Assembly (NCBI RefSeq): GCF_013423955.1 | Contig: NZ_JACCKX010000001.1 | Location: 806,001-870,000, forward strand | Reading direction: 5' to 3' | Source: Ottowia beijingensis | GTDB lineage: Bacteria > Pseudomonadota > Gammaproteobacteria > Burkholderiales > Burkholderiaceae_C | DNA: 64,000 nucleotides | Shown: piece after piece, positions 1 through 64,000 of the stretch | How positions within the stretch are numbered: the stretch's first letter is position 1 | How the letters are laid out: the number at the start of each line of letters is the position of its first letter | Notes under the pieces: model-generated | Database searches by the model: none | The model's input: only the letters and a program-made list of their open reading frames with translations | Told to the model about the DNA's origin: nothing | Made by a program: the position numbers and the translations under genes

Positions 1-155
1 TTGCGCGGCTTCGGGATCGGAGTGATGAAGTCAGCTTGGCGGCGCGACTCTTTGATGATTTGCGTGGGCTGACCGGAGCTGTCCAGTTCCCAATGACGCG
101 CAGGACGCGCGTAGGGCGAGTTCAGGATGGGCTGATCGAAGAACGGGTTGGACAT
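1..155 (-). CDS. Helicase-type restriction enzyme, BPTD_3080-like family (N-terminal fragment, runs off the window)
   Basis: Only the first 51 codons are inside the window, starting from the ATG at 155. The translation contains NPFFDQPILNSPY, RHWELDSSGQPTQ and DFITPIPKPRK, which I recognise from memory as the conserved start of the DEAD/DEAH-helicase type III-like restriction proteins annotated as the BPTD_3080 family. These are large ATP-dependent nucleases acting on unmodified foreign DNA. The helicase and nuclease domains would lie to the left and cannot be seen. The start codon is preceded by GGATGAAAGGGGCC, a plausible ribosome site. It lies 8 bp after a truncated hsdM remnant, so this is a restriction-defence corner of the island. 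The family call rests on about 50 residues. Confidence 0.55.
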   Translation of the reverse strand, partial: MSNPFFDQPILNSPYARPARHWELDSSGQPTQIIKESRRQADFITPIPKPR

Positions 156-163
156 GGCCCCTT

Positions 164-505
164 TCATCCTTTGCTGTTTGTCTCTATGGGATGCCCCGGC
201 ATGTGGCGAGCAGCAGTGGCGCGGATCGGGTGAAGCTGCAACTTGTCCAAATTGAGCAGGTACTGGTTGAAGAACGGCAGGCCAATCTTGCGCGCGAGAA
301 AGGAATCTGGATTGGTGCCGCGCTGCCGCCTGGTGGTCAGCTCAGCAAGGACGGCGTGCTTGGTCAATTCGATTTCGCAGCCTCGACGGCGCAGAACAGT
401 GAACGGGAAGATGACCTTACCGCAAGCGGACTGCATGTAGTCGCCGCGCAGCAGGTCTGTAACGGACCTGATGAAAGAAGAGAAAGGTGTGGGCTCGAAG
501 ACCAT
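164..505 (-). pseudogene. hsdM: Type I restriction-modification methyltransferase remnant (HsdM N-terminus)
   Basis: The 113-residue ORF contains FIRSVTDLLRGDY, GKVIFPFTVLRR and TNPDSFLARKIGLPF. These match in order the N-terminal helical domain of HsdM (family pattern [26 protein letters not shown]). HsdM is the adenine methyltransferase subunit of type I systems and is normally about 500 residues. The SAM-binding and NPPF catalytic parts are absent: after about residue 85 the frame degenerates and stops, and a different restriction gene begins 8 bp later. No hsdS or hsdR follows. I read it as a decayed left-over from replacement of one restriction system by another. Confidence 0.6.
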
Positions 506-553
506 GTGACTAAGTGTATCGGGGCGTGCCGCGCCCTCCCTGTCTTCACGCCC

Positions 554-994
554 TCAGGCGGGCGAAGGCAGGCACCACCAAGTCTGCCGGAACGGCATGT
601 TCCCGCCTGGACAATCGCTCTCGATCAAGACACGCTCGTAGCCTGTCAGCAGAACACCGCCCCGGTCGATCTGCAACAGCCGAACCTGCACCAGCCCCGG
701 CAGTGGTCGAGTGCCATCGGGCAACTCAAAGCTGGCGAGCAGTTCGGCACGCCGGTTGCGGTCAGCCACGTGGCTCCACACCGTCAGGCGTCCGACCAGT
801 GCACCGGCGCGCACCGCGTCGGCAGCTACCTTCTGCCCATGGTGACGCAGGCGATACACACGCCACAAGCCGCCCAAGTCGGAATCTGCAGGAGTTTCGG
901 CCAACCCGGCATCGCCGGCCCGTACCCGGTCAGCTTGGACATTGCGATTTCCCAGACCATCAAAGAACGCTTGCGACAGGGTGGGGTTTGGCAT
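554..994 (-). CDS. Hypothetical protein, likely SOS-regulated
   Basis: A 146-residue protein from the ATG at 994 (MPNPTLSQAFFDG). I do not recognise the family. It is soluble, with no signal peptide or membrane segment, and has a central strand-rich part (LWRVYRLRHHGQKV, GRLTVWSHVADRN, LVQVRLLQIDRGGVLLTGYE). The ORF could extend upstream to 1078, but that would cross the LexA box, so the 994 start is preferred. It is divergent from the gene at 1059, and both promoters would fall under the LexA box between them. A longer ORF on the opposite strand over the same bases has a less protein-like composition. Confidence 0.5.
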   Translation of the reverse strand: MPNPTLSQAFFDGLGNRNVQADRVRAGDAGLAETPADSDLGGLWRVYRLRHHGQKVAADAVRAGALVGRLTVWSHVADRNRRAELLASFELPDGTRPLPGLVQVRLLQIDRGGVLLTGYERVLIESDCPGGNMPFRQTWWCLPSPA

Positions 995-1018
995 GGTGCT
1001 TCTTGACGGCCTCCGGTG

Positions 1019-1038
1019 TACTGTGCAAATATACAGTA
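1019..1038. promoter_or_regulatory. LexA binding site (SOS box) in a divergent promoter
   Basis: The 20 bases TACTGTGCAAATATACAGTA match the proteobacterial LexA consensus TACTG-N10-CAGTA, with CTGT-N8-ACAG fully conserved and an AT-rich core. The box is centred about 35 bp upstream of the start at 994 on the minus strand and about 30 bp upstream of the start at 1059 on the plus strand, so it probably overlaps both core promoters. Induction of both genes by DNA damage is an inference. Confidence 0.88.
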
Positions 1039-1058
1039 TCTCTTGAAGGAGTCCGATC

Positions 1059-1346
1059 ATGGACACGTCCCCGAACACTTCTCAATTGACCGCCCTGGAA
1101 GGGATCGTGCGTCGCCTGGTGCAGCAGCACATGATCGCCAACCCGGCCCACGGTGGCCCGGGTCACCTGGATGTGCCTGAGTTGCGCCAACTGATCTTCG
1201 ACGCCCGTGCCTTGTTCAGCGCGGAGGAGCTGGAAGAGATGGAATTCGCGGCAATGGAATACAACGAGGACGGGGTTCACAGCGCGCCGCGCGCCGTTCT
1301 CAGGCCACCGCCGCTGCGTCGAAAGCCTCAGCCTCGGTCAGCCTGA
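1059..1346 (+). CDS. Small hypothetical protein under a LexA box
   Basis: A 95-residue protein starting 20 bp after the SOS box, with AAGGAG (1045-1050) as ribosome site. The first 70 residues are acidic and helical (LEGIVRRLVQQHM, LRQLIFDARALFSAEELEEM). The tail is Pro/Arg-rich and overlaps the end of the convergent SRAP gene by 47 bp, so the true C-terminus may be different. The family is not recognised. Position and SOS box suggest a damage-inducible island gene; no enzymatic motif is visible. Confidence 0.6.
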   Translation: MDTSPNTSQLTALEGIVRRLVQQHMIANPAHGGPGHLDVPELRQLIFDARALFSAEELEEMEFAAMEYNEDGVHSAPRAVLRPPPLRRKPQPRSA

Positions 1347-1962
1347 GCAGTTCCTGGGCCTCGGCCATGGTGCCGGCCAGCCATTGATCGACGTCACTGG
1401 ATTCGATGGGAATCACGCTGCGCTTGTCTTGGCTGTCCGGCGGCAGCTTCGGGTCGGGCTTGTGCATGCGGCTCATCAGCGGGTGGTGGTCAGCGTTGAG
1501 GGTGAGCATGGTGTAGCTCTCGTGCACCTCACCGGTGGCTCGGTCGGTCCAGGTGTTCCACAGGCCGGCCAGACCCCAGGGCGCGCCATCGGCACGGCGA
1601 AAACGCCACCAAACGTTCCTTCCAGTCTCCCAGCAGGGTTCATCGAAGCTGTCTGCCGGGATGATGCAGCGCTGGCCTTTGGCCCAGGGGGTGCGGTAGG
1701 TAGGCTTGGCGGCCAGTTCCTCGGACCGGGCGTTGTTGGTGCTGTAGGGCAGCTTGGCCGACTTGGCGAAGTGCGGGATCAGGCCCCACTGGCCGGCGAC
1801 CAGTTCGCGTGAGTAGGCGGCATCGTGCACGGCGCGCCGGATGAAGACACCCCGGCCGCGAGGGAACACGACTTCATCCCACCAGCGCACCGGGTTGCGC
1901 CCGCCTATGTGCCAGGCACGCTCGATCTCGGCTTCATCGGGGGTGACGTAGCGGTTGCACAT
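1300..1962 (-). CDS. SRAP-domain protein (HMCES/YedK, abasic-site shield)
   Basis: 220 residues. The start at 1962 is chosen because it places MCNRY at the N-terminus: Cys2, exposed after Met removal, is the catalytic residue that forms a thiazolidine cross-link to abasic sites in single-stranded DNA. Further family marks are WGLIPHF, NNARSE (asparagine and arginine of the active site), RCIIPADSFDEPCWE (Glu), TMLTLNADHHPLMSRMHK (active-site histidine) and a short LAGT tail. YedK/HMCES enzymes protect abasic DNA during replication stress and have been called SOS-response associated peptidases. The size is usual for the family. It is convergent with the SOS-box gene at 1059, which supports a damage-response pairing on the island. 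Confidence 0.9.
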   Translation of the reverse strand: MCNRYVTPDEAEIERAWHIGGRNPVRWWDEVVFPRGRGVFIRRAVHDAAYSRELVAGQWGLIPHFAKSAKLPYSTNNARSEELAAKPTYRTPWAKGQRCIIPADSFDEPCWETGRNVWWRFRRADGAPWGLAGLWNTWTDRATGEVHESYTMLTLNADHHPLMSRMHKPDPKLPPDSQDKRSVIPIESSDVDQWLAGTMAEAQELLRLTEAEAFDAAAVA

Positions 1963-2090
1963 GGGGGCATTGTGCGGCGTCAGATTAGACGCGCCGCGGC
2001 TCAAGGCACGCAGAACCTCGACCAATGCAACGACAGCACACCAATCGAACCGCGCCTGGGTCCGAACCCAATCTCAAGCGTTGAAGGCCC

Positions 2091-3784
2091 TCAGTTGCAC
2101 CGAACGGTCTCGCCACCCCAATTTCGTGCCAGCAACTGAGGTTGACATTGCTGACTGCGCACCTCGATCTCGCCCCATGCGGCTCGATAGCGACAGGCCT
2201 TCAACTCAGGCAAGACAGATTCCGCGACTGCGGACTGGCCAACGAGACAGGCGGTCACCTTCTCCGGCGCCTGTGCGCGCCGCCACACCTTGAGCTGCTC
2301 AAGCTGCGGCTCACAGTCGTACAACTGGGACGGAACAAACCATGAGTCGTTGTCCCCAACGAAAGCAGTCTGGCTTGCCGTTGCCGCGTGTTCCGCTGGG
2401 TGGGCTCGTGTGCCTGGCTTGGTCTTGCTGAACTGCCGGACATAGCAGCCGCACCAGGCGTCTGCGGAGCCATCGCCTCCTTGGCGCCGGCAGTTCTCGA
2501 AAATGGCCCGATACCGACCTTGCTCGCGGTCCCCGTCGGCCCAAGCAAGAGGTGAACGCATCTCGGGCGGCATCATGAGCCATTTCCCCAGGTTGGCGGT
2601 AAATCGCCTGGTTTCATTGCTGGTGCAGGCATGGCGTTTGACCAACAGGGAAGCGTCTTGCACTGCGTCTCGTGATTCCGGCAAGGTCATCAGGTCTTCT
2701 TTGCCTCTTTCACAGCGTTGTCGCTCTTCGTGGGAGTCCTTCGCATCGCAGTTCTCCATCATTACCATCCCTACAACGATGCTCGCAACGATCGATTGCG
2801 CCTCTTCGCGCGTGACTTGACCCCGTGCGGCTCGCGCCATGACCTCCTGTTGCCGGCGCACCAGTTGCTGAGTCATTTGCAGCTGGATCGCTTCGACCCC
2901 GAGTGCGGGACACATTTCGCCGAGCTGTCCAAGTGCCTGGTGAAAGTAGGTGCCGTCCCCGCGAATCGGGGGTACTTGGCTGAAGTTGCCTGCATGAATG
3001 GCCGCCATGGCCGCAGGCTGGCGGTAGCCATTGCTGGGCAACGAGGTGCTGACGGTTTCCGGCGCCGAACTCAAGATTCGGGAGGTCATCATGCCTTCCA
3101 TGTGCGAGGCTTTTTCGAGGCACGTGTAGATGGCGAATTGTTCCGAGCGGTTTTCGTTGTTCTGAACCCATTGCGAGCGGCAGCGCTCGACAGCCGCACT
3201 GGAAACCAAACCCAACTGAAGCGCTTGCTCGACCAATGTACGGGGGCAGTAATCGCGATCACGCGGCTGTCCGGGTGTGCTTTCCTGCGCACAACGGCCG
3301 TAGTTGGCAGCACTCCAGTAGCTGAAGCTTCTTAGCCTTGGTGCCTGGGTCGCACCGCGGCACATCGGATGATCCGCATCCAGCGAACACATCCTGGCCG
3401 CCTGATCGGCACTGGCTCTTGGCGTCGCGTTGGTGGAGCGGGAGGCTGAGTCAGCCGACGGGGATTCGGTGCGCCCGACTGCGTGGCAGGCCGCGCCATC
3501 GATGAGGGTCGCGCCATCGATCCTGTCGAGCTGGTACCGGCGCCCCTGTCCGGCGGCAATGCGCCACACATGCGCTCATACTGTCTGCGCGCACTTGCGA
3601 TCAGCGGTAGGTCGACGGAACGCTGTTCCAATCTTGCCAGGTTCTGACTCATGCGCTCGCATTGAGGTGAGCCCGATGCTGCCGCGTTGTGCGCCACGAC
3701 AAGGAGGGACATGATCCCGAATGGCACTGATCGCCAGAGCAACCTTCTCACGGCAACCCACATGAAGTCGACCGTGGCATTCAT
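2091..3784 (-). CDS. Secreted cysteine-rich hypothetical protein (frame broken once near 3430)
   Basis: Two overlapping ORFs read as one protein of about 564 residues. The N-terminal part (start at 3784, MNATVDFMWVAVRRLL) has a hydrophobic segment SVPFGIMSLLVVAHNAAASG that looks like a signal peptide, followed by a short helix and a Pro/Ser/Arg-rich linker. The C-terminal part in the next frame has many cysteines (MCSLDADHPMC, YGRCAQ, CSDxxxC-like spacing near MMENCDAKDSHEERQRCERG, DAWCGCYVRQF, YDCEPQLEQLKVWR), suggesting disulfides in the periplasm. One lost base in the linker explains the split. I do not recognise the family. It sits alone between the SRAP gene and a promoter-like inverted repeat at 3916. 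Confidence 0.5.
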
Positions 3785-3820
3785 GCCCGCTTGACGGACG
3801 CCATACGCAGCGAATCCCAT

Positions 3821-4303
3821 GAGTCACATCCTCTCGATGAGAGTTTGAGTTCTGGTTTCTCGACGCCCATGCAGATGACCACATGGCGCGGCAAACGTGG
3901 ATGCGAAGCAGAATGTAACGAACAAATTGTTCTTGTCAATTGTCGTTATTGGCTCCGCTCATCGGGACGTGCCACCGTAGGTGGAAGGTGCGACAGGTGT
4001 GTGAAGAAGATGTTGCTGGCACCTGCGAATCATGGCCAGGCAAGCCGTCTACCTGCCGCGCGGCCGGCAGACTTCACCTCGCGGAGACTCGGTCAAGGTC
4101 CCCATCAATCCAGAATTTTTCAACCACATATTACCCAGTAAGCACTTGACCCAGTGCTTGCCCCAGGCCCTCGCCAGCGCCCCTGAGCCCCCGCGGCTTT
4201 CTTCCTCCCCGACACCAACGCCCGGCCAGCCCCGCTGCGCCGGGCGTTGTGCCGTCTGCTGGCGTGATGGCCTGTTCCCTCTCATCCCTTTCAAGGAGTT
4301 CCC
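3821..4303. other. Intergenic region, 480 bp, no gene seen
   Basis: No credible coding frame on either strand. It holds an imperfect AT-rich inverted repeat (3916-3948) upstream of the leftward secreted-protein gene, and a 9-bp stem AACGCCCGG (4217-4225) with CCGGGCGTT (4240-4248), without a T-run, upstream of the rightward gene at 4304. The CAAGGAG at about 4289-4295 is the ribosome site of that gene. Confidence 0.5.
3916..3948. promoter_or_regulatory. Imperfect inverted repeat, possible operator
   Basis: The arms TAACGAACAAATTG and CAATTGTCGTTA are near-complementary, differing by two single-base bulges, around a short TTCTTGT centre. The element is far more AT-rich than its surroundings and lies about 130-165 bp upstream of the leftward start at 3784. 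This is typical of a repressor operator or promoter region, but no cognate regulator is identifiable. Confidence 0.35.
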
Positions 4304-4651
4304 ATGTTGACCTGCCCCAACTGCCAATCCACCCGCGTGGTCGAACGCCACATCGGCCGCGACACCGGTGGCGCCCTCGGCACCATCGCCGGCTCTGCCA
4401 CCGGTGTGGCCGCTGCCCTGCGCGGCGCCACCGCCGGCGCCGAAACCGGAGCCGCCGTCGGCCTGATCGCCGGCCCCGTCGGCTCCTCCCTGGGCGCCAT
4501 CGCCGGCGCCTGCGTCGGCGGCCTCATCGGCGGCGCCATCGGCCGCGAAGTCGGCCTGGAGATCGGCCACGCCATCGACACCCATTGGCTCGAAAGCCAC
4601 CAGTGTGTCGTCTGCGGCCACACCTTCACGCCCCGCCTGCAGGTCGCCTGA
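4304..4651 (+). CDS. Small zinc-ribbon protein with glycine-zipper segment
   Basis: 115 residues. It opens with MLTCPNCQSTRVVERH and closes with CVVCGHTFTPR, so a CxxC pair at each end can make a four-cysteine zinc ribbon. Between them lies a long Gly/Ala-rich stretch (GGALGTIAGSATGVAAAL, GAIAGACVGGLIGGAIG) with GxxxG repeats of the glycine-zipper type, probably membrane-inserting. Ribosome site CAAGGAG. Proteins of this form occur next to DUF932 genes in conjugative elements (from memory). A terminator follows at 4688. Confidence 0.7.
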   Translation: MLTCPNCQSTRVVERHIGRDTGGALGTIAGSATGVAAALRGATAGAETGAAVGLIAGPVGSSLGAIAGACVGGLIGGAIGREVGLEIGHAIDTHWLESHQCVVCGHTFTPRLQVA

Positions 4652-4687
4652 TCGATGGCTGTTCTCTTCCCTGTCTTTTCTTGTCTT

Positions 4688-4707
4688 GGCCCTTCGGGGC
4701 CTTTTTT
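4688..4707 (+). terminator. Rho-independent terminator placed directly before the next ribosome site
   Basis: Stem GGCCC/GGGCC with a TTCG tetraloop and six T residues. The run is followed at once by GTATCTGTTGAAGGAG, the ribosome site of the DUF932 gene. It ends the transcript of the 4304 gene or acts as an attenuator. Confidence 0.8.
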
Positions 4708-4730
4708 GTATCTGTTGAAGGAGTATTCCC

Positions 4731-5694
4731 ATGTCCGTAGCCTTAGCCACCCTCACCCCCGCCGAAACCCCTGGCAAACCCTGGGCAGCGACCTGCCCCG
4801 AAGCAACCCCTCGAAGCCTGGGCACGCGCTGCCGGCATGGACTGGCAAATCCGCGAAACCCCGGTGCGCTTTCTCACCGAGCAGGCCGGCTCGCTCGGCG
4901 CCATCCAGAGCTTCGACGAGCAGAAGGTGCTCTACCGCAGCGACACCCAACTGCCGCTGTCGGTGGTGGGATCGCGCTACCAGGTGGTGCAGCCACGCGA
5001 AGTGCTGGAGTTCTACCGCGACCTCGTGGCCGTCTCCGGCTACGAGCTGGAAACCGCCGGCGTGCTCAAGGCCGGGCGCAAGTTCTGGGCGCTGGCGCGC
5101 ACCGGCCAGGAAACCGTCCTCAAGGGACGCGATCTGGTCAAGGGCTACCTGCTGCTGGCCAGCTCCTGCGATGGCAGCCTGGCCACCACCGCCACCCCGA
5201 CCACGGTGCGCGTGGTGTGCCAGAACACCCTTGGCATCGCCCTGAACGGCGCCACCGGCGCCGTCAAGGTGCCGCACTCGACCCGCTTCGACGCCCAGGC
5301 CGTCAAGCAGCAACTCGGCCTGGCCGTCTCCCAGTGGGACGGCTTCATGTACCGCATGAAGACCCTGGCCGAGCGCAAGGTCAAGAGCCACGAGGCGATG
5401 AACTACTTCCTGCAGGTGCTGTGCCACGCCGATGGCCCGGGCGAGCCCCGCATGAAGCTCAGCAACGAGCAGGCCCTGAAGAAGGTGCAGAGCCTGTACG
5501 ACGGCCAGGGGCGGGGTGCGGAAGTCGGCGCTGCCCACGACACCGCCTGGGGCCTGCTGTGCGCCGTCACCGAGTTCGTCGACCACGAGCGGCGTGCCCG
5601 CAGCCCCGAGTACCGGCTCGACAGCGCCTGGTTCGGCCCCGGTGCCCAGCTCAAGCAGCGGGCGCTGGATCAGGCCTTGCAGCTGGTGGCCTGA
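4731..5694 (+). CDS. DUF932 protein (phage/plasmid-like, TIGR03299 type), frame broken near 4806
   Basis: About 320 residues once the break in the first 30 codons is repaired; the intact ORF from 4837 holds 285. Family features are RSDTQLPLSVVGSRYQVVQP, EVLEFYRDLVAV, GYLLLASSCDGSLATTATPT, VRVVCQNTLGIAL and PHSTRFDAQAVKQQL. DUF932 proteins are common on conjugative elements and phages; a role in recombination or DNA processing is suspected but not proven. The start at 4731 has AAGGAG 9 bp upstream. The break sits in a run of four C (4808-4811) and needs two added bases or one removed. It is first in a three-gene recombination block. Confidence 0.82.
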
Positions 5695-5720
5695 AGCGGC
5701 CTGGTATCCACCAACCCATG

Positions 5721-5753
5721 GCCCCGGTAGCCCAAAGGCACCGGGGCTTTTTT
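5721..5753 (+). terminator. Rho-independent terminator abutting the yqaJ-like ribosome site
   Basis: Stem GCCCCGGT/ACCGGGGC around an 11-base loop, followed by TTTTTT and then GTTTCTGAAGGAG, the ribosome site of the next gene. It has the same layout as the 4688 terminator. Confidence 0.85.
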
Positions 5754-5772
5754 GTTTCTGAAGGAGAGCGTC

Positions 5773-6791
5773 ATGAATCCCTTGATTGAATCGACCGGGC
5801 AACCCTCTGCGGTGCCCAAGTCCCGCCCGGCCCTGCGCCTGGTCAAGACCCAGCAACTCAGCCGTGCCGACTGGCTGCAGGTGCGCCAGCAGGGTATCGG
5901 CAGCTCGGATGCCGCGGCCGCCGTGGGCCTGAGCCCGTACAAGTCACCGCTGCAGCTGTGGGCGGAGAAGACCGGACAGGCCCGGTTTCCCGAACCCGAT
6001 CCCCAGGATGACCGCCACCCCATGTACTGGGGCACCTTGCTGGAGCCCATTGTGGCGGCGCACTACACCCGGCGTACCGGGTTGCGGGTGCGCCGCATCA
6101 ACGCGGTGCTGCAACACCCCCAGCACCCCTGGATGCTGGCCAATGTGGACCGCGAGGTGATGGGTTCCCCGGAAGTGCAGTTGCTGGAGTGCAAGACGGC
6201 CGGACTCCACGGTGCCCGCCTGTGGCAGGACGGCGTGCCGGAGTATGTGCAGTTGCAGGTGATGCACCAGCTGGCGGTGACGGGCAAGGCGGCCTGCGAT
6301 GTGGCAGTGCTGATCGGGGGCCAGGAGCTGCGCATTCACCGCATCGAACGCGATGAGACGGTGATCGGGCGGCTGATCGCGCTGGAAGCGGCGTTCTGGC
6401 GCTGTGTCGAGACCCGGCAGGCGCCGCCGGTGGATGGTTCGGAGTCGGCCGAAGCCGCCTTGTGGGCGCTGTACCCGCAGGACGATGGGCAGACGCTGGA
6501 TTGGACGCAGGACACGGAGATGGGGGCACGTTCTCCGATCTGCAGGCGATCCGCCAGCGAATCCAGGCCGCTGAGCTGGAGGAAGCCCGCTTGCGCCAGC
6601 GCATCGAGGAACGGATGGGCGAGGCGTCGAAGGCGGTGTTCGAGACCGGTGAGGTCAGCTGGCGCCGCAGCAAGGACAGCGTGGTGCTGGATACCAGGCG
6701 GCTGTTGCAGGAGCAGCCGGACTTGAAGGAGCGCTACGGCCAGGTCAGGCCGGGCAGCCGGCGTTTCCTGATGAGCGCGTCCAACGAATGA
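5773..6791 (+). CDS. YqaJ-type viral recombinase/exonuclease, frame broken at 6522-6526
   Basis: 339 residues after adding one G to the run at 6522-6526. The YqaJ fold (lambda-exonuclease-like, PD-(D/E)xK) is seen from DWLQVRQQGIGSSDAAAAVG through YWGTLLEPIVAAHYTRRTG, LANVDREV and VQLLECKTAG. The Glu of the helix, the Asp of NVD and the ExK of LECK are the metal-binding residues of the family. YqaJ nucleases resect double-stranded ends for single-strand annealing recombination. The C-terminal helical region carries a coiled-coil-like stretch (LQAIRQRIQAAELEEARLRQRIEER). It starts from the ATG at 5773 after GAAGGAG and sits 13 bp before its partner gene. Confidence 0.85.
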
Positions 6792-6804
6792 AGGAGAAAC
6801 CGTT

Positions 6805-7731
6805 ATGTTGAAAGGCTTGGCCATTACCCCGCCCGTGATCGGGCGGATTTCGATTGGGCGCGTGGTGGAGAGAAACGGCAAGCGCCTGCCGGAGAAGGAC
6901 GATGAGTTCACGCTGACCAGCCAGGTGCAGGGCCTGGAAGGCTGGGTGCGGCATCCGCTGGATGCGGCCTTGCGCAAGGACGCCACCGCGAAGCTGCGCA
7001 GTATTCCGGTGCGGCTGGTGTTCGGAGCGCCGGAGTTGAATCTGCGAGCCAGTTTCACCCTGTTCGATCGCAGCAGCGGGCGGCCCTGGTGTGTCGGAGA
7101 CGGGGAGCGCTGCAAGCGGGTGACGGAGCAGGGGATCGAGAGCTTGCCGTGTCCGACGCCGGTGGCCTGTCCCCTCGGGCAGGACGGGCGCTGCAAGCCG
7201 TATGGGCGGCTGCATGTGCGGGTCATCACGCCCGAGGCGGAAACGGGGGCTGGAGAAGACGATGGGCTGGGGAGCTTTGTGTTCCGCACCACGGGTTTCA
7301 ACAGCATCCGCACGCTGGCGGCGCGGCTGGCTTACTTCAAGGCGGTGTCGGGGGATGCTGGCGTCCTTGCCCTTGATGCTGAGGCTCAGGGGCAAGTCGA
7401 CGACGCTGTCGCACCGCACGCCGATCTACTACGTGGATCTGACGACGCCACCGGGCACCAGTCTGGAGCAGGCGATCGCGCAGGCAGCGGAAGTGGAGGA
7501 GCGGCGCCAGCAGCTGGGCTTCGATCAGTGGGCGCTGGATGAGGCGGCGCGCGAGGGCTATGCGGCCGGAGCGTTCGAGGAGTCAGAGGAAGAGGGGTGG
7601 CTGTGGTGGAGGAGTTCTATCCGGACGAGTCCTCGCAGGACCTGCCGGCACCTCAGGCGAGCCAGGGCATCAAGGCCAAGCTGGAGCGCCGGGTGCAGCA
7701 GGTGCAGCGGTCGGGCGATGGCGCCTCATGA
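6805..7731 (+). CDS. Mobile-element protein, recombination-directionality-factor-like (two frame breaks)
   Basis: 308 residues after repair at the G-runs 7350-7354 (one extra) and 7594-7597 (one missing). The N-terminus (LKGLAITPPVIGRISIG, DEFTLTSQVQGLEGW) resembles the Gp3/RDF-like group found in phages and integrative elements. A cysteine cluster follows (WCVGDGERCKRV, CPTPVACPLGQDGRCKPYG) that probably binds zinc. The tail reads PIYYVDLTTPPGTSLEQAIA, a helical EERRQQLGFDQWALDEAAR and a basic end IKAKLERRVQQVQ. Homologues in conjugative elements carry the uninformative name hydrolase or metal-binding protein. Coming right after a YqaJ nuclease it could be the annealing or DNA-binding partner. 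Gene confidence is high; function is inferred. Confidence 0.75.
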
Positions 7732-8386
7732 AGCTGGTCGTCGGCGGGTCATCAAGACCCGTCGGCGGCGCCGCAGCAGGTGCCTGATGTAGCGCAGCCG
7801 TCTGCGCCACCAACCGAGCTGTTCGCGACGACAGGCCTGGGGGCTGGCGTTTGGATGATCCTGATCGGGCAGCCCGGTGGATTTCGAGCAGGTCGGAGAT
7901 GGTCTGCACGCGCTGCAGAGTTTCCTGCTCCGGAGAGTACGTCAGGAAGTCGCGAAGACAGGCGAGCAGTTTCATGATTGCACCGCCTGATCGGAGGTTG
8001 AGGACGGGATTGCGGACGGTGCGAGGGCATCGTCCGCGGTCCTGGCCTTTGTTTTTGGGAGGCACGGGTGCGTCTGCAGCGGGAGCCGGTCTGGGGCAGT
8101 TGCGGATGCAGTGAACGTACGACAGCGGCTGCGTGAATTTGTTCGCGTAGTGGGCAACGAAGTGATTGCGATTAAAGCCGCCTGCGACGACCTGGATCTG
8201 ATGGATGGGTCGGTTGGCAGCGTGGCGAGGGTGCAGCCTGAGCAGGTCTTGCAGGTCGGTCTGGTCGGCGGCGCTGATGGCCTGGCCGGGTTCGTAGCGG
8301 CGCAGCATGGCGCTGTAGTGCAGGCGTGCCTGGTTCTGGCTGGCGAACTCTCGATCTTCGAGTTTGACAGGAATGGCCGTTGGCAT
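7670..8386 (-). CDS. DUF3223-like protein with a C-terminal extension
   Basis: 238 residues from the ATG at 8386, preceded by AAAGGAG. Residues 1-100 resemble DUF3223: FASQNQARLHYSAMLRRYEPG, DLQDLLRLHPRHAANRPIHQ, VVAGGFNRNHFVAHY and a closing LSYVHCIRNC. DUF3223 occurs in DNA- and RNA-related proteins, but its role is not established. The downstream part from Met at 7975 (MKLLACLRDFLTYSPEQE) could be a separate small gene joined by a lost stop or base, because DUF3223 proteins are often short. The 3' end overlaps the convergent gene at 6805-7731 by 62 bp. Confidence 0.55.
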   Translation of the reverse strand: MPTAIPVKLEDREFASQNQARLHYSAMLRRYEPGQAISAADQTDLQDLLRLHPRHAANRPIHQIQVVAGGFNRNHFVAHYANKFTQPLSYVHCIRNCPRPAPAADAPVPPKNKGQDRGRCPRTVRNPVLNLRSGGAIMKLLACLRDFLTYSPEQETLQRVQTISDLLEIHRAARSGSSKRQPPGLSSRTARLVAQTAALHQAPAAAPPTGLDDPPTTSFMRRHRPTAAPAAPGAPAWP

Positions 8387-8411
8387 GGAAGCTCCTTTGC
8401 ATTGGGATGGA

Positions 8412-9557
8412 TCAACGAGTACGGGGAGCGCGTGGCTCCCCATAGGATTGGCTTCCGGTTTGCATTGGCATCGCGCGCACATGCTCACAGTCTGGTCGCC
8501 CAAGGGCCGCTGCCAAGCATCTCGGGGAATGGATAGGCTGCGCGCGTTGAAGCTGCTCGGGGACTTTGGGGACCGTTCCCATGCCATGGGTCTGAACTCC
8601 TGGCGAACGCTTCAGGGCAGCGAAGCGATCCGTCCACCGCAGATACACCGCCATGCGACGAAGGTGCTCTTCCACCGGCGTGTAGCGACGCTCGTCCTGA
8701 CTGATGCCGCGGAAGCGAAACCGCAGGTCATTGGCCGCCAAATTGTTGTAGGCACAACCGTCGCCGCCCGTGACGTCATCACGCCAGGATCGGGCGACCT
8801 CGTGAGCCAGTGCGAAGGACTCGTTGCTGTCGATGTCGTCCTTGAGCAGCAACAGCAAGTGACCAACGTTGCCGCACCCCAACATGGCATCCTGGCTCCA
8901 CGCATGGCCCAGCACGGCATCGCCGAACGTCGTCCTCACGTTCTCCACCAGCGAAGCGAGGTGACTGCTCACGATTTTCAGCGCAGGCACAGCATCCGCG
9001 GCACCGCTCGGCGCGCCGTTTCGATACGTGAAGTCCAGCGTGATGGGCAGCAACCTGGGATGCAGCTGAAGGATGGCCATCAGGTAGCCCTTCAGAGCCG
9101 TGTAGTTCTTCAAGGTCGCACGGACGTGCGCATTGACCTTCGACTGAAATCCTTTGCGCGCATGTCGTTGCCGCACGGCCTGTACGAACCCGTTCAAGGC
9201 GTCCACGCTTGCCAGCACGAGCGACTCATCGGTCCATGGTTGGACAGCGACGACGGTTGCCAGTCCTCGCCGGTCGGCCTCGTCCCAGAACATGTCAACC
9301 CGAGGGTCGAGGTCGTAGAGCACGAGCGACTGCCGCAAGTGATGGGCAGGCATCGCCAGCAGGCCCGCCACATCCCTGCCAAGCTCATCCGATCGGATCG
9401 CGATGCCACCCTGTGGAGTCCGAATGTGCCGAAACAACGGCTTCTGCGAGCGAGCGATCCGCTCAACGGCGTTGACGATGTCGACCAACCTGGGGACCCA
9501 GCCACTGTGCATGCCAGGCAGGTTGAGTACTGGATTACCGTGGTAAAAAAGTGGCAA
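8412..9557 (-). CDS. YagK/YfjJ (inovirus Gp2-like) protein, diverged copy
   Basis: 381 residues. The middle and end align by eye with the better-preserved copy at 10330-11624: LLPITLDFTYR against VMVVRIDFGLKRH, VGHLLLLLKDDIDSNESFALAHEVARSW against FHYHCVFLLNG...IGKIW, and LRRMAVYLRWTDRFAALK...THGMGTVP against LSHIANYLSKPDYYVLLK...HRTFGTSVIP. Family members are replication-initiator-like proteins of satellites, inoviruses and islands. Here the HxH metal motif is replaced by GHLLLLL, so rolling-circle nicking activity is doubtful. The last 45 residues (after VPKVPEQ) look low-quality and may follow a frame break. It diverges from the gene at 9624. Confidence 0.65.
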   Translation of the reverse strand: MPLFYHGNPVLNLPGMHSGWVPRLVDIVNAVERIARSQKPLFRHIRTPQGGIAIRSDELGRDVAGLLAMPAHHLRQSLVLYDLDPRVDMFWDEADRRGLATVVAVQPWTDESLVLASVDALNGFVQAVRQRHARKGFQSKVNAHVRATLKNYTALKGYLMAILQLHPRLLPITLDFTYRNGAPSGAADAVPALKIVSSHLASLVENVRTTFGDAVLGHAWSQDAMLGCGNVGHLLLLLKDDIDSNESFALAHEVARSWRDDVTGGDGCAYNNLAANDLRFRFRGISQDERRYTPVEEHLRRMAVYLRWTDRFAALKRSPGVQTHGMGTVPKVPEQLQRAQPIHSPRCLAAALGRPDCEHVRAMPMQTGSQSYGEPRAPRTR

Positions 9558-9623
9558 AGCGCGCTCTGAAAGGGCGCAGATGATGTCCTCCGTCGAGGGG
9601 GCTTGGTTTGGGTTTTTACGTTC

Positions 9624-10328
9624 ATGTCAAGAAATTTATTAGGTGAATTGATGGAGGAAAGCGAGCGTAGCTTTGGCCTGCAGGAGGCTCGCATCGCTTT
9701 GCTTTTGGATCTAGAACAATATGCCGAAAAGTATTTCGATATGAGTTTGGAGGAACTGGCACTGATAAAAACATTTGCGTTAGACAGGGGCGATCCGCAG
9801 GAGAGCAAGGTCCTGAGGAAGATCCAACTCCGAGAGGAGCCGAAGGACGCCTTTGTTGACCTGAGGCGAGATTTGAAAACGGCATACACGATCTTGCAGG
9901 AAGCCACACGACTCCTGGATGAGGACGAAAACGGCAGAGCGCTGCGCTGCCTCATTGACGCAGCGCAATTTGTTGGAAGAGTCGCTGCATATGAACGTAT
10001 CGAAAACTTCGCATCCATCACCAAGAAGCGATCCGCAAAGAACCGCAGCAACGCGGTATCCAAGAAAAATAGTGAACTTAAGAGCTATATTGTTATTAAG
10101 ATCGAGCGCCTTCCACTTGAGCAAAAGAAAAGTCTGTCCATGGCTTTGAAGCAGCTGGGTCCAGAAATCGAAAAATATGCATCCTCCATAGGCGTTGAAC
10201 CTTCGTGGGGCGACGATAGCCTTGTGCGTGAGCGATTGAAGGACTGGCGCAAGCGGGATCCCGAATTTAAAGAAAGAATCGATGCTGCCCTGAGGAAAGA
10301 AATGCCATCGAATCTGCTGCCCAGCTGA
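9624..10328 (+). CDS. Hypothetical helical protein in low-GC segment
   Basis: 234 residues from the ATG at 9624; other in-frame starts are 9603 and 9651. No family is recognised. It is soluble, highly charged and almost entirely helical (LQEARIALLLDLEQYAEKYF, DLRRDLKTAYTILQEATRLL, LEQKKSLSMALKQLGPEIEK, VRERLKDWRKRDPEFKERID), with no signal peptide or membrane segment. It stops 2 bp from the stop of the convergent YagK-like gene. Its codons are A/T-richer than the flanking island, as in the whole 9.6-12.1 kb segment, pointing to a separate origin. Sitting between two YagK-like genes, it may be cargo or a replication accessory; that is a guess. Confidence 0.75.
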   Translation: MSRNLLGELMEESERSFGLQEARIALLLDLEQYAEKYFDMSLEELALIKTFALDRGDPQESKVLRKIQLREEPKDAFVDLRRDLKTAYTILQEATRLLDEDENGRALRCLIDAAQFVGRVAAYERIENFASITKKRSAKNRSNAVSKKNSELKSYIVIKIERLPLEQKKSLSMALKQLGPEIEKYASSIGVEPSWGDDSLVRERLKDWRKRDPEFKERIDAALRKEMPSNLLPS

Positions 10329-10329
10329 C

Positions 10330-11624
10330 TCATAGTGGATTACCCTGTAGCCCAAAAGATTTTCTCCGATGGGGGCCTGGTTTGTTCGTAGTGAGCCTGG
10401 GAATCACACTGGTGCCGAATGTCCGGTGCTTTTGATCAGAAGGAAGTTTCAATAGAACATAGTAGTCCGGCTTGCTCAGGTAATTGGCAATATGGCTAAG
10501 GCCTTTCCAGTGCCGCGATTCATGATATTGAAGCATCCCGACAGCCGGAAACTTGTAGTACCCACGATTTGCATTGCAGTTGCGAAAAATTCCCAGGCCG
10601 TTGGGAGCGTAGTCGGCCCAGATTTTTCCGATTTGGTTTCCTATGCTGATGTCCTGCCGATGGACGGAACCATTCAGCAGGAACACGCAGTGGTAATGGA
10701 AGCCTTTTCTTGCTCCATACTCTAGTTTCCAGATATACCCCAGCAAACCGGATCCGAATACGTCACGAATGCGGCGCAATGATTTTTCGCGCGCTGTATC
10801 AATTTCATCAAAGCCAAGTTGCTGGAGTAGATTTTTGAGCCGTTGGTCTTCGGCCTGTACTTGAGCGCCGGCGTGAGGGGCGTTGGGATTGACCGTCGCC
10901 TGTGGCCAAGGCGTCCTCGGTTCCTTGGAGTTGTAGAGCTCGTGGCGCTTGAGGCCGAAGTCAATGCGGACGACCATGACCTTGGAATGCCTGGCGAGGG
11001 TGGCCTTGAAGAGTTTAAAGAAGCGCCACCGGGCTCGGGAGGTGCGTCTGGCCCAATTCTTCTCAGCAGCACGGAAGGACGGCTGCGCCATGGCGATTTT
11101 CAGTTCGGCAACAATTTTATTCAAGCTGTCAATCCAATCCCGCATGTTGGCCGTAAAACGCGCATTTGGATGTAGGCGCAGCTCGTAAATCGCCGCATGA
11201 CGCGTGTGCGCTAAAAAGCCTTCACCCAGGGGTTAAGCTCGTGGAGCGGGAAGGCCTCGACAATAGGCAGCATCGGTCGGCCGCACAGGCGGATGAAACT
11301 CTCCCCGAGCGGGTGCTGGTAGTAGTGGCGCCTGCCCCGTGTGTCAAGATCTATCCTAAAAAGTTCTTCATCGGTGTTCTTCAATGCTTTCATAAATGAA
11401 ACGATTCTGTAAATAAGCTGTACAGCGTCTTGGTCTGCCGTGGTTTCAAGCTCGTCTGGATCTGACCTTTCAAAATTCAGGTTGGCAAGCCTCAATGCGA
11501 CCGAATCGGTGACTCCGGCATCGCCCTTCTTCCGAGGGCGACTTTGAAATCGCCTGTTTTCGACGATGGGCATGCTGCGTGTTGAGGGGTTTGGGTGTAG
11601 CGCCTCTTGATGTGCATTAATCAA
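10330..11624 (-). CDS. YagK/YfjJ (inovirus Gp2-like) replication protein, frame broken at 11213-11217
   Basis: 431 residues when one base is added to the A-run (11213-11217 on the plus strand), which joins ...LHELNPWVKAF to LAHTRHAAIYELRLHP. The core has VMVVRIDFGLKRH, LLGYIWKLEYGARKGF, then HYHCVFLLNG, an HxH motif as in HUH-type initiators, then IGNQIGKIWADY, LSHIANYLSKPDYYVLLK and RTFGTSVIP. This order (strand, HxH, helix, K/Y-containing helix) is characteristic of the inovirus Gp2/YagK family, which is thought to start rolling-circle replication of satellites and islands. It lies downstream of an AlpA regulator and is low in GC like its neighbours. Confidence 0.78.
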
Positions 11625-11821
11625 ATTTTGATCCTTTGTGTGTAGTTGTTGATACTTAAAATCTTCGACCTTTCATCCAAGCTAGTTGCAGTTCAGAACG
11701 TAACGGGCAAGTACATCCTTTCAACTATCCTTTCAATAACATAAGAACCGAGTTTGCAGGGCGTCCCCGCCCCTAAAACCAGAGGACAGCTTCGGCCTAA
11801 AGGCTGAATATTCGGCATCCT

Positions 11822-12037
11822 CTATCGCGTCGACTTGTGCCCCTCCATGTTTCTTGCAATCCAGGCTTCTAGGTCGCAACTGCGAAACCCAATTGAGCGT
11901 ACGCTGAGGTACACTTTTGCTGGAAATTCATCCTTGTAGTAGGGGCTATGCTGGTTCAGCCAATTGGCCAAAGTCGATCGCGAAATACCCAGCAGGCCTG
12001 GAACGTCTCGTTGACGGACGATTCGAGTTGAGGTCAT
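11822..12037 (-). CDS. AlpA-family transcriptional regulator (excisionase-like)
   Basis: 71 residues from the ATG at 12037. It shows the short MerR-type winged helix of AlpA: RIVRQRDVPGLLGISRSTLANWL (helix-turn-helix), HSPYYKDEFPAKVYLS (wing) and VRSIGFRSCDLEAWIARN (closing helix). AlpA proteins control excision or early genes of P4-like satellites and islands. The ORF can extend to 12118 or 12190, but those extra residues do not belong to the family. The IS21 element is inserted 141 bp upstream and may have displaced its original promoter. Confidence 0.82.
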   Translation of the reverse strand: MTSTRIVRQRDVPGLLGISRSTLANWLNQHSPYYKDEFPAKVYLSVRSIGFRSCDLEAWIARNMEGHKSTR

Positions 12038-12172
12038 TTGAATGCGTGCTTTGCGAGCGATGTGTTGAACACGACGCCACTGTCTCAAATCGCCAAAATT
12101 TCGAAAAGGCGCGAGCATAATTAAGGGCGATCGAGAAGTTCGCTCGCCCCTTGTCTCTGGTGAGAATTCGTG

Positions 12173-12178
12173 GTAGCC
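12173..12178. repeat. Target-site duplication GTAGCC (left copy of IS21 element)
   Basis: The 6 bases immediately before the terminal TG of the IS are GTAGCC, repeated exactly at 14834-14839 right after the terminal CA. This shows insertion by transposition with both original junctions kept. Confidence 0.88.
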
Positions 12179-12300
12179 TGCGTATTCCACGCGATGGCGG
12201 ACACGATTCCATGCTGATGGCGGACAGTGTTCCAGCGTGATGGCGGACAGTGTTCCACGCTGAAGGCGGACAGCATTCCAAACTGATGGCGGACACCTGC
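12179..12300 (+). repeat. IS21 left end: terminal repeat and transposase-binding repeats
   Basis: Five copies of a GATGGCGGACA-like unit (one reads GAAGGCGGACA), most followed by a short ATTCCA or GTTCCA, spaced about 20-30 bp apart. The outermost lies in the terminal inverted repeat. Confidence 0.85.
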
Positions 12301-12382
12301 GGGGTGTTCTGAGTGACCCGAACGCGGCATACGCTGCCCGGTTTTTTGACCGGAACCAGCGATGCCCACACCCAGGGTCACC

Positions 12383-13906
12383 ATGAGCAAACTACGACAC
12401 ACACTGCAACTGCTGCACCGCGGGGCCTTGAGCACCCGTCAAATCGGTGCCGCCCTCGGCATCTCCAAATCCACTGTCAGCGAGATAGCCAGCTACGCGC
12501 GCGTGGCCGGCGTGGACTGGGCACTGGCCCAGAGCCTGAACGACGACGAACTCCAGGCCCGGCTCTACAAGCCACCCGTGGCGCGCGAGTCCCGGCACCT
12601 TGAACCCGACCACGCCCACATCCACCGCGAACTGCGCCGACCTGGCGTGACGCTGCAGTTGCTTTGGGAGGAATACCAGCAACAGCACAGCGGGCAGGCG
12701 TACAAATACAGCGCCTTCTGCGAGAAGTACAAGGCCTGGGCCCGGCGCCTGCAGCGCTCCATGCGCCAGACCCACACGGGCGGTGACAAGCTCTTTGTGG
12801 ACTACGCCGGCCAGACCGTTCCCGTGGTGGATGCCGACACTGGCGAGATACGCCAGGCCCAGGTCTTCGTGGCCGTGCTGGGCGCATCGAACTACACCTA
12901 CGCCTGCGCCACCGCCAGCCAGAAGGCCACCGACTGGGTGGCCAGCATCATTAGCGCGCTGGAGTTCATCGGCGGCGTGCCCCGCCTGCTGGTGCCTGAC
13001 CAGCCGCGCGCCCTCATGGCCCGACCCGACCGTTACGAGCCCACCGCGCACCGCCTGCTCGAAGAGCTCTGTGCGCACTACAGCCTGGCCGTGATGCCCG
13101 CGCGCCCGGCCAAGCCACGCGACAAACCCAAGGTGGAGGTCGCTGTGCAGGTGGTCGAGCGCTGGATTCTGGCCAGGCTGCGCCACCAGACCTTCTTCAG
13201 CCTGGCCGAGCTCAACCGGGCGATTGCCGCCTTGCTGGTGGACTTGAACCAGCGCGCGTTCAAGAAGCTGCCGGGCAACCGCACCAGCGCCTTCGCCGAA
13301 CTCGACCGGCCAGCCCTGCGCCCCCTGCCGCCGGTGCGCATGCCCATCGCGCGCTTCAAACCCGCCCGCGTCAACATCGATTACCACGTTGAGCTCGATG
13401 GCCACTACTACTCGGTGCCCCACGCCCTGGTGGGTGAGCCGGTGGAGTTGCGCATCACGGCCGGCACGCTCGAAGTCCTGCACGGCAGCAAACGCGTGGC
13501 CGCCCACGCCCTCAATCCCCGACGGGGTGCACACACCACCACGCCCGAGCACATGCCGGCCTCGCACCGGGCGCACCTGCAGTGGACGCCGGCCAAGCTC
13601 ATCGCCTGGGGTGAGCGCGTGGGCGCGGCCACCGCCGCCGTGGTGCGCTGGCAGATGGAGCACCGCCAGCATCCCGAGCAGGGTTACCGCTCCTGTCTGG
13701 GCCTCATGCGCCTGGGCCGTGAGTACGGGGCTGACCGGCTGGAGGCCGCCTGTGCGCGGGCGCAGTCGATTCGCTCACCGTCCTACAAGAGCATCGCCTC
13801 CATCCTGGGCTGCGGCCTGGACCAGCGGCCGCTGGATGCGCCGATGGCCGCACAGGCGAGCCTGCCGCTGCACGAGAACGTGCGCGGGCCGGGCTACTAC
13901 CACTGA
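12383..13906 (+). CDS. istA: IS21-family transposase IstA
   Basis: 507 residues from the ATG at 12383 (12362 is a possible upstream start). An N-terminal helix-turn-helix (LSTRQIGAALGISKSTVSEI) binds the IS ends. The RNase H-type DDE core has Asp in LFVDYAGQTVPV, Asp in RLLVPDQPRALM and Glu in KPKVEVAVQVVERW. The C-terminal beta domain HVELDGHYYSVPHALVGEPV follows. IstA performs strand cleavage and transfer with IstB as ATP-dependent helper. Length is normal, with no frame breaks. Confidence 0.95.
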   Translation: MSKLRHTLQLLHRGALSTRQIGAALGISKSTVSEIASYARVAGVDWALAQSLNDDELQARLYKPPVARESRHLEPDHAHIHRELRRPGVTLQLLWEEYQQQHSGQAYKYSAFCEKYKAWARRLQRSMRQTHTGGDKLFVDYAGQTVPVVDADTGEIRQAQVFVAVLGASNYTYACATASQKATDWVASIISALEFIGGVPRLLVPDQPRALMARPDRYEPTAHRLLEELCAHYSLAVMPARPAKPRDKPKVEVAVQVVERWILARLRHQTFFSLAELNRAIAALLVDLNQRAFKKLPGNRTSAFAELDRPALRPLPPVRMPIARFKPARVNIDYHVELDGHYYSVPHALVGEPVELRITAGTLEVLHGSKRVAAHALNPRRGAHTTTPEHMPASHRAHLQWTPAKLIAWGERVGAATAAVVRWQMEHRQHPEQGYRSCLGLMRLGREYGADRLEAACARAQSIRSPSYKSIASILGCGLDQRPLDAPMAAQASLPLHENVRGPGYYH

Positions 13907-13942
13907 ACTCCAACGTGCAAGCAAACCTAACAAGGAAGAACC

Positions 13943-14680
13943 ATGCTCAACGAACAGACCTTGAACCAACTGCGCGCCCTGCGCCTGGACGGCATGGTGG
14001 CCGCCCTCAGCGACGCGGCCACCCACATCACGGCCAGCGAGCTGCCCTTTGAACAACGCCTGGCGCTGCTGGTGCAGCGCGAGGTGGACTGGCGTGACAG
14101 CAAGCGCCTGGAGCGCCTGTTGAAGGCGGCCCGCCTGAAGGTCTCCAGTGCCTGCCTGGAGGACATCGACTGGCGCGCCAGCCGGGGCCTGAGCCGAGAG
14201 GTCATCACCAGCCTGGCCGGCGGGGACTGGCTGCGCCATGGCCACAACGTGCTGCTCACCGGCGCCACCGGGTGCGGCAAGACGTGGCTCGCCTGCGCAC
14301 TGGGGCAGCAGGCCGCGCGCCTGGGCTTCTCGGTGCTCTACACCCGCGCGCCACGGCTGCTGCAGGAGCTGCACGTGGCCCACGGCGATGGCAGCCTGGG
14401 CAAACGGCTGGCGCAACTGGCGCGGCTGGACCTGCTCATCCTGGACGACTTCGGCATCGCGCCGATTGCCGCGCACGAGCGAAACGACCTGCTGGAATTG
14501 CTGGACGACCGGGTGGGCACGCGCTCGACGCTCATCACCAGCCAGTTGCCGGTGACGGCCTGGCACGCCTGGCTGGACGAGCCCACGCTGGCCGACGCCA
14601 TCCTGGACCGCATCGTGCACGGCTCGCACAAGATAGCCCTCAAGGGCGAGTCGATGCGCAAGCTCACCAAGGCCGTCTGA
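13943..14680 (+). CDS. istB: IS21-family ATPase helper IstB
   Basis: 245 residues, starting 36 bp after istA with AAGGAAG as ribosome site. An AAA+ ATPase related to DnaC: Walker [16 protein letters not shown], Walker [15 protein letters not shown], sensor region STLITSQLP and the arginine-bearing end [19 protein letters not shown]. The N-terminal helical part contacts IstA. IstB selects target DNA and activates the transposase. It appears complete. Confidence 0.95.
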
Positions 14681-14699
14681 GCCGGCCGCGCCGACCGCC

Positions 14700-14833
14700 A
14701 TTCCACGCTGATGGCGGACACTTCGGCTACGATTTGAGCGTCACTCAGGACACCCGCGCAACGTGTCCGCCATCGCCTGGAACGCTGTCCGCGATGGGAA
14801 TGGAATCACTGTCCGCCATCAGTGGAATGCGCA
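14700..14833 (-). repeat. IS21 right end: terminal repeat and binding repeats
   Basis: Contains TGATGGCGGACA near 14708 and inverted TGTCCGCCATC-type units at about 14763, 14786 and 14811, then the terminal inverted repeat ending CA at 14833. It mirrors the left end. Confidence 0.82.
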
Positions 14834-14839
14834 GTAGCC
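14834..14839. repeat. Target-site duplication GTAGCC (right copy)
   Basis: Exact copy of 12173-12178 directly after the right IS end. Confidence 0.88.
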
Positions 14840-15400
14840 GGTTTGGGCGAGCCGAAAGTGCTCTACCAAGTGCGGCGTGATGTCTCGCCAGCACTGCCCA
14901 TTCAGGGCAGCGTCAGACACGAGAGCCACGTCGAGTTAGTGGTATCCGGCTCTCAGAGAATCGCGCAAGACGCGCCCTGGGAGCGGATGGCCAAGGTCGG
15001 CCCGGCCCGGAGGGCTCGTCGCGGGCGCTTCAACCGGGAGTGGAGGGGGTGGCTTGGTGCCTTCTGCGCTTTGAGCAGTCAGAAACCTGCTGCGGAGATC
15101 GGGGCGCCGGCCCTGGATGTTGTGCGTGGGCGACAAACGCGACCGGGACCGATCGGTCGGTTTGTCTCAAAAAGGACGCCAATCGGCACGCGTTCAGTAC
15201 CAGGTCGCCCCCGGTCCGGAGTGTCGGGCTGCTGCCGTTGGTCTCCCAACTTGTGGTCAGCACGTCTTGCTGGCTTGCCGGCATCCGCCTTTTGAGTGGG
15301 TGGTGCCAGCGACCGCCGTTGTTGCGGCTCAGCTGCCCGTGATTGGTGGGTGGAGTCCCGCCACCACACCGGTCAGGCTGCACCAGGATATCGGGGCTTC
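14840..15400. other. Intergenic region, 560 bp, between IS21 and the integrase gene
   Basis: ORFs exist in several frames, but none has convincing composition or a recognisable product. The only structure is a nested inverted repeat at 15132-15166. It may hold remnants of an island-end gene or recombinase-related sites. Confidence 0.45.
15132..15166. repeat. Nested inverted repeat downstream of the integrase gene
   Basis: Outer arms GACAAAC (15132-15138) and GTTTGTC (15160-15166) enclose the perfect 12-bp palindrome GACCGATCGGTC (15147-15158). No T-run follows, so a terminator is unlikely. A protein-binding site for an island recombination factor is possible. Confidence 0.5.
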
Positions 15401-16640
15401 TCAGGCAATCGCACGCAATGGGATCACGTCTGCGCCAGCAGCGAGTTTGTCGAGGTAGTCGGCCCAGCGCTGCATCATCTCTGTGCGCTGTTTCAAGTAC
15501 GTGGTGCGGTTGTAGGCGCGTCCATTCGCATCCTTGACCGCATGTGCAAGCTGTGCCTCGATCACCAGCGGGTCGCATTCCAGTCGCTCGGCCAACATCG
15601 TCCGAGCCGTTGCCCTGAAGCCGTGCCAAGTCTGCACTTCTGACGTGTAACCCATGGCTATCAAGGCTGTACGCACAGAGTTTTCGCTGATCGGGCGATC
15701 ATGGCTGCGCTCACCAGGGAAGACCTTGACGCCGTGCCCGGTGTAGCCATGAAGCCCCTCAGAATCTCCACGGCCTGACTTGGCAAAGGTACCAAGTGCG
15801 GATCGCCGTGTTCCTTTCCGTCCTTGCTGCGCTTCATCCTCGCCGAAGGGATCGTCCATAGCCCCGCATCCAGGTCAATCTCCGACCATTCAGCCGCACG
15901 CAGTTCGCCGGGCCGCTGGAAAAGAATCGGGGCCAGTTGCAGAGCGGCGCGCACGATAGGGCCGCCCTTATATGCCCTGATTGCGCGGATCAATTCACCC
16001 AACTTCACTGGGTCGGTAATGGCTGCAAAGTGTTTGCCACGGTACCGCGACAGCGCGCCCTTCAGGTCGGCTGTGATGTCTCTCTCCGCCCGTCCCGTTG
16101 CCACCGCGTATCTCCACACTTGCCGGGCGAGCATCAGGCCACGGTCAGCAGTTTCCACAGCCCCGCGCGCCTCAACCTTGCGCAAGGCCGCCAACAACTC
16201 CATGGGCGTAAGTTCCACCATCCTGCGTTCCCCAACCAGGGGAACAAGTCACGCTCCAACTGCCGCTTAGAGCGCACGGCGTGGGCCTCACTCCAATGTG
16301 GTTCCTGCTTCTCATACCACTCCAGCGCCACCACCTTGAAGGTATCGCCGGCCGGATTTGCGGCAACTAGCTTTTTGACTTTGCGAGCTTGCACCGGATC
16401 AACGCCGTCCGCCTTCTGCAGTTTCGCGACATCGCGCGCGCGCCGCGCCGCCGTCAACCCCACTGCAGGGTAGCTGCCCAGTGCCAGTCGCTTCTCCTTG
16501 CCTCCAATCCGGTACTTGAGAAACCAGCGTTTGGAGCCCTTCGGTGTCACTTCGAGATACAGGCCTCCAGCGTCAGCAAGCCGAGTTCGAGACTTCTCGG
16601 CAGGGCAGCTTGCCGTCTTGCATTGCACGTCAGTCAGCAT
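15401..16640 (-). CDS. int: P4-type tyrosine recombinase (island integrase), two frame breaks
   Basis: 413 residues after adding one base at each of the C-runs 15755-15758 and 16230-16233 (plus strand). The start MLTDVQCKTASC is typical of P4 integrases, followed by the arm-binding domain (GGLYLEVTPKGSKRWFLKYR, RLALGSYPAVGLTAARRARD). The catalytic residues are visible: Arg in LFQRPGELRAAEWSEIDL, the HxxR box in TWHGFRATARTMLAE, a late His in EAQLAHAVKD and the nucleophile Tyr in NRTTYLKQRTEMMQ. It is next to the 3' end of ssrA, so it very probably catalyses integration of the 1-16.8 kb island there. Confidence 0.92.
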
Positions 16641-16776
16641 GATGGGGAACTCCCTTTCCGTTCTTGTTCCCCCAACGGGGAAAAAATCACCTGTGTTCCC
16701 CCGATGTTCCCCTCTACCAACTGGATGTCAATGCGCTCCCTTGGACACCATTGGCACATAACCTATTGATTTACCA

Positions 16777-16814
16777 GGAAAAAGGCCGCCGGATGGACAT
16801 CCTTGGCGGCCTTT
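16777..16814 (-). terminator. Strong terminator downstream of ssrA
   Basis: On the minus strand AAAGGCCGCC pairs with GGCGGCCTTT, with an inner GGATG/CATCC stem, followed by TTTTTCC. It lies 11 bp past the tmRNA 3' end, on the island side of the junction. Confidence 0.85.
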
Positions 16815-16824
16815 GGATCAAAAA

Positions 16825-17199
16825 TGGTGGAGCTGGCGGGATTTGAACCCGCGTCCGCAAATCTTCCACGCCCAGTTCTACATGTTTAGCGGTCTGTTTT
16901 GAGTCTCGCCACCTCGATCGCGCAGTCGCACGCTATCGAAGCAGCCAGTGCCCTTGAATCTCGTTCACGCCCAAGGCACCCGGACGTGAACCAGCCGATG
17001 TGGATTCCCTCGCAGCCGGGAGGTCTTGCGACCCCCTTGCCCAGCCCATCGGCCTGCTGTTGCGAGGCTCACCGGTGTTTAGGCGGCGAGTGCGAAACGT
17101 TCGTCGTTTGCAGTTAGTTTTTTCAGCGGTTTTACGAGGTGACTGAACCTCGACATGCCCTGAGGCGATTCCAACCCACGTCGAAACCAATGCAGCCCC
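16825..17199 (-). ncRNA. ssrA: Transfer-messenger RNA (tmRNA)
   Basis: 375 nt. The 5' end GGGGCTGCATTGG pairs with the 3' end CAGCTCCACCA, including the G3-U wobble recognised by alanyl-tRNA synthetase, and the T-arm GGGTTCAAATCCC is present near the 3' end. The tag frame (17111-17079) is GCA AAC GAC GAA CGT TTC GCA CTC GCC GCC TAA, giving ANDERFALAA, a usual proteolysis tag. tmRNA with SmpB rescues stalled ribosomes. Its 3' end serves as the attachment site for the neighbouring integrase, and it remains full-length because the element restores the end. Confidence 0.96.
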
Positions 17200-17212
17200 T
17201 GTACCGGCTATT

Positions 17213-17877
17213 TTAGGCTGTATCGAACAAATTCAAGAGCTGGATGGGCGAATCGATGATGGCGTCCGCCAACCAGCGTGAAACATCGGCGCCGGCGCCA
17301 AGGTAGCCGTAACGTGCCGCCACGGTGGCCACGCCCGCGGCGCGCCCGGCCTGCATGTCGCGCTCGTCGTCGCCCACGTACACGCAATGCGCTGGTGACA
17401 CGTTCATCTGTCGCATGGCCTCCTGCACCGGCGCGGGATGCGGCTTGATGTGCGGTGTGGTATCGCCGCAGACGATGGTGCCGGCGGCGCTGAACAGCGA
17501 CATGGTTGCCGTGAGCGGAACAGTGAAGCGCCTCGACTTGTTGGTGACCACACCCCAGGCGATGCGTTGGCGCGTCAGCGTGAGCAGGAGTTGGTCGACC
17601 CCCTCGAACGGGCGGGTGAGGCGCGTCATGCGCTGCTCGTAGCGGTCGAAGAACTCTTCCTTCAAGGCGCCAAATTCGGCGTGCTCGGGGTGACGCCGAA
17701 CGCCGTGCCCAGCATGCCCCGGGCGCCGGCGCCCGCGTGGGCCCGGTACGCTTCGATGGGCAGCGACGGCAAACCACGCGCGACGCGCATCTCGTCGGCG
17801 GCCAGGCCCAGGTCGGCAGCGCTGTCGATGAGGGTGCCGTCGAGGTCGAACAGCACGCAGCGGATGTGACCGAACAT
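17213..17877 (-). CDS. gph: Phosphoglycolate phosphatase (HAD family), one frame break
   Basis: 221 residues after one added base at the G-run 17687-17690 (plus strand). HAD motifs are motif I VLFDLDGTLIDS (nucleophile and acid Asp), motif II WGVVTNKSRR, motif III lysine in TTPHIKPHPAPV and motif IV YVGDDERDMQAGRAAG. The helical cap (LGLAADEMRVARG, FFDRYEQRMTRL) is of the Gph type. It removes 2-phosphoglycolate formed during repair of oxidised DNA ends. It starts 8 bp after ubiG on the same strand; the ubiG-gph pair is usual in betaproteobacteria. Confidence 0.9.
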
Positions 17878-17885
17878 CTGCGCAC

Positions 17886-18601
17886 TCAGCCAGCGGCCGG
17901 CGGCTTGCGTGCTGCCAGCATGAAGTTGACGCTGGTATCGCGCGACAGCCGATAGCGGCGCGTGATGGGGTTGTATTCGAGACCACAGCTGTGCTGCAGG
18001 TCAAGCCCCGCCGCACGGCAGAACTGGCCCAGTTCGCTGGGGCGCAGCAGGCGCGCGTATTCGTGCGTGCCGCGTGGCACCAGGTTCAGCAAGTACTCGG
18101 CACCGACGATCGCGAGCAGAAAAGACTTGGGGTTGCGGTTGATGGTCGAGAAGAACACCCAGCCACCGGGTTTGACCAGTTGCGCGCAGGCGCGGACGAT
18201 GGAGGCCGGGTCGGGCACGTGCTCCAGCATCTCCATGCAGGTGACGACGTCGAACTGGCCAGGCAATTCATCCGCCAGCGCTTCTGCCGAGATCTGTCGG
18301 TAGGCGATGTGGGGCGTGCCGGCCTCCAGCGCATGCAGTTGCGCAACCTTGAGGGATTTTTCCGCCAGATCGATGCCCAGCACATCCGCGCCTTTGCGCG
18401 CCATCGCGTCGGCCAGAATGCCGCCGCCACAACCCACGTCCAACACACGATGCCCGTTCAGCGGTGCGATGCTGTCGATCCATTCGAGGCGCAGGGGTTG
18501 ATGGCATGCAGGGGGCCGAACTCGCCCGCTTGGTCCCACCAGCGGTGCGCCAAGGACGAAAACTTGGCCAGTTCGGCATGGTCTACATTGGCTGTGTTCA
18601 T
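17886..18601 (-). CDS. ubiG: Ubiquinone biosynthesis O-methyltransferase, one frame break
   Basis: 238 residues after one added base at the G-run 18494-18497 (plus strand), starting [23 protein letters not shown], the classical UbiG start (W-WD motif). SAM-binding motif [19 protein letters not shown], motif [18 protein letters not shown] and motif [23 protein letters not shown] are present. It catalyses both O-methylations of the ubiquinone ring. It is followed by gph 8 bp downstream. Confidence 0.94.
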
Positions 18602-18646
18602 GGCGGGCATTGTCCCATGCACGGGCCGCTGAACCAGAGCGGCTAC

Positions 18647-19872
18647 TCAATCGCTCAGGCCATGGAACCGCGCAAACCTCGTGCGCTCTGCTGCCACTTC
18701 ATCGTGCGTGATGCAGGCTTTTGGCGCATTCTCACCGCGTGACTTCCAGTAGCTGCGATACGCATGGCTTTGATAAGGGTCGGCGACGACGTAGCCGGCC
18801 TGCTCCGGGCAGCGCTGGGCGTCAGCGCAGTCACGCCATGTCGCACCGTAGATGACGCGCCCGTCCCGTGTCAGACCCGGGAACGCGCTGGCCAGCACCC
18901 GATGCTTGGCGTGCTCCAGCCTGAATGTCTGCCTGAGATCGCGGTCGTGCACATAAACATGGCCGAGATCGCTGTACGTCAGCCACGCGGAAGTGCCGGC
19001 GCGCGGGAAGCCAAACACGGCCTTGCTGGGCGACAGGCCCAGGTCTGCGCGCAGATCGCATGGGTGATCAAGCGCATCGGCGGCCGGCGCCAGCCCATAG
19101 ACACGCATGGATGGCTGACCAGCACGCGGTGCTTGCGGAATGGCCGAGAACTCCGCGCCGTCAACCGACAGCATGGGCAGCGCATACACGTTGCCGTCGG
19201 CCGCGGCGCGATGGCCACAGATAAAGCGTGGGCCGACGGTATTGACGACCTTGGCAGTCGCCCCTGCATCCTGCACCTCGATGGCAGCCACTTGCAGAGG
19301 CCCGACGCCTTGCGCATCCGAATCGGCATTCTGGGGCCAGCTCAAAGATCGAATCTGCACGCGTTGGCCGCTTCCAGAAGAACCCTCCCCGCGGTCAACC
19401 CATGGTCCCAGTTCGGACGCTGCTGCGTAGAAGCCCGTCATTCCCCCTTGAACAGTGGCTTGGCCGCTGTCTGCAGACGCGGAATGTCGCTGAAGCGATA
19501 GTGTTCGCCAGAAACGTCGACAAGGTATCGCCATGTGCCCTGGACAGGAAATGCCTCGTTGGAAAACGGCGTGCGATAAGCCTTGACAGCGCCGCTGGAT
19601 GTTGCAGGCAGTTCCATCAAACTCACCTTGCCCAACTGAGCGCCAGAATACGAGCGCAGGATGAAACGTCCGTCCGGGCTGATGCGTTCGTACGTTCCCA
19701 ACGCTGCTACGCCGTGCGTGTCGCGGCCAACGATGTGGGCGTCCAGCGGCAGATAGGTCAAGGGCGGAATGCATGCCGGCCCTGCGGCGTGAGCCATCGC
19801 CATGGCGGCGCCGACGCCCAGCGCCAGCACACCCGCATGCCGGCCACCCCTGAACGCCCTGTTCAACGGCAT
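18647..19872 (-). CDS. Secreted hypothetical protein, one frame break
   Basis: 408 residues after adding one base to the C-run 19443-19447 (plus strand), which fuses ...TAAKPLFKGG to MTGFYAAASELGPW. It starts at 19872 (MPLNRAFRGGRHAG), with a signal peptide ending LGVGAAMAMAHAAG. The body is strand-rich with repeated motifs such as ISPDGRFILRSYSG, WRYLVDVSGEHYRFSD, FPGLTRDGRVIYGATWRD, reminiscent of beta-propeller repeats, but I recognise no family. Its start overlaps the end of the upstream secreted protein by 10 bp, implying translational coupling. A periplasmic role is inferred from the signal peptide. Confidence 0.7.
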
Positions 19873-20387
19873 GACACGGCCTCCAGTTCGGTGCCCCGCG
19901 CTTGCAGCAGACCATGCCATGCAGCGTCCGGCATGACGCCGAGGATCGGCCACGGGTGCGCGCGCCCACAACGGACAACGATGGTGGCGGGAGAGTGATT
20001 CAGCACTTGACAAGCCCGCCCGGTATCCGGGTCGAGCGCGGGAGCTTCGGTCAACTCCATTGCGCCGGCAGCAGCGACAGCCTGCAGCCACTCATCCTGA
20101 GCAACCCGGGGATCGCGAAAGACAACGACGTGGAATCCAGCCTCGCGGGCCACCCCAGCCATCCGGCGCCATTCCTGCAGCGCGTAAGGCATGCGGGGTG
20201 ACAGCACCATCTGCGCGACAGGCTGCGTCCCAGGCTCCATGCGTGAGAGCCCTGCTCGAAAGTCACAAGGCGCCTCAAGAGCCCCGGCGACGACGTGATC
20301 ACCTTGCGAACCGGCATTCACCGCCGGAGCAAGGCCAAAAAGGGCACCAGAGATCAGGACGATGGCCCCAACGCCACGGCACTTCAT
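19863..20387 (-). CDS. Secreted hypothetical protein
   Basis: 174 residues. The signal peptide is GVGAIVLISGALFGLAPAVNAGS. The mature part has the pattern PCDFRAGLSRMEPG, LQEWRRMAGVAREAGFHVVVF, DEWLQAVAAAGAMEL, ILGVMPDAAWHGLLQAR and three cysteines that may form a disulfide; the alternating helix-strand pattern looks like a small alpha/beta fold. No family is recognised. It is coupled by a 10-bp overlap to the next gene, so the two probably work together outside the cytoplasm. Confidence 0.75.
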   Translation of the reverse strand: MKCRGVGAIVLISGALFGLAPAVNAGSQGDHVVAGALEAPCDFRAGLSRMEPGTQPVAQMVLSPRMPYALQEWRRMAGVAREAGFHVVVFRDPRVAQDEWLQAVAAAGAMELTEAPALDPDTGRACQVLNHSPATIVVRCGRAHPWPILGVMPDAAWHGLLQARGTELEAVSCR

Positions 20388-20415
20388 CGCGCAGACAATT
20401 TCATCGGTCCAATGA

Positions 20416-20450
20416 AAAAGCCCCGGGAGCTGACGCTCCCAAGGCTCTTT
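20416..20450 (-). terminator. Terminator of the ompA-like gene
   Basis: Read on the minus strand, GGGAGC-GTCA-GCTCCC with extended GAGCC/GGGCT arms, then TTTTTC, about 25 bp after the stop of the gene at 20475. Confidence 0.8.
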
Positions 20451-20474
20451 GAGTAATGTCCGAAAAGGATCGGA

Positions 20475-21131
20475 TTACTTCGTGGCGCGCGTGCCCACCA
20501 CTTCCACTTCCACGCGACGGTTCTTCGCGCGGCCTTCGGCGGTACGGTTGTCAGCCACAGGCTGCTTTTCGCCCTTGCCTTCGGTGTAGATGCGGTTGCG
20601 CTCGATGCCCTTGGACACCAGGTAGGCCTTCACGGCTTCGGCACGGCGGACCGACAGGCGCTGGTTGTAGGCGTCAGAGCCGACCGAGTCGGTGTGACCC
20701 ACAGCAATGATGACTTCCAGGTTGATGCCTTGGATCTTGCTGACCAGATCGTCCAGCTTGGCGCGGCCTTCGGGCTTCAGCACCGACTTGTCGAAGTCGA
20801 AGAAGGCGTCGGCAGCGTAGGTCACCTTCTGGGCGGCCAAAGGAGCAGGTGCGGGAGCAGGTGCCGGAGCAGCTGCGGCAGGAGCCGGAGCGGCGGCAGG
20901 AGCGGGAGCGGCGGCCTTCGGTGCTTCCAGAGCGCCATCGCAGCCAGGAGCAGCGGTAGCGGGCGTCCAGAAGGCATCGCGCCAGCACAGTTCGTTGGTG
21001 CCGTTCTTCCAGATCAGGTTGCCGTGGCCGCTGCGCCAGTTGTCGGAGTTGATCGTCGAGCCAGCTGCGAAGGCGGAACCAGCCACGGTTGCAACAGCGA
21101 ACATGATCGCTACTTTGTTCAGTTTCTTCAT
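20475..21131 (-). CDS. ompA: OmpA-family outer membrane protein
   Basis: 218 residues from the ATG at 21131 (MKKLNKVAIMFAVATV). The signal peptide cleaves after SAFA. A short N-terminal segment with two cysteines (NELCWRDAFWTPATAAPGC) precedes an Ala/Pro linker. The C-terminal OmpA peptidoglycan-binding domain is TYAADAFFDFDKSVLKP, IIAVGHTDSVGSDAYNQRLS, RRAEAVKAYLVSKGI and GRAKNRRVEVEV, with Asp and Arg that hold diaminopimelate. It lacks an N-terminal barrel, so it tethers the outer membrane to the wall. Divergent from gyrA, with 237 bp between. Confidence 0.92.
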   Translation of the reverse strand: MKKLNKVAIMFAVATVAGSAFAAGSTINSDNWRSGHGNLIWKNGTNELCWRDAFWTPATAAPGCDGALEAPKAAAPAPAAAPAPAAAAPAPAPAPAPLAAQKVTYAADAFFDFDKSVLKPEGRAKLDDLVSKIQGINLEVIIAVGHTDSVGSDAYNQRLSVRRAEAVKAYLVSKGIERNRIYTEGKGEKQPVADNRTAEGRAKNRRVEVEVVGTRATK

Positions 21132-21368
21132 GGTTCTCCTCATGGGGAAAAAGCCGCAGCCGGGCTGCGATAAATCGGACGCTTCAAGTGACCACCACCA
21201 AAAACGTTGGATTGATTGTGCCACACGTCTTTGTGCATTCTTAACAGAACCGCGGCGCGCCCCGTCAGACAAGCGCTCAATTCAAGCCGAATGTTGCTGT
21301 GATACGACACCGCAAAGCGCCTAGAATCAGCGACTTTCGCCCGCTCGGGCGGGACTCTCTATATAGAT

Positions 21369-24024
<2,656 letters not shown>

Positions 24025-24027
24025 ACC

Positions 24028-24603
24028 TTGAAAGTCACTTATCTTCGCCTTCCTGCTGCTATCGTATTGGCAGCTGCTTGCGCACTATCCATGCCGGCTA
24101 CAGCCCAAAATGATGGCAAACGTGCCTTGGCCACCAAGCTGGCGCAAATCCAGCTGAAGGCCGACAGTGCAGCGCTGGCCGAGCAGTTGACCGCCACCGC
24201 GGTGCAGCCGGTGCTGGCCAACTGGTCGCAACGCCTGGACGAAACCGTGCCGCCGGCCAAGCAGAAAGAAGTACGCGACAAGCTGGATGTCGAGTTGAAG
24301 AAGTTCGCGGACAGCACGCACAAGACCGTGGAAGCCCAGGTCGGCAAGGCTGGCGAAGCCGCGCTGGTGCCGATCTTCATGGAGAAGCTCACCGAAGACG
24401 AACTGAAGACCATCATCGCCTACCTCGAATCGCCGGTCAGCACCAAGTTTCAGGCACTGGGCCCAGAAGCCACCAACGCCTGGGCCAAGCGCGTGATCGA
24501 CGCCACCCGCAGTTCAGTTGAAGCTGGTGCCAAGAACTTCGACACGGCAGCGAACCGCATCGTCAGTGCCAGTACGGGCTCTTCCAACGGCGGCAAGAAG
24601 TAA
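24028..24603 (+). CDS. DUF2059 periplasmic protein
   Basis: 191 residues from a TTG start at 24028. The next ATG at 24091 would remove the signal peptide VLAAACALSMPATAQ, so TTG is preferred; GGAG in the gyrA end serves as ribosome site. The mature part is helical with the DUF2059 pattern WSQRLDETVPPAKQKEVRDK, VPIFMEKLTEDELKTIIAYL and SPVSTKFQALGPEA. Function is unknown. It is co-transcribed with gyrA. Confidence 0.88.
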   Translation: MKVTYLRLPAAIVLAAACALSMPATAQNDGKRALATKLAQIQLKADSAALAEQLTATAVQPVLANWSQRLDETVPPAKQKEVRDKLDVELKKFADSTHKTVEAQVGKAGEAALVPIFMEKLTEDELKTIIAYLESPVSTKFQALGPEATNAWAKRVIDATRSSVEAGAKNFDTAANRIVSASTGSSNGGKK

Positions 24604-24624
24604 GAAACCGGCTCACCCCATGCT

Positions 24625-24645
24625 GCGCCGGCAACCTGCCGGCGC
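24625..24645 (+). terminator. Probable terminator after the DUF2059 gene
   Basis: Perfect 9-bp stem GCGCCGGCA/TGCCGGCGC with an ACC loop, followed by ATTGTCGTTTT. The T-run is weak and interrupted. Confidence 0.6.
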
Positions 24646-24674
24646 ATTGTCGTTTTCCGGAGCATTCTGATCCC

Positions 24675-25783
24675 ATGAGTTCGCCACCTCCCATCCAGTC
24701 CGAAGCACTGGCCAGGCTTCGGGTGCAGATCGACAGCCTGGACGCCCAGTTGCTGTCGCTGCTGAATCAGCGCGCCCGAGTGGCCGAAGAGGTGGGCGAC
24801 CTCAAGCGCGAAGAAGGCACGCCTTTTTCCGCCCCGATCGCGTGGCGCAGGTCATCGAGAAGATACAGGCCGCCAACCCAGGGCCGCTGCTGAACCAGCA
24901 CGTGGCCGCCATCTGGCGCGAGATCATGTCCGCCTGCCTGGCACTGGAAGTGCCGCAGCGCGTGGCGGTGCTTGGTCCGCAAGGCACGTTCTGCGAGCAG
25001 GCTGCCATCGAATTCTTCGGCAGCGCCGCCAACCTGATCTACTGCAACAGCTTCGACGAGGTGTTCCACGCCACGGCCGCCGGCACTTCGCAATTCGGCG
25101 TGGTGGGCATGGAGAACTCCACCGAGGGCGTGGTGGCGCGCTCGTTCGACCTGTTCCTGCATTCACCCGTGCACACCGTGGGCGAGGTCAGCCTGCTCGT
25201 GCGCCACAACCTGCTGCGGCAGGTCAATTCGCTCGAAGGCATCGAGGTCGTGCTGGCCCATCCCCAGGCCCTGATGCAGTGCCAGGGCTGGCTGTCAGAG
25301 CATCTGCCGAAGGCCGAGCGCCGCGCGGTGTCCAGCAACGCCGAAGGCGCTCGCCTGGCGTCCACCAACCCGGCCTGGGCCGGCCTGGCCAGCGAGCGAG
25401 CCGCATCGCGGTTCGGGCTGCACATCGTCGCCCATGCCATCCAGGACGAGGCCTACAACCGCACGCGCTTCGCCGTGATCTGCCTGCCGCAGACCCTGGC
25501 GATGCCCGCCGCCACTGCACGCGACTGCACCAGCATCGTGGTGTCGGTGCCCAACAAGCCCGGCTCGGTGCACGACATGCTGACTCCGTTGAAAAAGCAC
25601 GGAGTCTCGATGACGCGCCTGGAGTCGCGCCCGGCCAAGTCCGGCAAATGGGAATACTATTTCTACATCGACCTGCAGGGGCACCCGAGCCAGCCCAACG
25701 TGGCGGCAGCACTGGCCGAACTTCAGGCCTACTGCGCGTTCTACAAGATGCTGGGCGCCTACCCTCTCGGACAAGATGTTTGA
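24675..25783 (+). CDS. pheA: Bifunctional chorismate mutase/prephenate dehydratase (P-protein), one frame break
   Basis: 369 residues after adding one T to the run 24824-24828. Domains in order: AroQ chorismate mutase (about 10-90; LRVQIDSLDAQLLSLLNQRA, Arg and Lys of the helices); prephenate dehydratase (about 100-280; VLGPQGTFCEQAA, GMENSTEGVV, the catalytic Thr in NRTRFAVICL); ACT domain (about 290-360) with the phenylalanine-binding ESRP in MTRLESRPAKSG. It makes phenylpyruvate from chorismate and is feedback-inhibited by Phe. It overlaps tyrA by 8 bp. Confidence 0.96.
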
Positions 25784-26648
25784 ACAACTCGGACTGATCG
25801 GCTGCGGCCTGATGGGCGGCTCGTTCGCCCTGGCGCTCAAGCGCGCCGGCCTGGTGCGCCGGGTCGTCGGCTACAGCAAGTCGCCCTCCACCACCGCGCG
25901 GGCCTTGCAACTGGGCGTGATCGATGTCGAGGCGCCGTCTGCCCTGCTCGCCGTCTCTGGTGCCGATCTGGTGCTGCTGGCCGTGCCCGTGGCCGCCACC
26001 GAAACCACGCTGAAAGCCATCCGCCACCTCGTCAGTCCCGACATGCTGATCATGGACGTCGGCTCCAGCAAGCGCGATGTGGTCGACGCCGCGCGCCGCG
26101 TGCTCAAGCATGACGTCGGCGTGTTCGTGCCCTGCCACCCGATCACCGGCCGCGAAGTGTCGGGCGTCGAGAATGCCGACGCCGGTCTGTACGCCGGCAG
26201 GCAGGTCATCCTCACGCCGATCGAGCGCACCCTGACCACCAAGCTCGACCAGGCCGTCGCCCTGTGGCGCGCGCTCGGCTGCGAGGTGGTCACGATGTCG
26301 CCCGAGGCACACGACGCCGCCTTCGCCGCGGTCAGCCACCTGCCGCACCTGCTGGCGTTCGCGCTCATGAACAGCATCACCGGCCAGCCCGAAGGCAAGG
26401 ACTACCTCTCGATGGCGGGTCCGGGGTTCCGCGACTTCAGCCGCATTGCTGCGGCTGATCCGCAGATGTGGCGCGACGTGCTGATCGCCAACCGCGAGGA
26501 GCTGGCGCGCCAGACCGAGCAATTCCAGCTCGCCCTGGCTGAATTCCAGCACTTGATCGTCAATGGCCAGGCCGACGAACTGGAGCGCCTGATCAACCGC
26601 GCCAGCCACGCACGGGCCAACTGGCGCGTGTCACCCGGCGCACGTTGA
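25776..26648 (+). CDS. tyrA: Prephenate dehydrogenase
   Basis: 290 residues, monofunctional. The Rossmann start is [21 protein letters not shown]; the active-site histidine is in [16 protein letters not shown]; the second conserved stretch is [12 protein letters not shown], followed by the helical dimer domain with [18 protein letters not shown]. It oxidises prephenate to 4-hydroxyphenylpyruvate for tyrosine synthesis. There is no ACT domain. It is translationally coupled to pheA (8-bp overlap) and to the next gene (TTGA overlap). Confidence 0.95.
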
Positions 26649-28668
26649 CGCCGCTTCACCCCGTGTTCGATACCGAATTTCTCGACATACCGGCGCTGCG
26701 CTCTGTCTCCGGTACGGTGCGCCTGCCCGGCTCCAAGAGCATCTCCAACCGCGTGCTGCTGCTGGCGGCGCTGTGCGAAGGTCGGACCACCGTCCACGAT
26801 CTGCTCGACTCCGACGATACGCGCGTGATGCTGCAGGCCTTGCGGCAGCTGGGTTGCAGTGTGACGGTCGAGGGCGCAACCGCCGTCATCAATGGCTTGG
26901 GCAGTCGCCCGCGCCAGCCGCAGGCCGACTTGTTCCTGGGCAACGCCGGCACGGCCATGCGACCTCTGACGGCCGCACTGGCGGTGCTGGGTGGCGACTA
27001 CACGCTCAGCGGGATTCCACGCATGCACGAGCGGCCCATCGGCGACCTGGTCAATGCGCTGCGGGCCGTGGGCTGCCGCGTCGACTACCTCGGCCAGGAA
27101 GGCTACCCGCCGCTGCGCATCGGCCAGCCCCAGTTGCGGCTCGGCCAGCCGATCCCCGTGCGCGGCGACGTGTCCAGCCAGTTCCTCACAGCGCTGCTGA
27201 TGGCCCTGCCGCTGGCTGCGCAGACGCAGGATGTCGTCGTTGACGTCGTGGGCGAGCTGATCTCCAAGCCCTACATCGACATCACGCTGCAGCTGCTGGC
27301 GCGCTTCGGCGTGCAGGTGCGGCGCGAGAACTGGGCACGCTTCGTCATCCCCGCAGGCAGCCGCTACCAGTCGCCCGGCCAAATCCATGTCGAAGCCGAC
27401 GCTTCTTCAGCTAGTTATTTCATAGCTGCTGGCGCTTTATCGGCGCCGCCTGAAGGCCAGAAAGGCTTGAAAATAGAGGGCGTGGGCGAAACCTCCATCC
27501 AGGGCGACATCCGCTTCGTCGAAGCCGCACGGATGATGGGCGCCGAGATTCAAAGCGGTCCCAATTGGCTTCACGTGCGGCGCGGCCAGTGGCCGTTGAA
27601 GGCCATCGACTTGATTGCAACCACATCCCCGACGCGGCGATGACGCTGGCGGTGATGGCACTCTATGCCGACGGTCCGACCACGCTGCGCAACATCGCCA
27701 GCTGGCGCGTGAAGGAAACCGACCGCATCGCCGCCATGGCCACCGAGCTGCGCAAGCTGGGTGCGGAGGTCGAGGAAGGCGCCGACTTCATCCGCGTGAT
27801 GCCATTGCCCGACGCTGGCGCCTGGCGCGCGGCGTCGATCCACACCTACGACGACCACCGCATGGCCATGTGCGGCTCGCTGGCAGCCTTCAATCCCGCC
27901 GGCCTGCCGGTGCGCATCGAAGACCCCAAGTGCGTCGCCAAGACCTTCCCGGATTACCTCGAAACACTGTTCGCCATCGCACAGCCAGCAGGTGCCGTGC
28001 CCGTCATCTGCATCGACGGCCCCACGGCCTCCGGCAAGGGCACGCTGGCCAGCGAAGTGGCGCGCCGGCTGGGCTATCACTACCTCGACTCCGGTTCGCT
28101 GTACCGGCTCACCGGCTTGGCCGCTCGCCGCGCGCAGCTGGAACCCGATCCGTGCAACGAGGCAGCAATCAGCGCCCTGGCCCAGTCCCTGCCGGTGCGC
28201 TTTGTGGCCGATCGCATCCTGCTCGGCGACGAGGACGTCAGCGACGCCATTCGCACCGAAGCTGCAGGCATGGATGCATCATGCGTTTCCGCCTTGCCTA
28301 GCGTGCGCCAGTCGCTCCTGAATTTGCAGCACGGCTTTGCCTGCCTGCCCGGCCTGGTGGCCGATGGGCGCGACATGGGCACCACCATCTTTCCGCAGGC
28401 GGCGCTCAAGGTCTATCTCACTGCCGGTGCTGCGCAGCGCGCCGAAAGGCGCCATAAGCAATTGATTTCCAAGGGAATTCCTGCTAATATCAACAGTCTT
28501 CGCGCCGACTTGGAAGCGCGCGATGCGCGGGATCAGTCCCGCACCGCATCGCCTCTCAAGCCCGCGCAAGACGCCCTGCTGCTGGACAACTCGCAGCTGA
28601 CGGTCGAGGAATCGGTCGATCAGGTGCTCCGCTGGTGGCAGGAGAGGCAGCCGTTTCGCACCTCCTGA
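26645..28668 (+). CDS. aroA-cmk: Fused EPSP synthase-cytidylate kinase, one frame break
   Basis: About 670 residues after adding one base near 27611. The start is either TTG 26645, overlapping the tyrA stop, or GTG 26663, which gives the usual [12 protein letters not shown]. Residues 1-440 are Aro[82 protein letters not shown] and YDDHRMAM. After a short linker (LFAIAQPAG) comes cytidylate kinase: P-loop [48 protein letters not shown] and [18 protein letters not shown]. AroA condenses shikimate-3-phosphate with PEP; Cmk phosphorylates CMP/dCMP. The fusion occurs in Comamonadaceae. The frame is open from the aroA tail straight into cmk, so the fusion does not depend on the repair. Confidence 0.94.
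27408..27440 (+). repeat. Dispersed-repeat core inside the aroA coding region
   Basis: ATAGCTGCTGGCGCTTTAT at 27422-27440, with a TTATTT just upstream, is identical to 36667-36685 and to the reverse complement at 50681-50699. Here it encodes the conserved FIAAGAL of AroA with A/T-ending codons unlike the rest of the gene. Confidence 0.8.
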
Positions 28669-28684
28669 AGGTGTGGCTGCCCAC

Positions 28685-28716
28685 CCGGTCAAGACACGTT
28701 GCTGCGCCTTGACCGG
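28685..28716. promoter_or_regulatory. Hairpin in the rpsA leader
   Basis: Perfect 9-bp stem CCGGTCAAG (28685-28693) with CTTGACCGG (28708-28716) in the 210-bp gap before rpsA. There is no T-run, so it is either a cmk 3' end structure or part of the S1 leader; autoregulation of rpsA is known in enterobacteria but not shown here. Confidence 0.45.
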
Positions 28717-28878
28717 CCACCCGCCCCATTGGCTTCCCTCCGCGCGTTCAAGCGCACTGAGTCCATGGGTTGTTCAACCTGACCGCGGTCCTGCCGCAAA
28801 CCACGTCCCCGCCACCAGCCTTTAGAAACGATTGCACCGTGCCGTCGTGAACCTGTGTGTGCGGACAAGGAACCTTTC

Positions 28879-30558
28879 ATGTCTGAATCTTTTGCCCAGT
28901 TGTTCGAGGAATCCCTGCAGCGCACCGAAATGCGCCCGGGTGAAGTCATCACCGCCGAAGTCGTGCGCGTCGAGCACAGCTTCGTCGTCGTGAATGCCGG
29001 CCTCAAGTCCGAGGCCTACATCCCGATCGAGGAATTCAAGAACGACCAAGGCGAGGTCGAGGTCGAGCCCGGCGCCTTCGTGCCGGTGGCCATCGGCTCC
29101 ATCGAAAACGGCTACGGTGACACCATCCTGAGCCGCGACACCGCCAAGCGCCTGGCCTCTTGGCTGGCGCTGGAACAAGCCCTCGAATCGGGCGACTTCG
29201 TCACCGGCACCACCGCCGGCAAGGTCAAGGGTGGCCTGACGGTGCTGGTCAACGGCATCCGCGCCTTCCTGCCCGGCTCGCTGGTCGACACCCGCCCCAC
29301 CAAGGACCTGACGCCCTACGAGAACAAGACGCTCGAGTTCAAGGTCATCAAGCTCGACCGCAAGCGCAACAACGTGGTGCTGAGCCGCCGCGCCGTGGTC
29401 GAGGCCAGCATGGGCGAAGAGCGCGCCAAGCTGATGGAGACGCTGAAGGAAGGCGCCATCGTCAACGGTGTGGTCAAGAACATCACCGAATACGGCGCGT
29501 TCGTCGACCTGGGTGGCATCGACGGCCTGCTGCACATCACCGACATGGCCTGGCGCCGTGTGCGCCACCCCAGCGAGGTGGTGCAGGCTGGCCAGGAAAT
29601 CACCGCCAAGATCCTCAAGTTCGACACCGAGAAGAACCGCGTGTCGCTGGGCCTCAAGCAGATGGGCGACGACCCGTGGCTGGGCGTGAGCCGCCGCTAC
29701 CCGCAGGGCACGCGCATGTTCGGCAAGGTCACCAACATCGCCGACTACGGCGCCTTCGTCGAACTGGAGCCCGGCATCGAAGGCCTGGTGCACGTGTCCG
29801 AGATGGACTGGACCAACAAGAACGTGGCCCCGAGCAAGATCGTGTCGCTGGGCGACGAGGTCGAGGTCATGGTGCTCGAGATCGACGAGGACAAGCGCCG
29901 CATCTCCCTGGGCATGAAGCAGTGCCGCGCCAACCCGTGGCAGGAATTCGCGCAGAACACCAAGCGCGGCGACCGCGTCAAGGGCCCGATCAAGTCGATC
30001 ACCGACTTCGGAGTGTTCGTCGGCCTGGCCGCCGGCATCGACGGCCTGGTGCATCTGTCCGATCTGTCGTGGAACGAGCCCGGCGAAGCCGCCGTCCGCA
30101 ATTACAAGAAGGGCCAGGAAGTCGAGGCCATCGTGCTGGCCGTCGACGTCGACCGCGAGCGCATCAGTCTGGGCATCAAGCAGCTCGACCAGGACCCGTT
30201 CACCACCTTCGTGACGGTGAACGACAAGGGCCAGACGGTGACCGGCAAGGTCAAGAGCGTCGATGCCCGCGGCGCCGAGATCGACCTGGGCCAGGACGTG
30301 GTGGGCTACCTGCGCGCCTCCGAAATCAGCCGTGACCGCGTGGAAGACGCGAGCCAGGTGCTGAAGGTGGGCGACGAAGTGACTGCCGTGGTGGTCAACG
30401 TCGACCGCAAGACGCGCAACATCCAGTTGTCCGTCAAGGCCAAGGACGCTGCCGACCAGCAGGAAGCCATGTCCAGCCTGAGCCAGAGCAGCGGCACGGC
30501 CGGCACCACCAGCCTTGGCGCATTGCTGCGTGCCAAGCTGGACAGCAGCGAGAAGTAA
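28879..30558 (+). CDS. rpsA: 30S ribosomal protein S1
   Basis: 559 residues from the ATG at 28879 ([13 protein letters not shown]), close to the E. coli length of 557. Six S1 (OB-fold) repeats are visible. The later ones carry the signature [62 protein letters not shown] with linkers of the type [12 protein letters not shown] and [13 protein letters not shown]1 recruits mRNA to the 30S subunit. The cmk-rpsA-ihfB order is standard in proteobacteria. The frame is intact over 1.7 kb. Confidence 0.97.
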
Positions 30559-30566
30559 GAAGGAAA

Positions 30567-30594
30567 GCACGGCCAGGCACCACCTTGGCCGTGC
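30567..30594 (+). terminator. Hairpin between rpsA and ihfB
   Basis: Stem GCACGGCCA/TGGCCGTGC with a 10-base loop, followed by CTTCGG rather than a T-run. It may reduce read-through or protect the rpsA mRNA end. Confidence 0.5.
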
Positions 30595-30604
30595 CTTCGG
30601 GAAC

Positions 30605-30919
30605 ATGACCCGCTCCGACCTGGTCGAACTGCTGGCCGAACGCTTCGGTCAGCTCACGCAACGCGACGCCGACGCGGCCGTCAAGACGATTCTTGACGCC
30701 ATGAGCGATGCGCTGGTGCGTGGGCATCGGATCGAGATCCGCGGCTTCGGCAGCTTTTCCATCAACCGCCGGCCACCACGCCTGGGCCGGAATCCCCGCA
30801 CTGGCGAGAGCGTGCACATCCCCGAAAGGCGGGTGCCGCACTTCAAGCCAGGCAAAGCCTTGCGTGAAGCCGTCGGCGCGCAACCCGTCGAAAGCGACGA
30901 GCGAGCGCCAGACTCCTGA
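30605..30919 (+). CDS. ihfB: Integration host factor beta subunit
   Basis: 104 residues from the ATG at 30605. It shows the HU/IHF fold: [39 protein letters not shown] and the DNA-binding arm [20 protein letters not shown] with the intercalating proline. With IhfA it bends DNA at promoters, origins and phage att sites, including possibly the ssrA-linked island. It is slightly longer than E. coli IhfB (94) by an acidic tail. Confidence 0.95.
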
Positions 30920-30960
30920 GTGCCCGCCGCTAGAATCTTCTTCGACGCTGAAGAAGACAC

Positions 30961-31256
30961 ATGAACAAGCTCACCAGGCTGCTGACGTGGATACTGAAGG
31001 CAGCCGTTTTTTTGCCCTGTTCGCCTTTGCGCTGAACAACCAGCAAGACGCCACCGTCCATCTTCTGTTCGGTCACCAGTGGCGTGCGCCCATGATGTTG
31101 ATCGTGCTGGCCGCGTTTGCGCTGGGCCTGGTGGTGGGCGTGCTCGGCATGCTGCCGGGCTGGTGGTCGCGCCGCAAACCTGCGCCCAGGCCAGCACCAC
31201 ACTCTGACCTCGCCCCGCTCGGCGACGAGCGGACGGACCCGCCGCATGGAGTTTGA
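30961..31256 (+). CDS. lapA: Lipopolysaccharide assembly protein LapA (DUF1049), one frame break
   Basis: 98 residues after adding one T to the run 31007-31013. Two membrane helices are seen, ILKAAVFFALFAFALN and MLIVLAAFALGLVVGVLGML, separated by NNQQDATVHLLFGHQW, followed by a basic tail RRKPAPRPAP. It is an inner-membrane partner of LapB in control of LpxC turnover. The stop overlaps lapB by 11 bp. Confidence 0.9.
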
Positions 31257-32405
31257 CCTCAGCTGGATCCTGCTGGGCCTGCCGATCGTGTTCGCGCTCG
31301 GCTGGATCGCATCGCGCCTGGATCTGCGCCAACTCCGCATCGAAAATCGCCAGGCGCCCAAAGCCTACTTCAAGGGCCTCAATTACCTGCTGAACGAGCA
31401 GCAGGATCAGGCCATCGACGCCTTCATCGAAGCGGTTCAGAGAGATCCTGACACGTCGGAACTGCACTTCGCGCTGGGCAACCTGTTTCGCCGCCGCGGC
31501 GAATACGAGCGCGCTGTCCGGGTTCACGAGCACCTGCTGTCCCGTGCCGATCTGAGCCAGGCCGACCGCGATCGGGCGCAGCACGCCCTGGCGCAGGATT
31601 TTCTGAAAGCCGGCCTGCTCGACCGGGCCGAAGCCGCACTGCACAAGCTGGACGGCACACATTACCAGGAGCAAGCCTGGCTGACCTTGCTGTCGCTGCA
31701 CGAGCGCTCACGCGACTGGGTGCAGGCACGAGACATTGCCCAGCGCTTGCAGCAGGCGCATCAGGGCGACTTCACCGCCCGCCTGGCACATTACCAATGC
31801 GAGTTGGCCGCCCATGCCTGGGACAAGAAGAAGGATGCCGACACCGCCCGCACGTTGCTGGAGCAGGCCATCCAGGCAGCCCCTCACGCCGCCCGACCCC
31901 GCATCCAGATGGCTGGCCTGCTGGCCATGCAGGATGATCTGCGGGGCGCGTTCGAGCATCTGCTTGACCTTGAACCGCATGCGCCGCAAGCCCTCCCGCT
32001 GGTCGCGAGCGAGTTGGTGCGCATCGGCCAGGCCATTGGCGAACTGCCGCAGGCCACCGAGTTGCTCCAGCGACGCTATGCCGCAGCACCATCCGTCGAC
32101 GTGGTGGATGCCATCGTCCAGGCGCAGATGATCGCGGGAGCGCCCCTGAAGGACGCGCGTGAGGGCTATGTCCGCCACATGTCGCAGGAACCCTCGCTGA
32201 TCGCCGCTGCCCGCTGGCTCAGCCACGAGCCGTTTGCCCAGGAAGGGGCGCATCCTGTGGTTCAACGCTCCCTGGAGCATGCGGCCCGCCCGCTGGCCCG
32301 TTATCGCTGTGCCGCCTGCGGCTTCGAGGCCCAGGGCTATTTCTGGCAGTGCCCAGGCTGCCAGGCTTGGGAGAGCTTTCCCCCAAACGCATCGAAGAGT
32401 TGTAG
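31246..32405 (+). CDS. lapB: Lipopolysaccharide assembly protein LapB (TPR, rubredoxin-like), one frame break at the end
   Basis: 386 residues. One C is missing from the run 32380-32384; repaired, the protein ends ...WESFPPKRIEEL. An N-terminal membrane anchor (LSWILLGLPIVFALGWIAS) is followed by tetratricopeptide repeats (AYFKGLNYLLNEQQDQAIDA, LGNLFRRRGEYERAVRVHEH and others) and a C-terminal rubredoxin-type zinc site YRCAACGFEAQGYFWQCPGC. LapB (YciM) couples LPS export with FtsH-mediated LpxC degradation. It forms an operon with lapA downstream of ihfB. Confidence 0.93.
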
Positions 32406-32534
32406 CCGCGGCGCCACAAGCTCTACCCTGTACAGGGGATGCCCTGCAGAGCGCGGGCTTCCAGGCCGGGCGCGTCATGGCAAGATCATTGGCCGGCATG
32501 TGCCGGCTCTTCATCGTTACATCGGAGGAAACCC

Positions 32535-32884
32535 ATGTTGAAAAAGCTTTTGGCGGCATTGACCATGTTCTACGCGGCCGTTTCGTTTGCCGCTGTCGAT
32601 GTGAATACGGCCACGGCGGCCGATCTGGACAGCGTCAAGGGCATTGGCCCCGCCATGTCCACGCGGATCATCGATGAGCGCAAGAAAAGCAAATTCAAGG
32701 ATTGGAATGACTTCATCGCCCGCGTGAAAGGCGTGGGCGAAAAAGTGCCAGCCGCTTCTCCGACAACGGACTGACCGTCAACGGCGCTGGCTATGCCGGT
32801 GCCCCCACCAAGCCGGCAGCCCAGAAGCCTGCGGCACCCGCAGCCGCCGCCACGGCCAAGCCTGCTGCGGCAGCGGCCAAGTAG
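32535..32884 (+). CDS. comEA: ComEA-type helix-hairpin-helix protein, one frame break
   Basis: 116 residues after adding one A to the run 32740-32744; without repair it stops after 79. Signal peptide LAALTMFYAAVSFAA. The HhH domain is VDVNTATAADLDSVKGIGPAMSTRIIDE followed by FIARVKGVGEK. The tail is an Ala/Pro/Lys linker. ComEA proteins bind incoming DNA in the periplasm during natural transformation. Ribosome site CGGAGGAA. The call follows the family; competence is not demonstrated. Confidence 0.85.
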
Positions 32885-32920
32885 CCGGACCGGCCTCGGC
32901 ACAGGCCGCTCCCGGACATG

Positions 32921-32946
32921 AAAAAGCCGCGCGTTGCGCGGCTTTT
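32921..32946. terminator. Bidirectional terminator between comEA and the TRAP operon
   Basis: AAAAAGCCGCGC-GTT-GCGCGGCTTTTT, a near-perfect stem with A- and T-runs on both sides, serving both convergent units. Confidence 0.9.
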
Positions 32947-32967
32947 TCGTGCCCATCGGGGTTGACG

Positions 32968-34293
32968 TCACGTCCCCAGGTTCACCAACCAGAGCGCCAG
33001 CACCGGGAACAGCACCAGCAGCACGATCCGGGTCAGGTCGGAGACCAGGAAGGGCAGCACACCGCGGGCGATCTCCATCAGTGGCACGGTCCGCGAGAGC
33101 TTCTGGATGATGAACAGGTTCATGCCCATCGGCGGCGTGATCAGGCCGATCTCGACCACCATCAAGGCCAGAATGCCGAACCAGATCGACTTGTCGGCCT
33201 GACTCAGGCCCCAGAAATCCAGGCCCATGATGATGGGATAGAAGATCGGGATCGTCAGCAGGATCATCGCCAGCGAGTCCATCACGCAGCCCAGCACCAG
33301 GTAGATGACCAGGATGGCGACCAGCACCATCATGGGCGGCATGCCGCTGTCCTTGACCCAGTTGGCCAGTTCCACCGGCATCTGCGTCAGTGCCAGGCCG
33401 GAGTTGAGCAGGTCGGCACCCACCAGCACCAGGAAGATCATGGCGGTGGCGTGGGCGGTGCCGATCAGGCTCTCGCGCAGGCCCTTCCAGCGCATGCCGT
33501 TGACGATGGCCAGCACCGCACAGGCGGCAGCGCCAATGGAGGCCGCCTCGGTCGGGTTGGCCCAGCCGCCGTAGATGCCGTAGATCACCACAATGAATAC
33601 CAGGATCACGGGAATCACCGCCACCAAGGCAGCCAGACGCTCGCTCCAGCTCGACTTCTCGCCGGCCGGGCCGGCGCTGGGATTGAGCGCCACCACGATG
33701 CGGATGACCAGCATGTAGCCCAGCGTGGCAATGATGCCGGGGATGACGGCGGCCACGAACAGCTTGCCGATCGACTCCTGCACCAGCACGGCGTAGATCA
33801 CCAGCGGCACCGAGGGCGGGATCAGGATGCCGAGCGTGCCGGCCGCAGCCAGTGTGGACGTGGCCAGCTTGCCCGAGTAGCCGTGCGCGCGCAGCTCGGG
33901 CAGCGCCACCTGCGCCATGGTGGCGGCGGTGGCCAGCGACGAGCCGCAGATGGCACCAAAACCCGCGCAGGCACCCGCTGCCGCCATGCCCAGCCCGCCC
34001 TTCAGGTGACCCAGGAAAGCCGCAGCGCAGCGGAACAGCGCCTTCGACAGCCCGCCGTGCGTGGCGAACTGGCCCATCAGCATGAACAGCGGCACCACCG
34101 CCAGATCGTAGTTCGACAGGCGCGCGTAGGCCGTGGTGTTGAGGGTGAACAGCAGCGCCGACGGGTCGCCCCCGTTCATGGCCAGGAAGGCCGCCGCGCC
34201 GCCCAGGAACATGCCGACACCCACGTGCACGCGGATCGCCAGCAGAAACAGCAGGATCGCGAAGATCCACAGACCGACCGTCATGCCGCTCAT
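32968..34293 (-). CDS. dctM: TRAP transporter large permease (DctM)
   Basis: 441 residues from the ATG at 34293, which overlaps the dctQ stop by 4 bp. About a dozen hydrophobic segments (LWIFAILLFLLAIRVHVGVG, LGILIPPSVPLVIYAVLV, ILVFIVVIYGIYGGW, MILLTIPIFYPIIMGL). The DctM signatures GAICGSSLATAATM, GTLGILIPPS, NPTEAASIGA and GLITPPMGMNLF are present. It forms the sodium-driven substrate channel with DctQ. The ligand cannot be told from sequence; carboxylates are most common. Confidence 0.93.
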   Translation of the reverse strand: MSGMTVGLWIFAILLFLLAIRVHVGVGMFLGGAAAFLAMNGGDPSALLFTLNTTAYARLSNYDLAVVPLFMLMGQFATHGGLSKALFRCAAAFLGHLKGGLGMAAAGACAGFGAICGSSLATAATMAQVALPELRAHGYSGKLATSTLAAAGTLGILIPPSVPLVIYAVLVQESIGKLFVAAVIPGIIATLGYMLVIRIVVALNPSAGPAGEKSSWSERLAALVAVIPVILVFIVVIYGIYGGWANPTEAASIGAAACAVLAIVNGMRWKGLRESLIGTAHATAMIFLVLVGADLLNSGLALTQMPVELANWVKDSGMPPMMVLVAILVIYLVLGCVMDSLAMILLTIPIFYPIIMGLDFWGLSQADKSIWFGILALMVVEIGLITPPMGMNLFIIQKLSRTVPLMEIARGVLPFLVSDLTRIVLLVLFPVLALWLVNLGT

Positions 34294-34829
34294 GCCGCAC
34301 CTCCCGTAGCCGTGCGCAGCGACATGCCCAGGCGCGCCAGCGCCGCCACGGTCAGCAGCAGAAAGCTCGGCACCAGCATCGACACCGGCCACCACAGCGG
34401 CACCAGCAGCAGGGCAGATACTTCCATCGTCTCCTTGGCCGACACGGCGTACAGCGCGGTGCGCCAGGTCAGCATGGCGCCCATCAAGGCCAGCAGGCCG
34501 TGGCCCAGCACATCGAGCCAGGCACGCGCACGGGCGCTCAGGCCGTTGGTGAAGGCATCCACCTTGATGTGGTGGTCATACACCTCGCACAGCGGCAGGA
34601 AGGCCGCAGCCCCGATGGCCGAGCCCATCTGCAGCAGTTCCATGTCGCCCTGAATCGGCGCGGAGAACAGCTTGCGGCCGACGATGGAGATGATCGACAT
34701 GACCACGATGGCGCAAAACAGCAGGCCGCCGAACAGCGCCCACCACGTGGCGATGCGGTCGAGCCAGCGCCCTGCGGCGCTGGTGAACGGACTCGGTTCT
34801 CCGGTAGCGCCCGGCGCAAGTTCAGCCAC
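34290..34829 (-). CDS. dctQ: TRAP transporter small permease (DctQ)
   Basis: 179 residues with four membrane segments (WWALFGGLLFCAIVVMSIIS, GSAIGAAAFLPLCEVY, GHGLLALMGAMLTW, WPVSMLVPSFLLLTVAALAR). The typical FSAPIQGDMELLQMG and DHHIKVDAF motifs of DctQ are present. It is the structural partner of DctM, coupled to it by an ATGA overlap. Confidence 0.92.
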   Translation of the reverse strand: MAELAPGATGEPSPFTSAAGRWLDRIATWWALFGGLLFCAIVVMSIISIVGRKLFSAPIQGDMELLQMGSAIGAAAFLPLCEVYDHHIKVDAFTNGLSARARAWLDVLGHGLLALMGAMLTWRTALYAVSAKETMEVSALLLVPLWWPVSMLVPSFLLLTVAALARLGMSLRTATGGAA

Positions 34830-34934
34830 GCTGCCTCCTCGATGTGTTCTTGAATGATGAAAAGCCTGCCAGGAACGCAGCGCGTGTCCGTGGCAGGCCG
34901 GGCGTTCATGGGCGCGTTATAAGCCCATCCATCC

Positions 34935-35977
34935 TCACTTCGGCATGTATTTCGCGCCGATGGCGTGGGCCTCGGCAGCCAGCTTCTTGCCGTCCAGGCC
35001 GCGCGCGGTGGCCTGCTTGATCCAGTCGGCCTCGACGCTGGCGGTCTGCTTCTTCATCGCCGCCAGGTCTTCGTTCTTGATCGTCAGCACCTTGTTGCCG
35101 CGGGCAGCCAGCGACTTGCGGGCGTCGTTGTTGCCGTCGTCCCAGACCTTGCCCAGCCACTCGGCCGCGACCAGGCCGCTGTTCTTCTCCACCACGGCCT
35201 TCAGGTCGGCCGGCAGGCTGTCGAACTTGCGCTGGTTCATCAGCAGCGCCATCGGCGTCTGCGTGAAGCCGGGCTGGTTCGCCTGGCCTTCCATGTGGAA
35301 CTTCACCACCTCGTCGATCTTGGTGGCCGGCAGCACCTCCCACGGCGCCATGGCGCCGTCGATCACGCCCTTGGACACACCCTCGGTCACCTGCGCCACC
35401 GGCATGTTGACGGGCGTGCCGCCCAGCGCCGTGAGGAACAGCGCGGCAAAGCGCGAGGGCTGCGCAGCTTCACGCCCTTGAAGTCGGCGGCGGTCAGGAT
35501 CGGCTTGCTGGCGGTGGACAGCACCACGTTGGAGGCGCTCCAGATCGTCAGGACCTTGAAGTCCTTGTAGTCGTCGCGTGCGTGCTTCTCATAGAACTCC
35601 CACATGGCGCGGCTGCCGCCCATGCCATCAGGCGGCATGGTGAAGGGCAGTTCCAGCGCCTCGGTACGCGGGAAGCGGCCGGTGGAATAGCTGGGCGAGG
35701 TCCACACGATGTCGGACACCCCGTTCTTGACCTGATCGGCCAGCTGCGCGGGCGTGCCGCCCAGTTGCAGCGCCGGGTAGATCTGGCACTTGAGCTTGTC
35801 GGCCGAGTCCTTGGCGATCTTCTCGCACCAGGGCTCCAGGAAGTTCTTCTGGAAGTTCGAGCCCGGCGGCAGGAAGTGCGAGACTTTCAGCACCGTCTGT
35901 GCGTGGGCGCCCGTCAGCGCGCCCAGACCGAGCAACAGGGTGGCGGCGGCACGGGCCACCAGACGCTTGGATGTCAT
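34935..35977 (-). CDS. dctP: TRAP transporter substrate-binding protein (DctP), one frame break
   Basis: 347 residues after adding one base to the G-run 35457-35459 (plus strand). Signal peptide AAATLLLGLGALTGAHAQ. The mature protein starts TVLKVSHFLPPGSNFQKNF, typical of DctP, then IYPALQLGGTPAQLADQV, GVSDIVWTSPSYSTGRFP and the conserved substrate-arginine stretch FKGVKLRSP, followed by LGGTPVNMPVAQVTEGVSKG, VIDGAMAPWEV and the long C-terminal helices. First gene of the dctPQM operon; about 105 bp separate it from dctQ. Confidence 0.92.
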
Positions 35978-36222
35978 AGGAACAGTCTCCTGCAATAAAA
36001 GAAGCCAGCTGGGAATTCAGCTGGGCAGTCTAACGGTGCGGATCGCCCCTGCGTTTACGGGCCATCCCTAAACGCCGCATTTTATAAGTGTGCTAATAGT
36101 TGCGGGCGCAACCTGCATTATATTGCCTATTCCGTGCCAAGGTGCAAGCGATTTCTCCATTGCAGGCGCCAATGCGGGCTTGGCCTGGCGACGCTGTCAC
36201 GCAGGCAGGTCACAATGGGCGC

Positions 36223-36639
36223 ATGAGAATCCTGCACACCATGCTGCGCGTGGGCAACCTCCAGCGCGCCATCGACTTCTACACCCAGGTGCTCGGCATG
36301 CAACTGCTGCGCACGTCGGAAAACCCCGAATACAAGTATTCGCTGGCCTTTCTGGGCTTCGACGGCGGCAACCCCGGCCAGGCCGAGATCGAGCTGACCT
36401 ACAACTGGGGCACCGAGCAGTACGACATGGGCACGGCCTATGGCCACATCGCCATCGGCGTGCCCGATGCCTATGCCGCCTGCGCCAAGATCAAGGCCGC
36501 CGGCGGCAAGGTCACGCGCGAGGCCGGCCCCGTCAAGGGCGGCACCACCGTCATCGCCTTCGTCACCGATCCGGACGGCTACAAGATCGAACTGATCCAG
36601 CGCGCGACCGACGGCGCCGGCGAAGGCCTGCGGTCATGA
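36223..36639 (+). CDS. gloA: Lactoylglutathione lyase (glyoxalase I)
   Basis: 138 residues from the ATG at 36223. Metal ligands in the family positions: His5 in RILHTMLRV, Glu in [11 protein letters not shown], His in GHIAIGVPD, and Glu in [21 protein letters not shown] and the [11 protein letters not shown] end are strongly conserved. It converts the methylglyoxal-glutathione hemithioacetal to S-lactoylglutathione. His/Glu spacing is of the nickel (bacterial) type. Confidence 0.95.
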
Positions 36640-36659
36640 TCGACCAACCTGGTTACTCA

Positions 36660-36705
36660 CTTATTTATAGCTGCTGGCGCTTTATGTACGGCGCCTCAGA
36701 CCATT
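36660..36705. repeat. Dispersed palindromic repeat (AGCTGCTGGCGC family), full copy
   Basis: TTATTTATAGCTGCTGGCGCTTTATG lies between gloA and the CYTH-CHAD gene; the 19-mer at 36667-36685 is identical to those at 27422 and (reversed) 50681. Confidence 0.8.
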
Positions 36706-36738
36706 TTTGACTTGAACAAGACCACCCCTCGAACCCCC

Positions 36739-38265
36739 ATGACCTCCGCGACCAGCGCCGAGATCGAGCTCAAGCTCGCCATGCCCGGCGCGGATCCCAA
36801 GGCCATCGGCGAGCAGCTCGCCGCCCTGCCCTTGCTGGCCGCCCTGCCCGTCACCCAGCAGAAGCTGCGCAACATCTACTTCGACACCCCGGCCCAGCAC
36901 CTGCGCCAGGCCCGCGCGGTGCTGCGCCTGCGCAGCCAGCGCCAGGACGGCGGCAAGGTGCACTGGCTGCAGGCCCTGAAGACCGAAGACAGCAGTGCCG
37001 GCGGCCTGAGTCAGCGCGGCGAGTGGGAAGCCACGGTGCGCGAGGGTAAGCTCGACCCCGTCGTGCTGCAGGGCACGCCCTGGCCCACGCTGGACGCAGA
37101 CGGCACGCTGCTGCCGCAACTCGCGCCCTGCTTTGAGACCGACGCCACGCGCACGCTGCGCCTGTTCACCGGCGACGACGGCAGCCGCATCGAGGTGGTG
37201 CTGGACGTCGGCGCCATCCGCGCCGGCGACGAGCGTGCCGAGCTGTGCGAGCTGGAGCTGGAGCTGCTGAAAGGCGCGCCCGACGCCCTGTTCGCGCTGG
37301 CCGACCACATCGCCAGCCACCTGCCGGTGCTGCCCGACCCGGTGAGCAAGGCCGAGCGCGCCTGGCGCCTGGTCGACGGCACCACCCGCGCGCCGCGCCG
37401 CGCGCGCAAGCTGGAGCTGGCCGAGAACACCCCCGTGCTGCTGGCCGCGCAGACCGTGCTGGGCGAAATGCTGGGCCAGTTCATCGAGAACCTGAGCGGC
37501 ATCGTGCGCGCCGACGGCCCCGAGCTGGTGCACCAGGCGCGCGTGGGCTGGCGGCGCTGGCGCAGCGCGCTGTGGCTGTTCAAGCCGCTGCTGGCCGACG
37601 CCCACCCGGCGCCCGACAGCGCCGGCCTGCGCCCGCTGCTCAATGCCCTGGGCGCCATGCGCGACCTGGACGTGGCGGCGCTGGAAAGCCTGCCGCAATG
37701 GGCCGACGCCTACATCGGCGGCACCGACGAAGCAGCCCGCGAGCGCGCGCAGGAATGGCAGACCATGGAAGCGGCCGTCACCGCCGAGCGCCGTATCCGC
37801 CGCGCCGGCCTGCTGGCCGCGCTGGGCGCCACCGGCACCGGCCAGGCGCTGCTGGGGCTGGAGCGCTGGCTGCACGCGCTGCCGCAGGCCGCATGGACGC
37901 CCGAGCTGGCCGAGCGCAGCATCGGCGACTGGGCCGCCAGCCGCACCAAGCGCCTGCACGCGCGCCTGGCCGCCGAGATCGAGGAAATGGAAGCCGCCGA
38001 CCTCGACACCGAAGAAGGCATCGAGCACCAGCACAACGTGCGCCTGCTGGCCAAGCGCACGCGCTACGTGCTGGAGGCGCTGCGCACCGTGCTGCCCAAA
38101 GAGCGTACGCGCCGCTGGCAGGAGCAGGCGACCGAGCTGCAGACCAGCATCGGCGCCGCGCGCGACCTGATGCTGCTGGCCACGCTGCTGGAGCCGCTGG
38201 GCATCGACCGCGGCATCCTGGGCTTTCTGCGCGGCGTGGCGGCGGGGCGCATGGCGGAAGCCTGA
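36739..38265 (+). CDS. CYTH-CHAD domain protein
   Basis: 508 residues from the ATG at 36739; a TTG at 36712 is an alternative. Residues 5-200 form a CYTH (triphosphate tunnel) domain with the ExExK start EIELKLAMPG, RNIYFDTPAQHLRQA, VLRLRSQ and CELELELLKG. From about 235 a CHAD helical domain with basic, His/Arg-containing helices follows: ELVHQARVGWRRWRSALWLF, LGAMRDLDVAALE and HQHNVRLLAKRTRYVLEAL. CYTH hydrolyses inorganic triphosphate or polyphosphate; CHAD binds polyphosphate. A polyphosphate-linked role is likely; the exact substrate is unknown. Confidence 0.92.
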   Translation: MTSATSAEIELKLAMPGADPKAIGEQLAALPLLAALPVTQQKLRNIYFDTPAQHLRQARAVLRLRSQRQDGGKVHWLQALKTEDSSAGGLSQRGEWEATVREGKLDPVVLQGTPWPTLDADGTLLPQLAPCFETDATRTLRLFTGDDGSRIEVVLDVGAIRAGDERAELCELELELLKGAPDALFALADHIASHLPVLPDPVSKAERAWRLVDGTTRAPRRARKLELAENTPVLLAAQTVLGEMLGQFIENLSGIVRADGPELVHQARVGWRRWRSALWLFKPLLADAHPAPDSAGLRPLLNALGAMRDLDVAALESLPQWADAYIGGTDEAARERAQEWQTMEAAVTAERRIRRAGLLAALGATGTGQALLGLERWLHALPQAAWTPELAERSIGDWAASRTKRLHARLAAEIEEMEAADLDTEEGIEHQHNVRLLAKRTRYVLEALRTVLPKERTRRWQEQATELQTSIGAARDLMLLATLLEPLGIDRGILGFLRGVAAGRMAEA

Positions 38266-38337
38266 ACGCCGGTCCGTGCGACGCGGACAGCTCTGTCACG
38301 GACAGCGCCTTCCCCACCACGGCACAGCCCCAAAACA

Positions 38338-38405
38338 GGGAGTATGCATCGCCAGCGCCCATTCTACGGGCGCTATCGGCATGCATATAGGGAGTATCTG
38401 AAAAT
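38338..38405. repeat. Inverted-repeat element of the GGGAGTAT type
   Basis: GGGAGTATGCAT at the left and ATGCATATAGGGAGTAT at the right surround an inner AGCGCCC/GGGCGCT stem. Related pieces are at 54783-54900 and, in part, in the aminotransferase gene at 51765. Confidence 0.6.
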
Positions 38406-38440
38406 CCGGGGTGTGCGCCGCCTGCCGCCGCAACCCACGA

Positions 38441-38463
38441 AAAAGCCCGGCCAGGCCGGGCTT
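38441..38463 (-). terminator. Terminator of the OmpA-like gene at 38488
   Basis: AAGCCCGGCC-TG-GGCCGGGCTT read on the minus strand, then TTTCGTG. The stem is ten base pairs. Confidence 0.85.
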
Positions 38464-38487
38464 GATGCGCGCGTTTGCAGCAGCCGC

Positions 38488-39101
38488 TTACTGCAGGCTC
38501 ACCTCGACGCGGCGCGCCTCGGCGTTGCTGCCGGTGGCGGTGGTCACCTCGGGCTTCTTCAGGTCCAGCTTGTCGTCGCCGATGCCCAGCGCCTTCAGCG
38601 CATCGCGCACGGCCAAGGCGCGCTGCTTGGCCAGCTCCTCGTTCTGTGCCGGATCGCCCGTGGTGTCGTGGTAGCCGCTGATCACGGCCGTCTGGCCGGC
38701 GGCCACGCCCTTCACCACGTCGCCCAGCGCATCGGCCGCGCCCGGCGCCAGGTCGGCGCTGCCGCTGGCAAAGTAGAACTTCACCACGCCGTTCTCGACC
38801 CGGATGCTGGGGCCATCGGCCGCGGCGGTGGTCATGTCGGCGGTGCTGGCCGGTGCTGCGCCGCCTGCGGCGGCCACGCCCGTCGCCGTGCCGGCGGCAC
38901 CGTCAGCAGACGCCGTGCCCACCGCACCCGGCGCGGCACCACCGGCCACGCCCGTGCTGGCGCCCGCCACGGCCGTGGTGGGGCCGCACCCTTGCCGGTG
39001 CGATACAGCCCAAACCCGATGGCCAAGCTGATGGCGAGCAGGACCACGCCGATCAGCACGGTCCACACCACGCCCTGGTTGTCATCGTTCTGTGTACTCA
39101 T
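38488..39101 (-). CDS. Membrane-anchored OmpA-domain protein, one frame break
   Basis: 204 residues after adding one base to the G-run 38980-38983 (plus strand). It starts MSTQNDDNQGVVW and has one membrane helix (VLIGVVLLAISLAIGFGLY). An Ala/Gly/Thr-rich linker leads to a C-terminal OmpA-like domain: VVKFYFASGSADLAPGA, VISGYHDTTGDPAQNEELAK, QRALAVRDALKALGI and EARRVEVSL. The helix is not cleaved, so it is probably an inner-membrane protein whose domain reaches the peptidoglycan. It is divergent from the ChaC-like gene. Confidence 0.85.
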
Positions 39102-39143
39102 GAGTTCTCCAAAGAAATTGGGGCGATTGTATAAAGTCCCGCC

Positions 39144-39782
39144 ATGCAGCCCACTGACGCCGCCTATGCCCCCTACGAACATCTGCGCCCGCCCGGCCGC
39201 GACCCGCAGCGCATGCTGGCGCAGGCGCGCGCCGAATGGCACCGCCGGGCCGGCCCGCAACGCGACCTGTGGGTGTTCGGCTACGCCTCGCTGATCTGGC
39301 GGACCGATTTCGACTTCACCGAACGCCACGCCAGCCGCATCCACGGCTGGCACCGCGCGCTGGCCATGTGGAGCCGCGTCAACCGCGGCACGCCCGAGCT
39401 GCCCGGCCTGGTGTTCGCCCTGCTGCCGGGCGGCAGCTGCCAGGGCATGGTGTACCGCGTGCCCGGGCAACAGGCCGAGGCCGTGTTCGACACCCTGTGG
39501 GCGCGCGAGATGCCCAGCGGCGTGTACGACGCGCGCTGGCTGCCCTGCGCCACGCCGCACGGTCCCGTGCCGGCGCTGGCCTTCACGCTGTCGCGCCGCA
39601 GCCCGTCCTTCACCGGCGAGCTGGCGCCCGAGCAGTACCGCCACATCTTCCGCCACGCCAGCGGCCGCTACGGCACCACGCTGGACTACGCGCGCCGCAC
39701 GCTCGACACGCTGCGCGAACACGGCATCCACGACCGGCGGCTGCGCGCACTGCTGGCGCTGGCGGACGACCCCGAGGCCTGA
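39144..39782 (+). CDS. ChaC-like glutathione-specific gamma-glutamylcyclotransferase
   Basis: 212 residues. Family marks are [12 protein letters not shown] (the YGSLIW motif with S replaced in part), [38 protein letters not shown] and the catalytic Glu of [16 protein letters not shown]. ChaC enzymes cleave glutathione to 5-oxoproline and Cys-Gly. There is a short spacing to the next gene, pdxH, on the same strand. Confidence 0.9.
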
Positions 39783-39826
39783 CGCAAGCGGGGCCGCGCC
39801 CGCGCCCGCTGCCTATACTTCGGCGC

Positions 39827-40462
39827 ATGAGTGACATCGCCCACCTGCGCAAGAGCTACGAGCGCGCCGAACTGTCCGAAGACGCCAGCCATGCCGACCC
39901 GATGGCGCAATTCGCCCAGTGGTTCGACGAGGCGCTGAAAAGCGAGCTGCCCGAGCCCAACGCCATGACCCTGGCCACCGTGGGCAGCGACCTGCGCCCC
40001 AGCACCCGCGTGGTGCTGATCAAGGAATACGACGCGCGCGGCATCGTCTGGTACACCAACTACCAGGGCCGCAAGGGGCTGGAGCTGGCCGGCAACCCGT
40101 ATGCGGCGCTGCAGCTCCACTGGGTCGAGCTGGAGCGCGTGGTGCGCATCGAGGGCCTGGTCGAGAAGGTGAGCGAGGCCGAGAGCGACGCCTACTACGC
40201 CAGCCGCCCGCTCGACCACCGCCTGGGCGCCTGGGCCAGCCCGCAAAGCCAGGTGATCCCCGGCCGCGCCTGGCTGGTGGCTGAGGCGGCCAAGGTCGGC
40301 GCCAAGTTTCTGCTGCACCCGCCGCGCCCGCCGCACTGGGGCGGCTACCGCCTGAAGCCTGATCGGTGGGAGTTCTGGCAGGGGCGCAAGAGCCGGTTGC
40401 ATGACCGGCTGCGCTACCGGCTGGAAGGCGGCGGCTGGGTGCGCGAGCGGCTGGCGCCTTGA
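39827..40462 (+). CDS. pdxH: Pyridoxine 5'-phosphate oxidase
   Basis: 211 residues. The N-terminal helix [13 protein letters not shown] binds PLP; the FMN-binding stretch is [25 protein letters not shown], then [38 protein letters not shown] and the signature end [20 protein letters not shown] with RLHDRLRYR. It oxidises pyridoxine or pyridoxamine phosphate to PLP. Standard length and motifs. Confidence 0.97.
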
Positions 40463-40475
40463 AGCTTTTTCGGGC

Positions 40476-40521
40476 TCCAGCGCTTTACTGGCAAGCGCAG
40501 ACAGCTATGATTTTCAAAGTG
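40476..40521. repeat. Degenerate copy of the dispersed palindromic repeat
   Basis: CCAGCGCTTTACTGGCAAGC then CAGACAGCTATGATTTTCA: the arms resemble the AGCGC...AGCTAT parts of the family, with mismatches. Confidence 0.5.
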
Positions 40522-40546
40522 CCGGGCGTCTTCAGTAGCGCGCCGA

Positions 40547-40934
40547 TCAACGCGACACGGTCACCGGCACCACGTCGCCATTGGCGCGCCTGGCATACAC
40601 GTCCTGCCCCACCAGCCGGATGTCGTTGCAGGCCGAGGGGAAGACCTTGAACTCGAAGCAGACACGACCGCCCTCCTCGGCACGCCAGGTGCCGGTGTCC
40701 GAACGACCCGCGACGAAAACCTTCAGATTGTTCGAGTCGGCGGCGTAGTCCACCCGGATCGTGCCGCCGTTGGATAGGGGGCGTTGGTGGACTTGCCGCG
40801 CAGCAGCGTGGCCAGTTCGGCCGCCGAAGGCGCGCGGGCGCCGGCAGGAAGTCCTTGGCCGGCGGCGCGCTGGCGGCGCAGGCGGCGAGCAGCAGGGGTG
40901 ACAGCAGAATCGATAGGCGGGTGGCGGTGTTCAT
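40547..40934 (-). CDS. Small lipoprotein, DUF995-like, two frame breaks
   Basis: About 129 residues when two short C-run deletions are repaired. The start at 40934 has a lipoprotein signal (LSILLSPLLLAACAAS, lipobox LAAC). The C-terminal part, DYAADSNNLKVFVAGRSDTG, TWRAEEGGRVCFEFKV, SACNDIRLVGQDVYARRAN, shows the strand pattern and paired cysteines of DUF995-type proteins. It is downstream of, and 71 bp from, the large lipoprotein on the same strand, so they are probably co-expressed. Function is unknown. Confidence 0.6.
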
Positions 40935-41005
40935 GTGGGTCTCCAGCAATGAATGCAAGACAGGAGAGACGGACGCCCCAACCGGCGTCCGCCCCCGAGG
41001 GACCG

Positions 41006-42651
41006 TCAGAGTCCCAACTGGGTCTTCATGGCCGTCCAGGCCGCCTCGTTCAGGCGATGGGATGCCGCCTGACGCGAGACGAGGCCGGGCTTGGTCTCGT
41101 GGGCGCGGTACACCCACTGGGAATTCGGGTCGCCGGCAACCCAGCGGATCTCGCTGTACACCACGTGGTAGCGGATGGCTGGCGTCGGCGGCTGGCCGGT
41201 GAAGCGCAGCACGCGCTCGCCATTCACGTCGTCGATGCTGTAGGTGCCCGTGGTGGACGGCACGCAGTTGGACACCACGGTCTGCTCGGCATTGAGATCG
41301 CACTCGTAGTACTGCGCCGAGCCCTGGGTGGCGCTGGACGGCGCCATCGACACCCGCAGGTTCTTCAGCGCGCTGGTGGTCAGCGCCAGGTTCAGGGTGT
41401 TGGCCCCGGTGGGCGCAGCGGCGCCCGAGGTCGGGTAGTGGTTGATCAAAGCCTCCAGCGTGTTTCGACTCTGCGGCTGAGCGCGGTTCGCCAGGGCGTC
41501 GATCTGGATGGTCGACCCCAACACCACATTGGTGCGCAGCAGTTCCTCGGCACCCGCAGGGAACACGGTCGCGCCGAGCGCCCTTCAAGCCCACCGTCGG
41601 CATTCCGACGTTGATGGTGTTGGTGGGCAGGGTCTGCCAGCGGTCCACCAGATCGGCCATGGCCTGACCGGCCACACTGCTGGCGCGGGTGGAGCCCAGC
41701 GTTGTTTCGCCGTCGCAGTACACCGTGCGGCTCGGATTGCCGACCGTGGACCGGTGGACCACATCGCGCGTGCAGTAGGTCCAGCCGCTGGGCGTGAGAA
41801 AAGCGGTGCCGTAGAGCGCATTGTCCGGGCTGGGCTGACCGCCGCTCTTGCCGCTGCGGTTATCGACAAACTGCACGCCGGCACTGCCCGCCGCCTTGGC
41901 TTGCCGATCGTTGCTGCGCTCAAAGTAGTCGTCAGGGCCGACGTAACGCAGCGCGCGCAGCGTGGTCGATGCCGGTGCAGCCGCCTGCTGGTCGCCCACC
42001 TCCAGCGGCACACCGGTGCGCAGCATGCCGGAAACGACCGCGGCCGCCATGCGCGCCGTGTCGTGTATCTGGTTGGCATCCCAGGCCGGATCGTCCTGGT
42101 AGGCGTCGATCTTGGTGGCGTCGATGGCCAGCTGCAGCGCCACGTTGGCGCGCGCCGCCGCGTCGGTCATGCCGGCAGCCACGCCGGCCTGCACCAGGGT
42201 GGTCAGCGGGTTGATGGCGCCGCCCGAGCCGGCCGGTCGGTGCATCACGTAGTCGGCGTCGGTGGCGGCCACCCCGGGGTGGCCGAATCGATGGCCGTGG
42301 TGGCCGCGGCCGGATCGCCCGTCTTGACGAGTGCGATGAGGCGGGCCGACGCGGCGCCCGGCACGGCGGACGGGTCGTAGGTCAGGCTGTAGCGGCCATC
42401 GGCGCCGGTGGCGGCCGAGGTGGGTTCGCCGTCGTCGCAGGCGTCGTTGGCGTTCAGGTCCAGACAGACCACCACGTTCTGGAGGGGGCCGATGCGGGCC
42501 ACTTCACCGCTGAGGGTCACGGGGGAGGCGGCGGTGGCGGCGGGGACGAATCATCGTCGTTATCGTCGCCGCTGCCGCCACAGGCGGCCATTGACAGTGC
42601 GGCGGTGGCGGCAAAGGCGTGGATCAGCAGGCTTCGCGTGCGGGGTTTCAT
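41006..42651 (-). CDS. Large lipoprotein of unknown function, three frame breaks
   Basis: About 548 residues. The start at 42651 gives a lipoprotein signal with lipobox SMAACGGSG, then an acidic and polyproline stretch. Breaks at the G-run 42521-42525, at 42272-42279 and near 41579 divide it into three ORFs. Domain-like parts: VTLSGEVARIGPLQNVVVCLD with DGRYSLTYDPS (a carboxypeptidase-regulatory or prealbumin-like strand unit), a helical part (INPLTTLVQAGVAAGM, VALQLAIDATKIDAYQ), and a strand-rich end (YSIDDVNGERVLRFTGQPP, YHVVYSEIRWVAGDPNS). No known family. It lies next to the sensor kinase cassette with a palindrome upstream of its start, so it may be its target. Confidence 0.6.
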
Positions 42652-42724
42652 GAGGCTCCTCCTGGGGTTGCTGGGGCTTGTCTATCGACACGAGAGACAC
42701 TAAAAGAAACATTTCCCCGTACAT

Positions 42725-42738
42725 CACCCAGTTGGGTG
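42725..42738. promoter_or_regulatory. Inverted repeat CACCCAGTTGGGTG upstream of the large lipoprotein
   Basis: 6-bp arms around GT, 74-87 bp upstream of the lipoprotein start at 42651 and just past the 3' end of the regulator gene. It contains TTGGGTGA, which recurs at 43505 and 47015. It is a candidate binding site for the NarL-type regulator. Confidence 0.45.
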
Positions 42739-42809
42739 AGCGTGGCGTACCTCTCTTTGCTTTGACAACGGGCTTGGACGACGGCGGTGTCCACCGCGAG
42801 CGCCGCGGT

Positions 42810-43463
42810 TCAGGTGGAAGCGTCGTCCCCCAGCACCAGCCCCATGCGATTTGCCGCCACGATCGCCTGCGTGCGCGTGGTGACGGCGAGCGCGCGCAGC
42901 ACGGCGCTGACGTGGGTCTTGGTGGTGTTGGGGCTGAGGCCCAGCTCGCGCGCGATCAGCTTCATCGGCTTGCCCTCCAGGATCAGCCGCAGCACCTGCG
43001 TCTGGCGCGGGGTGAGTCCGAGCTCGGCCGGGCTGGTGCAGGCCCGCGCCGGCACGGGCAGCGCGATGCCCGCCAGGCTGAGCGGGGGCACGTAGATGCG
43101 CCGTGCCAGCACGGTGCGCAAGGCCTCGAACATCTGGCCGGCCGGGGCCGACTTGGGGATGAAACCCATCGCGCCCAGCTGGATCGAGCGCAGCACGGTG
43201 ACCTGGTCTTCCTGCGAGGACAGCATGACGAGCGGTACGCCGGGGTGGCGTTCGCGCAGCGTCTCCAGCGCCTGCAGGCCGTGCATGCCGGGCAGGATGA
43301 CGTCGAGCAGGATCAGGTCGATGTCCGCGCTGTCGCCCAGGGTGGCCAGCGCCTCGTCCAGGCTGGCGGCATGCGAGACCTGTACCGCCGGGTCGAGCTC
43401 GCGCAGCAGCAGCGCGACGCCGTCGCGAAACAGCGCGTGATCATCGACCAGCAGGATCCTCAT
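42810..43463 (-). CDS. NarL/FixJ-type response regulator
   Basis: 217 residues from an internal ATG at 43463. The receiver domain is MRILLVDDHALFRDGV (acidic pair DD), LILLDVILPGMHGLQAL (phospho-Asp), VMLSSQE and the lysine of MGFIPKSAP. The LuxR helix-turn-helix is LGLTPRQTQVLRLILEGK, MKLIARELGLSPNTTKTHVS. As sequenced, it is in frame with the upstream hybrid kinase, giving one fused ORF. Adding one base to the C-run at 43499-43502 would instead make two genes overlapping by 23 bp, the usual layout. It probably controls the neighbouring lipoproteins or transport genes. Confidence 0.88.
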   Translation of the reverse strand: MRILLVDDHALFRDGVALLLRELDPAVQVSHAASLDEALATLGDSADIDLILLDVILPGMHGLQALETLRERHPGVPLVMLSSQEDQVTVLRSIQLGAMGFIPKSAPAGQMFEALRTVLARRIYVPPLSLAGIALPVPARACTSPAELGLTPRQTQVLRLILEGKPMKLIARELGLSPNTTKTHVSAVLRALAVTTRTQAIVAANRMGLVLGDDAST

Positions 43464-45770
43464 GGCCGGAGTCTGAGGGCGTTTCCGCCGCTGCGCCTCC
43501 CCAGTTGGGTGAGCGTCCAGCGCCGCCTCGATCGCCGCCAGCAGCCGGTCGGCGCCGACCGGCTTGTGCAGCAGCGGCAGGCCTGCGTCGGTGACGCGCC
43601 GCAGGTCGGCGGCGGCAATGTCGCCGGTGACGATGATCGCCGGCACCGCCTGGCCGATGCGCGCGCGTATCTGTTCGACGGCGTCCAGGCCGTCGCGGTG
43701 CTGGCGCAGCCGGTAGTCACTCAGGATCAGGTCGGGGTCGCGCAGGTGCTCGCCCAGCAGCGTCAGGCATTGCTTGGCCGACGCGGCGGTGAGCACGTGC
43801 GCGCCCCAGCTGTGGCACAGCGCCTGCATCGCGCGGCGCGTATCGGCCTCGTCGTCGATCACCACGATGAACGCGCCGACGACGCGCCGCCCGCTCGCCA
43901 GTGCGGCAGGCTGCGCCGGCACCTGCGGCAGCGCCTCGGCGCCCGGCAGCAGGATCGAGAAGCAGGTGCCGCGGCCCGGCGTCGAGCGCAGCACGTGCGG
44001 ATGGCCCAGCAGATCGAGCGTGCGCTTGACGATGGCCAGGCCCAGCCCGAGCCCCTTGCCGCGGTCGCGCTCCGGGTTGTCGATCTGGTAGAACTCGTCG
44101 AAGATGTGCGGCAGCTGCTCGGGCGCGATGCCGATGCCGGTGTCCCAGACCTGTAGCTCGACGCCGCCGGGGCGCCGCCGGCAGCCCACCAGGACCTTGC
44201 CGCGTTCGGTGTAGCGAATCGCGTTGGCCACCAGGTTGCCCAGCACCCGCTCCAGCAGCACGGCGTCGGTGCGCACGGCACAGCGAGAAGGCACCACGAC
44301 CAGGCGCAACTGCTTGCGCTCGGCTGCCGGCCCGTGGCTGGTCGCCACCCGGTGCAGCAGATCGGCCAGGGCGTGGTCGCCCAGCACGGGCTTGGCCGTG
44401 CCGGCGTCCAGCCTCGAGATGTCGAGCAGGCCGACGAACAAGGCTTCCATGGCGGACACCGACGCCTCGATGTGACTCACCAGCTTGCCGACCTCGGGCG
44501 TGACCGCCTGCCGGCGCAACACGCCGACCAGTAGGCTGATGGTGTGCAGCGGCTGGCGCAGGTCGTGGCTGGCCGACGCCAGAAAGCGCGTCTTGGCCTG
44601 GCTCGCCTGCTCAGCTTCGTTGCGCCGGGCACGCAGCAAGGTGTTGGCGCCAGCCAGCTCGTGGGTGCGTTCGGCCACGCGGGCTTCGAGCAACTGGACC
44701 GAATCGCCCAGGCGTTCGGCCATCTGGTTGAAGCGCGCCGCCAGCTGGCCCAGCTCGTCGCCGCGCCGCAGCACGATGCGGTGGTCGAGTTGGCCTTCAC
44801 CGATGCGGTCGGCCCCCTCGGCGAGCTCCCGGATCGGCCGCACCACCCGGCGCGCCAGCACGATGCCCACGGCCGAGCCCGCCAGCACGGCGAACACCAG
44901 GATCAGCAGCGCCGTCGCCAGCGCGCGGCGGATCGGCGCGTAGGCTTCGTCGCGCGGCTGCTCGGTGATCAGCCGCCAGCCGGGCACGCTCAGCGGGGCG
45001 GCGCGAGCGACCATGGCGCGGCCCTCGGGCGTCGTGAATTCGATCAAACCGCCGCGATCCGCCCCCGCCGGCCTGATGGCCGCGCGCACCGGCGGATGGT
45101 CGGCCCAGTCGGGGCGTGCCAGCACCTGCAGAAAATCCGGATGCGCCAGCAGGCGGCCCTCGCCATCGACGACGTAGGCCTGGCCCTCGCGGCCAAAGCG
45201 GGTTTCGTCGATGATCTCGCGCAGCTGCGCCAATTCGACCTCTGCCGCCAGCACGCCGCTCTGCGGGAGGCTGCCGCGCCGCGCCAGGACCACGCGAGGC
45301 TGGTTGACGACAAAGGTGACCGGGCCGAACCACGGCGCCTCGGCGCTGGCGTACAGGAACTCGGGCGACTGGCTGCGGTCTTCGCGCACGCCGATGCGGT
45401 CGGGCTCCATGCGCGAGATGTGCACACGCTCCTGCCCGTGCTGGTCGATCCAGTACAGCGCCTGGATCGCGCGCGACTGCTTCATCAGCCGGTACAGCTC
45501 GAACTGGATGTCGGCATCAGCATCGTCCAGGTGGCGTGAGTCCTGCAGCGCCAGGGCGGCGCGCAGCAAGGCACCGGTCTGGCCGATGAAGCGTTCGATC
45601 CGGGCCGAGGCCCTGGCGGCTTCGAGCGCCTGCAGCGCCTCCACGGCAATGCGCGTCTCGCGCTGGATCAGCCAGAGCTGTGCCAGACCGCTGACGGTGA
45701 GCACCAGCGTCACCAGCCCGGCGACCGACAGGGCATAGGTCTGCCACAGGCGCTGGCCAGGTGGGCGCAT
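42810..45770 (-). CDS. Hybrid sensor histidine kinase, read through into a NarL-type regulator
   Basis: The continuous ORF is 986 residues from the ATG at 45770. In order: membrane helix (TYALSVAGLVTLVLTVSGLA); periplasmic dCache-like sensor (VHISRMEPDRIG, LREIIDETRFGREGQAYVVD); second helix (ALLILVFAVLAGSAVGIVLA) and HAMP; dimerisation domain with the phospho-His in SASHDLRQPLHTISLL; ATPase with NLVANAIRYTERGKVL, VWDTGIGIAPEQLPHIF and GKGLGLGLAIVKR; receiver domain (VVIDDEADTRR, LILSDYRLRQHRDG, KPVGADRL); then, from residue 770, the REC-LuxR regulator. If the junction is a sequencing artefact the kinase ends at 43441. It overlaps the binding-protein gene by TGATG, implying co-translation. 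Confidence 0.88.
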   Translation of the reverse strand: MRPPGQRLWQTYALSVAGLVTLVLTVSGLAQLWLIQRETRIAVEALQALEAARASARIERFIGQTGALLRAALALQDSRHLDDADADIQFELYRLMKQSRAIQALYWIDQHGQERVHISRMEPDRIGVREDRSQSPEFLYASAEAPWFGPVTFVVNQPRVVLARRGSLPQSGVLAAEVELAQLREIIDETRFGREGQAYVVDGEGRLLAHPDFLQVLARPDWADHPPVRAAIRPAGADRGGLIEFTTPEGRAMVARAAPLSVPGWRLITEQPRDEAYAPIRRALATALLILVFAVLAGSAVGIVLARRVVRPIRELAEGADRIGEGQLDHRIVLRRGDELGQLAARFNQMAERLGDSVQLLEARVAERTHELAGANTLLRARRNEAEQASQAKTRFLASASHDLRQPLHTISLLVGVLRRQAVTPEVGKLVSHIEASVSAMEALFVGLLDISRLDAGTAKPVLGDHALADLLHRVATSHGPAAERKQLRLVVVPSRCAVRTDAVLLERVLGNLVANAIRYTERGKVLVGCRRRPGGVELQVWDTGIGIAPEQLPHIFDEFYQIDNPERDRGKGLGLGLAIVKRTLDLLGHPHVLRSTPGRGTCFSILLPGAEALPQVPAQPAALASGRRVVGAFIVVIDDEADTRRAMQALCHSWGAHVLTAASAKQCLTLLGEHLRDPDLILSDYRLRQHRDGLDAVEQIRARIGQAVPAIIVTGDIAAADLRRVTDAGLPLLHKPVGADRLLAAIEAALDAHPTGEAQRRKRPQTPAMRILLVDDHALFRDGVALLLRELDPAVQVSHAASLDEALATLGDSADIDLILLDVILPGMHGLQALETLRERHPGVPLVMLSSQEDQVTVLRSIQLGAMGFIPKSAPAGQMFEALRTVLARRIYVPPLSLAGIALPVPARACTSPAELGLTPRQTQVLRLILEGKPMKLIARELGLSPNTTKTHVSAVLRALAVTTRTQAIVAANRMGLVLGDDAST

Positions 45771-46940
45771 CAGCGGGAGGGGGCTGGGCGGCAGCCCCGG
45801 CGTCACCCTTGGCGTCCGCCGTCGGCGGCAGCATACGGTCGCCCGGCCGGATCAGGCGGTCGGCACGCGCCAGCAGCGCGGGTGGCAGCGTCACACCGAT
45901 GCGCTCGGCGGTGTCGAGGTTGACAACCAGCGCCGCCTCGTACAGCTCCTCGACCGGCAGCTCGGCCAGCGGGCGACCGCGCAGCACCTGGTCCACATAG
46001 CGCGCCCCGCGCCCGCACATGCTGACGCGGCCGATGGCGCCGTAGCTGAGCAGGCCACCGTGGCGGGTGGTGAACCAGGACGTGTGGGCGATCGCCGGCA
46101 GGCGCACCCGCAGCGCCTGCCGCGCGTGCTCGCCGTGGAATACCGCCGAATCCGGCCAGATCAGGACTGCATCGACCTGGCGCCGGGCCAACTCGTCCCA
46201 GGCGCCGGCAATGCCGGCCTCGCCAGAGAAGCGCACGCGCACCCCTCGACGCCGGCCTGCCCCAGCATGTCGGCGAAAGGCCCGAGGTCCTTCATCGCCT
46301 CGTGCCTCGGGTTGCCGTCGTTCGTGACCATGCCGACGCGGCGCGCCTGCGGGAACGCCTGCAGCAACACCTCCATCGGCTTGAGCAGGAACTGGCCCGA
46401 CAGGCCCAGCGTGACGCCGGTGACATTGGCCAGCGGGCGCAACTGGGCATCGAGAACCTGGCGCAGGTTGGTCGGGCCCAGCACGACGATCGGCACCTCC
46501 TGCGTGGCGTTCATCAGTGCCTCGGATTCCGGATTGTTGGTCGCGAGCAGCACGGCAGGCCGGCGCGCCACCATCGCCTGCGCCACGGCTGCGTAGCGTG
46601 CCGGGTCGTTGGCCACGTCGTTCCATTCGATTCTCAGTTGCCGGTCGAAGGACCAGCCGGCCGCTTCCAGGCCGGCACGCACCTCGTTCATGCAGAGCCG
46701 GTTCGACTCGCTCGGCCCGAGGGTCAGGTAGGCGATGACGCGGGGCGCGGCGGCGGGCGTGGCGGCGCCCGGTGCGCTGGGGGCCGGCGGGGCGCTCTGC
46801 GCCGAGACCGGCGGACTGGCCACCAGCGCGGCGATGAACGCCGTCACGCTGATGGTGAGCCGCAAGCGGCCGAAAACCAGCCTGTCGGCGCGTGCTCTGG
46901 TTCTCGTTACCTCGTCGTACTGCTCCAGGCTGATCGACAT
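45770..46940 (-). CDS. ABC-type substrate-binding protein (PF04392-like), two frame breaks
   Basis: 390 residues after adding bases at the C-runs 45795-45798 and 46242-46245 (plus strand). The repaired end ...GCRPAPSR stops in TGATG, sharing bases with the kinase start. A membrane or signal segment (LTISVTAFIAALVASPPVSAQS) is followed by the periplasmic fold: VIAYLTLGPSESNRLCMNEV, LRIEWNDVANDPARYAAVAQ, RRPAVLLATNNPESEALMN, VTGVTLGLSGQFLLKPMEV and VGMVTNDGNPRHEAMKDLG. There is no ABC permease or ATPase nearby, so it most likely senses a ligand for the hybrid kinase. Confidence 0.85.
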
Positions 46941-47016
46941 GTCCTCTCCCCTCACGTTTGGACACAAAGATACCTTACCCGGCGAGCCGACGCCACGGGG
47001 TAGACGCTACAGATTG

Positions 47017-47030
47017 GGTGAATATTCACC
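47017..47030. promoter_or_regulatory. Perfect palindrome GGTGAATATTCACC in the promoter of the sensory cassette
   Basis: 14-bp perfect dyad about 80 bp upstream of the binding-protein start at 46940, embedded in TTGGGTGAATATTCACC. It shares TTGGGTGA with 42732 and 43505. It is a candidate autoregulatory site. Confidence 0.55.
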
Positions 47031-47055
47031 ATCCGGCGGGCCGCCAGCCGGTCAT

Positions 47056-48015
47056 TCAGCCCGGCCAGCGCGCCAGCAGCGCCAGCGCGATCGAAATCGT
47101 CGCCACCGCCATCGCCGTCGACACGGCCACGCTGGCGGTGACCAGGTCCTCGGCCTTGTGGTAGCGCTGCGAGAACAGGAACACGTTGGCGCCCACCGGC
47201 AGCGCGGCGGCAGTCACCATCACGGCCAGCGGCAGGCCGCGGATGCCCAGCGCCCAGCCGGCCGCGGCCATCAACACCGGGTGCAGCACGGTTTTCAGCA
47301 GCGAGATGCCCAGCGCACCGCGCAGGTGCGGTCCGATGGCGGTCTGCGCCAGCGTCACGCCCACCAGCACCAGCGCCACCGGGCCGAAGGCGTCGCCCAG
47401 CAGCTTCAGCGGCCGCTCCACCACCGGGTGCAGGCCCCAGCCCGTCAGTGAATACAGAAAGCCCGCGATGATGGGCAGCGGCACCGGGTGCAGCACGGCG
47501 TTCTTCACCGCCTGCGCCACGGTGGCGGCAATGTGGCGGCGCGGCCCCTGGCCTGCCGCGGCCTGCTCGCGCGCCACCAGCAGCTCCAGCACCACGGTAG
47601 CCAGCGTCAGCAGGATCAGCGCGTGCATCGAGATCAGCGTGAACAGGTGCACCAGCCCGGCCTGCCCGTAGGCCAGTTGCACCAGCGGCACGCCGATCAT
47701 CAGCGTGTTGCTGAAGATGGCCGCCAGCGCCAGCACGGCCGAGCGGCTGGTCAGCCCGCGGATGAACAGCAGCGCAAAGAACATGGCCCCGGCCACGATG
47801 TAGTACAGCGCCACCGATCGCAGGTCCAGCCGCGCCAGATCGGCCGTGGCCATGGTGCGGAACAGCAGCGCCTGCACCAGCACCAGGAAGACGAGGTTGG
47901 ACAGATCGCGCACCGCCTCGCCGCGGATCAGCTTCAGCCGCCCGGCGGCGAAGCCGATGCCGATCAGCAGCACCACGGGGAGCAGGGACGAGGCGACGGG
48001 GTGATCGAGCGTCAT
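47056..48015 (-). CDS. AEC family transporter (auxin efflux carrier-like)
   Basis: 319 residues with about ten membrane helices (SLLPVVLLIGIGFAAGR, LSNLVFLVLVQALLFRTMA, SVALYYIVAGAMFFALLF, LAAIFSNTLMIGVPLVQLAY, ALILLTLATVVLELLV and others). The AEC signatures FSNTLMIGVPL and the C-terminal mirror LPVGANVFLFSQRYH are present. AEC members move small organic acids such as malate or malonate; the substrate is not predictable. Intact frame. Confidence 0.9.
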   Translation of the reverse strand: MTLDHPVASSLLPVVLLIGIGFAAGRLKLIRGEAVRDLSNLVFLVLVQALLFRTMATADLARLDLRSVALYYIVAGAMFFALLFIRGLTSRSAVLALAAIFSNTLMIGVPLVQLAYGQAGLVHLFTLISMHALILLTLATVVLELLVAREQAAAGQGPRRHIAATVAQAVKNAVLHPVPLPIIAGFLYSLTGWGLHPVVERPLKLLGDAFGPVALVLVGVTLAQTAIGPHLRGALGISLLKTVLHPVLMAAAGWALGIRGLPLAVMVTAAALPVGANVFLFSQRYHKAEDLVTASVAVSTAMAVATISIALALLARWPG

Positions 48016-48360
48016 GGGCGGCGGCGATTATGGGCTGAGCACGCCATGCACGCAGCGGCACGACCGCAGGTTTTTGAATGAAATCAGCCTCCAGCGCCCG
48101 CCCCACGAGCGCAAGCAGCTATCAAAACAGGACTTTTGTGGGAGCGGGCTTGCCCGCGGTGCCGCGCCTGCTTCCCTCATGACGCTCATCGCGGGCAAGC
48201 CCGCTCCCACAGCAAGCCTGCAACGCCAAGCCCACCACCGACGATGGCCCAGGCAAAGCGGGATAATCGCCCTTTACCGACGCGGCCCCCGCGCGGTGCC
48301 GTTCTTTGCAGGTGCGCCCTTCGGCGCACGCCGGCGCCGACGCGGCGGCCGGCCACCGCC
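48016..48360. other. Intergenic region between the AEC transporter and ribB, repeat-rich
   Basis: Holds a degenerate dispersed repeat (about 48078-48126, CCAGCGCCCG...AAGCAGCTAT), the large REP pair at 48136-48212, and a GGGATAATCG sequence near 48260 that could be a -10 element for ribB. No FMN riboswitch pattern was seen. Confidence 0.5.
48136..48212. repeat. Inverted pair of Pseudomonas-type REP sequences
   Basis: TGTGGGAGCGGGCTTGCCCG (48137-48156) and its reverse complement (48191-48211) with a 34-base spacer. Each arm contains the GGGCTTGCCC minipalindrome typical of Pseudomonas REPs; together they form a strong BIME-like hairpin. Confidence 0.85.
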
Positions 48361-49496
48361 ATGAACGCCCCCACACCCCCACCGCCCCCGCCTCCAGCGC
48401 CATCTCGCCCGTCGAGGACATCGTGGCCGATCTGCGCGCCGGCCGCATGGTGATCCTGGTCGACGAGGAAGACCGCGAGAACGAAGGCGACCTGATCCTG
48501 GCCGCCGACCACGTGACGCCCGAGGCCATCAACTTCATGGCGCGCTTCGGTCGCGGCCTGATCTGCCTGACGCTGACGCGCGAGCGTTGCGAGCGCCTGC
48601 AGCTGCCGCCCATGGTGGCGCGCAACGGCACCAAGATGGGCACCGCCTTCACCGTCAGCATCGAGGCGGCCGAGGGCGTGACCACCGGCATCAGCGCCGC
48701 CGACCGCGCCCGCACCGTGCAGGCCGCCGTGGCGCCCAATGCCCAGGCGGCCGACCTGGTGCAGCCCGGCCACATCTTCCCGCTGCAGGCCGTCGACGGC
48801 GGCGTGCTGATGCGCGCCGGCCACACCGAGGCCGGGTGCGACCTGGCCGGCATGGCTGGCTGCTCTCCGGCCGCGGTGATCTGCGAGATCATGAAGGACG
48901 ACGGCACCATGGCGCGCCTGCCCGACCTGCAGCTCTTCGCCGCGCAGCACGGGCTGAAGATCGGCACCATTGCCGACCTGATCGAGCACCGCAGCAAGAC
49001 CGAAACCCTGGTCGAGAAGATCGCCACGCGCCCGCTGCGCACCGCGCACGGCGAGTTCATCGCCCACGCCTACCGCGACCAACCCAGCGGCGAGCTGCAC
49101 CTGGCGCTGGTGGTGGGCCAGTGGCAGCCGCAGGACGCCGTGCCCGTGCGCGTGCACGAGCCGCTGTCGGTGCTCGACGTGCTGGAAAGCGGCCGCGGCA
49201 CGCATTCGTGGAGCGTGGATGCGGCGCTGAAGCGCCTGCAGCAGGAAGGACGCGGCATGGCCGTGTTCCTGAACTGCGGCGAAAGCGCTGAGCAGTTGTT
49301 GGCCCAGTTCAGCGGCACGGCGCGCGCAGCGCACGCGCCCGCGCGCGGCCGCATGGACCTGCGCAGCTACGGCGTGGGCGCGCAAATCCTGCGCGACTGC
49401 GGCGTGCACCGCATGCAGCTGCTGGGCACGCCGCGCCGCCTGCCCAGCATGGCCGGCGGCTACGGGCTTGAAGTGGTCGGCTACATCACCGAATAA
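48361..49496 (+). CDS. ribB: 3,4-dihydroxy-2-butanone-4-phosphate synthase with degenerate RibA-like domain (RibBX), one frame break
   Basis: 378 residues after adding one C to the run 48385-48389; it starts [10 protein letters not shown]. Residues 15-215 are Rib[20 protein letters not shown] (acidic loop binding metal and ribulose-5-phosphate), [47 protein letters not shown] and the Glu of [13 protein letters not shown]. The C-terminal part is built like GTP cyclohydrolase II ([33 protein letters not shown]) but lacks the zinc-binding Cys motif and RCDCG-type sequence, so it is probably inactive (RibX type). It supplies the butanone precursor of riboflavin; ribH follows. Confidence 0.92.
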
Positions 49497-49573
49497 GGCG
49501 TGCGCCGGCCGCCCGTGCGCCTGGCGTCGCGCGGCCGTGCACGTTGCAACCATCAATATGAAAAGGACTCCGC

Positions 49574-50036
49574 ATGTTCGGCGCTGACAAAGGCCATACC
49601 CCTCCCTCGACGGCAGCCGCCTGCGCGTCGGCATCGTGCAGGCGCGCTTCAACGAAGGCGTGACCAACGCCCTGCACGCCGCCTGCCTGGCCGAGCTGAC
49701 GGCGCTGGGCGTGCGCGACGAGAACATCACCCATGTCACCGTGCCCGGTGCGCTGGAAGTGGCCAGCGCGCTGCAGATGCTGGCACGGCGCGGCGACGTG
49801 GACGCGCTGGTGGCGCTGGGCTGCATCATCCGCGGCGAGACCTACCACTTCGAACTGGTCGCCAACGAATCGGGCGCCGGCGTGACCCGCGTGGCGCTCG
49901 ACAGCGGCCTGCCCGTGGCCAACGCCATCCTCACCACCGAGAACATGACGCAGGCCATCGTGCGCCAGATCGAAAAAGGCAAGGACGCGGCGCGCGTGGC
50001 GGTGGAAATGGCGCTGCTGAAAGAAAACTCCAATGA
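49574..50036 (+). CDS. ribH: 6,7-dimethyl-8-ribityllumazine synthase, two frame breaks
   Basis: 154 residues after adding one C at 49604-49606 and one A at 50024-50027. Motifs are [56 protein letters not shown] (with the catalytic His-region), [16 protein letters not shown] and the closing [18 protein letters not shown]. It joins the RibB product with the pyrimidine intermediate. The repaired stop TGA shares bases with the nusB ATG. Essential for riboflavin synthesis. Confidence 0.95.
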
Positions 50037-50534
50037 GCACCGCGAAAAAGACGCCGGGCGCCAAACCGTCCAACCCCGGCACGCGCAAATCGTCCACCAA
50101 GTCGGCCCGCTCGCGCGCGCGAATTTGCGCTGCAGGGCCTGTACCAGCACTTCGTCGGCGGCAGCGACGTGGCTGTCATCGACGCCTTCACGCGCGAGTT
50201 GCAGGGCTTCAACAAGGCCGACTCGGTGCACTACGACGCGCTGCTGCACGGCTGCATCGAACTGGCGGCCGACCTGGACGCACTGATCGTGCCGCTGCTC
50301 GACCGCGAGCTGGGCCAGATCTCGCCCATCGAGCACGGCTGCATGTGGATCGGCGCCTACGAGTTCCTGAAATGCCCCGACGTGCCCTGGCGCGTGGTGC
50401 TGAACGAGTGCATCGAACTGGCCAAGGACTTCGGCGGCACCGACGGCCACAAGTACGTCAACGCCGTGCTCAACGGCATCGCGCCCAGGCTGCGCACCGT
50501 CGAAGTGGAAGCCGACCGCGCCGCCAAGGCCTGA
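50033..50534 (+). CDS. nusB: Transcription antitermination factor NusB, one frame break
   Basis: About 167 residues; a CG unit seems lost from the repeat 50112-50121 (restoring [18 protein letters not shown]). The helical NusB fold follows: [60 protein letters not shown] and [26 protein letters not shown]. It binds boxA RNA with S10 in rRNA antitermination. The ribH-nusB pair, here overlapping by 4 bp, is a conserved arrangement. Confidence 0.95.
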
Positions 50535-50604
50535 GAGCTGCCTGCGGCCGGGCGCCCCGCGACGTGCATGGCATTCGCCGCCACGCCGCATCGTCAGCGC
50601 TCGC

Positions 50605-50705
50605 CATTGATTGAAAACGATAGCTGCTCGCGCCCGTCATTAGCCGTTTTCAGATGATTTTTCATCTGAAACCATTGCATATAAAGCGCCAGCAGCTATC
50701 ATATT
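50605..50705. repeat. Dispersed palindromic repeat, inverted pair
   Basis: GATAGCTGCTCGCGCC (50613-50628) and ATAAAGCGCCAGCAGCTATC (50681-50700) form arms of a long hairpin. An inner stem TTTCAGATGA/TCATCTGAAA is at about 50649-50671. The right arm is the exact reverse complement of the 27422 and 36667 copies. Confidence 0.8.
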
Positions 50706-50722
50706 GAAAGTACATTGACGCC

Positions 50723-51952
50723 ATGAGAATCTCCGCCCGCGCCCAGCGCATCGAGCCTTTCTACGTGATGGAGATGGCCAAGTCGGCCGCCGCCATCGCG
50801 CGCGAGGCCGCCGGCAGCGACCGGCCGATGATCTACCTGAACATCGGCGAGCCCGACTTCACCGCGCCGCCGCTGGTGGCCGAGGCGGCCGAGCGGGCCA
50901 TCCGCGACGGCAAGACGCAGTACACCCAGGCCACCGGCCTGCCCGAGCTGCGCGAGCGCATCAGCGGCTGGTACCGCCAGCGCTTCGGGCTCGACGTGCC
51001 GGCGCGCCGCATCGTCGTCACCGCCGGCGCCTCGGCCGCGCTGCAGCTGGCCTGCCTGGCGTTGATCGAAGCGGGCGACGAGGTGCTGATGCCCGACCCC
51101 AGCTATCCCTGCAACCGCCAGTTCGTCAGCATGGCCGAGGGGCGCTCGGTGCTGATCCCGTCCACGCCGGCCGAGCGCTTCCAGCTCAGCGCCGACAAGG
51201 TGCAGCAGGCCTGGGGTGCGCACACGCGCGGCGTGATGCTGGCCTCGCCCTCCAACCCCACCGGCACCTCGATCCACCCGGACGAGCTGAAGCGCATCCA
51301 CGACGTGGTGACCGAGCGCGGCGGCATCACGCTGCTGGACGAGATCTACCTGGGCCTGAGCTTCGACGACACCTACAGCCACAGCGCGCTGGGTTTGAGC
51401 GACCAGATCATCAGCATCAACAGCTTCAGCAAGTACTTCAACATGACGGGCTGGCGCCTGGGCTGGCTGGTGGTGCCCGACAGCATCGCCGGCACCGTGG
51501 AGCAGATCGCGCAGCACCTGTTCATCTGCGCCAGCACCGTGTCGCAGCACGCGGCGCTGGCCTGCTTCGAGCCCGAGAGCCTGGCCGAGTACGAACGCCG
51601 CCGGGCCGAATTCAAGGCGCGGCGCGACTGGTTCGTGCCGCAGCTCAATGCGCTGGGTCTGGATGTGCCGGTCACGCCCGACGGCGCCTTCTACGCCTGG
51701 GCCGACTGCAGCGCGGCATGTGACAAATTGTTCGGCACGCACAGCGCCGCGCGCTCCGAATACAATAGCGGCATGCAAGCAGCCGGCAGTTGGGATTTCG
51801 CCTTCGAGCTGATGAAGCGCGCGCACCTGGCGGTGACGCCCGGGCGCGACTTCGGCCACGCCGACACGGCGCGCTACATCCGCTTCTCCACCGCCAATTC
51901 GATGGCGCAGTTGGAGACGGCCGTCGCCCGCCTGCGCGAGGTGCTGGCCTGA
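50723..51952 (+). CDS. Class I PLP-dependent aminotransferase
   Basis: 409 residues. Fold type I marks are YLNIGEPDFTAPPLV, TQYTQATGLPELRERI, VTAGASAALQLACLALIEAG, SPSNPTGTSIHPDEL, ITLLDEIYLGLSFDD and the PLP lysine in SINSFSKYFNMTGWRLGW; the substrate arginine is in ARYIRFSTANS. It is similar to aspartate/alanine-type (AlaC-like) aminotransferases; the donor is not certain. An unusual segment FGTHSAARSEYNSGMQA interrupts the conserved AWADC...GSWDF region; its DNA shares a 13-mer with repeats near 54783. Ribosome site weak. Confidence 0.88.
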   Translation: MRISARAQRIEPFYVMEMAKSAAAIAREAAGSDRPMIYLNIGEPDFTAPPLVAEAAERAIRDGKTQYTQATGLPELRERISGWYRQRFGLDVPARRIVVTAGASAALQLACLALIEAGDEVLMPDPSYPCNRQFVSMAEGRSVLIPSTPAERFQLSADKVQQAWGAHTRGVMLASPSNPTGTSIHPDELKRIHDVVTERGGITLLDEIYLGLSFDDTYSHSALGLSDQIISINSFSKYFNMTGWRLGWLVVPDSIAGTVEQIAQHLFICASTVSQHAALACFEPESLAEYERRRAEFKARRDWFVPQLNALGLDVPVTPDGAFYAWADCSAACDKLFGTHSAARSEYNSGMQAAGSWDFAFELMKRAHLAVTPGRDFGHADTARYIRFSTANSMAQLETAVARLREVLA

Positions 51953-51963
51953 CAGGCGGGTTG

Positions 51964-52380
51964 ATGACGGCGTTCGAATTCCCGATCCGCATCTACTGGG
52001 AAGACACCGATGCCGGTGGCATCGTGTTCTACGCCAACTACCTGAAGTTCTTCGAGCGCGCGCGCACCGAATGGCTGCGCGCGCTGGGCATCCACCAGCG
52101 TACGCTGCGCGAGCAATCCGGCGGCATGTTCGTGGTGGCCGATGCCGCGCTCAAATACCTGCGGCCGGCGCGGCTGGACGATGAACTTGTCGTCACCGCG
52201 CGGCTCCAAGAAGCCGGCAGGGCAGGCATGGTGCTGGCCCAGCAGGCGTTTCTCATCGAGCCCGGCACGGCTGCGCGCACGCTGCTGTGCGAGGGCACCA
52301 TCCGCGCCGGCTGGGTCGATGCGCAGACCATGAAGCCGGCACGCATTCCTTCCGACATCCTGCAAAAGCTCCACCCATGA
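51964..52380 (+). CDS. ybgC: Acyl-CoA thioesterase of the Tol-Pal locus (YbgC)
   Basis: 138 residues, hot-dog fold: RIYWEDTDAGGIVFYANYLK with the catalytic Asp of DTDAGG, FFERARTEWLRALGI, and the KYLRPARLDDELVVTARL strand. It hydrolyses short acyl-CoA or acyl-ACP thioesters and is the usual first gene of tol operons. It overlaps tolQ by ATGA. Confidence 0.95.
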   Translation: MTAFEFPIRIYWEDTDAGGIVFYANYLKFFERARTEWLRALGIHQRTLREQSGGMFVVADAALKYLRPARLDDELVVTARLQEAGRAGMVLAQQAFLIEPGTAARTLLCEGTIRAGWVDAQTMKPARIPSDILQKLHP

Positions 52381-53111
52381 ATCAGGACCTCTCCATCCTC
52401 CACCTGGTGGTCAACGCCAGTTTCATCGTGCAGCTGGTCATGCTGGTGCTGCTGGTGGGCTCCATCACCAGCTGGGCCGCCATCTTCCGCAAGCTGCGCG
52501 CGCTCAAGATCATCAAGGCACAGAACGACGAGTTCGAGCGCGACTTCTGGTCGGGCACCAGCCTGAACGACCTGTACGCCAGCGCGGCGCAGAACGCCAA
52601 GCACGGCGGGCCCATGGAGCGCATCTTCGCCAGCGGCATGCGCGAATACCAGAAGCTGCGCGAGCGCCGCATCGCCGACGCCGGCACGCTGCTCGACGGC
52701 GCCCGCCGCGCCATGCGCGCCAGCTACCAGCGCGAGCTGGACGCGGCCGAGGTCAACCTGTCCTTCCTTGCCTCGGTCGGCTCTGTGTCACCGTACGTGG
52801 GCCTGTTCGGCACCGTGTGGGGCATCATGCACGCCTTCACCGGCCTGGGCGCGCTGCAGCAGGTCACGCTGGCCACCGTGGCGCCCGGCATTGCCGAGGC
52901 GCTGGTGGCCACGGCGCTGGGCCTGTTCGCCGCCATCCCGGCCGTGGTGGCCTACAACCGCTTCGCGCGCGACATCGACCGCATTGCCATCAAGCAGGAG
53001 ACCTTCATCGAGGAGTTCTCCAACATCCTGCAGCGCAACCTGGGTGTGCAGGCGCCGCCGGCTTCTTCTTCAGGCCCGTCGTCGCAGTTCGGCAGCCCCA
53101 CCGGATACTGA
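52377..53111 (+). CDS. tolQ: Tol-Pal system inner membrane protein TolQ
   Basis: 244 residues, three membrane helices (FIVQLVMLVLLVGSITSWAA, VGSVSPYVGLFGTVWGIMHAF, GIAEALVATALGLFAAIPAVVAYN). The conserved PYVGLFGTVWGIM and ALVATALGLFAAIPA form the proton channel with TolR. It energises outer-membrane constriction during division. Confidence 0.97.
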   Translation: MNQDLSILHLVVNASFIVQLVMLVLLVGSITSWAAIFRKLRALKIIKAQNDEFERDFWSGTSLNDLYASAAQNAKHGGPMERIFASGMREYQKLRERRIADAGTLLDGARRAMRASYQRELDAAEVNLSFLASVGSVSPYVGLFGTVWGIMHAFTGLGALQQVTLATVAPGIAEALVATALGLFAAIPAVVAYNRFARDIDRIAIKQETFIEEFSNILQRNLGVQAPPASSSGPSSQFGSPTGY

Positions 53112-53112
53112 C

Positions 53113-53532
<420 letters not shown>

Positions 53533-53562
53533 GCACCGCGCACGCAGGAGTTCCAGCAGTAC

Positions 53563-54669
53563 ATGAACGCCACCACCGTCGAACGCAACGAGTTTGCCCC
53601 GCCGCCGCCGCGCGGCCTGGGCCGCGCGCTGGCGCTGGCGCTGCTGGCACACCTGCTGCTGATCCTGGCCTTCACCTGGGGCCTGCGCTGGCAGCGCGAC
53701 GCGCAGGACGACGCGGTGGAGGCCGAGCTGTGGTCGCCCACCGTGCAGCGCGCCGCACCCAAGGCCGCGCCACCCCCGCCACCGCCCGCGCCCGCGGTGG
53801 AGCGCGCCCCGCCCCCGCCGCCCAAGCCGCAGCCAGGCGCCAAACCCGAGCCCGTCGCCAAGGCCCCGCCCCCACCACCGCCCAAGCCGCAGGTGGACGA
53901 AGAGCGCGACGCCGAGATCGCCCTGGCGCAGAAGAAGAAGCAGGAAGAAGCCCGCAAGGCCGCCGCCGCCAAGCGCGAGGAAGAGCGCCGCCGCGAGCAG
54001 GAGCGCCGCGAGGCCGAGCAGGAAAAGCGCGAACTGGCGCAGAAGAAAGCCGCCGAGGAAAAGCAGCGCAAGGCCGAAGAGCAGCGCAAGCTGGCCGAGA
54101 AGAAGAAGGCCGAGGAAGCCGAGCAACGCAAGCTGGCCGAGGCGAAGAAGAAAGCCGAAGCGGAGGCTGAACGCAAGGCCGAGGCCGAAGCGAAGGCCAA
54201 GGCGGTGGCCGACGCCAAGGCCAAGGCCGCCGCCGAAGCCAAGGCCACCGCCGCGCGCGAGGCGCGCGAATCCGACGCACGCCGCAAGGCGGAACTGGCG
54301 CGCCTGGCCAAGCTGGCGGGTGCGGGCGCCGAGGGCGGCAGCGCCGCCGGCCGGAGCAAGGGTGGCGGCACGGCGGGTGGCGACGACGAGCACGACGCCG
54401 GCCCGTCGGGCAACTACGCCGGCCGCATTCGCGCCGCGGTGCGGCCCAACATCGTGTTCACCGACGACGTGCCGGGCAACCCGGTGGCCGAGGTGGAAGT
54501 GCGCACTGGTCCCACGGGCCAGATCATCAGCCGCCGCGTCACCAAGTCGAGCGGCGTCAAGTCGTGGGACGACGCCGTGCTGCGCGCACTGGACCGCACC
54601 GAGAAGCTGCCCTCCGACAACGGGCGCTACTGGAACCCGATGCTGATCACCTTCAGGCTGCGCGACTGA
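53563..54669 (+). CDS. tolA: Tol-Pal system protein TolA
   Basis: 368 residues. The N-terminal helix ALALALLAHLLLILAFTWGL anchors it to TolQR. A polyproline segment with several PPPPP runs is followed by a long Glu/Lys/Ala-rich helical domain (about 125-255, repeats such as AEEKQRKAEEQRKLAEKK) and the C-terminal TolA/TonB-like domain YAGRIRAAVRPNIVF, EVEVRTGPTGQIISRRV, WDDAVLRALDRTEKLPSD. It bridges to the outer membrane and TolB-Pal. tolB and pal do not follow here; a repeat region and dnaE in the opposite direction come next. Confidence 0.95.
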   Translation: MNATTVERNEFAPPPPRGLGRALALALLAHLLLILAFTWGLRWQRDAQDDAVEAELWSPTVQRAAPKAAPPPPPPAPAVERAPPPPPKPQPGAKPEPVAKAPPPPPPKPQVDEERDAEIALAQKKKQEEARKAAAAKREEERRREQERREAEQEKRELAQKKAAEEKQRKAEEQRKLAEKKKAEEAEQRKLAEAKKKAEAEAERKAEAEAKAKAVADAKAKAAAEAKATAAREARESDARRKAELARLAKLAGAGAEGGSAAGRSKGGGTAGGDDEHDAGPSGNYAGRIRAAVRPNIVFTDDVPGNPVAEVEVRTGPTGQIISRRVTKSSGVKSWDDAVLRALDRTEKLPSDNGRYWNPMLITFRLRD

Positions 54670-54687
54670 TGCGAACTTGCTTTCAAA

Positions 54688-54770
54688 ATGACCAATGACT
54701 TCGCTGCGCTTCAGTGACCAAGCGGCCGTTCGTCATTGGTCATGCGGCGCCAGCCGTGGTCATTGGTCAT
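54688..54770. repeat. Three copies of ATGACCAATGAC within 83 bp
   Basis: ATGACCAATGAC at 54688-54699 and its exact reverse complement GTCATTGGTCAT at 54732-54743 and 54759-54770. The first can pair with either of the others, placing alternative hairpins right after tolA. Confidence 0.8.
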
Positions 54771-54782
54771 CGCTTTGAACGC

Positions 54783-54902
54783 ATAGCGGCATGCAGCCCA
54801 GTGGTGGGGAAATCCGCCACGCTCCTCATATACTCCCCATATAGCAGTCCGCTAGCGCCCGCTCAATAAGCGCTGCAGACCGATACCCCCATATCGGCAA
54901 CC
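54783..54902. repeat. Palindromic repeat region between tolA and dnaE
   Basis: Contains ATAGCGGCATGCA (also at 51765-51777), CATATACTCCCCATATAGCAG and GCTAGCGCCCGC...AAGCGCTGCAG pieces, related to the inverted-repeat element at 38338-38405. Confidence 0.55.
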
Positions 54903-57900
54903 CTACTCGTACACCACGCTGGCCCGCCCCTCATCCGCCTGCGCCATCCAGCTGGCCAGCGCGGCGTCGCTGGGGAAGAATTGCGCCTGGTCACCGAGTT
55001 GAATCTGCGCCATCACGCCGCCCTTCTCGCCGCGCCGCTCCACCAGCAGGCGCACCGGCAGGCCGCGCAGCAGATCGCCCTGCTCGGTCTGCTCGACCTG
55101 CGGCGGGTATTCCGACAGCAGGCGCCGCACATCGGGCGCCTTGCCGTTGACGGCCACGCGCAGGAACTTGCCGAAGCGGCAGCGCGCCGTGGGCAGGTCC
55201 CAGATCTGCGTGATGTTGAGCTGCAGCCCGCCCGAGAAGCGATCCGGCAGGGCCTTGGCCATGACGACGATGAATTCGTCGTCCTTCAGCAGGTTGCGGT
55301 GCTGGTGCAGCAGGCCTTCCTCGACGCGCGCATCCAGCGTGCCCGACTTGTCGTCGAGCTTGAACAGGCCCAGCCGCCCGCGCTGGCCGTTGATGACGCG
55401 GAAGTCGCCCACGATGCCGGCCAGCAGCTGCGGCTCACGGCTGTCCACCAGTTCGTCGATGCGGCGGCGCACGAACTGGCGCACCTCGCGCTCCACCTCG
55501 TCGAACAGGTGGCCCGACAGATAGAAACCGATGGCCGTCTTCTCCAGCGACAGGCGCTCCTTCACGCCCCAGGGCGTCACCTGCGGCAGCTCCGGCTCCT
55601 GCGCGCTGGAGCCGTGGCCGTCGTCCATCAGGTCGAACAGGCCGCCCTGGTTGGCGTTGGCTTCGTTGGCGGCGGCGTAGTCGAAGGCGAGGTCGATGGA
55701 TGCGGCCAGCGCGGCGCGGTTCATGTGCAGTGAATCGAAGGCGCCGGCGCGGATCAGCGCCTCGACGGTGCGCTTGTTCACGCGCGTGCGGTCGATGCGG
55801 CGGCAGAAGTCGAACAGGCTGGTGAACGGCCCGCTCTCGCCGCCGGCGTTGCCCTCGCCCCGCCCCTCGCGCGCGGCGACGATGGATTCGATGGCCTGCT
55901 GGCCCGTGCCCTTGATGGCGCCCAGGCCATAGCGGATCAGCGTGTCGCTCACCGGCTCGAAGCGGTAGCCGCCGCGGTTCACGTCGGGCGGCTCGAACGC
56001 CATGCCCTCTTTCAGCGCGTCTTCGTACAACACCTTCAGCTTGTCGGTGTTGTCCATTTCCACCGTCATGTTGGCGCAGAAGAACTCGGCCGTGTAGTGC
56101 ACCTTCAGCCAGGCCGTGTGGTAGGCCAGCAGCGAGTAGGCGGCGGCGTGCGACTTGTTGAAGCCGTAGCCGGCGAACTTCTCCATCAGGTCGAAGATCT
56201 CGTCGGCCTTGGCCTCGCTGATGCCGTTCTTGGCCGCACCGTCGCGGAAGATCAGGCGGTGCTCCGCCATCTCCTCGGGCTTCTTCTTGCCCATGGCGCG
56301 GCGCAGCAGGTCGGCGCCACCCAGGCTGTAGCCGCCCAGGATCTGCGCCGTCTGCATCACCTGCTCCTGGTAGACCATGATGCCGTAGGTCTCGCTCAGC
56401 ATGTCGGCCACCAGCGGGTGCGGGTACTCGACCGGCTCGCGCCCGTGCTTGCGCGCGACGAAGCTGGGGATCAGGTCCATCGGGCCGGGGCGGTACAGCG
56501 CGTTCAGGGCGATCAGGTCTTCCAGCCGCGTCGGCCGCGCGTCGCGCAGCATGCCCTGCATGCCGCGGCTTTCAAACTGGAACACGGCCTCGGTGCGGCC
56601 GTCCTGGAACAGCTTGTAGGTCTTGGCGTCGTCGAGCGCGATGTTCTCGAAGGCGAAATTCTGCTGGCCCGCATGGCGCTTGACGATCAGCTCCTTGGCT
56701 ATCTCCAGGATGGTGAGCGTGGCCAGGCCCAGGAAGTCGAACTTGACCAGGCCCACGGCCTCCACGTCATCCTTGTCGTACTGGCTCACGGCCGACTCGC
56801 TGCCGGGCTGCTGGTAGAGCGGACAGAAGTCGGTCAGCTTGCCGGGCGCGATCAGCACGCCGCCGGCGTGCATGCCGACATTGCGCGTCAGCCCCTCCAG
56901 CTTCTGCGCCAGCGCCAGCAGGGTCTTGACCTCGTCCTCCTTGGCCAGGCGCTCGGCCAGCAGCGGCTCCACCTTCAGCGCGCCGTCGATGGTGATGTGC
57001 TGGCCCGGCTTGTTGGGGATGAGCTTGCTGATGCCGTCGCAGAACATGTAGCTCATGTCGAGCACGCGGCCCACGTCGCGGATGGCGGCGCGCGCGGCCA
57101 TGGTGCCGAAGGTGGCGATCTGGCTCACCGCCTCCTTGCCGTACTTGGCCTTCACGTAGTCGATCACCCGGTCGCGGTTGGCCTGGCAGAAGTCGATGTC
57201 GAAGTCGGGCATCGACACGCGCTCGGGGTTCAGGAAGCGCTCGAACAGCAGCTTGTATTCCAGCGGATCCAGGTCGGTGATCTTCAGCGCATAGGCCACC
57301 AGCGATCCGGCGCCCGAGCCACGGCCCGGCCCCACCGGGCATCCGTTGTTCTTGGCCCAGTTGATGAAGTCGCCCACGATGAGGAAGTAGCCCGGAAAGC
57401 CCATCTTGAGGATGGTGTCGATCTCGAACTCCAGCCGCTCCAGGTAGCGCGGGCGCTCGGCGTCGCGCTTCGCCGCATCGGGGTACAGGTGTTGCAGGCG
57501 CTCTTCCAGCCCGTCGATGGAGGCCTGGCGGAAGTAGGTCTCGATGGTGTGGCCCTCGGGCACCGGAAAGTCGGGCAGCTGCGGCTTGCCAAGCACCAGC
57601 GTGAGGTTGCAGCGCTTGGCGATCTCGACCGCGTTGGCCAGGGCCGAAGGCACGTCGGCGAACAACGCCTGCATCTCGGCCGTGGACTTGAAGTACTGCT
57701 CGGACGTGAAGCGGCGCACGCGGCGCGGGTTGCCCAGGATTTCGCCCTCGGCAATGCACACGCGGGCCTCGTGTGCCTCGTAGTCGTCGGGCGTCGCGAA
57801 CTGCACCGGGTGCGTGGCCACCACCGGCAGCTTCAGCCGTGCCGCCAGTTGCACGGCCGCGGCCACGTGCGCTTCGTCGTCGGCGCGGCCGGCGCGCTGC

Positions 57901-58400
57901 AGCTCCAGATAGAAGCGGTGCGGAAACAGCTCGGCCAGTTGCAGCGCCACATCGCCCGCCAGCCGCTGGTTGCCCTGCAGCAGCGCCTGGCCCACCGGGC
58001 CGGCCTGCGCACCCGACAGCAGGATCAGCCCCTCGGAAAGCTCACCCAGCCAGTCCCAGCGCACCGTGGCCTGGGCCTTCACCACGCCCTGCGTCCAGGC
58101 GCGGGCCAGCAACTCGGACAGGTTCAGGTAGCCCTGGTGACTGGCCGCCAGCAGCAGCACGCGCGAGGGCAGGTCATTGTCGGCATCGCGCCCCGCCAGC
58201 AGCACCTCGGCACCGATGATGGGCTTGACGCCCTTGCCGCGCGCGGCCTTGTAGAACTTGATGGCGCCGAACAGGTTGGACAGGTCGGTGATGGCCAGTG
58301 CGGGCTGGCCGTCACGCGCGGCCGCGGCCACCATGTCGTCGACGCGCGTGGTGCCGTCGACCACGGAGAACTCGGTGTGCAAACGCAGATGGACAAACAT
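54903..58400 (-). CDS. dnaE: DNA polymerase III alpha subunit
   Basis: 1165 residues from the ATG at 58400 (MFVHLRLHTEFSVVDGTTR), about the E. coli length (1160). PHP domain first (HLRLHTEFS, AITDLSNLFGAIKFY), then the C-family polymerase with catalytic aspartates in MPDFDIDFCQANRDRVIDYV and GPGRGSGAGSLVAYAL; fingers region YGIMVYQEQVMQTAQILGGY and KSHAAAYSLLAYHTAWLK; helix-hairpin-helix around RTVEALIRAGAFDSL; a C-terminal OB fold (GIVGDFRVINGQRGRLGLFK) and the tau-binding end. Replicative polymerase. The 3.5-kb frame is unbroken. It is convergent with tolA. Confidence 0.97.
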   Translation of the reverse strand: MFVHLRLHTEFSVVDGTTRVDDMVAAAARDGQPALAITDLSNLFGAIKFYKAARGKGVKPIIGAEVLLAGRDADNDLPSRVLLLAASHQGYLNLSELLARAWTQGVVKAQATVRWDWLGELSEGLILLSGAQAGPVGQALLQGNQRLAGDVALQLAELFPHRFYLELQRAGRADDEAHVAAAVQLAARLKLPVVATHPVQFATPDDYEAHEARVCIAEGEILGNPRRVRRFTSEQYFKSTAEMQALFADVPSALANAVEIAKRCNLTLVLGKPQLPDFPVPEGHTIETYFRQASIDGLEERLQHLYPDAAKRDAERPRYLERLEFEIDTILKMGFPGYFLIVGDFINWAKNNGCPVGPGRGSGAGSLVAYALKITDLDPLEYKLLFERFLNPERVSMPDFDIDFCQANRDRVIDYVKAKYGKEAVSQIATFGTMAARAAIRDVGRVLDMSYMFCDGISKLIPNKPGQHITIDGALKVEPLLAERLAKEDEVKTLLALAQKLEGLTRNVGMHAGGVLIAPGKLTDFCPLYQQPGSESAVSQYDKDDVEAVGLVKFDFLGLATLTILEIAKELIVKRHAGQQNFAFENIALDDAKTYKLFQDGRTEAVFQFESRGMQGMLRDARPTRLEDLIALNALYRPGPMDLIPSFVARKHGREPVEYPHPLVADMLSETYGIMVYQEQVMQTAQILGGYSLGGADLLRRAMGKKKPEEMAEHRLIFRDGAAKNGISEAKADEIFDLMEKFAGYGFNKSHAAAYSLLAYHTAWLKVHYTAEFFCANMTVEMDNTDKLKVLYEDALKEGMAFEPPDVNRGGYRFEPVSDTLIRYGLGAIKGTGQQAIESIVAAREGRGEGNAGGESGPFTSLFDFCRRIDRTRVNKRTVEALIRAGAFDSLHMNRAALAASIDLAFDYAAANEANANQGGLFDLMDDGHGSSAQEPELPQVTPWGVKERLSLEKTAIGFYLSGHLFDEVEREVRQFVRRRIDELVDSREPQLLAGIVGDFRVINGQRGRLGLFKLDDKSGTLDARVEEGLLHQHRNLLKDDEFIVVMAKALPDRFSGGLQLNITQIWDLPTARCRFGKFLRVAVNGKAPDVRRLLSEYPPQVEQTEQGDLLRGLPVRLLVERRGEKGGVMAQIQLGDQAQFFPSDAALASWMAQADEGRASVVYE

Positions 58401-58726
58401 GGGCGGAGGGCGTGAACAAGGCGTCTGCAAAGTGGCGATGAACGCCGCTTGCAACGCGGGTGTGACTTAGTTGCAGGGTAGGCGCCGAGGCCCTGTGCGG
58501 CTTGCGGCGGGCTTCTGCGCATTAGTGCGCACATTGCGCTGAACGAGTCGCCGATGCGAGTGAAGTCAAAAATATACTTCTTTCCAGCAGTCGCCCAGGT
58601 GCCTCGCGAGTATCCGCCAGAACGTCGGATGAGGCATCACCCACAGGCAACGCACCGCCCGCAGCCATGGCTGCAGCGCGCCGCAGACTGACCCTTCAGA
58701 ACCCAGAACAAAGCGATCACAAACCG
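58401..58726. other. Intergenic region upstream of dnaE and of the GTPase operon
   Basis: Divergent promoter region of 326 bp with no gene. An AT-rich island GTCAAAAATATACTTC near 58564 contains TATACT, a possible -10 element for the rightward operon. TGCGCATTAGTGCGCA at about 58517 is a small repeat of the palindrome TGCGCA. Confidence 0.45.
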
Positions 58727-59440
58727 ATGTCGACCTTGAGGCTTGGCGCCTACAAACTACCTGCCGCCGAAGTGGTGCTGGTGCAGACGTTGTTCCGCCT
58801 GTACGCGCACGGCGACGCGTTCCGCTGGACCTTCGTCACCGCACCGCCCTACGACGCGCTGCTGGCCGACGGCACCACCGACGAGGGCATGAGCCCGGCC
58901 GTGGATGCCATGGCCAAGGCCGTGCTGCGCCTCACACGCATGAACTCGGGCCAGGCACCCAACACGCTGGAGCGCCCGATCCGCGCCGACCGGCTGCAGG
59001 ACTGGCTCAAGTCCACCGAGCACGACCTGCTGCAGACGCGCCCGGCCACGCTGATCGAGGAAGCGACGCAGCCCGATGCCGTCGAGGCCGAGGCGACGAC
59101 CCCGGCGGCGCCGATCAACCCGGTGCGCTTCAAGCTGCGGCGCTGGCCGCCGGCGGCGCTGCTGCGCTCCGACCCGAACCACATCCGCATGGCCACGCTG
59201 CTGTCGCGCCGCGCGCTCAACGCCGCCGAGCTGGCCACCATCAGCCAGCAGCCGGTGCAGGAGTGCCAGGCCTTCCTGACGACCCTGCAGACCACCGGCC
59301 TGGTGGACGTGCAGAAGGAGCCCGCGCCGGCCCCCGCACCCGCCGCCGCCGGCGCGCCCGCGCCCGCCGCGCCGCCCAAGCCGGCCCCCACGTTTGCCCG
59401 CGGCCTGATCTCCGGTATCCGCCGCCGCCTCGGCCTCTGA
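58727..59440 (+). CDS. Unknown protein heading the GTPase-Roadblock operon, possible winged-helix region
   Basis: 237 residues from the ATG at 58727. The N-terminal half (AAEVVLVQTLFRLYAHGDAF, AVDAMAKAVLRLTRMN, RADRLQDWLKSTEHDLL) is alpha/beta. A Pro/Ala linker follows, then a helical segment DPNHIRMATLLSRRALNAAE, LATISQQPVQECQAFLTTLQ, TTGLVDV that looks like a winged helix, an Ala/Pro-rich linker and a basic amphipathic tail ARGLISGIRRRLGL, perhaps membrane-touching. No family is recognised. It is 16 bp upstream of the GTPase, so probably co-translated; it could be a regulator or effector of the GTPase. That is inference from context. Confidence 0.8.
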   Translation: MSTLRLGAYKLPAAEVVLVQTLFRLYAHGDAFRWTFVTAPPYDALLADGTTDEGMSPAVDAMAKAVLRLTRMNSGQAPNTLERPIRADRLQDWLKSTEHDLLQTRPATLIEEATQPDAVEAEATTPAAPINPVRFKLRRWPPAALLRSDPNHIRMATLLSRRALNAAELATISQQPVQECQAFLTTLQTTGLVDVQKEPAPAPAPAAAGAPAPAAPPKPAPTFARGLISGIRRRLGL

Positions 59441-59456
59441 TCCCGCTGCAGCCATC

Positions 59457-59992
59457 ATGAACGAATACAAGATCCTCTTCACCGGCACCATGGGCGCCGG
59501 CAAGACCACCGCCATCGGCGCGGTGAGCGAAACGCCGCCCATCGTGACCGACGTGGTCAACAACGACCAGTCGCACACCAAGGAACGCACCACGGTGGGT
59601 CTGGACTTCGGCCAGTTCACGCTGGACAACGGCGACCGCATCCGCATGTTCGGCACGCCGGGCCAGTCGCGCTTCGACTTCCTCTGGAAGATCCTGTCGA
59701 AGAACGCGCTCGGCATGATCATCCTGACCGACAACTCGCGCCCCGACCCGCTGGCCGACCTGCGCGTGTACCTCGAAGGCTTTGCCGACGACCTGGACAT
59801 CATGCCCTGCGCCATCGGCATCGGCCGCCTGGGAGAACACCCTCGCCGTCGATGGACGACTACATCGAGGAGCTGGCCAGGCACAACCGCGTGCTGCCGG
59901 TGCTCGAGGTCGACGTGCGCAAGCGCGATGACGTCATCCTGTTGATCGATACCCTGCTGGCCCAACTCGAGGCCGGCATGTTTGGAGAGTAA
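59457..59992 (+). CDS. Small Ras-like GTPase (MglA/Srp102-like), one frame break
   Basis: 178 residues after adding one C at 59840-59842. G1/P-loop FTGTMGAGKTTAIGAV; switch I with conserved Thr (KERTTVGLDFGQF); G3 MFGTPGQSRFDFLW (DxxG replaced by GTPGQ, as in several bacterial Ras-like proteins); MIILTDNSRPDPLADLRVYL; the C-terminal helices DYIEELARHNRVLPVLEVDV and DDVILLIDTLLAQLEAGMF. A classical NKxD is not visible: the expected place reads AIGIGRLG, so nucleotide specificity is uncertain. Such GTPases act as polarity or signalling switches with Roadblock partners, which follow here. Confidence 0.9.
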
Positions 59993-59995
59993 GCC

Positions 59996-60388
59996 ATGTC
60001 CGTGAATCTGAAACTGTCGCCGACGGCGAAAGTCATTGCCGCGCGCGAAGCGCAGAACTTCCTCGACGAGGTCAACGGCGTCACCGCCGTGGTGATCGCC
60101 ACCGTCGACGGCTTCGACGTGGCCTCGGCCATGCGCGCGGGCGATGCGGCGCGCGTGGCGGCCATGGCCAGCTCGATCTCGGCCATCAGCTCGGTGGTGT
60201 CGCAGGAGGCCAACCTGGGCCGCAACAAGAGCGTGACCATCGACACCGAATCCGGCTTCGCCATGGTGTACAGCGTGCACCGCGACGATGCCGAACTGGT
60301 GATCAACGTGATCGCCGACGGCAGCGCCATCCTGGGCCAGGTGGCCTACCGCATCGCGCAGTTTGCCCGCACGCTGGCCGAAGCATGA
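59996..60388 (+). CDS. Roadblock/LC7-domain protein (first)
   Basis: 130 residues. Roadblock pattern: an N-terminal helix (EAQNFLDEVNGV), strand VTAVVIATVDGFDVASAM, helix AARVAAMASSISAISSVVSQ, strands KSVTIDTESGFAMVYSVH and ELVINVIADGSAILGQV, and a closing helix YRIAQFARTL. MglB-type Roadblock dimers are GTPase-activating partners of Ras-like GTPases. It starts 3 bp after the GTPase gene and overlaps the next gene by 4 bp. Confidence 0.88.
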   Translation: MSVNLKLSPTAKVIAAREAQNFLDEVNGVTAVVIATVDGFDVASAMRAGDAARVAAMASSISAISSVVSQEANLGRNKSVTIDTESGFAMVYSVHRDDAELVINVIADGSAILGQVAYRIAQFARTLAEA

Positions 60389-60750
60389 CACAGAAAGCAC
60401 TGCGTGATGCGCTGGAGTCCATGGCCGCGATGCCCGGGCTCGAAGGCTGCGCACTGGTCGAGATCGAGGCCGGCATGGTGTGGCACCACGCCGGCCAGAT
60501 CGAAGGCGTGCAGACCTTTGCCGAAGCGGCCAGCGACTACTGGCGCCTGTACAACCGCCTGTCGCACCAGTTCAAGGACCTGGGCGACCTGAAGGCCTCG
60601 GTGATGATGCACGCGCAGGGCCGCATCACGCTGCTGCCCTGCGGCACCGGCATGCTGCTGGTGACGCTGACGCGCCAGAAGTCCGACATCGACTGGGCGC
60701 TGTGGCAGGAAAAGACCAAGGAACTCGCCCGCCTGGTGGACGAGCTGTAA
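60385..60750 (+). CDS. Possible Roadblock-like protein (second)
   Basis: 121 residues. The order of elements, helix ALRDALESMAAMPGLEG, strand CALVEIEAGMVWHHAG, helix FAEAASDYWRLYNRLSHQF, strands ASVMMHAQGRITLLPC and GMLLVTLTRQKS, and a closing helix IDWALWQEKTKELARLV, is that of a Roadblock domain, but the sequence is divergent and the signature strand is weak. The ATGA overlap with the preceding gene means tight coupling. It could be the second half of a heterodimer. Confidence 0.8.
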   Translation: MTQKALRDALESMAAMPGLEGCALVEIEAGMVWHHAGQIEGVQTFAEAASDYWRLYNRLSHQFKDLGDLKASVMMHAQGRITLLPCGTGMLLVTLTRQKSDIDWALWQEKTKELARLVDEL

Positions 60751-60855
60751 ACCCCACGGTTTCCAACCGGGAGACGGCGTTTTTCTGCGTGGCGCCCCTC
60801 CTGCTGAATCACTTCCCACGCAATGGCTGAATCAACCCAACGGAGAAAAGGCGGC

Positions 60856-61215
60856 ATGGCCAATATCAAGCAAACCCTCGACGAACTGATGACCCTGGAC
60901 GGCGCCATGTGCGCGGCCGTGGTCGACTCTGCCAGCGGCATGATGCTGGGCTCGGTCGGCTCCGGCGTCGATCTGGAAGTGGCTGCCGCCGGCAACACCG
61001 AAGTGATCCGCTCCAAGATGAAGACCATGCGTTCGCTGGGTCTGAACGACGTGATCGAGGACATCCTGATCACCCTGGGCAAGCAGTACCACATCCTGCG
61101 CCCGTCGGCGCGCAAGGACGGCGTGTTCATCTACTTCGTGCTGGACAAGCAGCGCGCCAACCTGGCCATGGCCCGCCGCAAGGTGCTGGACGTGGACAAG
61201 GAAATGAACTTCTGA
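60856..61215 (+). CDS. Roadblock/LC7-domain protein (third)
   Basis: 119 residues from the ATG at 60856, preceded by GGAGAAAAGGCGG; the ORF could start at 60823, but the longer N-terminus is polar and not family-like. Roadblock pattern: IKQTLDELMTLDGAMCAAVV, DSASGMMLGSVGSGVDLEVA, NTEVIRSKMKTMRSLGLND, VIEDILITLGKQYHILRP, FIYFVLDKQRANLAMARRKV. It is separated from the previous gene by about 105 bp but on the same strand and ended by a strong terminator, so it is the last gene of the operon. Confidence 0.88.
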   Translation: MANIKQTLDELMTLDGAMCAAVVDSASGMMLGSVGSGVDLEVAAAGNTEVIRSKMKTMRSLGLNDVIEDILITLGKQYHILRPSARKDGVFIYFVLDKQRANLAMARRKVLDVDKEMNF

Positions 61216-61243
61216 TCTGGCGCCCGCGCCACATCGCATGAAC

Positions 61244-61269
61244 GAAGCCCCGGCATGCCGGGGCTTTTT
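61244..61269 (+). terminator. Terminator of the GTPase-Roadblock operon
   Basis: AAGCCCCGG-CATG-CCGGGGCTTTTTC, a nine-pair GC stem with a T-run, 30 bp after the last stop. Confidence 0.9.
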
Positions 61270-61286
61270 CATGGTCACCATCGAGG

Positions 61287-61360
61287 CATTTTTACTATAC
61301 TTTTTATAGCTTGGTGCGCTTGATCAACGGGCGATACAGGCATTTTTCATCAAAATTACC
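61287..61360. repeat. AT-rich degenerate copy of the dispersed repeat
   Basis: CTTTTTATAGCTTGGTGCGCTTGATC followed by GGGCGATA and CATTTTTCATCAAAATTA. It resembles the ATAGCTGCTGGCGCTT family with substitutions. Confidence 0.45.
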
Positions 61361-61458
61361 CCTGTCCACCAGCGCCCTGGCCATGGCAGATGGATGGCGC
61401 CAGACTGCCGGAACCAAAGAAGGCCCCCGAAGGGGCCAGCGTGCGGAATCCGAGGGTT

Positions 61459-61868
61459 TCAGCCCCTGCGTCGGCCATCCAGCCCCAGCGCACCACCACC
61501 CAGGGCCGCCATCGCCAGCAGGCCGCCGGCGATGCCCAGGTTCTTGGTGAACATCAGCTTCTGCACCATCTGCTGGTCGGCCGGAACGCCCCAGTAGTTG
61601 TGGAAGAACACGGCCGCGCCCAGCGTGAACAAGGCCAGCAGCAGGGCCGACCAGCGGGTCTTGAAGCCGACGAGCAAGGTGATGCCGGCGCCGATCTCGA
61701 CCACGATGGCCAGCGCTGCCAGCACCTCGGGCATGGGCAGGCCCTTGGAGGCGATGTAGCCCACGGTGCCGGCAAAGCCCGCACCCAGCTTGCCGATGCC
61801 GGCGGGAATGAAGACGTAGGCCAGCAACAGGCGACCCAGCAGGGCCAGGGATTTTGCAGTGCGTTCAT
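61459..61868 (-). CDS. DoxX-family membrane protein, one frame break
   Basis: 136 residues after adding one base to the T-run 61852-61855 (plus strand), giving MNALQKSLALLGRLLLAYVF. Four membrane helices: LLGRLLLAYVFIPAGIGKLG, EVLAALAIVVEIGAGITLLV, SALLLALFTLGAAVFFHNYW and LGIAGGLLAMAALGGGALGL. DoxX proteins act in redox and sulfur stress responses in the inner membrane; the exact role is open. It follows the pirin gene on the same strand, so probably in one unit. Confidence 0.9.
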
Positions 61869-62012
61869 GGTGGTTTCCTTGTGACAACAAAGTGGGATGA
61901 AAAAGGGCGAGCCTGCCCACGGTGCGCCGCCAGCGGGCACAGCCGGGCCGCGCCGACCTGCGACAGGTCGGCGCGAGCAGACAAACTCGGTGAAGCGTCT
62001 GGAAGTGGGCGG

Positions 62013-62714
62013 TCAGGCCGCCAGGTCGAACACCAGCACCTCGGCGTCCTGGCCGCCATCCAGGCGGATGCGGCTTTCCTGCTCGATCAGCGCGGCATCG
62101 CCGCCACTGAGGCGCTGGCCGTTCACGCTCAGCTGGCCGCGCACCAGGTGCACGTAGGCCTTGCGGGCGGGGTCGATGGCCAGCTCGGTGCTTTCGGCGC
62201 CGTCGAACAGGCCGGCGTACAGGGCGGCGTCGGCGTGGATCTTCACGGCATCGCCCTCCGGCTCGCACGCCGCCACCATCCGCAGCTGGCCGCGCTTGTC
62301 GGCATCGGGCACCGTCTTCTGCTCGTAGCTGGGCGCGATGCCGGTCACGTTGGGCTCGATCCAGATCTGCAGGAAGTGCGTGGTCTGGCCCACCGCATGG
62401 TTGAACTCGCTGTGCATCACGCCGCTGCCGGCGCTCATGCGCTGCACGTCGCCGGGCGGAATGCCCTTGACGTTGCCCATGCTGTCCTTGTGCGCCAGGT
62501 TGCCCTGCAGCACGTAGCTGATGATTTCCATGTCGCGGTGGCCATGCGCGCCGAAGCCGGTGCCGGGAGCGATGCGGTCTTCGTTGATGACACGCAGGTT
62601 GCCCCAGCCCATGTGCGCCGGGTCGTAGTAGCCGGCGAACGAGAAGCTGTGGTATGACTTGAGCCAGCCGTGGTCGGCGTAGCCGCGGTCCTGTGATTTG
62701 CGAATCGTGATCAT
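62013..62714 (-). CDS. Pirin family protein (YhhW-like)
   Basis: 233 residues, double cupin. The N-terminal signature is YADHGWLKSYHSFSFAGYYD, then GWGNLRVINEDRIAPGTGF, and metal ligands in HGHRDMEIISYVLQGNLAHKDS and AGSGVMHSEFNHA (two His, then His and Glu). The C-terminal cupin lacks metal residues. YhhW-type pirins can oxidise quercetin; the true substrate here is unknown. Divergent from the LysR gene with 105 bp between, the usual regulator-target layout. Confidence 0.93.
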   Translation of the reverse strand: MITIRKSQDRGYADHGWLKSYHSFSFAGYYDPAHMGWGNLRVINEDRIAPGTGFGAHGHRDMEIISYVLQGNLAHKDSMGNVKGIPPGDVQRMSAGSGVMHSEFNHAVGQTTHFLQIWIEPNVTGIAPSYEQKTVPDADKRGQLRMVAACEPEGDAVKIHADAALYAGLFDGAESTELAIDPARKAYVHLVRGQLSVNGQRLSGGDAALIEQESRIRLDGGQDAEVLVFDLAA

Positions 62715-62819
62715 GTGTGAACTCCTTGTATGTCCTCGACTTTAGGTGGCGGCAGCGTTTTTGAAACCGCACATCATTGATGGCATCATTCAAAAAAATG
62801 AATCAAGGAGACATGCCCC

Positions 62820-63755
62820 ATGGCCGAGCCGACCGACGTCCTGAGCCCGGATGCCTTTCGCATCCTCAACGCCATCGCCAAGGCGGGCAGCTTTGCCGCA
62901 GCGGCGCGCGCGCTGGGCATGGTGCCCAGCGCCCTGACCTACCGCGTGCGCCAGATCGAGGACGCGCTGGACGTGCTGCTGTTCGACCGCAGTTCGCGCC
63001 AAGCGCGCCCCACCGCCGCCGGCGCCGAACTGCTGGCGCAAGGCGAACGCCTGAAGCAGGAGGTGGACGCCGTGGTGAACCGCGTCAAGCGCGTGGCCAC
63101 CGGCTGGGAGCCCGAGCTGACCATCACCGCTGACGGCCTGATATCGCATTCGGCCCTGATGGAGCTGTGCTGCGACTTCTTCAACCTCAACCCGCCCACC
63201 CGCCTGCGCCTGCGCGAGGAAATCCTCAGCGGCACCGTCGGCGCGCTCACCTCGGGCAAGGCCGATCTGGCCATCGGCGTGATCCTGGAGCCCTCCAGCG
63301 CCGCCAACCTGCGCGCCAAGCCGCTCGGGCAGGTGCGCTTCGTGTACGCCGTGGCGCCGCACCACCCGCTGGCGCGGGCCGAGGAGCCGCTGTCGGATAC
63401 GGAACTGCTCAAGCACCGCGGCATCGTGGTGGCCGACTCGGTGCAGAACGGCACCACGCAATCCTTCGGCCTGCTGTCGGGGCAGGAAACCTTCACCGTG
63501 CCCAGTCTGGCCGCCAAGCTCGACGCCCACCTGCGCGGACTGGGCGCCGGCTTTCTGCCGGAGCCGATCGCGCGGCCGTACCTGTCCACCGGCCGGATGG
63601 TGGCGCGGCGGGTGGAACGCAGCACCCGCATTGCCCAGCTCAGCTACGCCTGGCGCGCCAGCGCCAACCCAGGCAAGGCCCTGAGCTGGTGGCTGGAACA
63701 GCTGGAGCGCCCCATCACCCGGCGCGCGCTGCTCGAACAGCACGGCAGCATGTAG
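62820..63755 (+). CDS. LysR-type transcriptional regulator
   Basis: 311 residues from the ATG at 62820. N-terminal winged helix FRILNAIAKAGSFAAAARAL, VPSALTYRVRQIEDALDVLL, FDRSSRQARPTAAGAELL; linker helix QEVDAVVNRVKRVATG; type 2 periplasmic-like effector domain (LTITADGLISHSALMELCCD, GKADLAIGVILEPS, AVAPHHPLARAEEPLS, RGLGAGFLPEPIARPYL). It probably controls the divergent pirin-doxX unit; the inducer is unknown. Confidence 0.94.
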   Translation: MAEPTDVLSPDAFRILNAIAKAGSFAAAARALGMVPSALTYRVRQIEDALDVLLFDRSSRQARPTAAGAELLAQGERLKQEVDAVVNRVKRVATGWEPELTITADGLISHSALMELCCDFFNLNPPTRLRLREEILSGTVGALTSGKADLAIGVILEPSSAANLRAKPLGQVRFVYAVAPHHPLARAEEPLSDTELLKHRGIVVADSVQNGTTQSFGLLSGQETFTVPSLAAKLDAHLRGLGAGFLPEPIARPYLSTGRMVARRVERSTRIAQLSYAWRASANPGKALSWWLEQLERPITRRALLEQHGSM

Positions 63756-63764
63756 AGTTCGCCC

Positions 63765-64000
63765 ATGGCCCGCTCACACCGCACCCCGCGTCGTCAATTC
63801 GCCGTCATCGGCGCCGGCATGGCCGGCCTGGCCTGCGCCCGCACGCTGCAGCGCGCCGGGCATGCGGTGCAGGTGTTCGAGGCCGCGCCCGAGCCCGGCG
63901 GGCGCGTGGCCACGCACCTGTCGCCCTTCGGCAGCTTCGACACCGGCGCGCAGTACTTCACGGTGCGCGATGCGCGCTTCACCCAGGCGCTGGACACCAC
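63765..64000 (+). CDS. FAD-dependent oxidoreductase, N-terminal part (cut by window end)
   Basis: The first 78 residues are visible: a short basic leader, then the dinucleotide-binding motif FAVIGAGMAGLACARTLQRA, HAVQVFEAAPEPGGRVATH (GG-doublet that contacts FAD) and FDTGAQYFTVRDARF. This is the start of the renalase-like/amine-oxidase-like NAD(P)/FAD proteins common in Comamonadaceae. Substrate is unknown. The 3' part lies outside the window. Confidence 0.85.
   Translation, partial: MARSHRTPRRQFAVIGAGMAGLACARTLQRAGHAVQVFEAAPEPGGRVATHLSPFGSFDTGAQYFTVRDARFTQALDT

Follow-up and report, generated by a model that had tools for sequence, protein, structure and literature searches.

The window analysed here, a stretch of 64,000 nucleotides from the genome of Ottowia beijingensis, contains a compact operon for a multi-part leader protein, a small GTPase and three Roadblock-type proteins (Rob1, Rob2 and Rob3; Table 1). 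As judged by motifs and gene neighbourhood, the operon shows the features of MglA Group 3 for which we tested. We think it somewhat probable that it is a Group 3 system with an enlarged set of three coupled Roadblock-type members, two matched by sequence (one of them weakly) and one by predicted fold, and that it is a signal-gated switch: the leader would take the input, Rob1 would be the GAP, and Rob2 and Rob3 would have non-GAP roles. The Group 3 kind is known; what is new in the window is the extra Roadblock-type subunit Rob2, which is lineage-limited. The more surprising lead, a version of the leader with a light sensor, lies outside the window.

Table 1. Positions of the operon features in the window
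Feature	Positions	Strand	Remarks
Leader protein, 237 aa	58727..59440	+	predicted pseudo-receiver, winged-helix-like domain and basic C-terminal tail
Leader pseudo-receiver domain, residues 1-108	58727..59050	+	
Leader winged-helix-like domain, residues 133-197	59123..59317	+	LRRWPP motif at its start
Leader conserved basic C-terminal tail	59387..59437	+	ARGLISGIRRRLGL; helix in model
MglA-type (Group 3-like) small GTPase gene	59457..59992	+	frameshift near 59845
Rob1, 130 aa	59996..60388	+	MglB-type Roadblock protein with Asp-Gly pair, likely GAP
Rob2, 121 aa	60385..60750	+	divergent Roadblock-type protein; start overlaps Rob1 end by 4 bp
Rob3, 119 aa	60856..61215	+	highly conserved; predicted Roadblock fold, without Pfam Robl_LC7 match
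Hairpin and T-run	about 61244..61269	+	likely intrinsic terminator

Operon layout and Group 3 features

The five genes lie on one strand with gaps of 16, 3, −4 and 105 bp between successive genes, in agreement with the initial annotation, which had also predicted that one strong terminator closes the operon. The hairpin and T-run downstream of Rob3 bear this out, with an RNA folding energy of −25.6 kcal/mol against a shuffle mean of −11.7 (z −5.4); the hairpin was absent from the list produced by a simple terminator scan. Long open reading frames on the opposite strand were put down to the high G+C content, which commonly gives rise to such frames.

The leader profile found 33 loci with record titles, and 26 of them keep the order leader-GTPase-Rob1, so the grouping is not due to chance. 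Rob3 comes next in 22 of these 26 loci, and Rob2 is found in 13. Conservation of the five-gene order, which had been suggested as a check, thus holds for the three-gene core, but all five genes are present in only 9 of the 33 loci. Four loci lack an adjacent Rob3 (4 of the 13 that bear Rob2; at one of them the contig ends 0.3 kb past Rob2), 13 lack Rob2 (11 of them from Variovorax), and 7 lack the GTPase, one of which retains a 25-residue remnant. The deeper relatives L117 and L119 have a permuted order, with an open reading frame in the Rob1 position followed by Rob3, leader and GTPase; the identity of this frame as Rob1 was not secured, as Pfam gave no match for L117, and for L119 a Robl_LC7 match that reached only E = 0.02.

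Profile searches showed that the components differ in their spread. The leader profile matched 46 of 299 family genomes, the weaker matches being short and possibly due to chance, and the GTPase profile matched 39 of 229 class genomes. Matches to Rob3 were found in 86/299 family genomes, many of them weak and in frames of about 450 aa, and in 12/229 class genomes. Strong matches to Rob2 (E < 1e-25) occurred at 26 places in 22 of the 299 family genomes, with weak matches only in 18 further genomes; in a class sample of 158 genomes, which included at least one other family member, the host genome alone matched.

In the Group 3 neighbourhood described by Wuichet and Sogaard-Andersen (2014, PMC4316618), an MglA and its one or two MglBs are accompanied by a conserved protein of unknown function, in which a variable linker joins an N-terminal receiver-like part to a C-terminal winged HTH; this leader architecture was predicted there with Phyre2. 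According to the same source, G3 is GTPGQ in Groups 2-5, Groups 2 and 3 have a deviating G4, often without the Lys, and a DAR-type G5 with a conserved Arg, and Group 3 is almost confined to beta- and gammaproteobacteria. The operon agrees with this description in the layout of its leader, in GTPGQ, deviating G4 and G5 Arg, in its coupled MglB and in its place within the beta- and gammaproteobacteria. It differs in number: Rob1 is a clear coupled MglB, but with three Roadblock-type proteins the operon goes beyond the one or two MglBs of the published systems.

The GTPase motifs were compared in an alignment of 64 rows which, less five repeats, held 59 distinct sequences. G3 is FGTPGQ in the window, and among the relatives GTPGQ is present in 51 of 59 and GxPGQ in all 59. 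The original assignment of the protein as a Ras-like GTPase stands. The G4 region reads GIGRLGEH in the window, without NKxD, as the initial annotation had noted. We rejected the missing NKxD as an oddity of this GTPase, the trait being group-wide: Gly-Arg occurs in 47/59 relatives, and [NT]KxD in one (that of locus L086). G5 is DVR rather than DAR (V152-D153-V154-R155 in the numbering of the relative P0123), and its Arg is present in all 17 in-frame alignment rows.

The operon had been put forward as an undescribed switch with a new partner and extra Roadblock subunits. The first of these claims falls, the kind having been described as MglA Group 3 (PMC4316618). The second survives for Rob2, which goes beyond the Group 3 description, and not for the leader, whose type already appears in that paper.

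Two better-known systems resemble the operon in part. The MglA-MglB system of Myxococcus, with RomR, FrzS and MglC, also combines a GTPase, a Roadblock GAP, a receiver or pseudo-receiver partner and a Roadblock paralogue (MglC). RomR and FrzS are not known to contain a winged helix. Myxococcus MglA belongs to Group 1, with TVPGQ and a consensus G4, whereas the operon GTPase has GTPGQ; unlike the operon, the Myxococcus MglA gene is not beside its response-regulator partners (PMC4316618). The actinobacterial conservons (CvnA-D) have a Group 2 GTPase with GTPGQ and deviating G4, and a Roadblock protein, CvnB, which includes the best structural match of Rob1 (cvnB5). In place of the leader, however, conservons have the histidine kinase-like CvnA and CvnC, and only one of their four core genes encodes a Roadblock protein. 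No histidine kinase-like CvnA is encoded among the five operon genes, and the Pfam families listed for 23 leaders did not include DUF742 (CvnC). A search of the host genome for DUF742 gave nothing at E ≤ 0.001, and the control genomes likewise had no match above the cut-off.

The leader protein and its input domains

Relatives of the leader begin at the Met encoded at 58727 (at least 90% of the leader alignment) and not at the upstream ATG at 58667; the closest named ones are Ottowia proteins. Comparison of the structure model predicts a receiver fold for the N-terminal part; this comparison covers the receiver part and barely extends to the winged-helix part. The model is of moderate quality (mean pLDDT 72.7, pTM 0.43), and Foldseek searches with it gave weak matches, none at E ≤ 0.001. 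At positions assigned by secondary structure, the acidic pair is absent from residues 7-10 and Arg replaces the Lys, each in 23 of 23 rows. A pseudo-receiver is defined by Bourret et al. (PMC12632262) as a receiver fold that lacks one or more of DD, D, T and K, and the N-terminal domain falls within this definition. Since it has neither the acidic pair nor the Lys, it would take up the input independently of phosphorylation.

The winged-helix-like domain is present in the structure model and is matched by SmtB (E = 2.8e-4) and by TrmB (16/23 members at E ≤ 1, best 4e-5). The C-terminal tail follows a Pro/Ala-rich linker, has a median net charge of +4, and contains five residues (I231, R232, R234, L235 and G236) that are invariant in 23 sequences. 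The multi-part protein with winged helix and basic tail that the initial annotation had proposed is thus supported by the profile matches, the model and the conservation of the tail. We do not regard the tail as proven to be an amphipathic membrane anchor; the shuffle tests are suggestive only. Tested one by one, five tails were no more amphipathic than shuffled sequences, 9-41% of which reached the observed value; for 31 tails together, independent shuffles reached it in 0 of 1000 cases and joint permutations in 9%.

The leader might alternatively be a DNA-binding atypical response regulator under the control of the GTPase and Roadblock proteins, with gene expression as the output. A receiver joined to an HTH is a usual layout of a transcription factor, and the whole-model Foldseek matches, although weak, include FixJ, VpsT and DesR (E 3e-3 to 2e-2). 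The wHTH is basic overall (median net charge +5), so it may bind DNA; the first strand, which bears the WP motif, is basic (median +5), and so is the first wHTH helix (+3). The presumed recognition helix (residues 176-190), however, is not basic, with a median of −1 and a range of −2 to +2 in 23 sequences. The protein also ends in the conserved tail described above, and a basic tail after a Pro/Ala-rich linker would be unusual for a DNA-binding regulator. We therefore consider a transcriptional switch unlikely, although PMC4316618 proposes one for Group 3.

Leaders with a different N-terminal domain occur in another family of the same class. In genome G586, Rob3 and the GTPase flank a gene that encodes a BLUF domain (E = 7e-21) followed by a WP motif, a helical part and a basic tail. 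This leader has matches in 12 of the 21 genomes of its family. Among 12 matches of at least 200 residues, nine are flanked by Rob3 and GTPase genes; one has Rob3 without the GTPase and adjoins a second leader copy that has both, and two have neither gene alongside. Four shorter matches that were examined as loci also had neither. The position of nine of the 12 between Rob3 and the GTPase supports a swap of the input domain. When the pseudo-receiver and BLUF types of leader were aligned with hhalign, their WP/wHTH stretches were opposed, weakly (E = 0.026, probability 1.9%). Nine more distant leaders have a WP-type motif in seven cases and a similar-looking tail in most. The main text of PMC4316618 makes no mention of BLUF or of an amphipathic tail. 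In the simplest reading, one half of the leader is constant and serves for coupling, and the other half, which takes the input, can be exchanged; blue light is the predicted input signal in some of the distant relatives.

Roadblock-type proteins and the interrupted GTPase frame

The initial annotation had counted two clear Roadblock proteins and a possible third. Rob1 is clear, with a Robl_LC7 match at E = 4e-9 (36.5 bits against a Pfam cut-off of 23) and a profile match to the cvnB5 structure 3leq at E = 6e-10. Rob2 has only a weak match (E = 4e-4; 20.5 bits, below the same cut-off), but Robl_LC7 is matched by 11 of 18 Rob2 relatives at E ≤ 1, the best at 2.5e-6. Rob3 gave no Robl_LC7 match in the Pfam search, and its place here comes from its model, which is predicted to have a Roadblock fold (alpha-beta-beta-alpha-beta-beta-beta-alpha). 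In hhalign comparisons, Rob2 and Rob3 were similar over 42 columns (E = 1.3e-4, probability 53%); Rob1 showed no similarity to either, so the role of Rob2 and Rob3 could be unrelated to GAP control.

MglBs coupled to Groups 2-5 have a conserved Asp-Gly pair, the Asp of which is predicted to lie within 5 Å of MglA (PMC4316618). Among the three operon proteins this pair is found in Rob1 only, where D38-G39 is invariant (17/17). The turn that we equated with it by eye is Ala-, Thr- or Ser-Gly in 18/18 Rob2 sequences and Ser-Gly in 19/19 Rob3 sequences.

These proteins also recall Ragulator (LAMTOR) with the Rag GTPases, in which several Roadblock-fold subunits likewise accompany a Ras-like GTPase. 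It could accordingly be proposed that the three Rob proteins hetero-oligomerise and are held at the membrane by the leader tail, the GTPase being mainly a subunit of the platform, with no GAP-driven switch. The encoding of three Roadblock-type proteins in one operon fits such a scaffold, as do the lack of the Asp-Gly pair in Rob2 and Rob3 and the presence of a Rob3 within 300 bp of Rob2 at 20 of 26 places. The Rob2 profile matched archaeal Roadblock and LAMTOR2 chains at E about 0.04, and the matches of the Rob3 model include Ragulator and MP1-p14 chains beside MglB. Ragulator is eukaryotic, however, and the likeness is confined to the fold and a weak profile match; bacterial and archaeal Roadblock homodimers score equally well against the Rob3 model, and Rob1 is MglB/CvnB-like. 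A scaffold of this kind seems improbable to us.

A second, orphan Rob3 gene lies near proA in the host genome, with the same neighbours in genomes G164 and G293; the gene names around it, other than proA, are ones that we presume. At the DNA level, the operon and orphan copies share 98.0% identity within the host genome and 97.8% within G164, whereas between these genomes the operon copies share 95.2% and the orphan copies 94.7%. This greater likeness within a genome than at the same locus between genomes points to concerted evolution, and the two copies therefore likely share one function. In the Rob3 tree the two G164 copies pair at 0.995; the two host copies are not supported sisters, as the operon copy groups with a sequence on a long branch (support 0.57).

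The mgl locus of the betaproteobacterium Snodgrassella, also Group 3, has two mglB genes beside mglA; a further, orphan mglB has its nearest relative in one of these two (PMC11112851). This resembles the orphan Rob3 as a gene pattern and does not imply that mglB-2 or mglB-3 is orthologous to Rob3. Unlike the operon, the locus is not reported to have a third coupled Roadblock gene in the available text of PMC11112851. Mutations in the orphan mglB are reported to accompany both flares in soft agar and an improved ability to compete in the gut of a non-native host (PMC11112851). Prior characterisation, which had been named as a ground for giving up the initial proposal, thus exists in part: Group 3 has been described from genomes, and in one carrier changes in an orphan mglB are associated with this phenotype, but no Group 3 biochemistry was found in the open-access literature.

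The description of five genes stood as to the set of genes, but it had missed that the GTPase gene is not a single open frame. The frame that opens at 59457 stops at 59945; the conserved C-terminal part runs in another frame, the first part extending from 59457 to about 59845 and the second from there to 59992. Close relatives are intact in one frame of 178 aa (e.g. P0123). The proA gene of the same assembly is also split over two frames and is whole in two congeners. Because of the split proA, and because the assembly (4.29 Mb) has a listed completeness of 89% for 4 contigs, an assembly error is likelier than gene loss. A programmed frameshift was set aside in view of the single frame in close relatives and the broken proA. 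That the frameshift is real and the operon copy non-functional in this strain, as the interrupted frame of the assembly could suggest, is very hard to credit, with both GTPase parts strongly constrained against the same-genus genome G164 (dN/dS 0.03 before the shift and 0.05 after it), the other four genes open, and proA damaged likewise.

A proposed switch and its output

In the signal-gated switch that we favour, a signal would reach the N-terminal domain of the leader, and the constant half of the leader would hand the input on to the GTPase. Rob1, as GAP, would switch the GTPase off, and Rob2 and Rob3 would be non-GAP subunits with a tuning, regulatory or scaffold role. The part of the leader that is kept when the input domain changes, made up of the WP motif, the helical domain and the basic tail, would face the GTPase or the Roadblock proteins and may also keep the complex at the membrane.

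By analogy with Snodgrassella and Myxococcus MglA, our best guess is that the switch controls type IV pili or some other behaviour at the cell surface. Co-occurrence with pilus genes was discarded as evidence, since pilP is present in 280 of 299 family genomes and its co-occurrence says nothing about a pilus output. Locus L086 encodes a TPR protein for which Pfam gives TPR only, and a FimV-like label for it was set aside. No paper combining Roadblock, FimV, GTPase and 'type IV pil' was found in the open-access literature.

More tentatively, and as something less likely than not, we suggest that Group 3 leaders are plug-in receivers in which a constant coupling unit carries interchangeable sensors (a pseudo-receiver in Ottowia, BLUF elsewhere), that some bacteria thus have a natural light-gated small GTPase, and that the switch of the Comamonadaceae is built on a hetero-oligomeric platform of three Roadblock proteins, a bacterial counterpart of Ragulator.

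Detailed knowledge of Ras-like switches in bacteria seems confined to Myxococcus and a handful of others. The operon offers a compact five-protein set with a testable division of labour, namely which Roadblock protein is the GAP and what the extra ones do. In the BLUF-carrying relatives, light would provide an on/off handle for the effect of the leader on the GTPase.

Split genes and assembly quality

The proA gene of the Ottowia beijingensis genome lies over two frames, whereas it is unbroken in the congeners G164 and G293. Comparison of these sequences therefore suggests that the assembly contains indel errors. In Ottowia sp. oral taxon 894 the match to Rob1 (locus L039:9225-9616) falls in two pieces, in different frames.

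Positions of features in O. beijingensis and related genomes (locus-internal coordinates; C1, contig of O. beijingensis)
Feature	Coordinates	Strand	Remarks
proA	L112:7710-9046		O. beijingensis; split over two frames
Orphan (second) Rob3	L112:6745-7158	-	O. beijingensis C1, near proA
Second GTPase set	L121:12594-16896 = C1:3549593-3553895		O. beijingensis
Third MglA-like GTPase	L136:6388-6948		O. beijingensis
Solo leader and preceding PilY1-domain gene	L027:4469-7954		Variovorax-labelled MAG
Two complete five-gene sets in tandem	L089:4459-11023		Genome G248
~450-aa proteins, Rob3-like domain at C-terminus	L113:12454-13782 and 6843-8231	-
Rob3 - BLUF leader - GTPase sets	L115:6788-8609; L124-L131; L137; L138		One other family

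Additional copies and sets

The operon Rob3 and the orphan Rob3 of O. beijingensis are 97.5% identical at the protein level, and their sequences bear signs of concerted evolution between the two copies. The second GTPase set of this genome combines a GTPase whose G4 motif is GITHSD with a receiver-like leader that, as judged by eye, appears to be split between two frames; a protein of the phosphonate-binding type and a Roadblock-like match complete it. A set resembling it, with a TPR protein, was seen at locus L086. A tblastn search of 13 kb around the third GTPase gave no relative of either the Roadblock proteins or the BLUF leader.

Tandem sets and leaders without a GTPase

In G248, the tandem sets repeat at an interval of about 4.2 kb, and a third leader, Rob2 and Rob3 are grouped elsewhere in the genome. 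The solo leader of the Variovorax-labelled MAG begins directly downstream of the PilY1-domain gene (PF05567, E 7e-41); leaders without a GTPase were also found in four more cases from Variovorax and in two others.

Rob3-like domains in other contexts

Proteins of about 450 residues with a C-terminal Rob3-like domain occur in many genomes of the family, often two per genome. Neither L113 protein matched Pfam, and that at 12454-13782 had no NCBIfam match. In one other family, 9 of the 12 long matches to the BLUF leader (at least 200 residues) sit in Rob3 - BLUF leader - GTPase sets, which are predicted to form a light-gated MglA-type switch.
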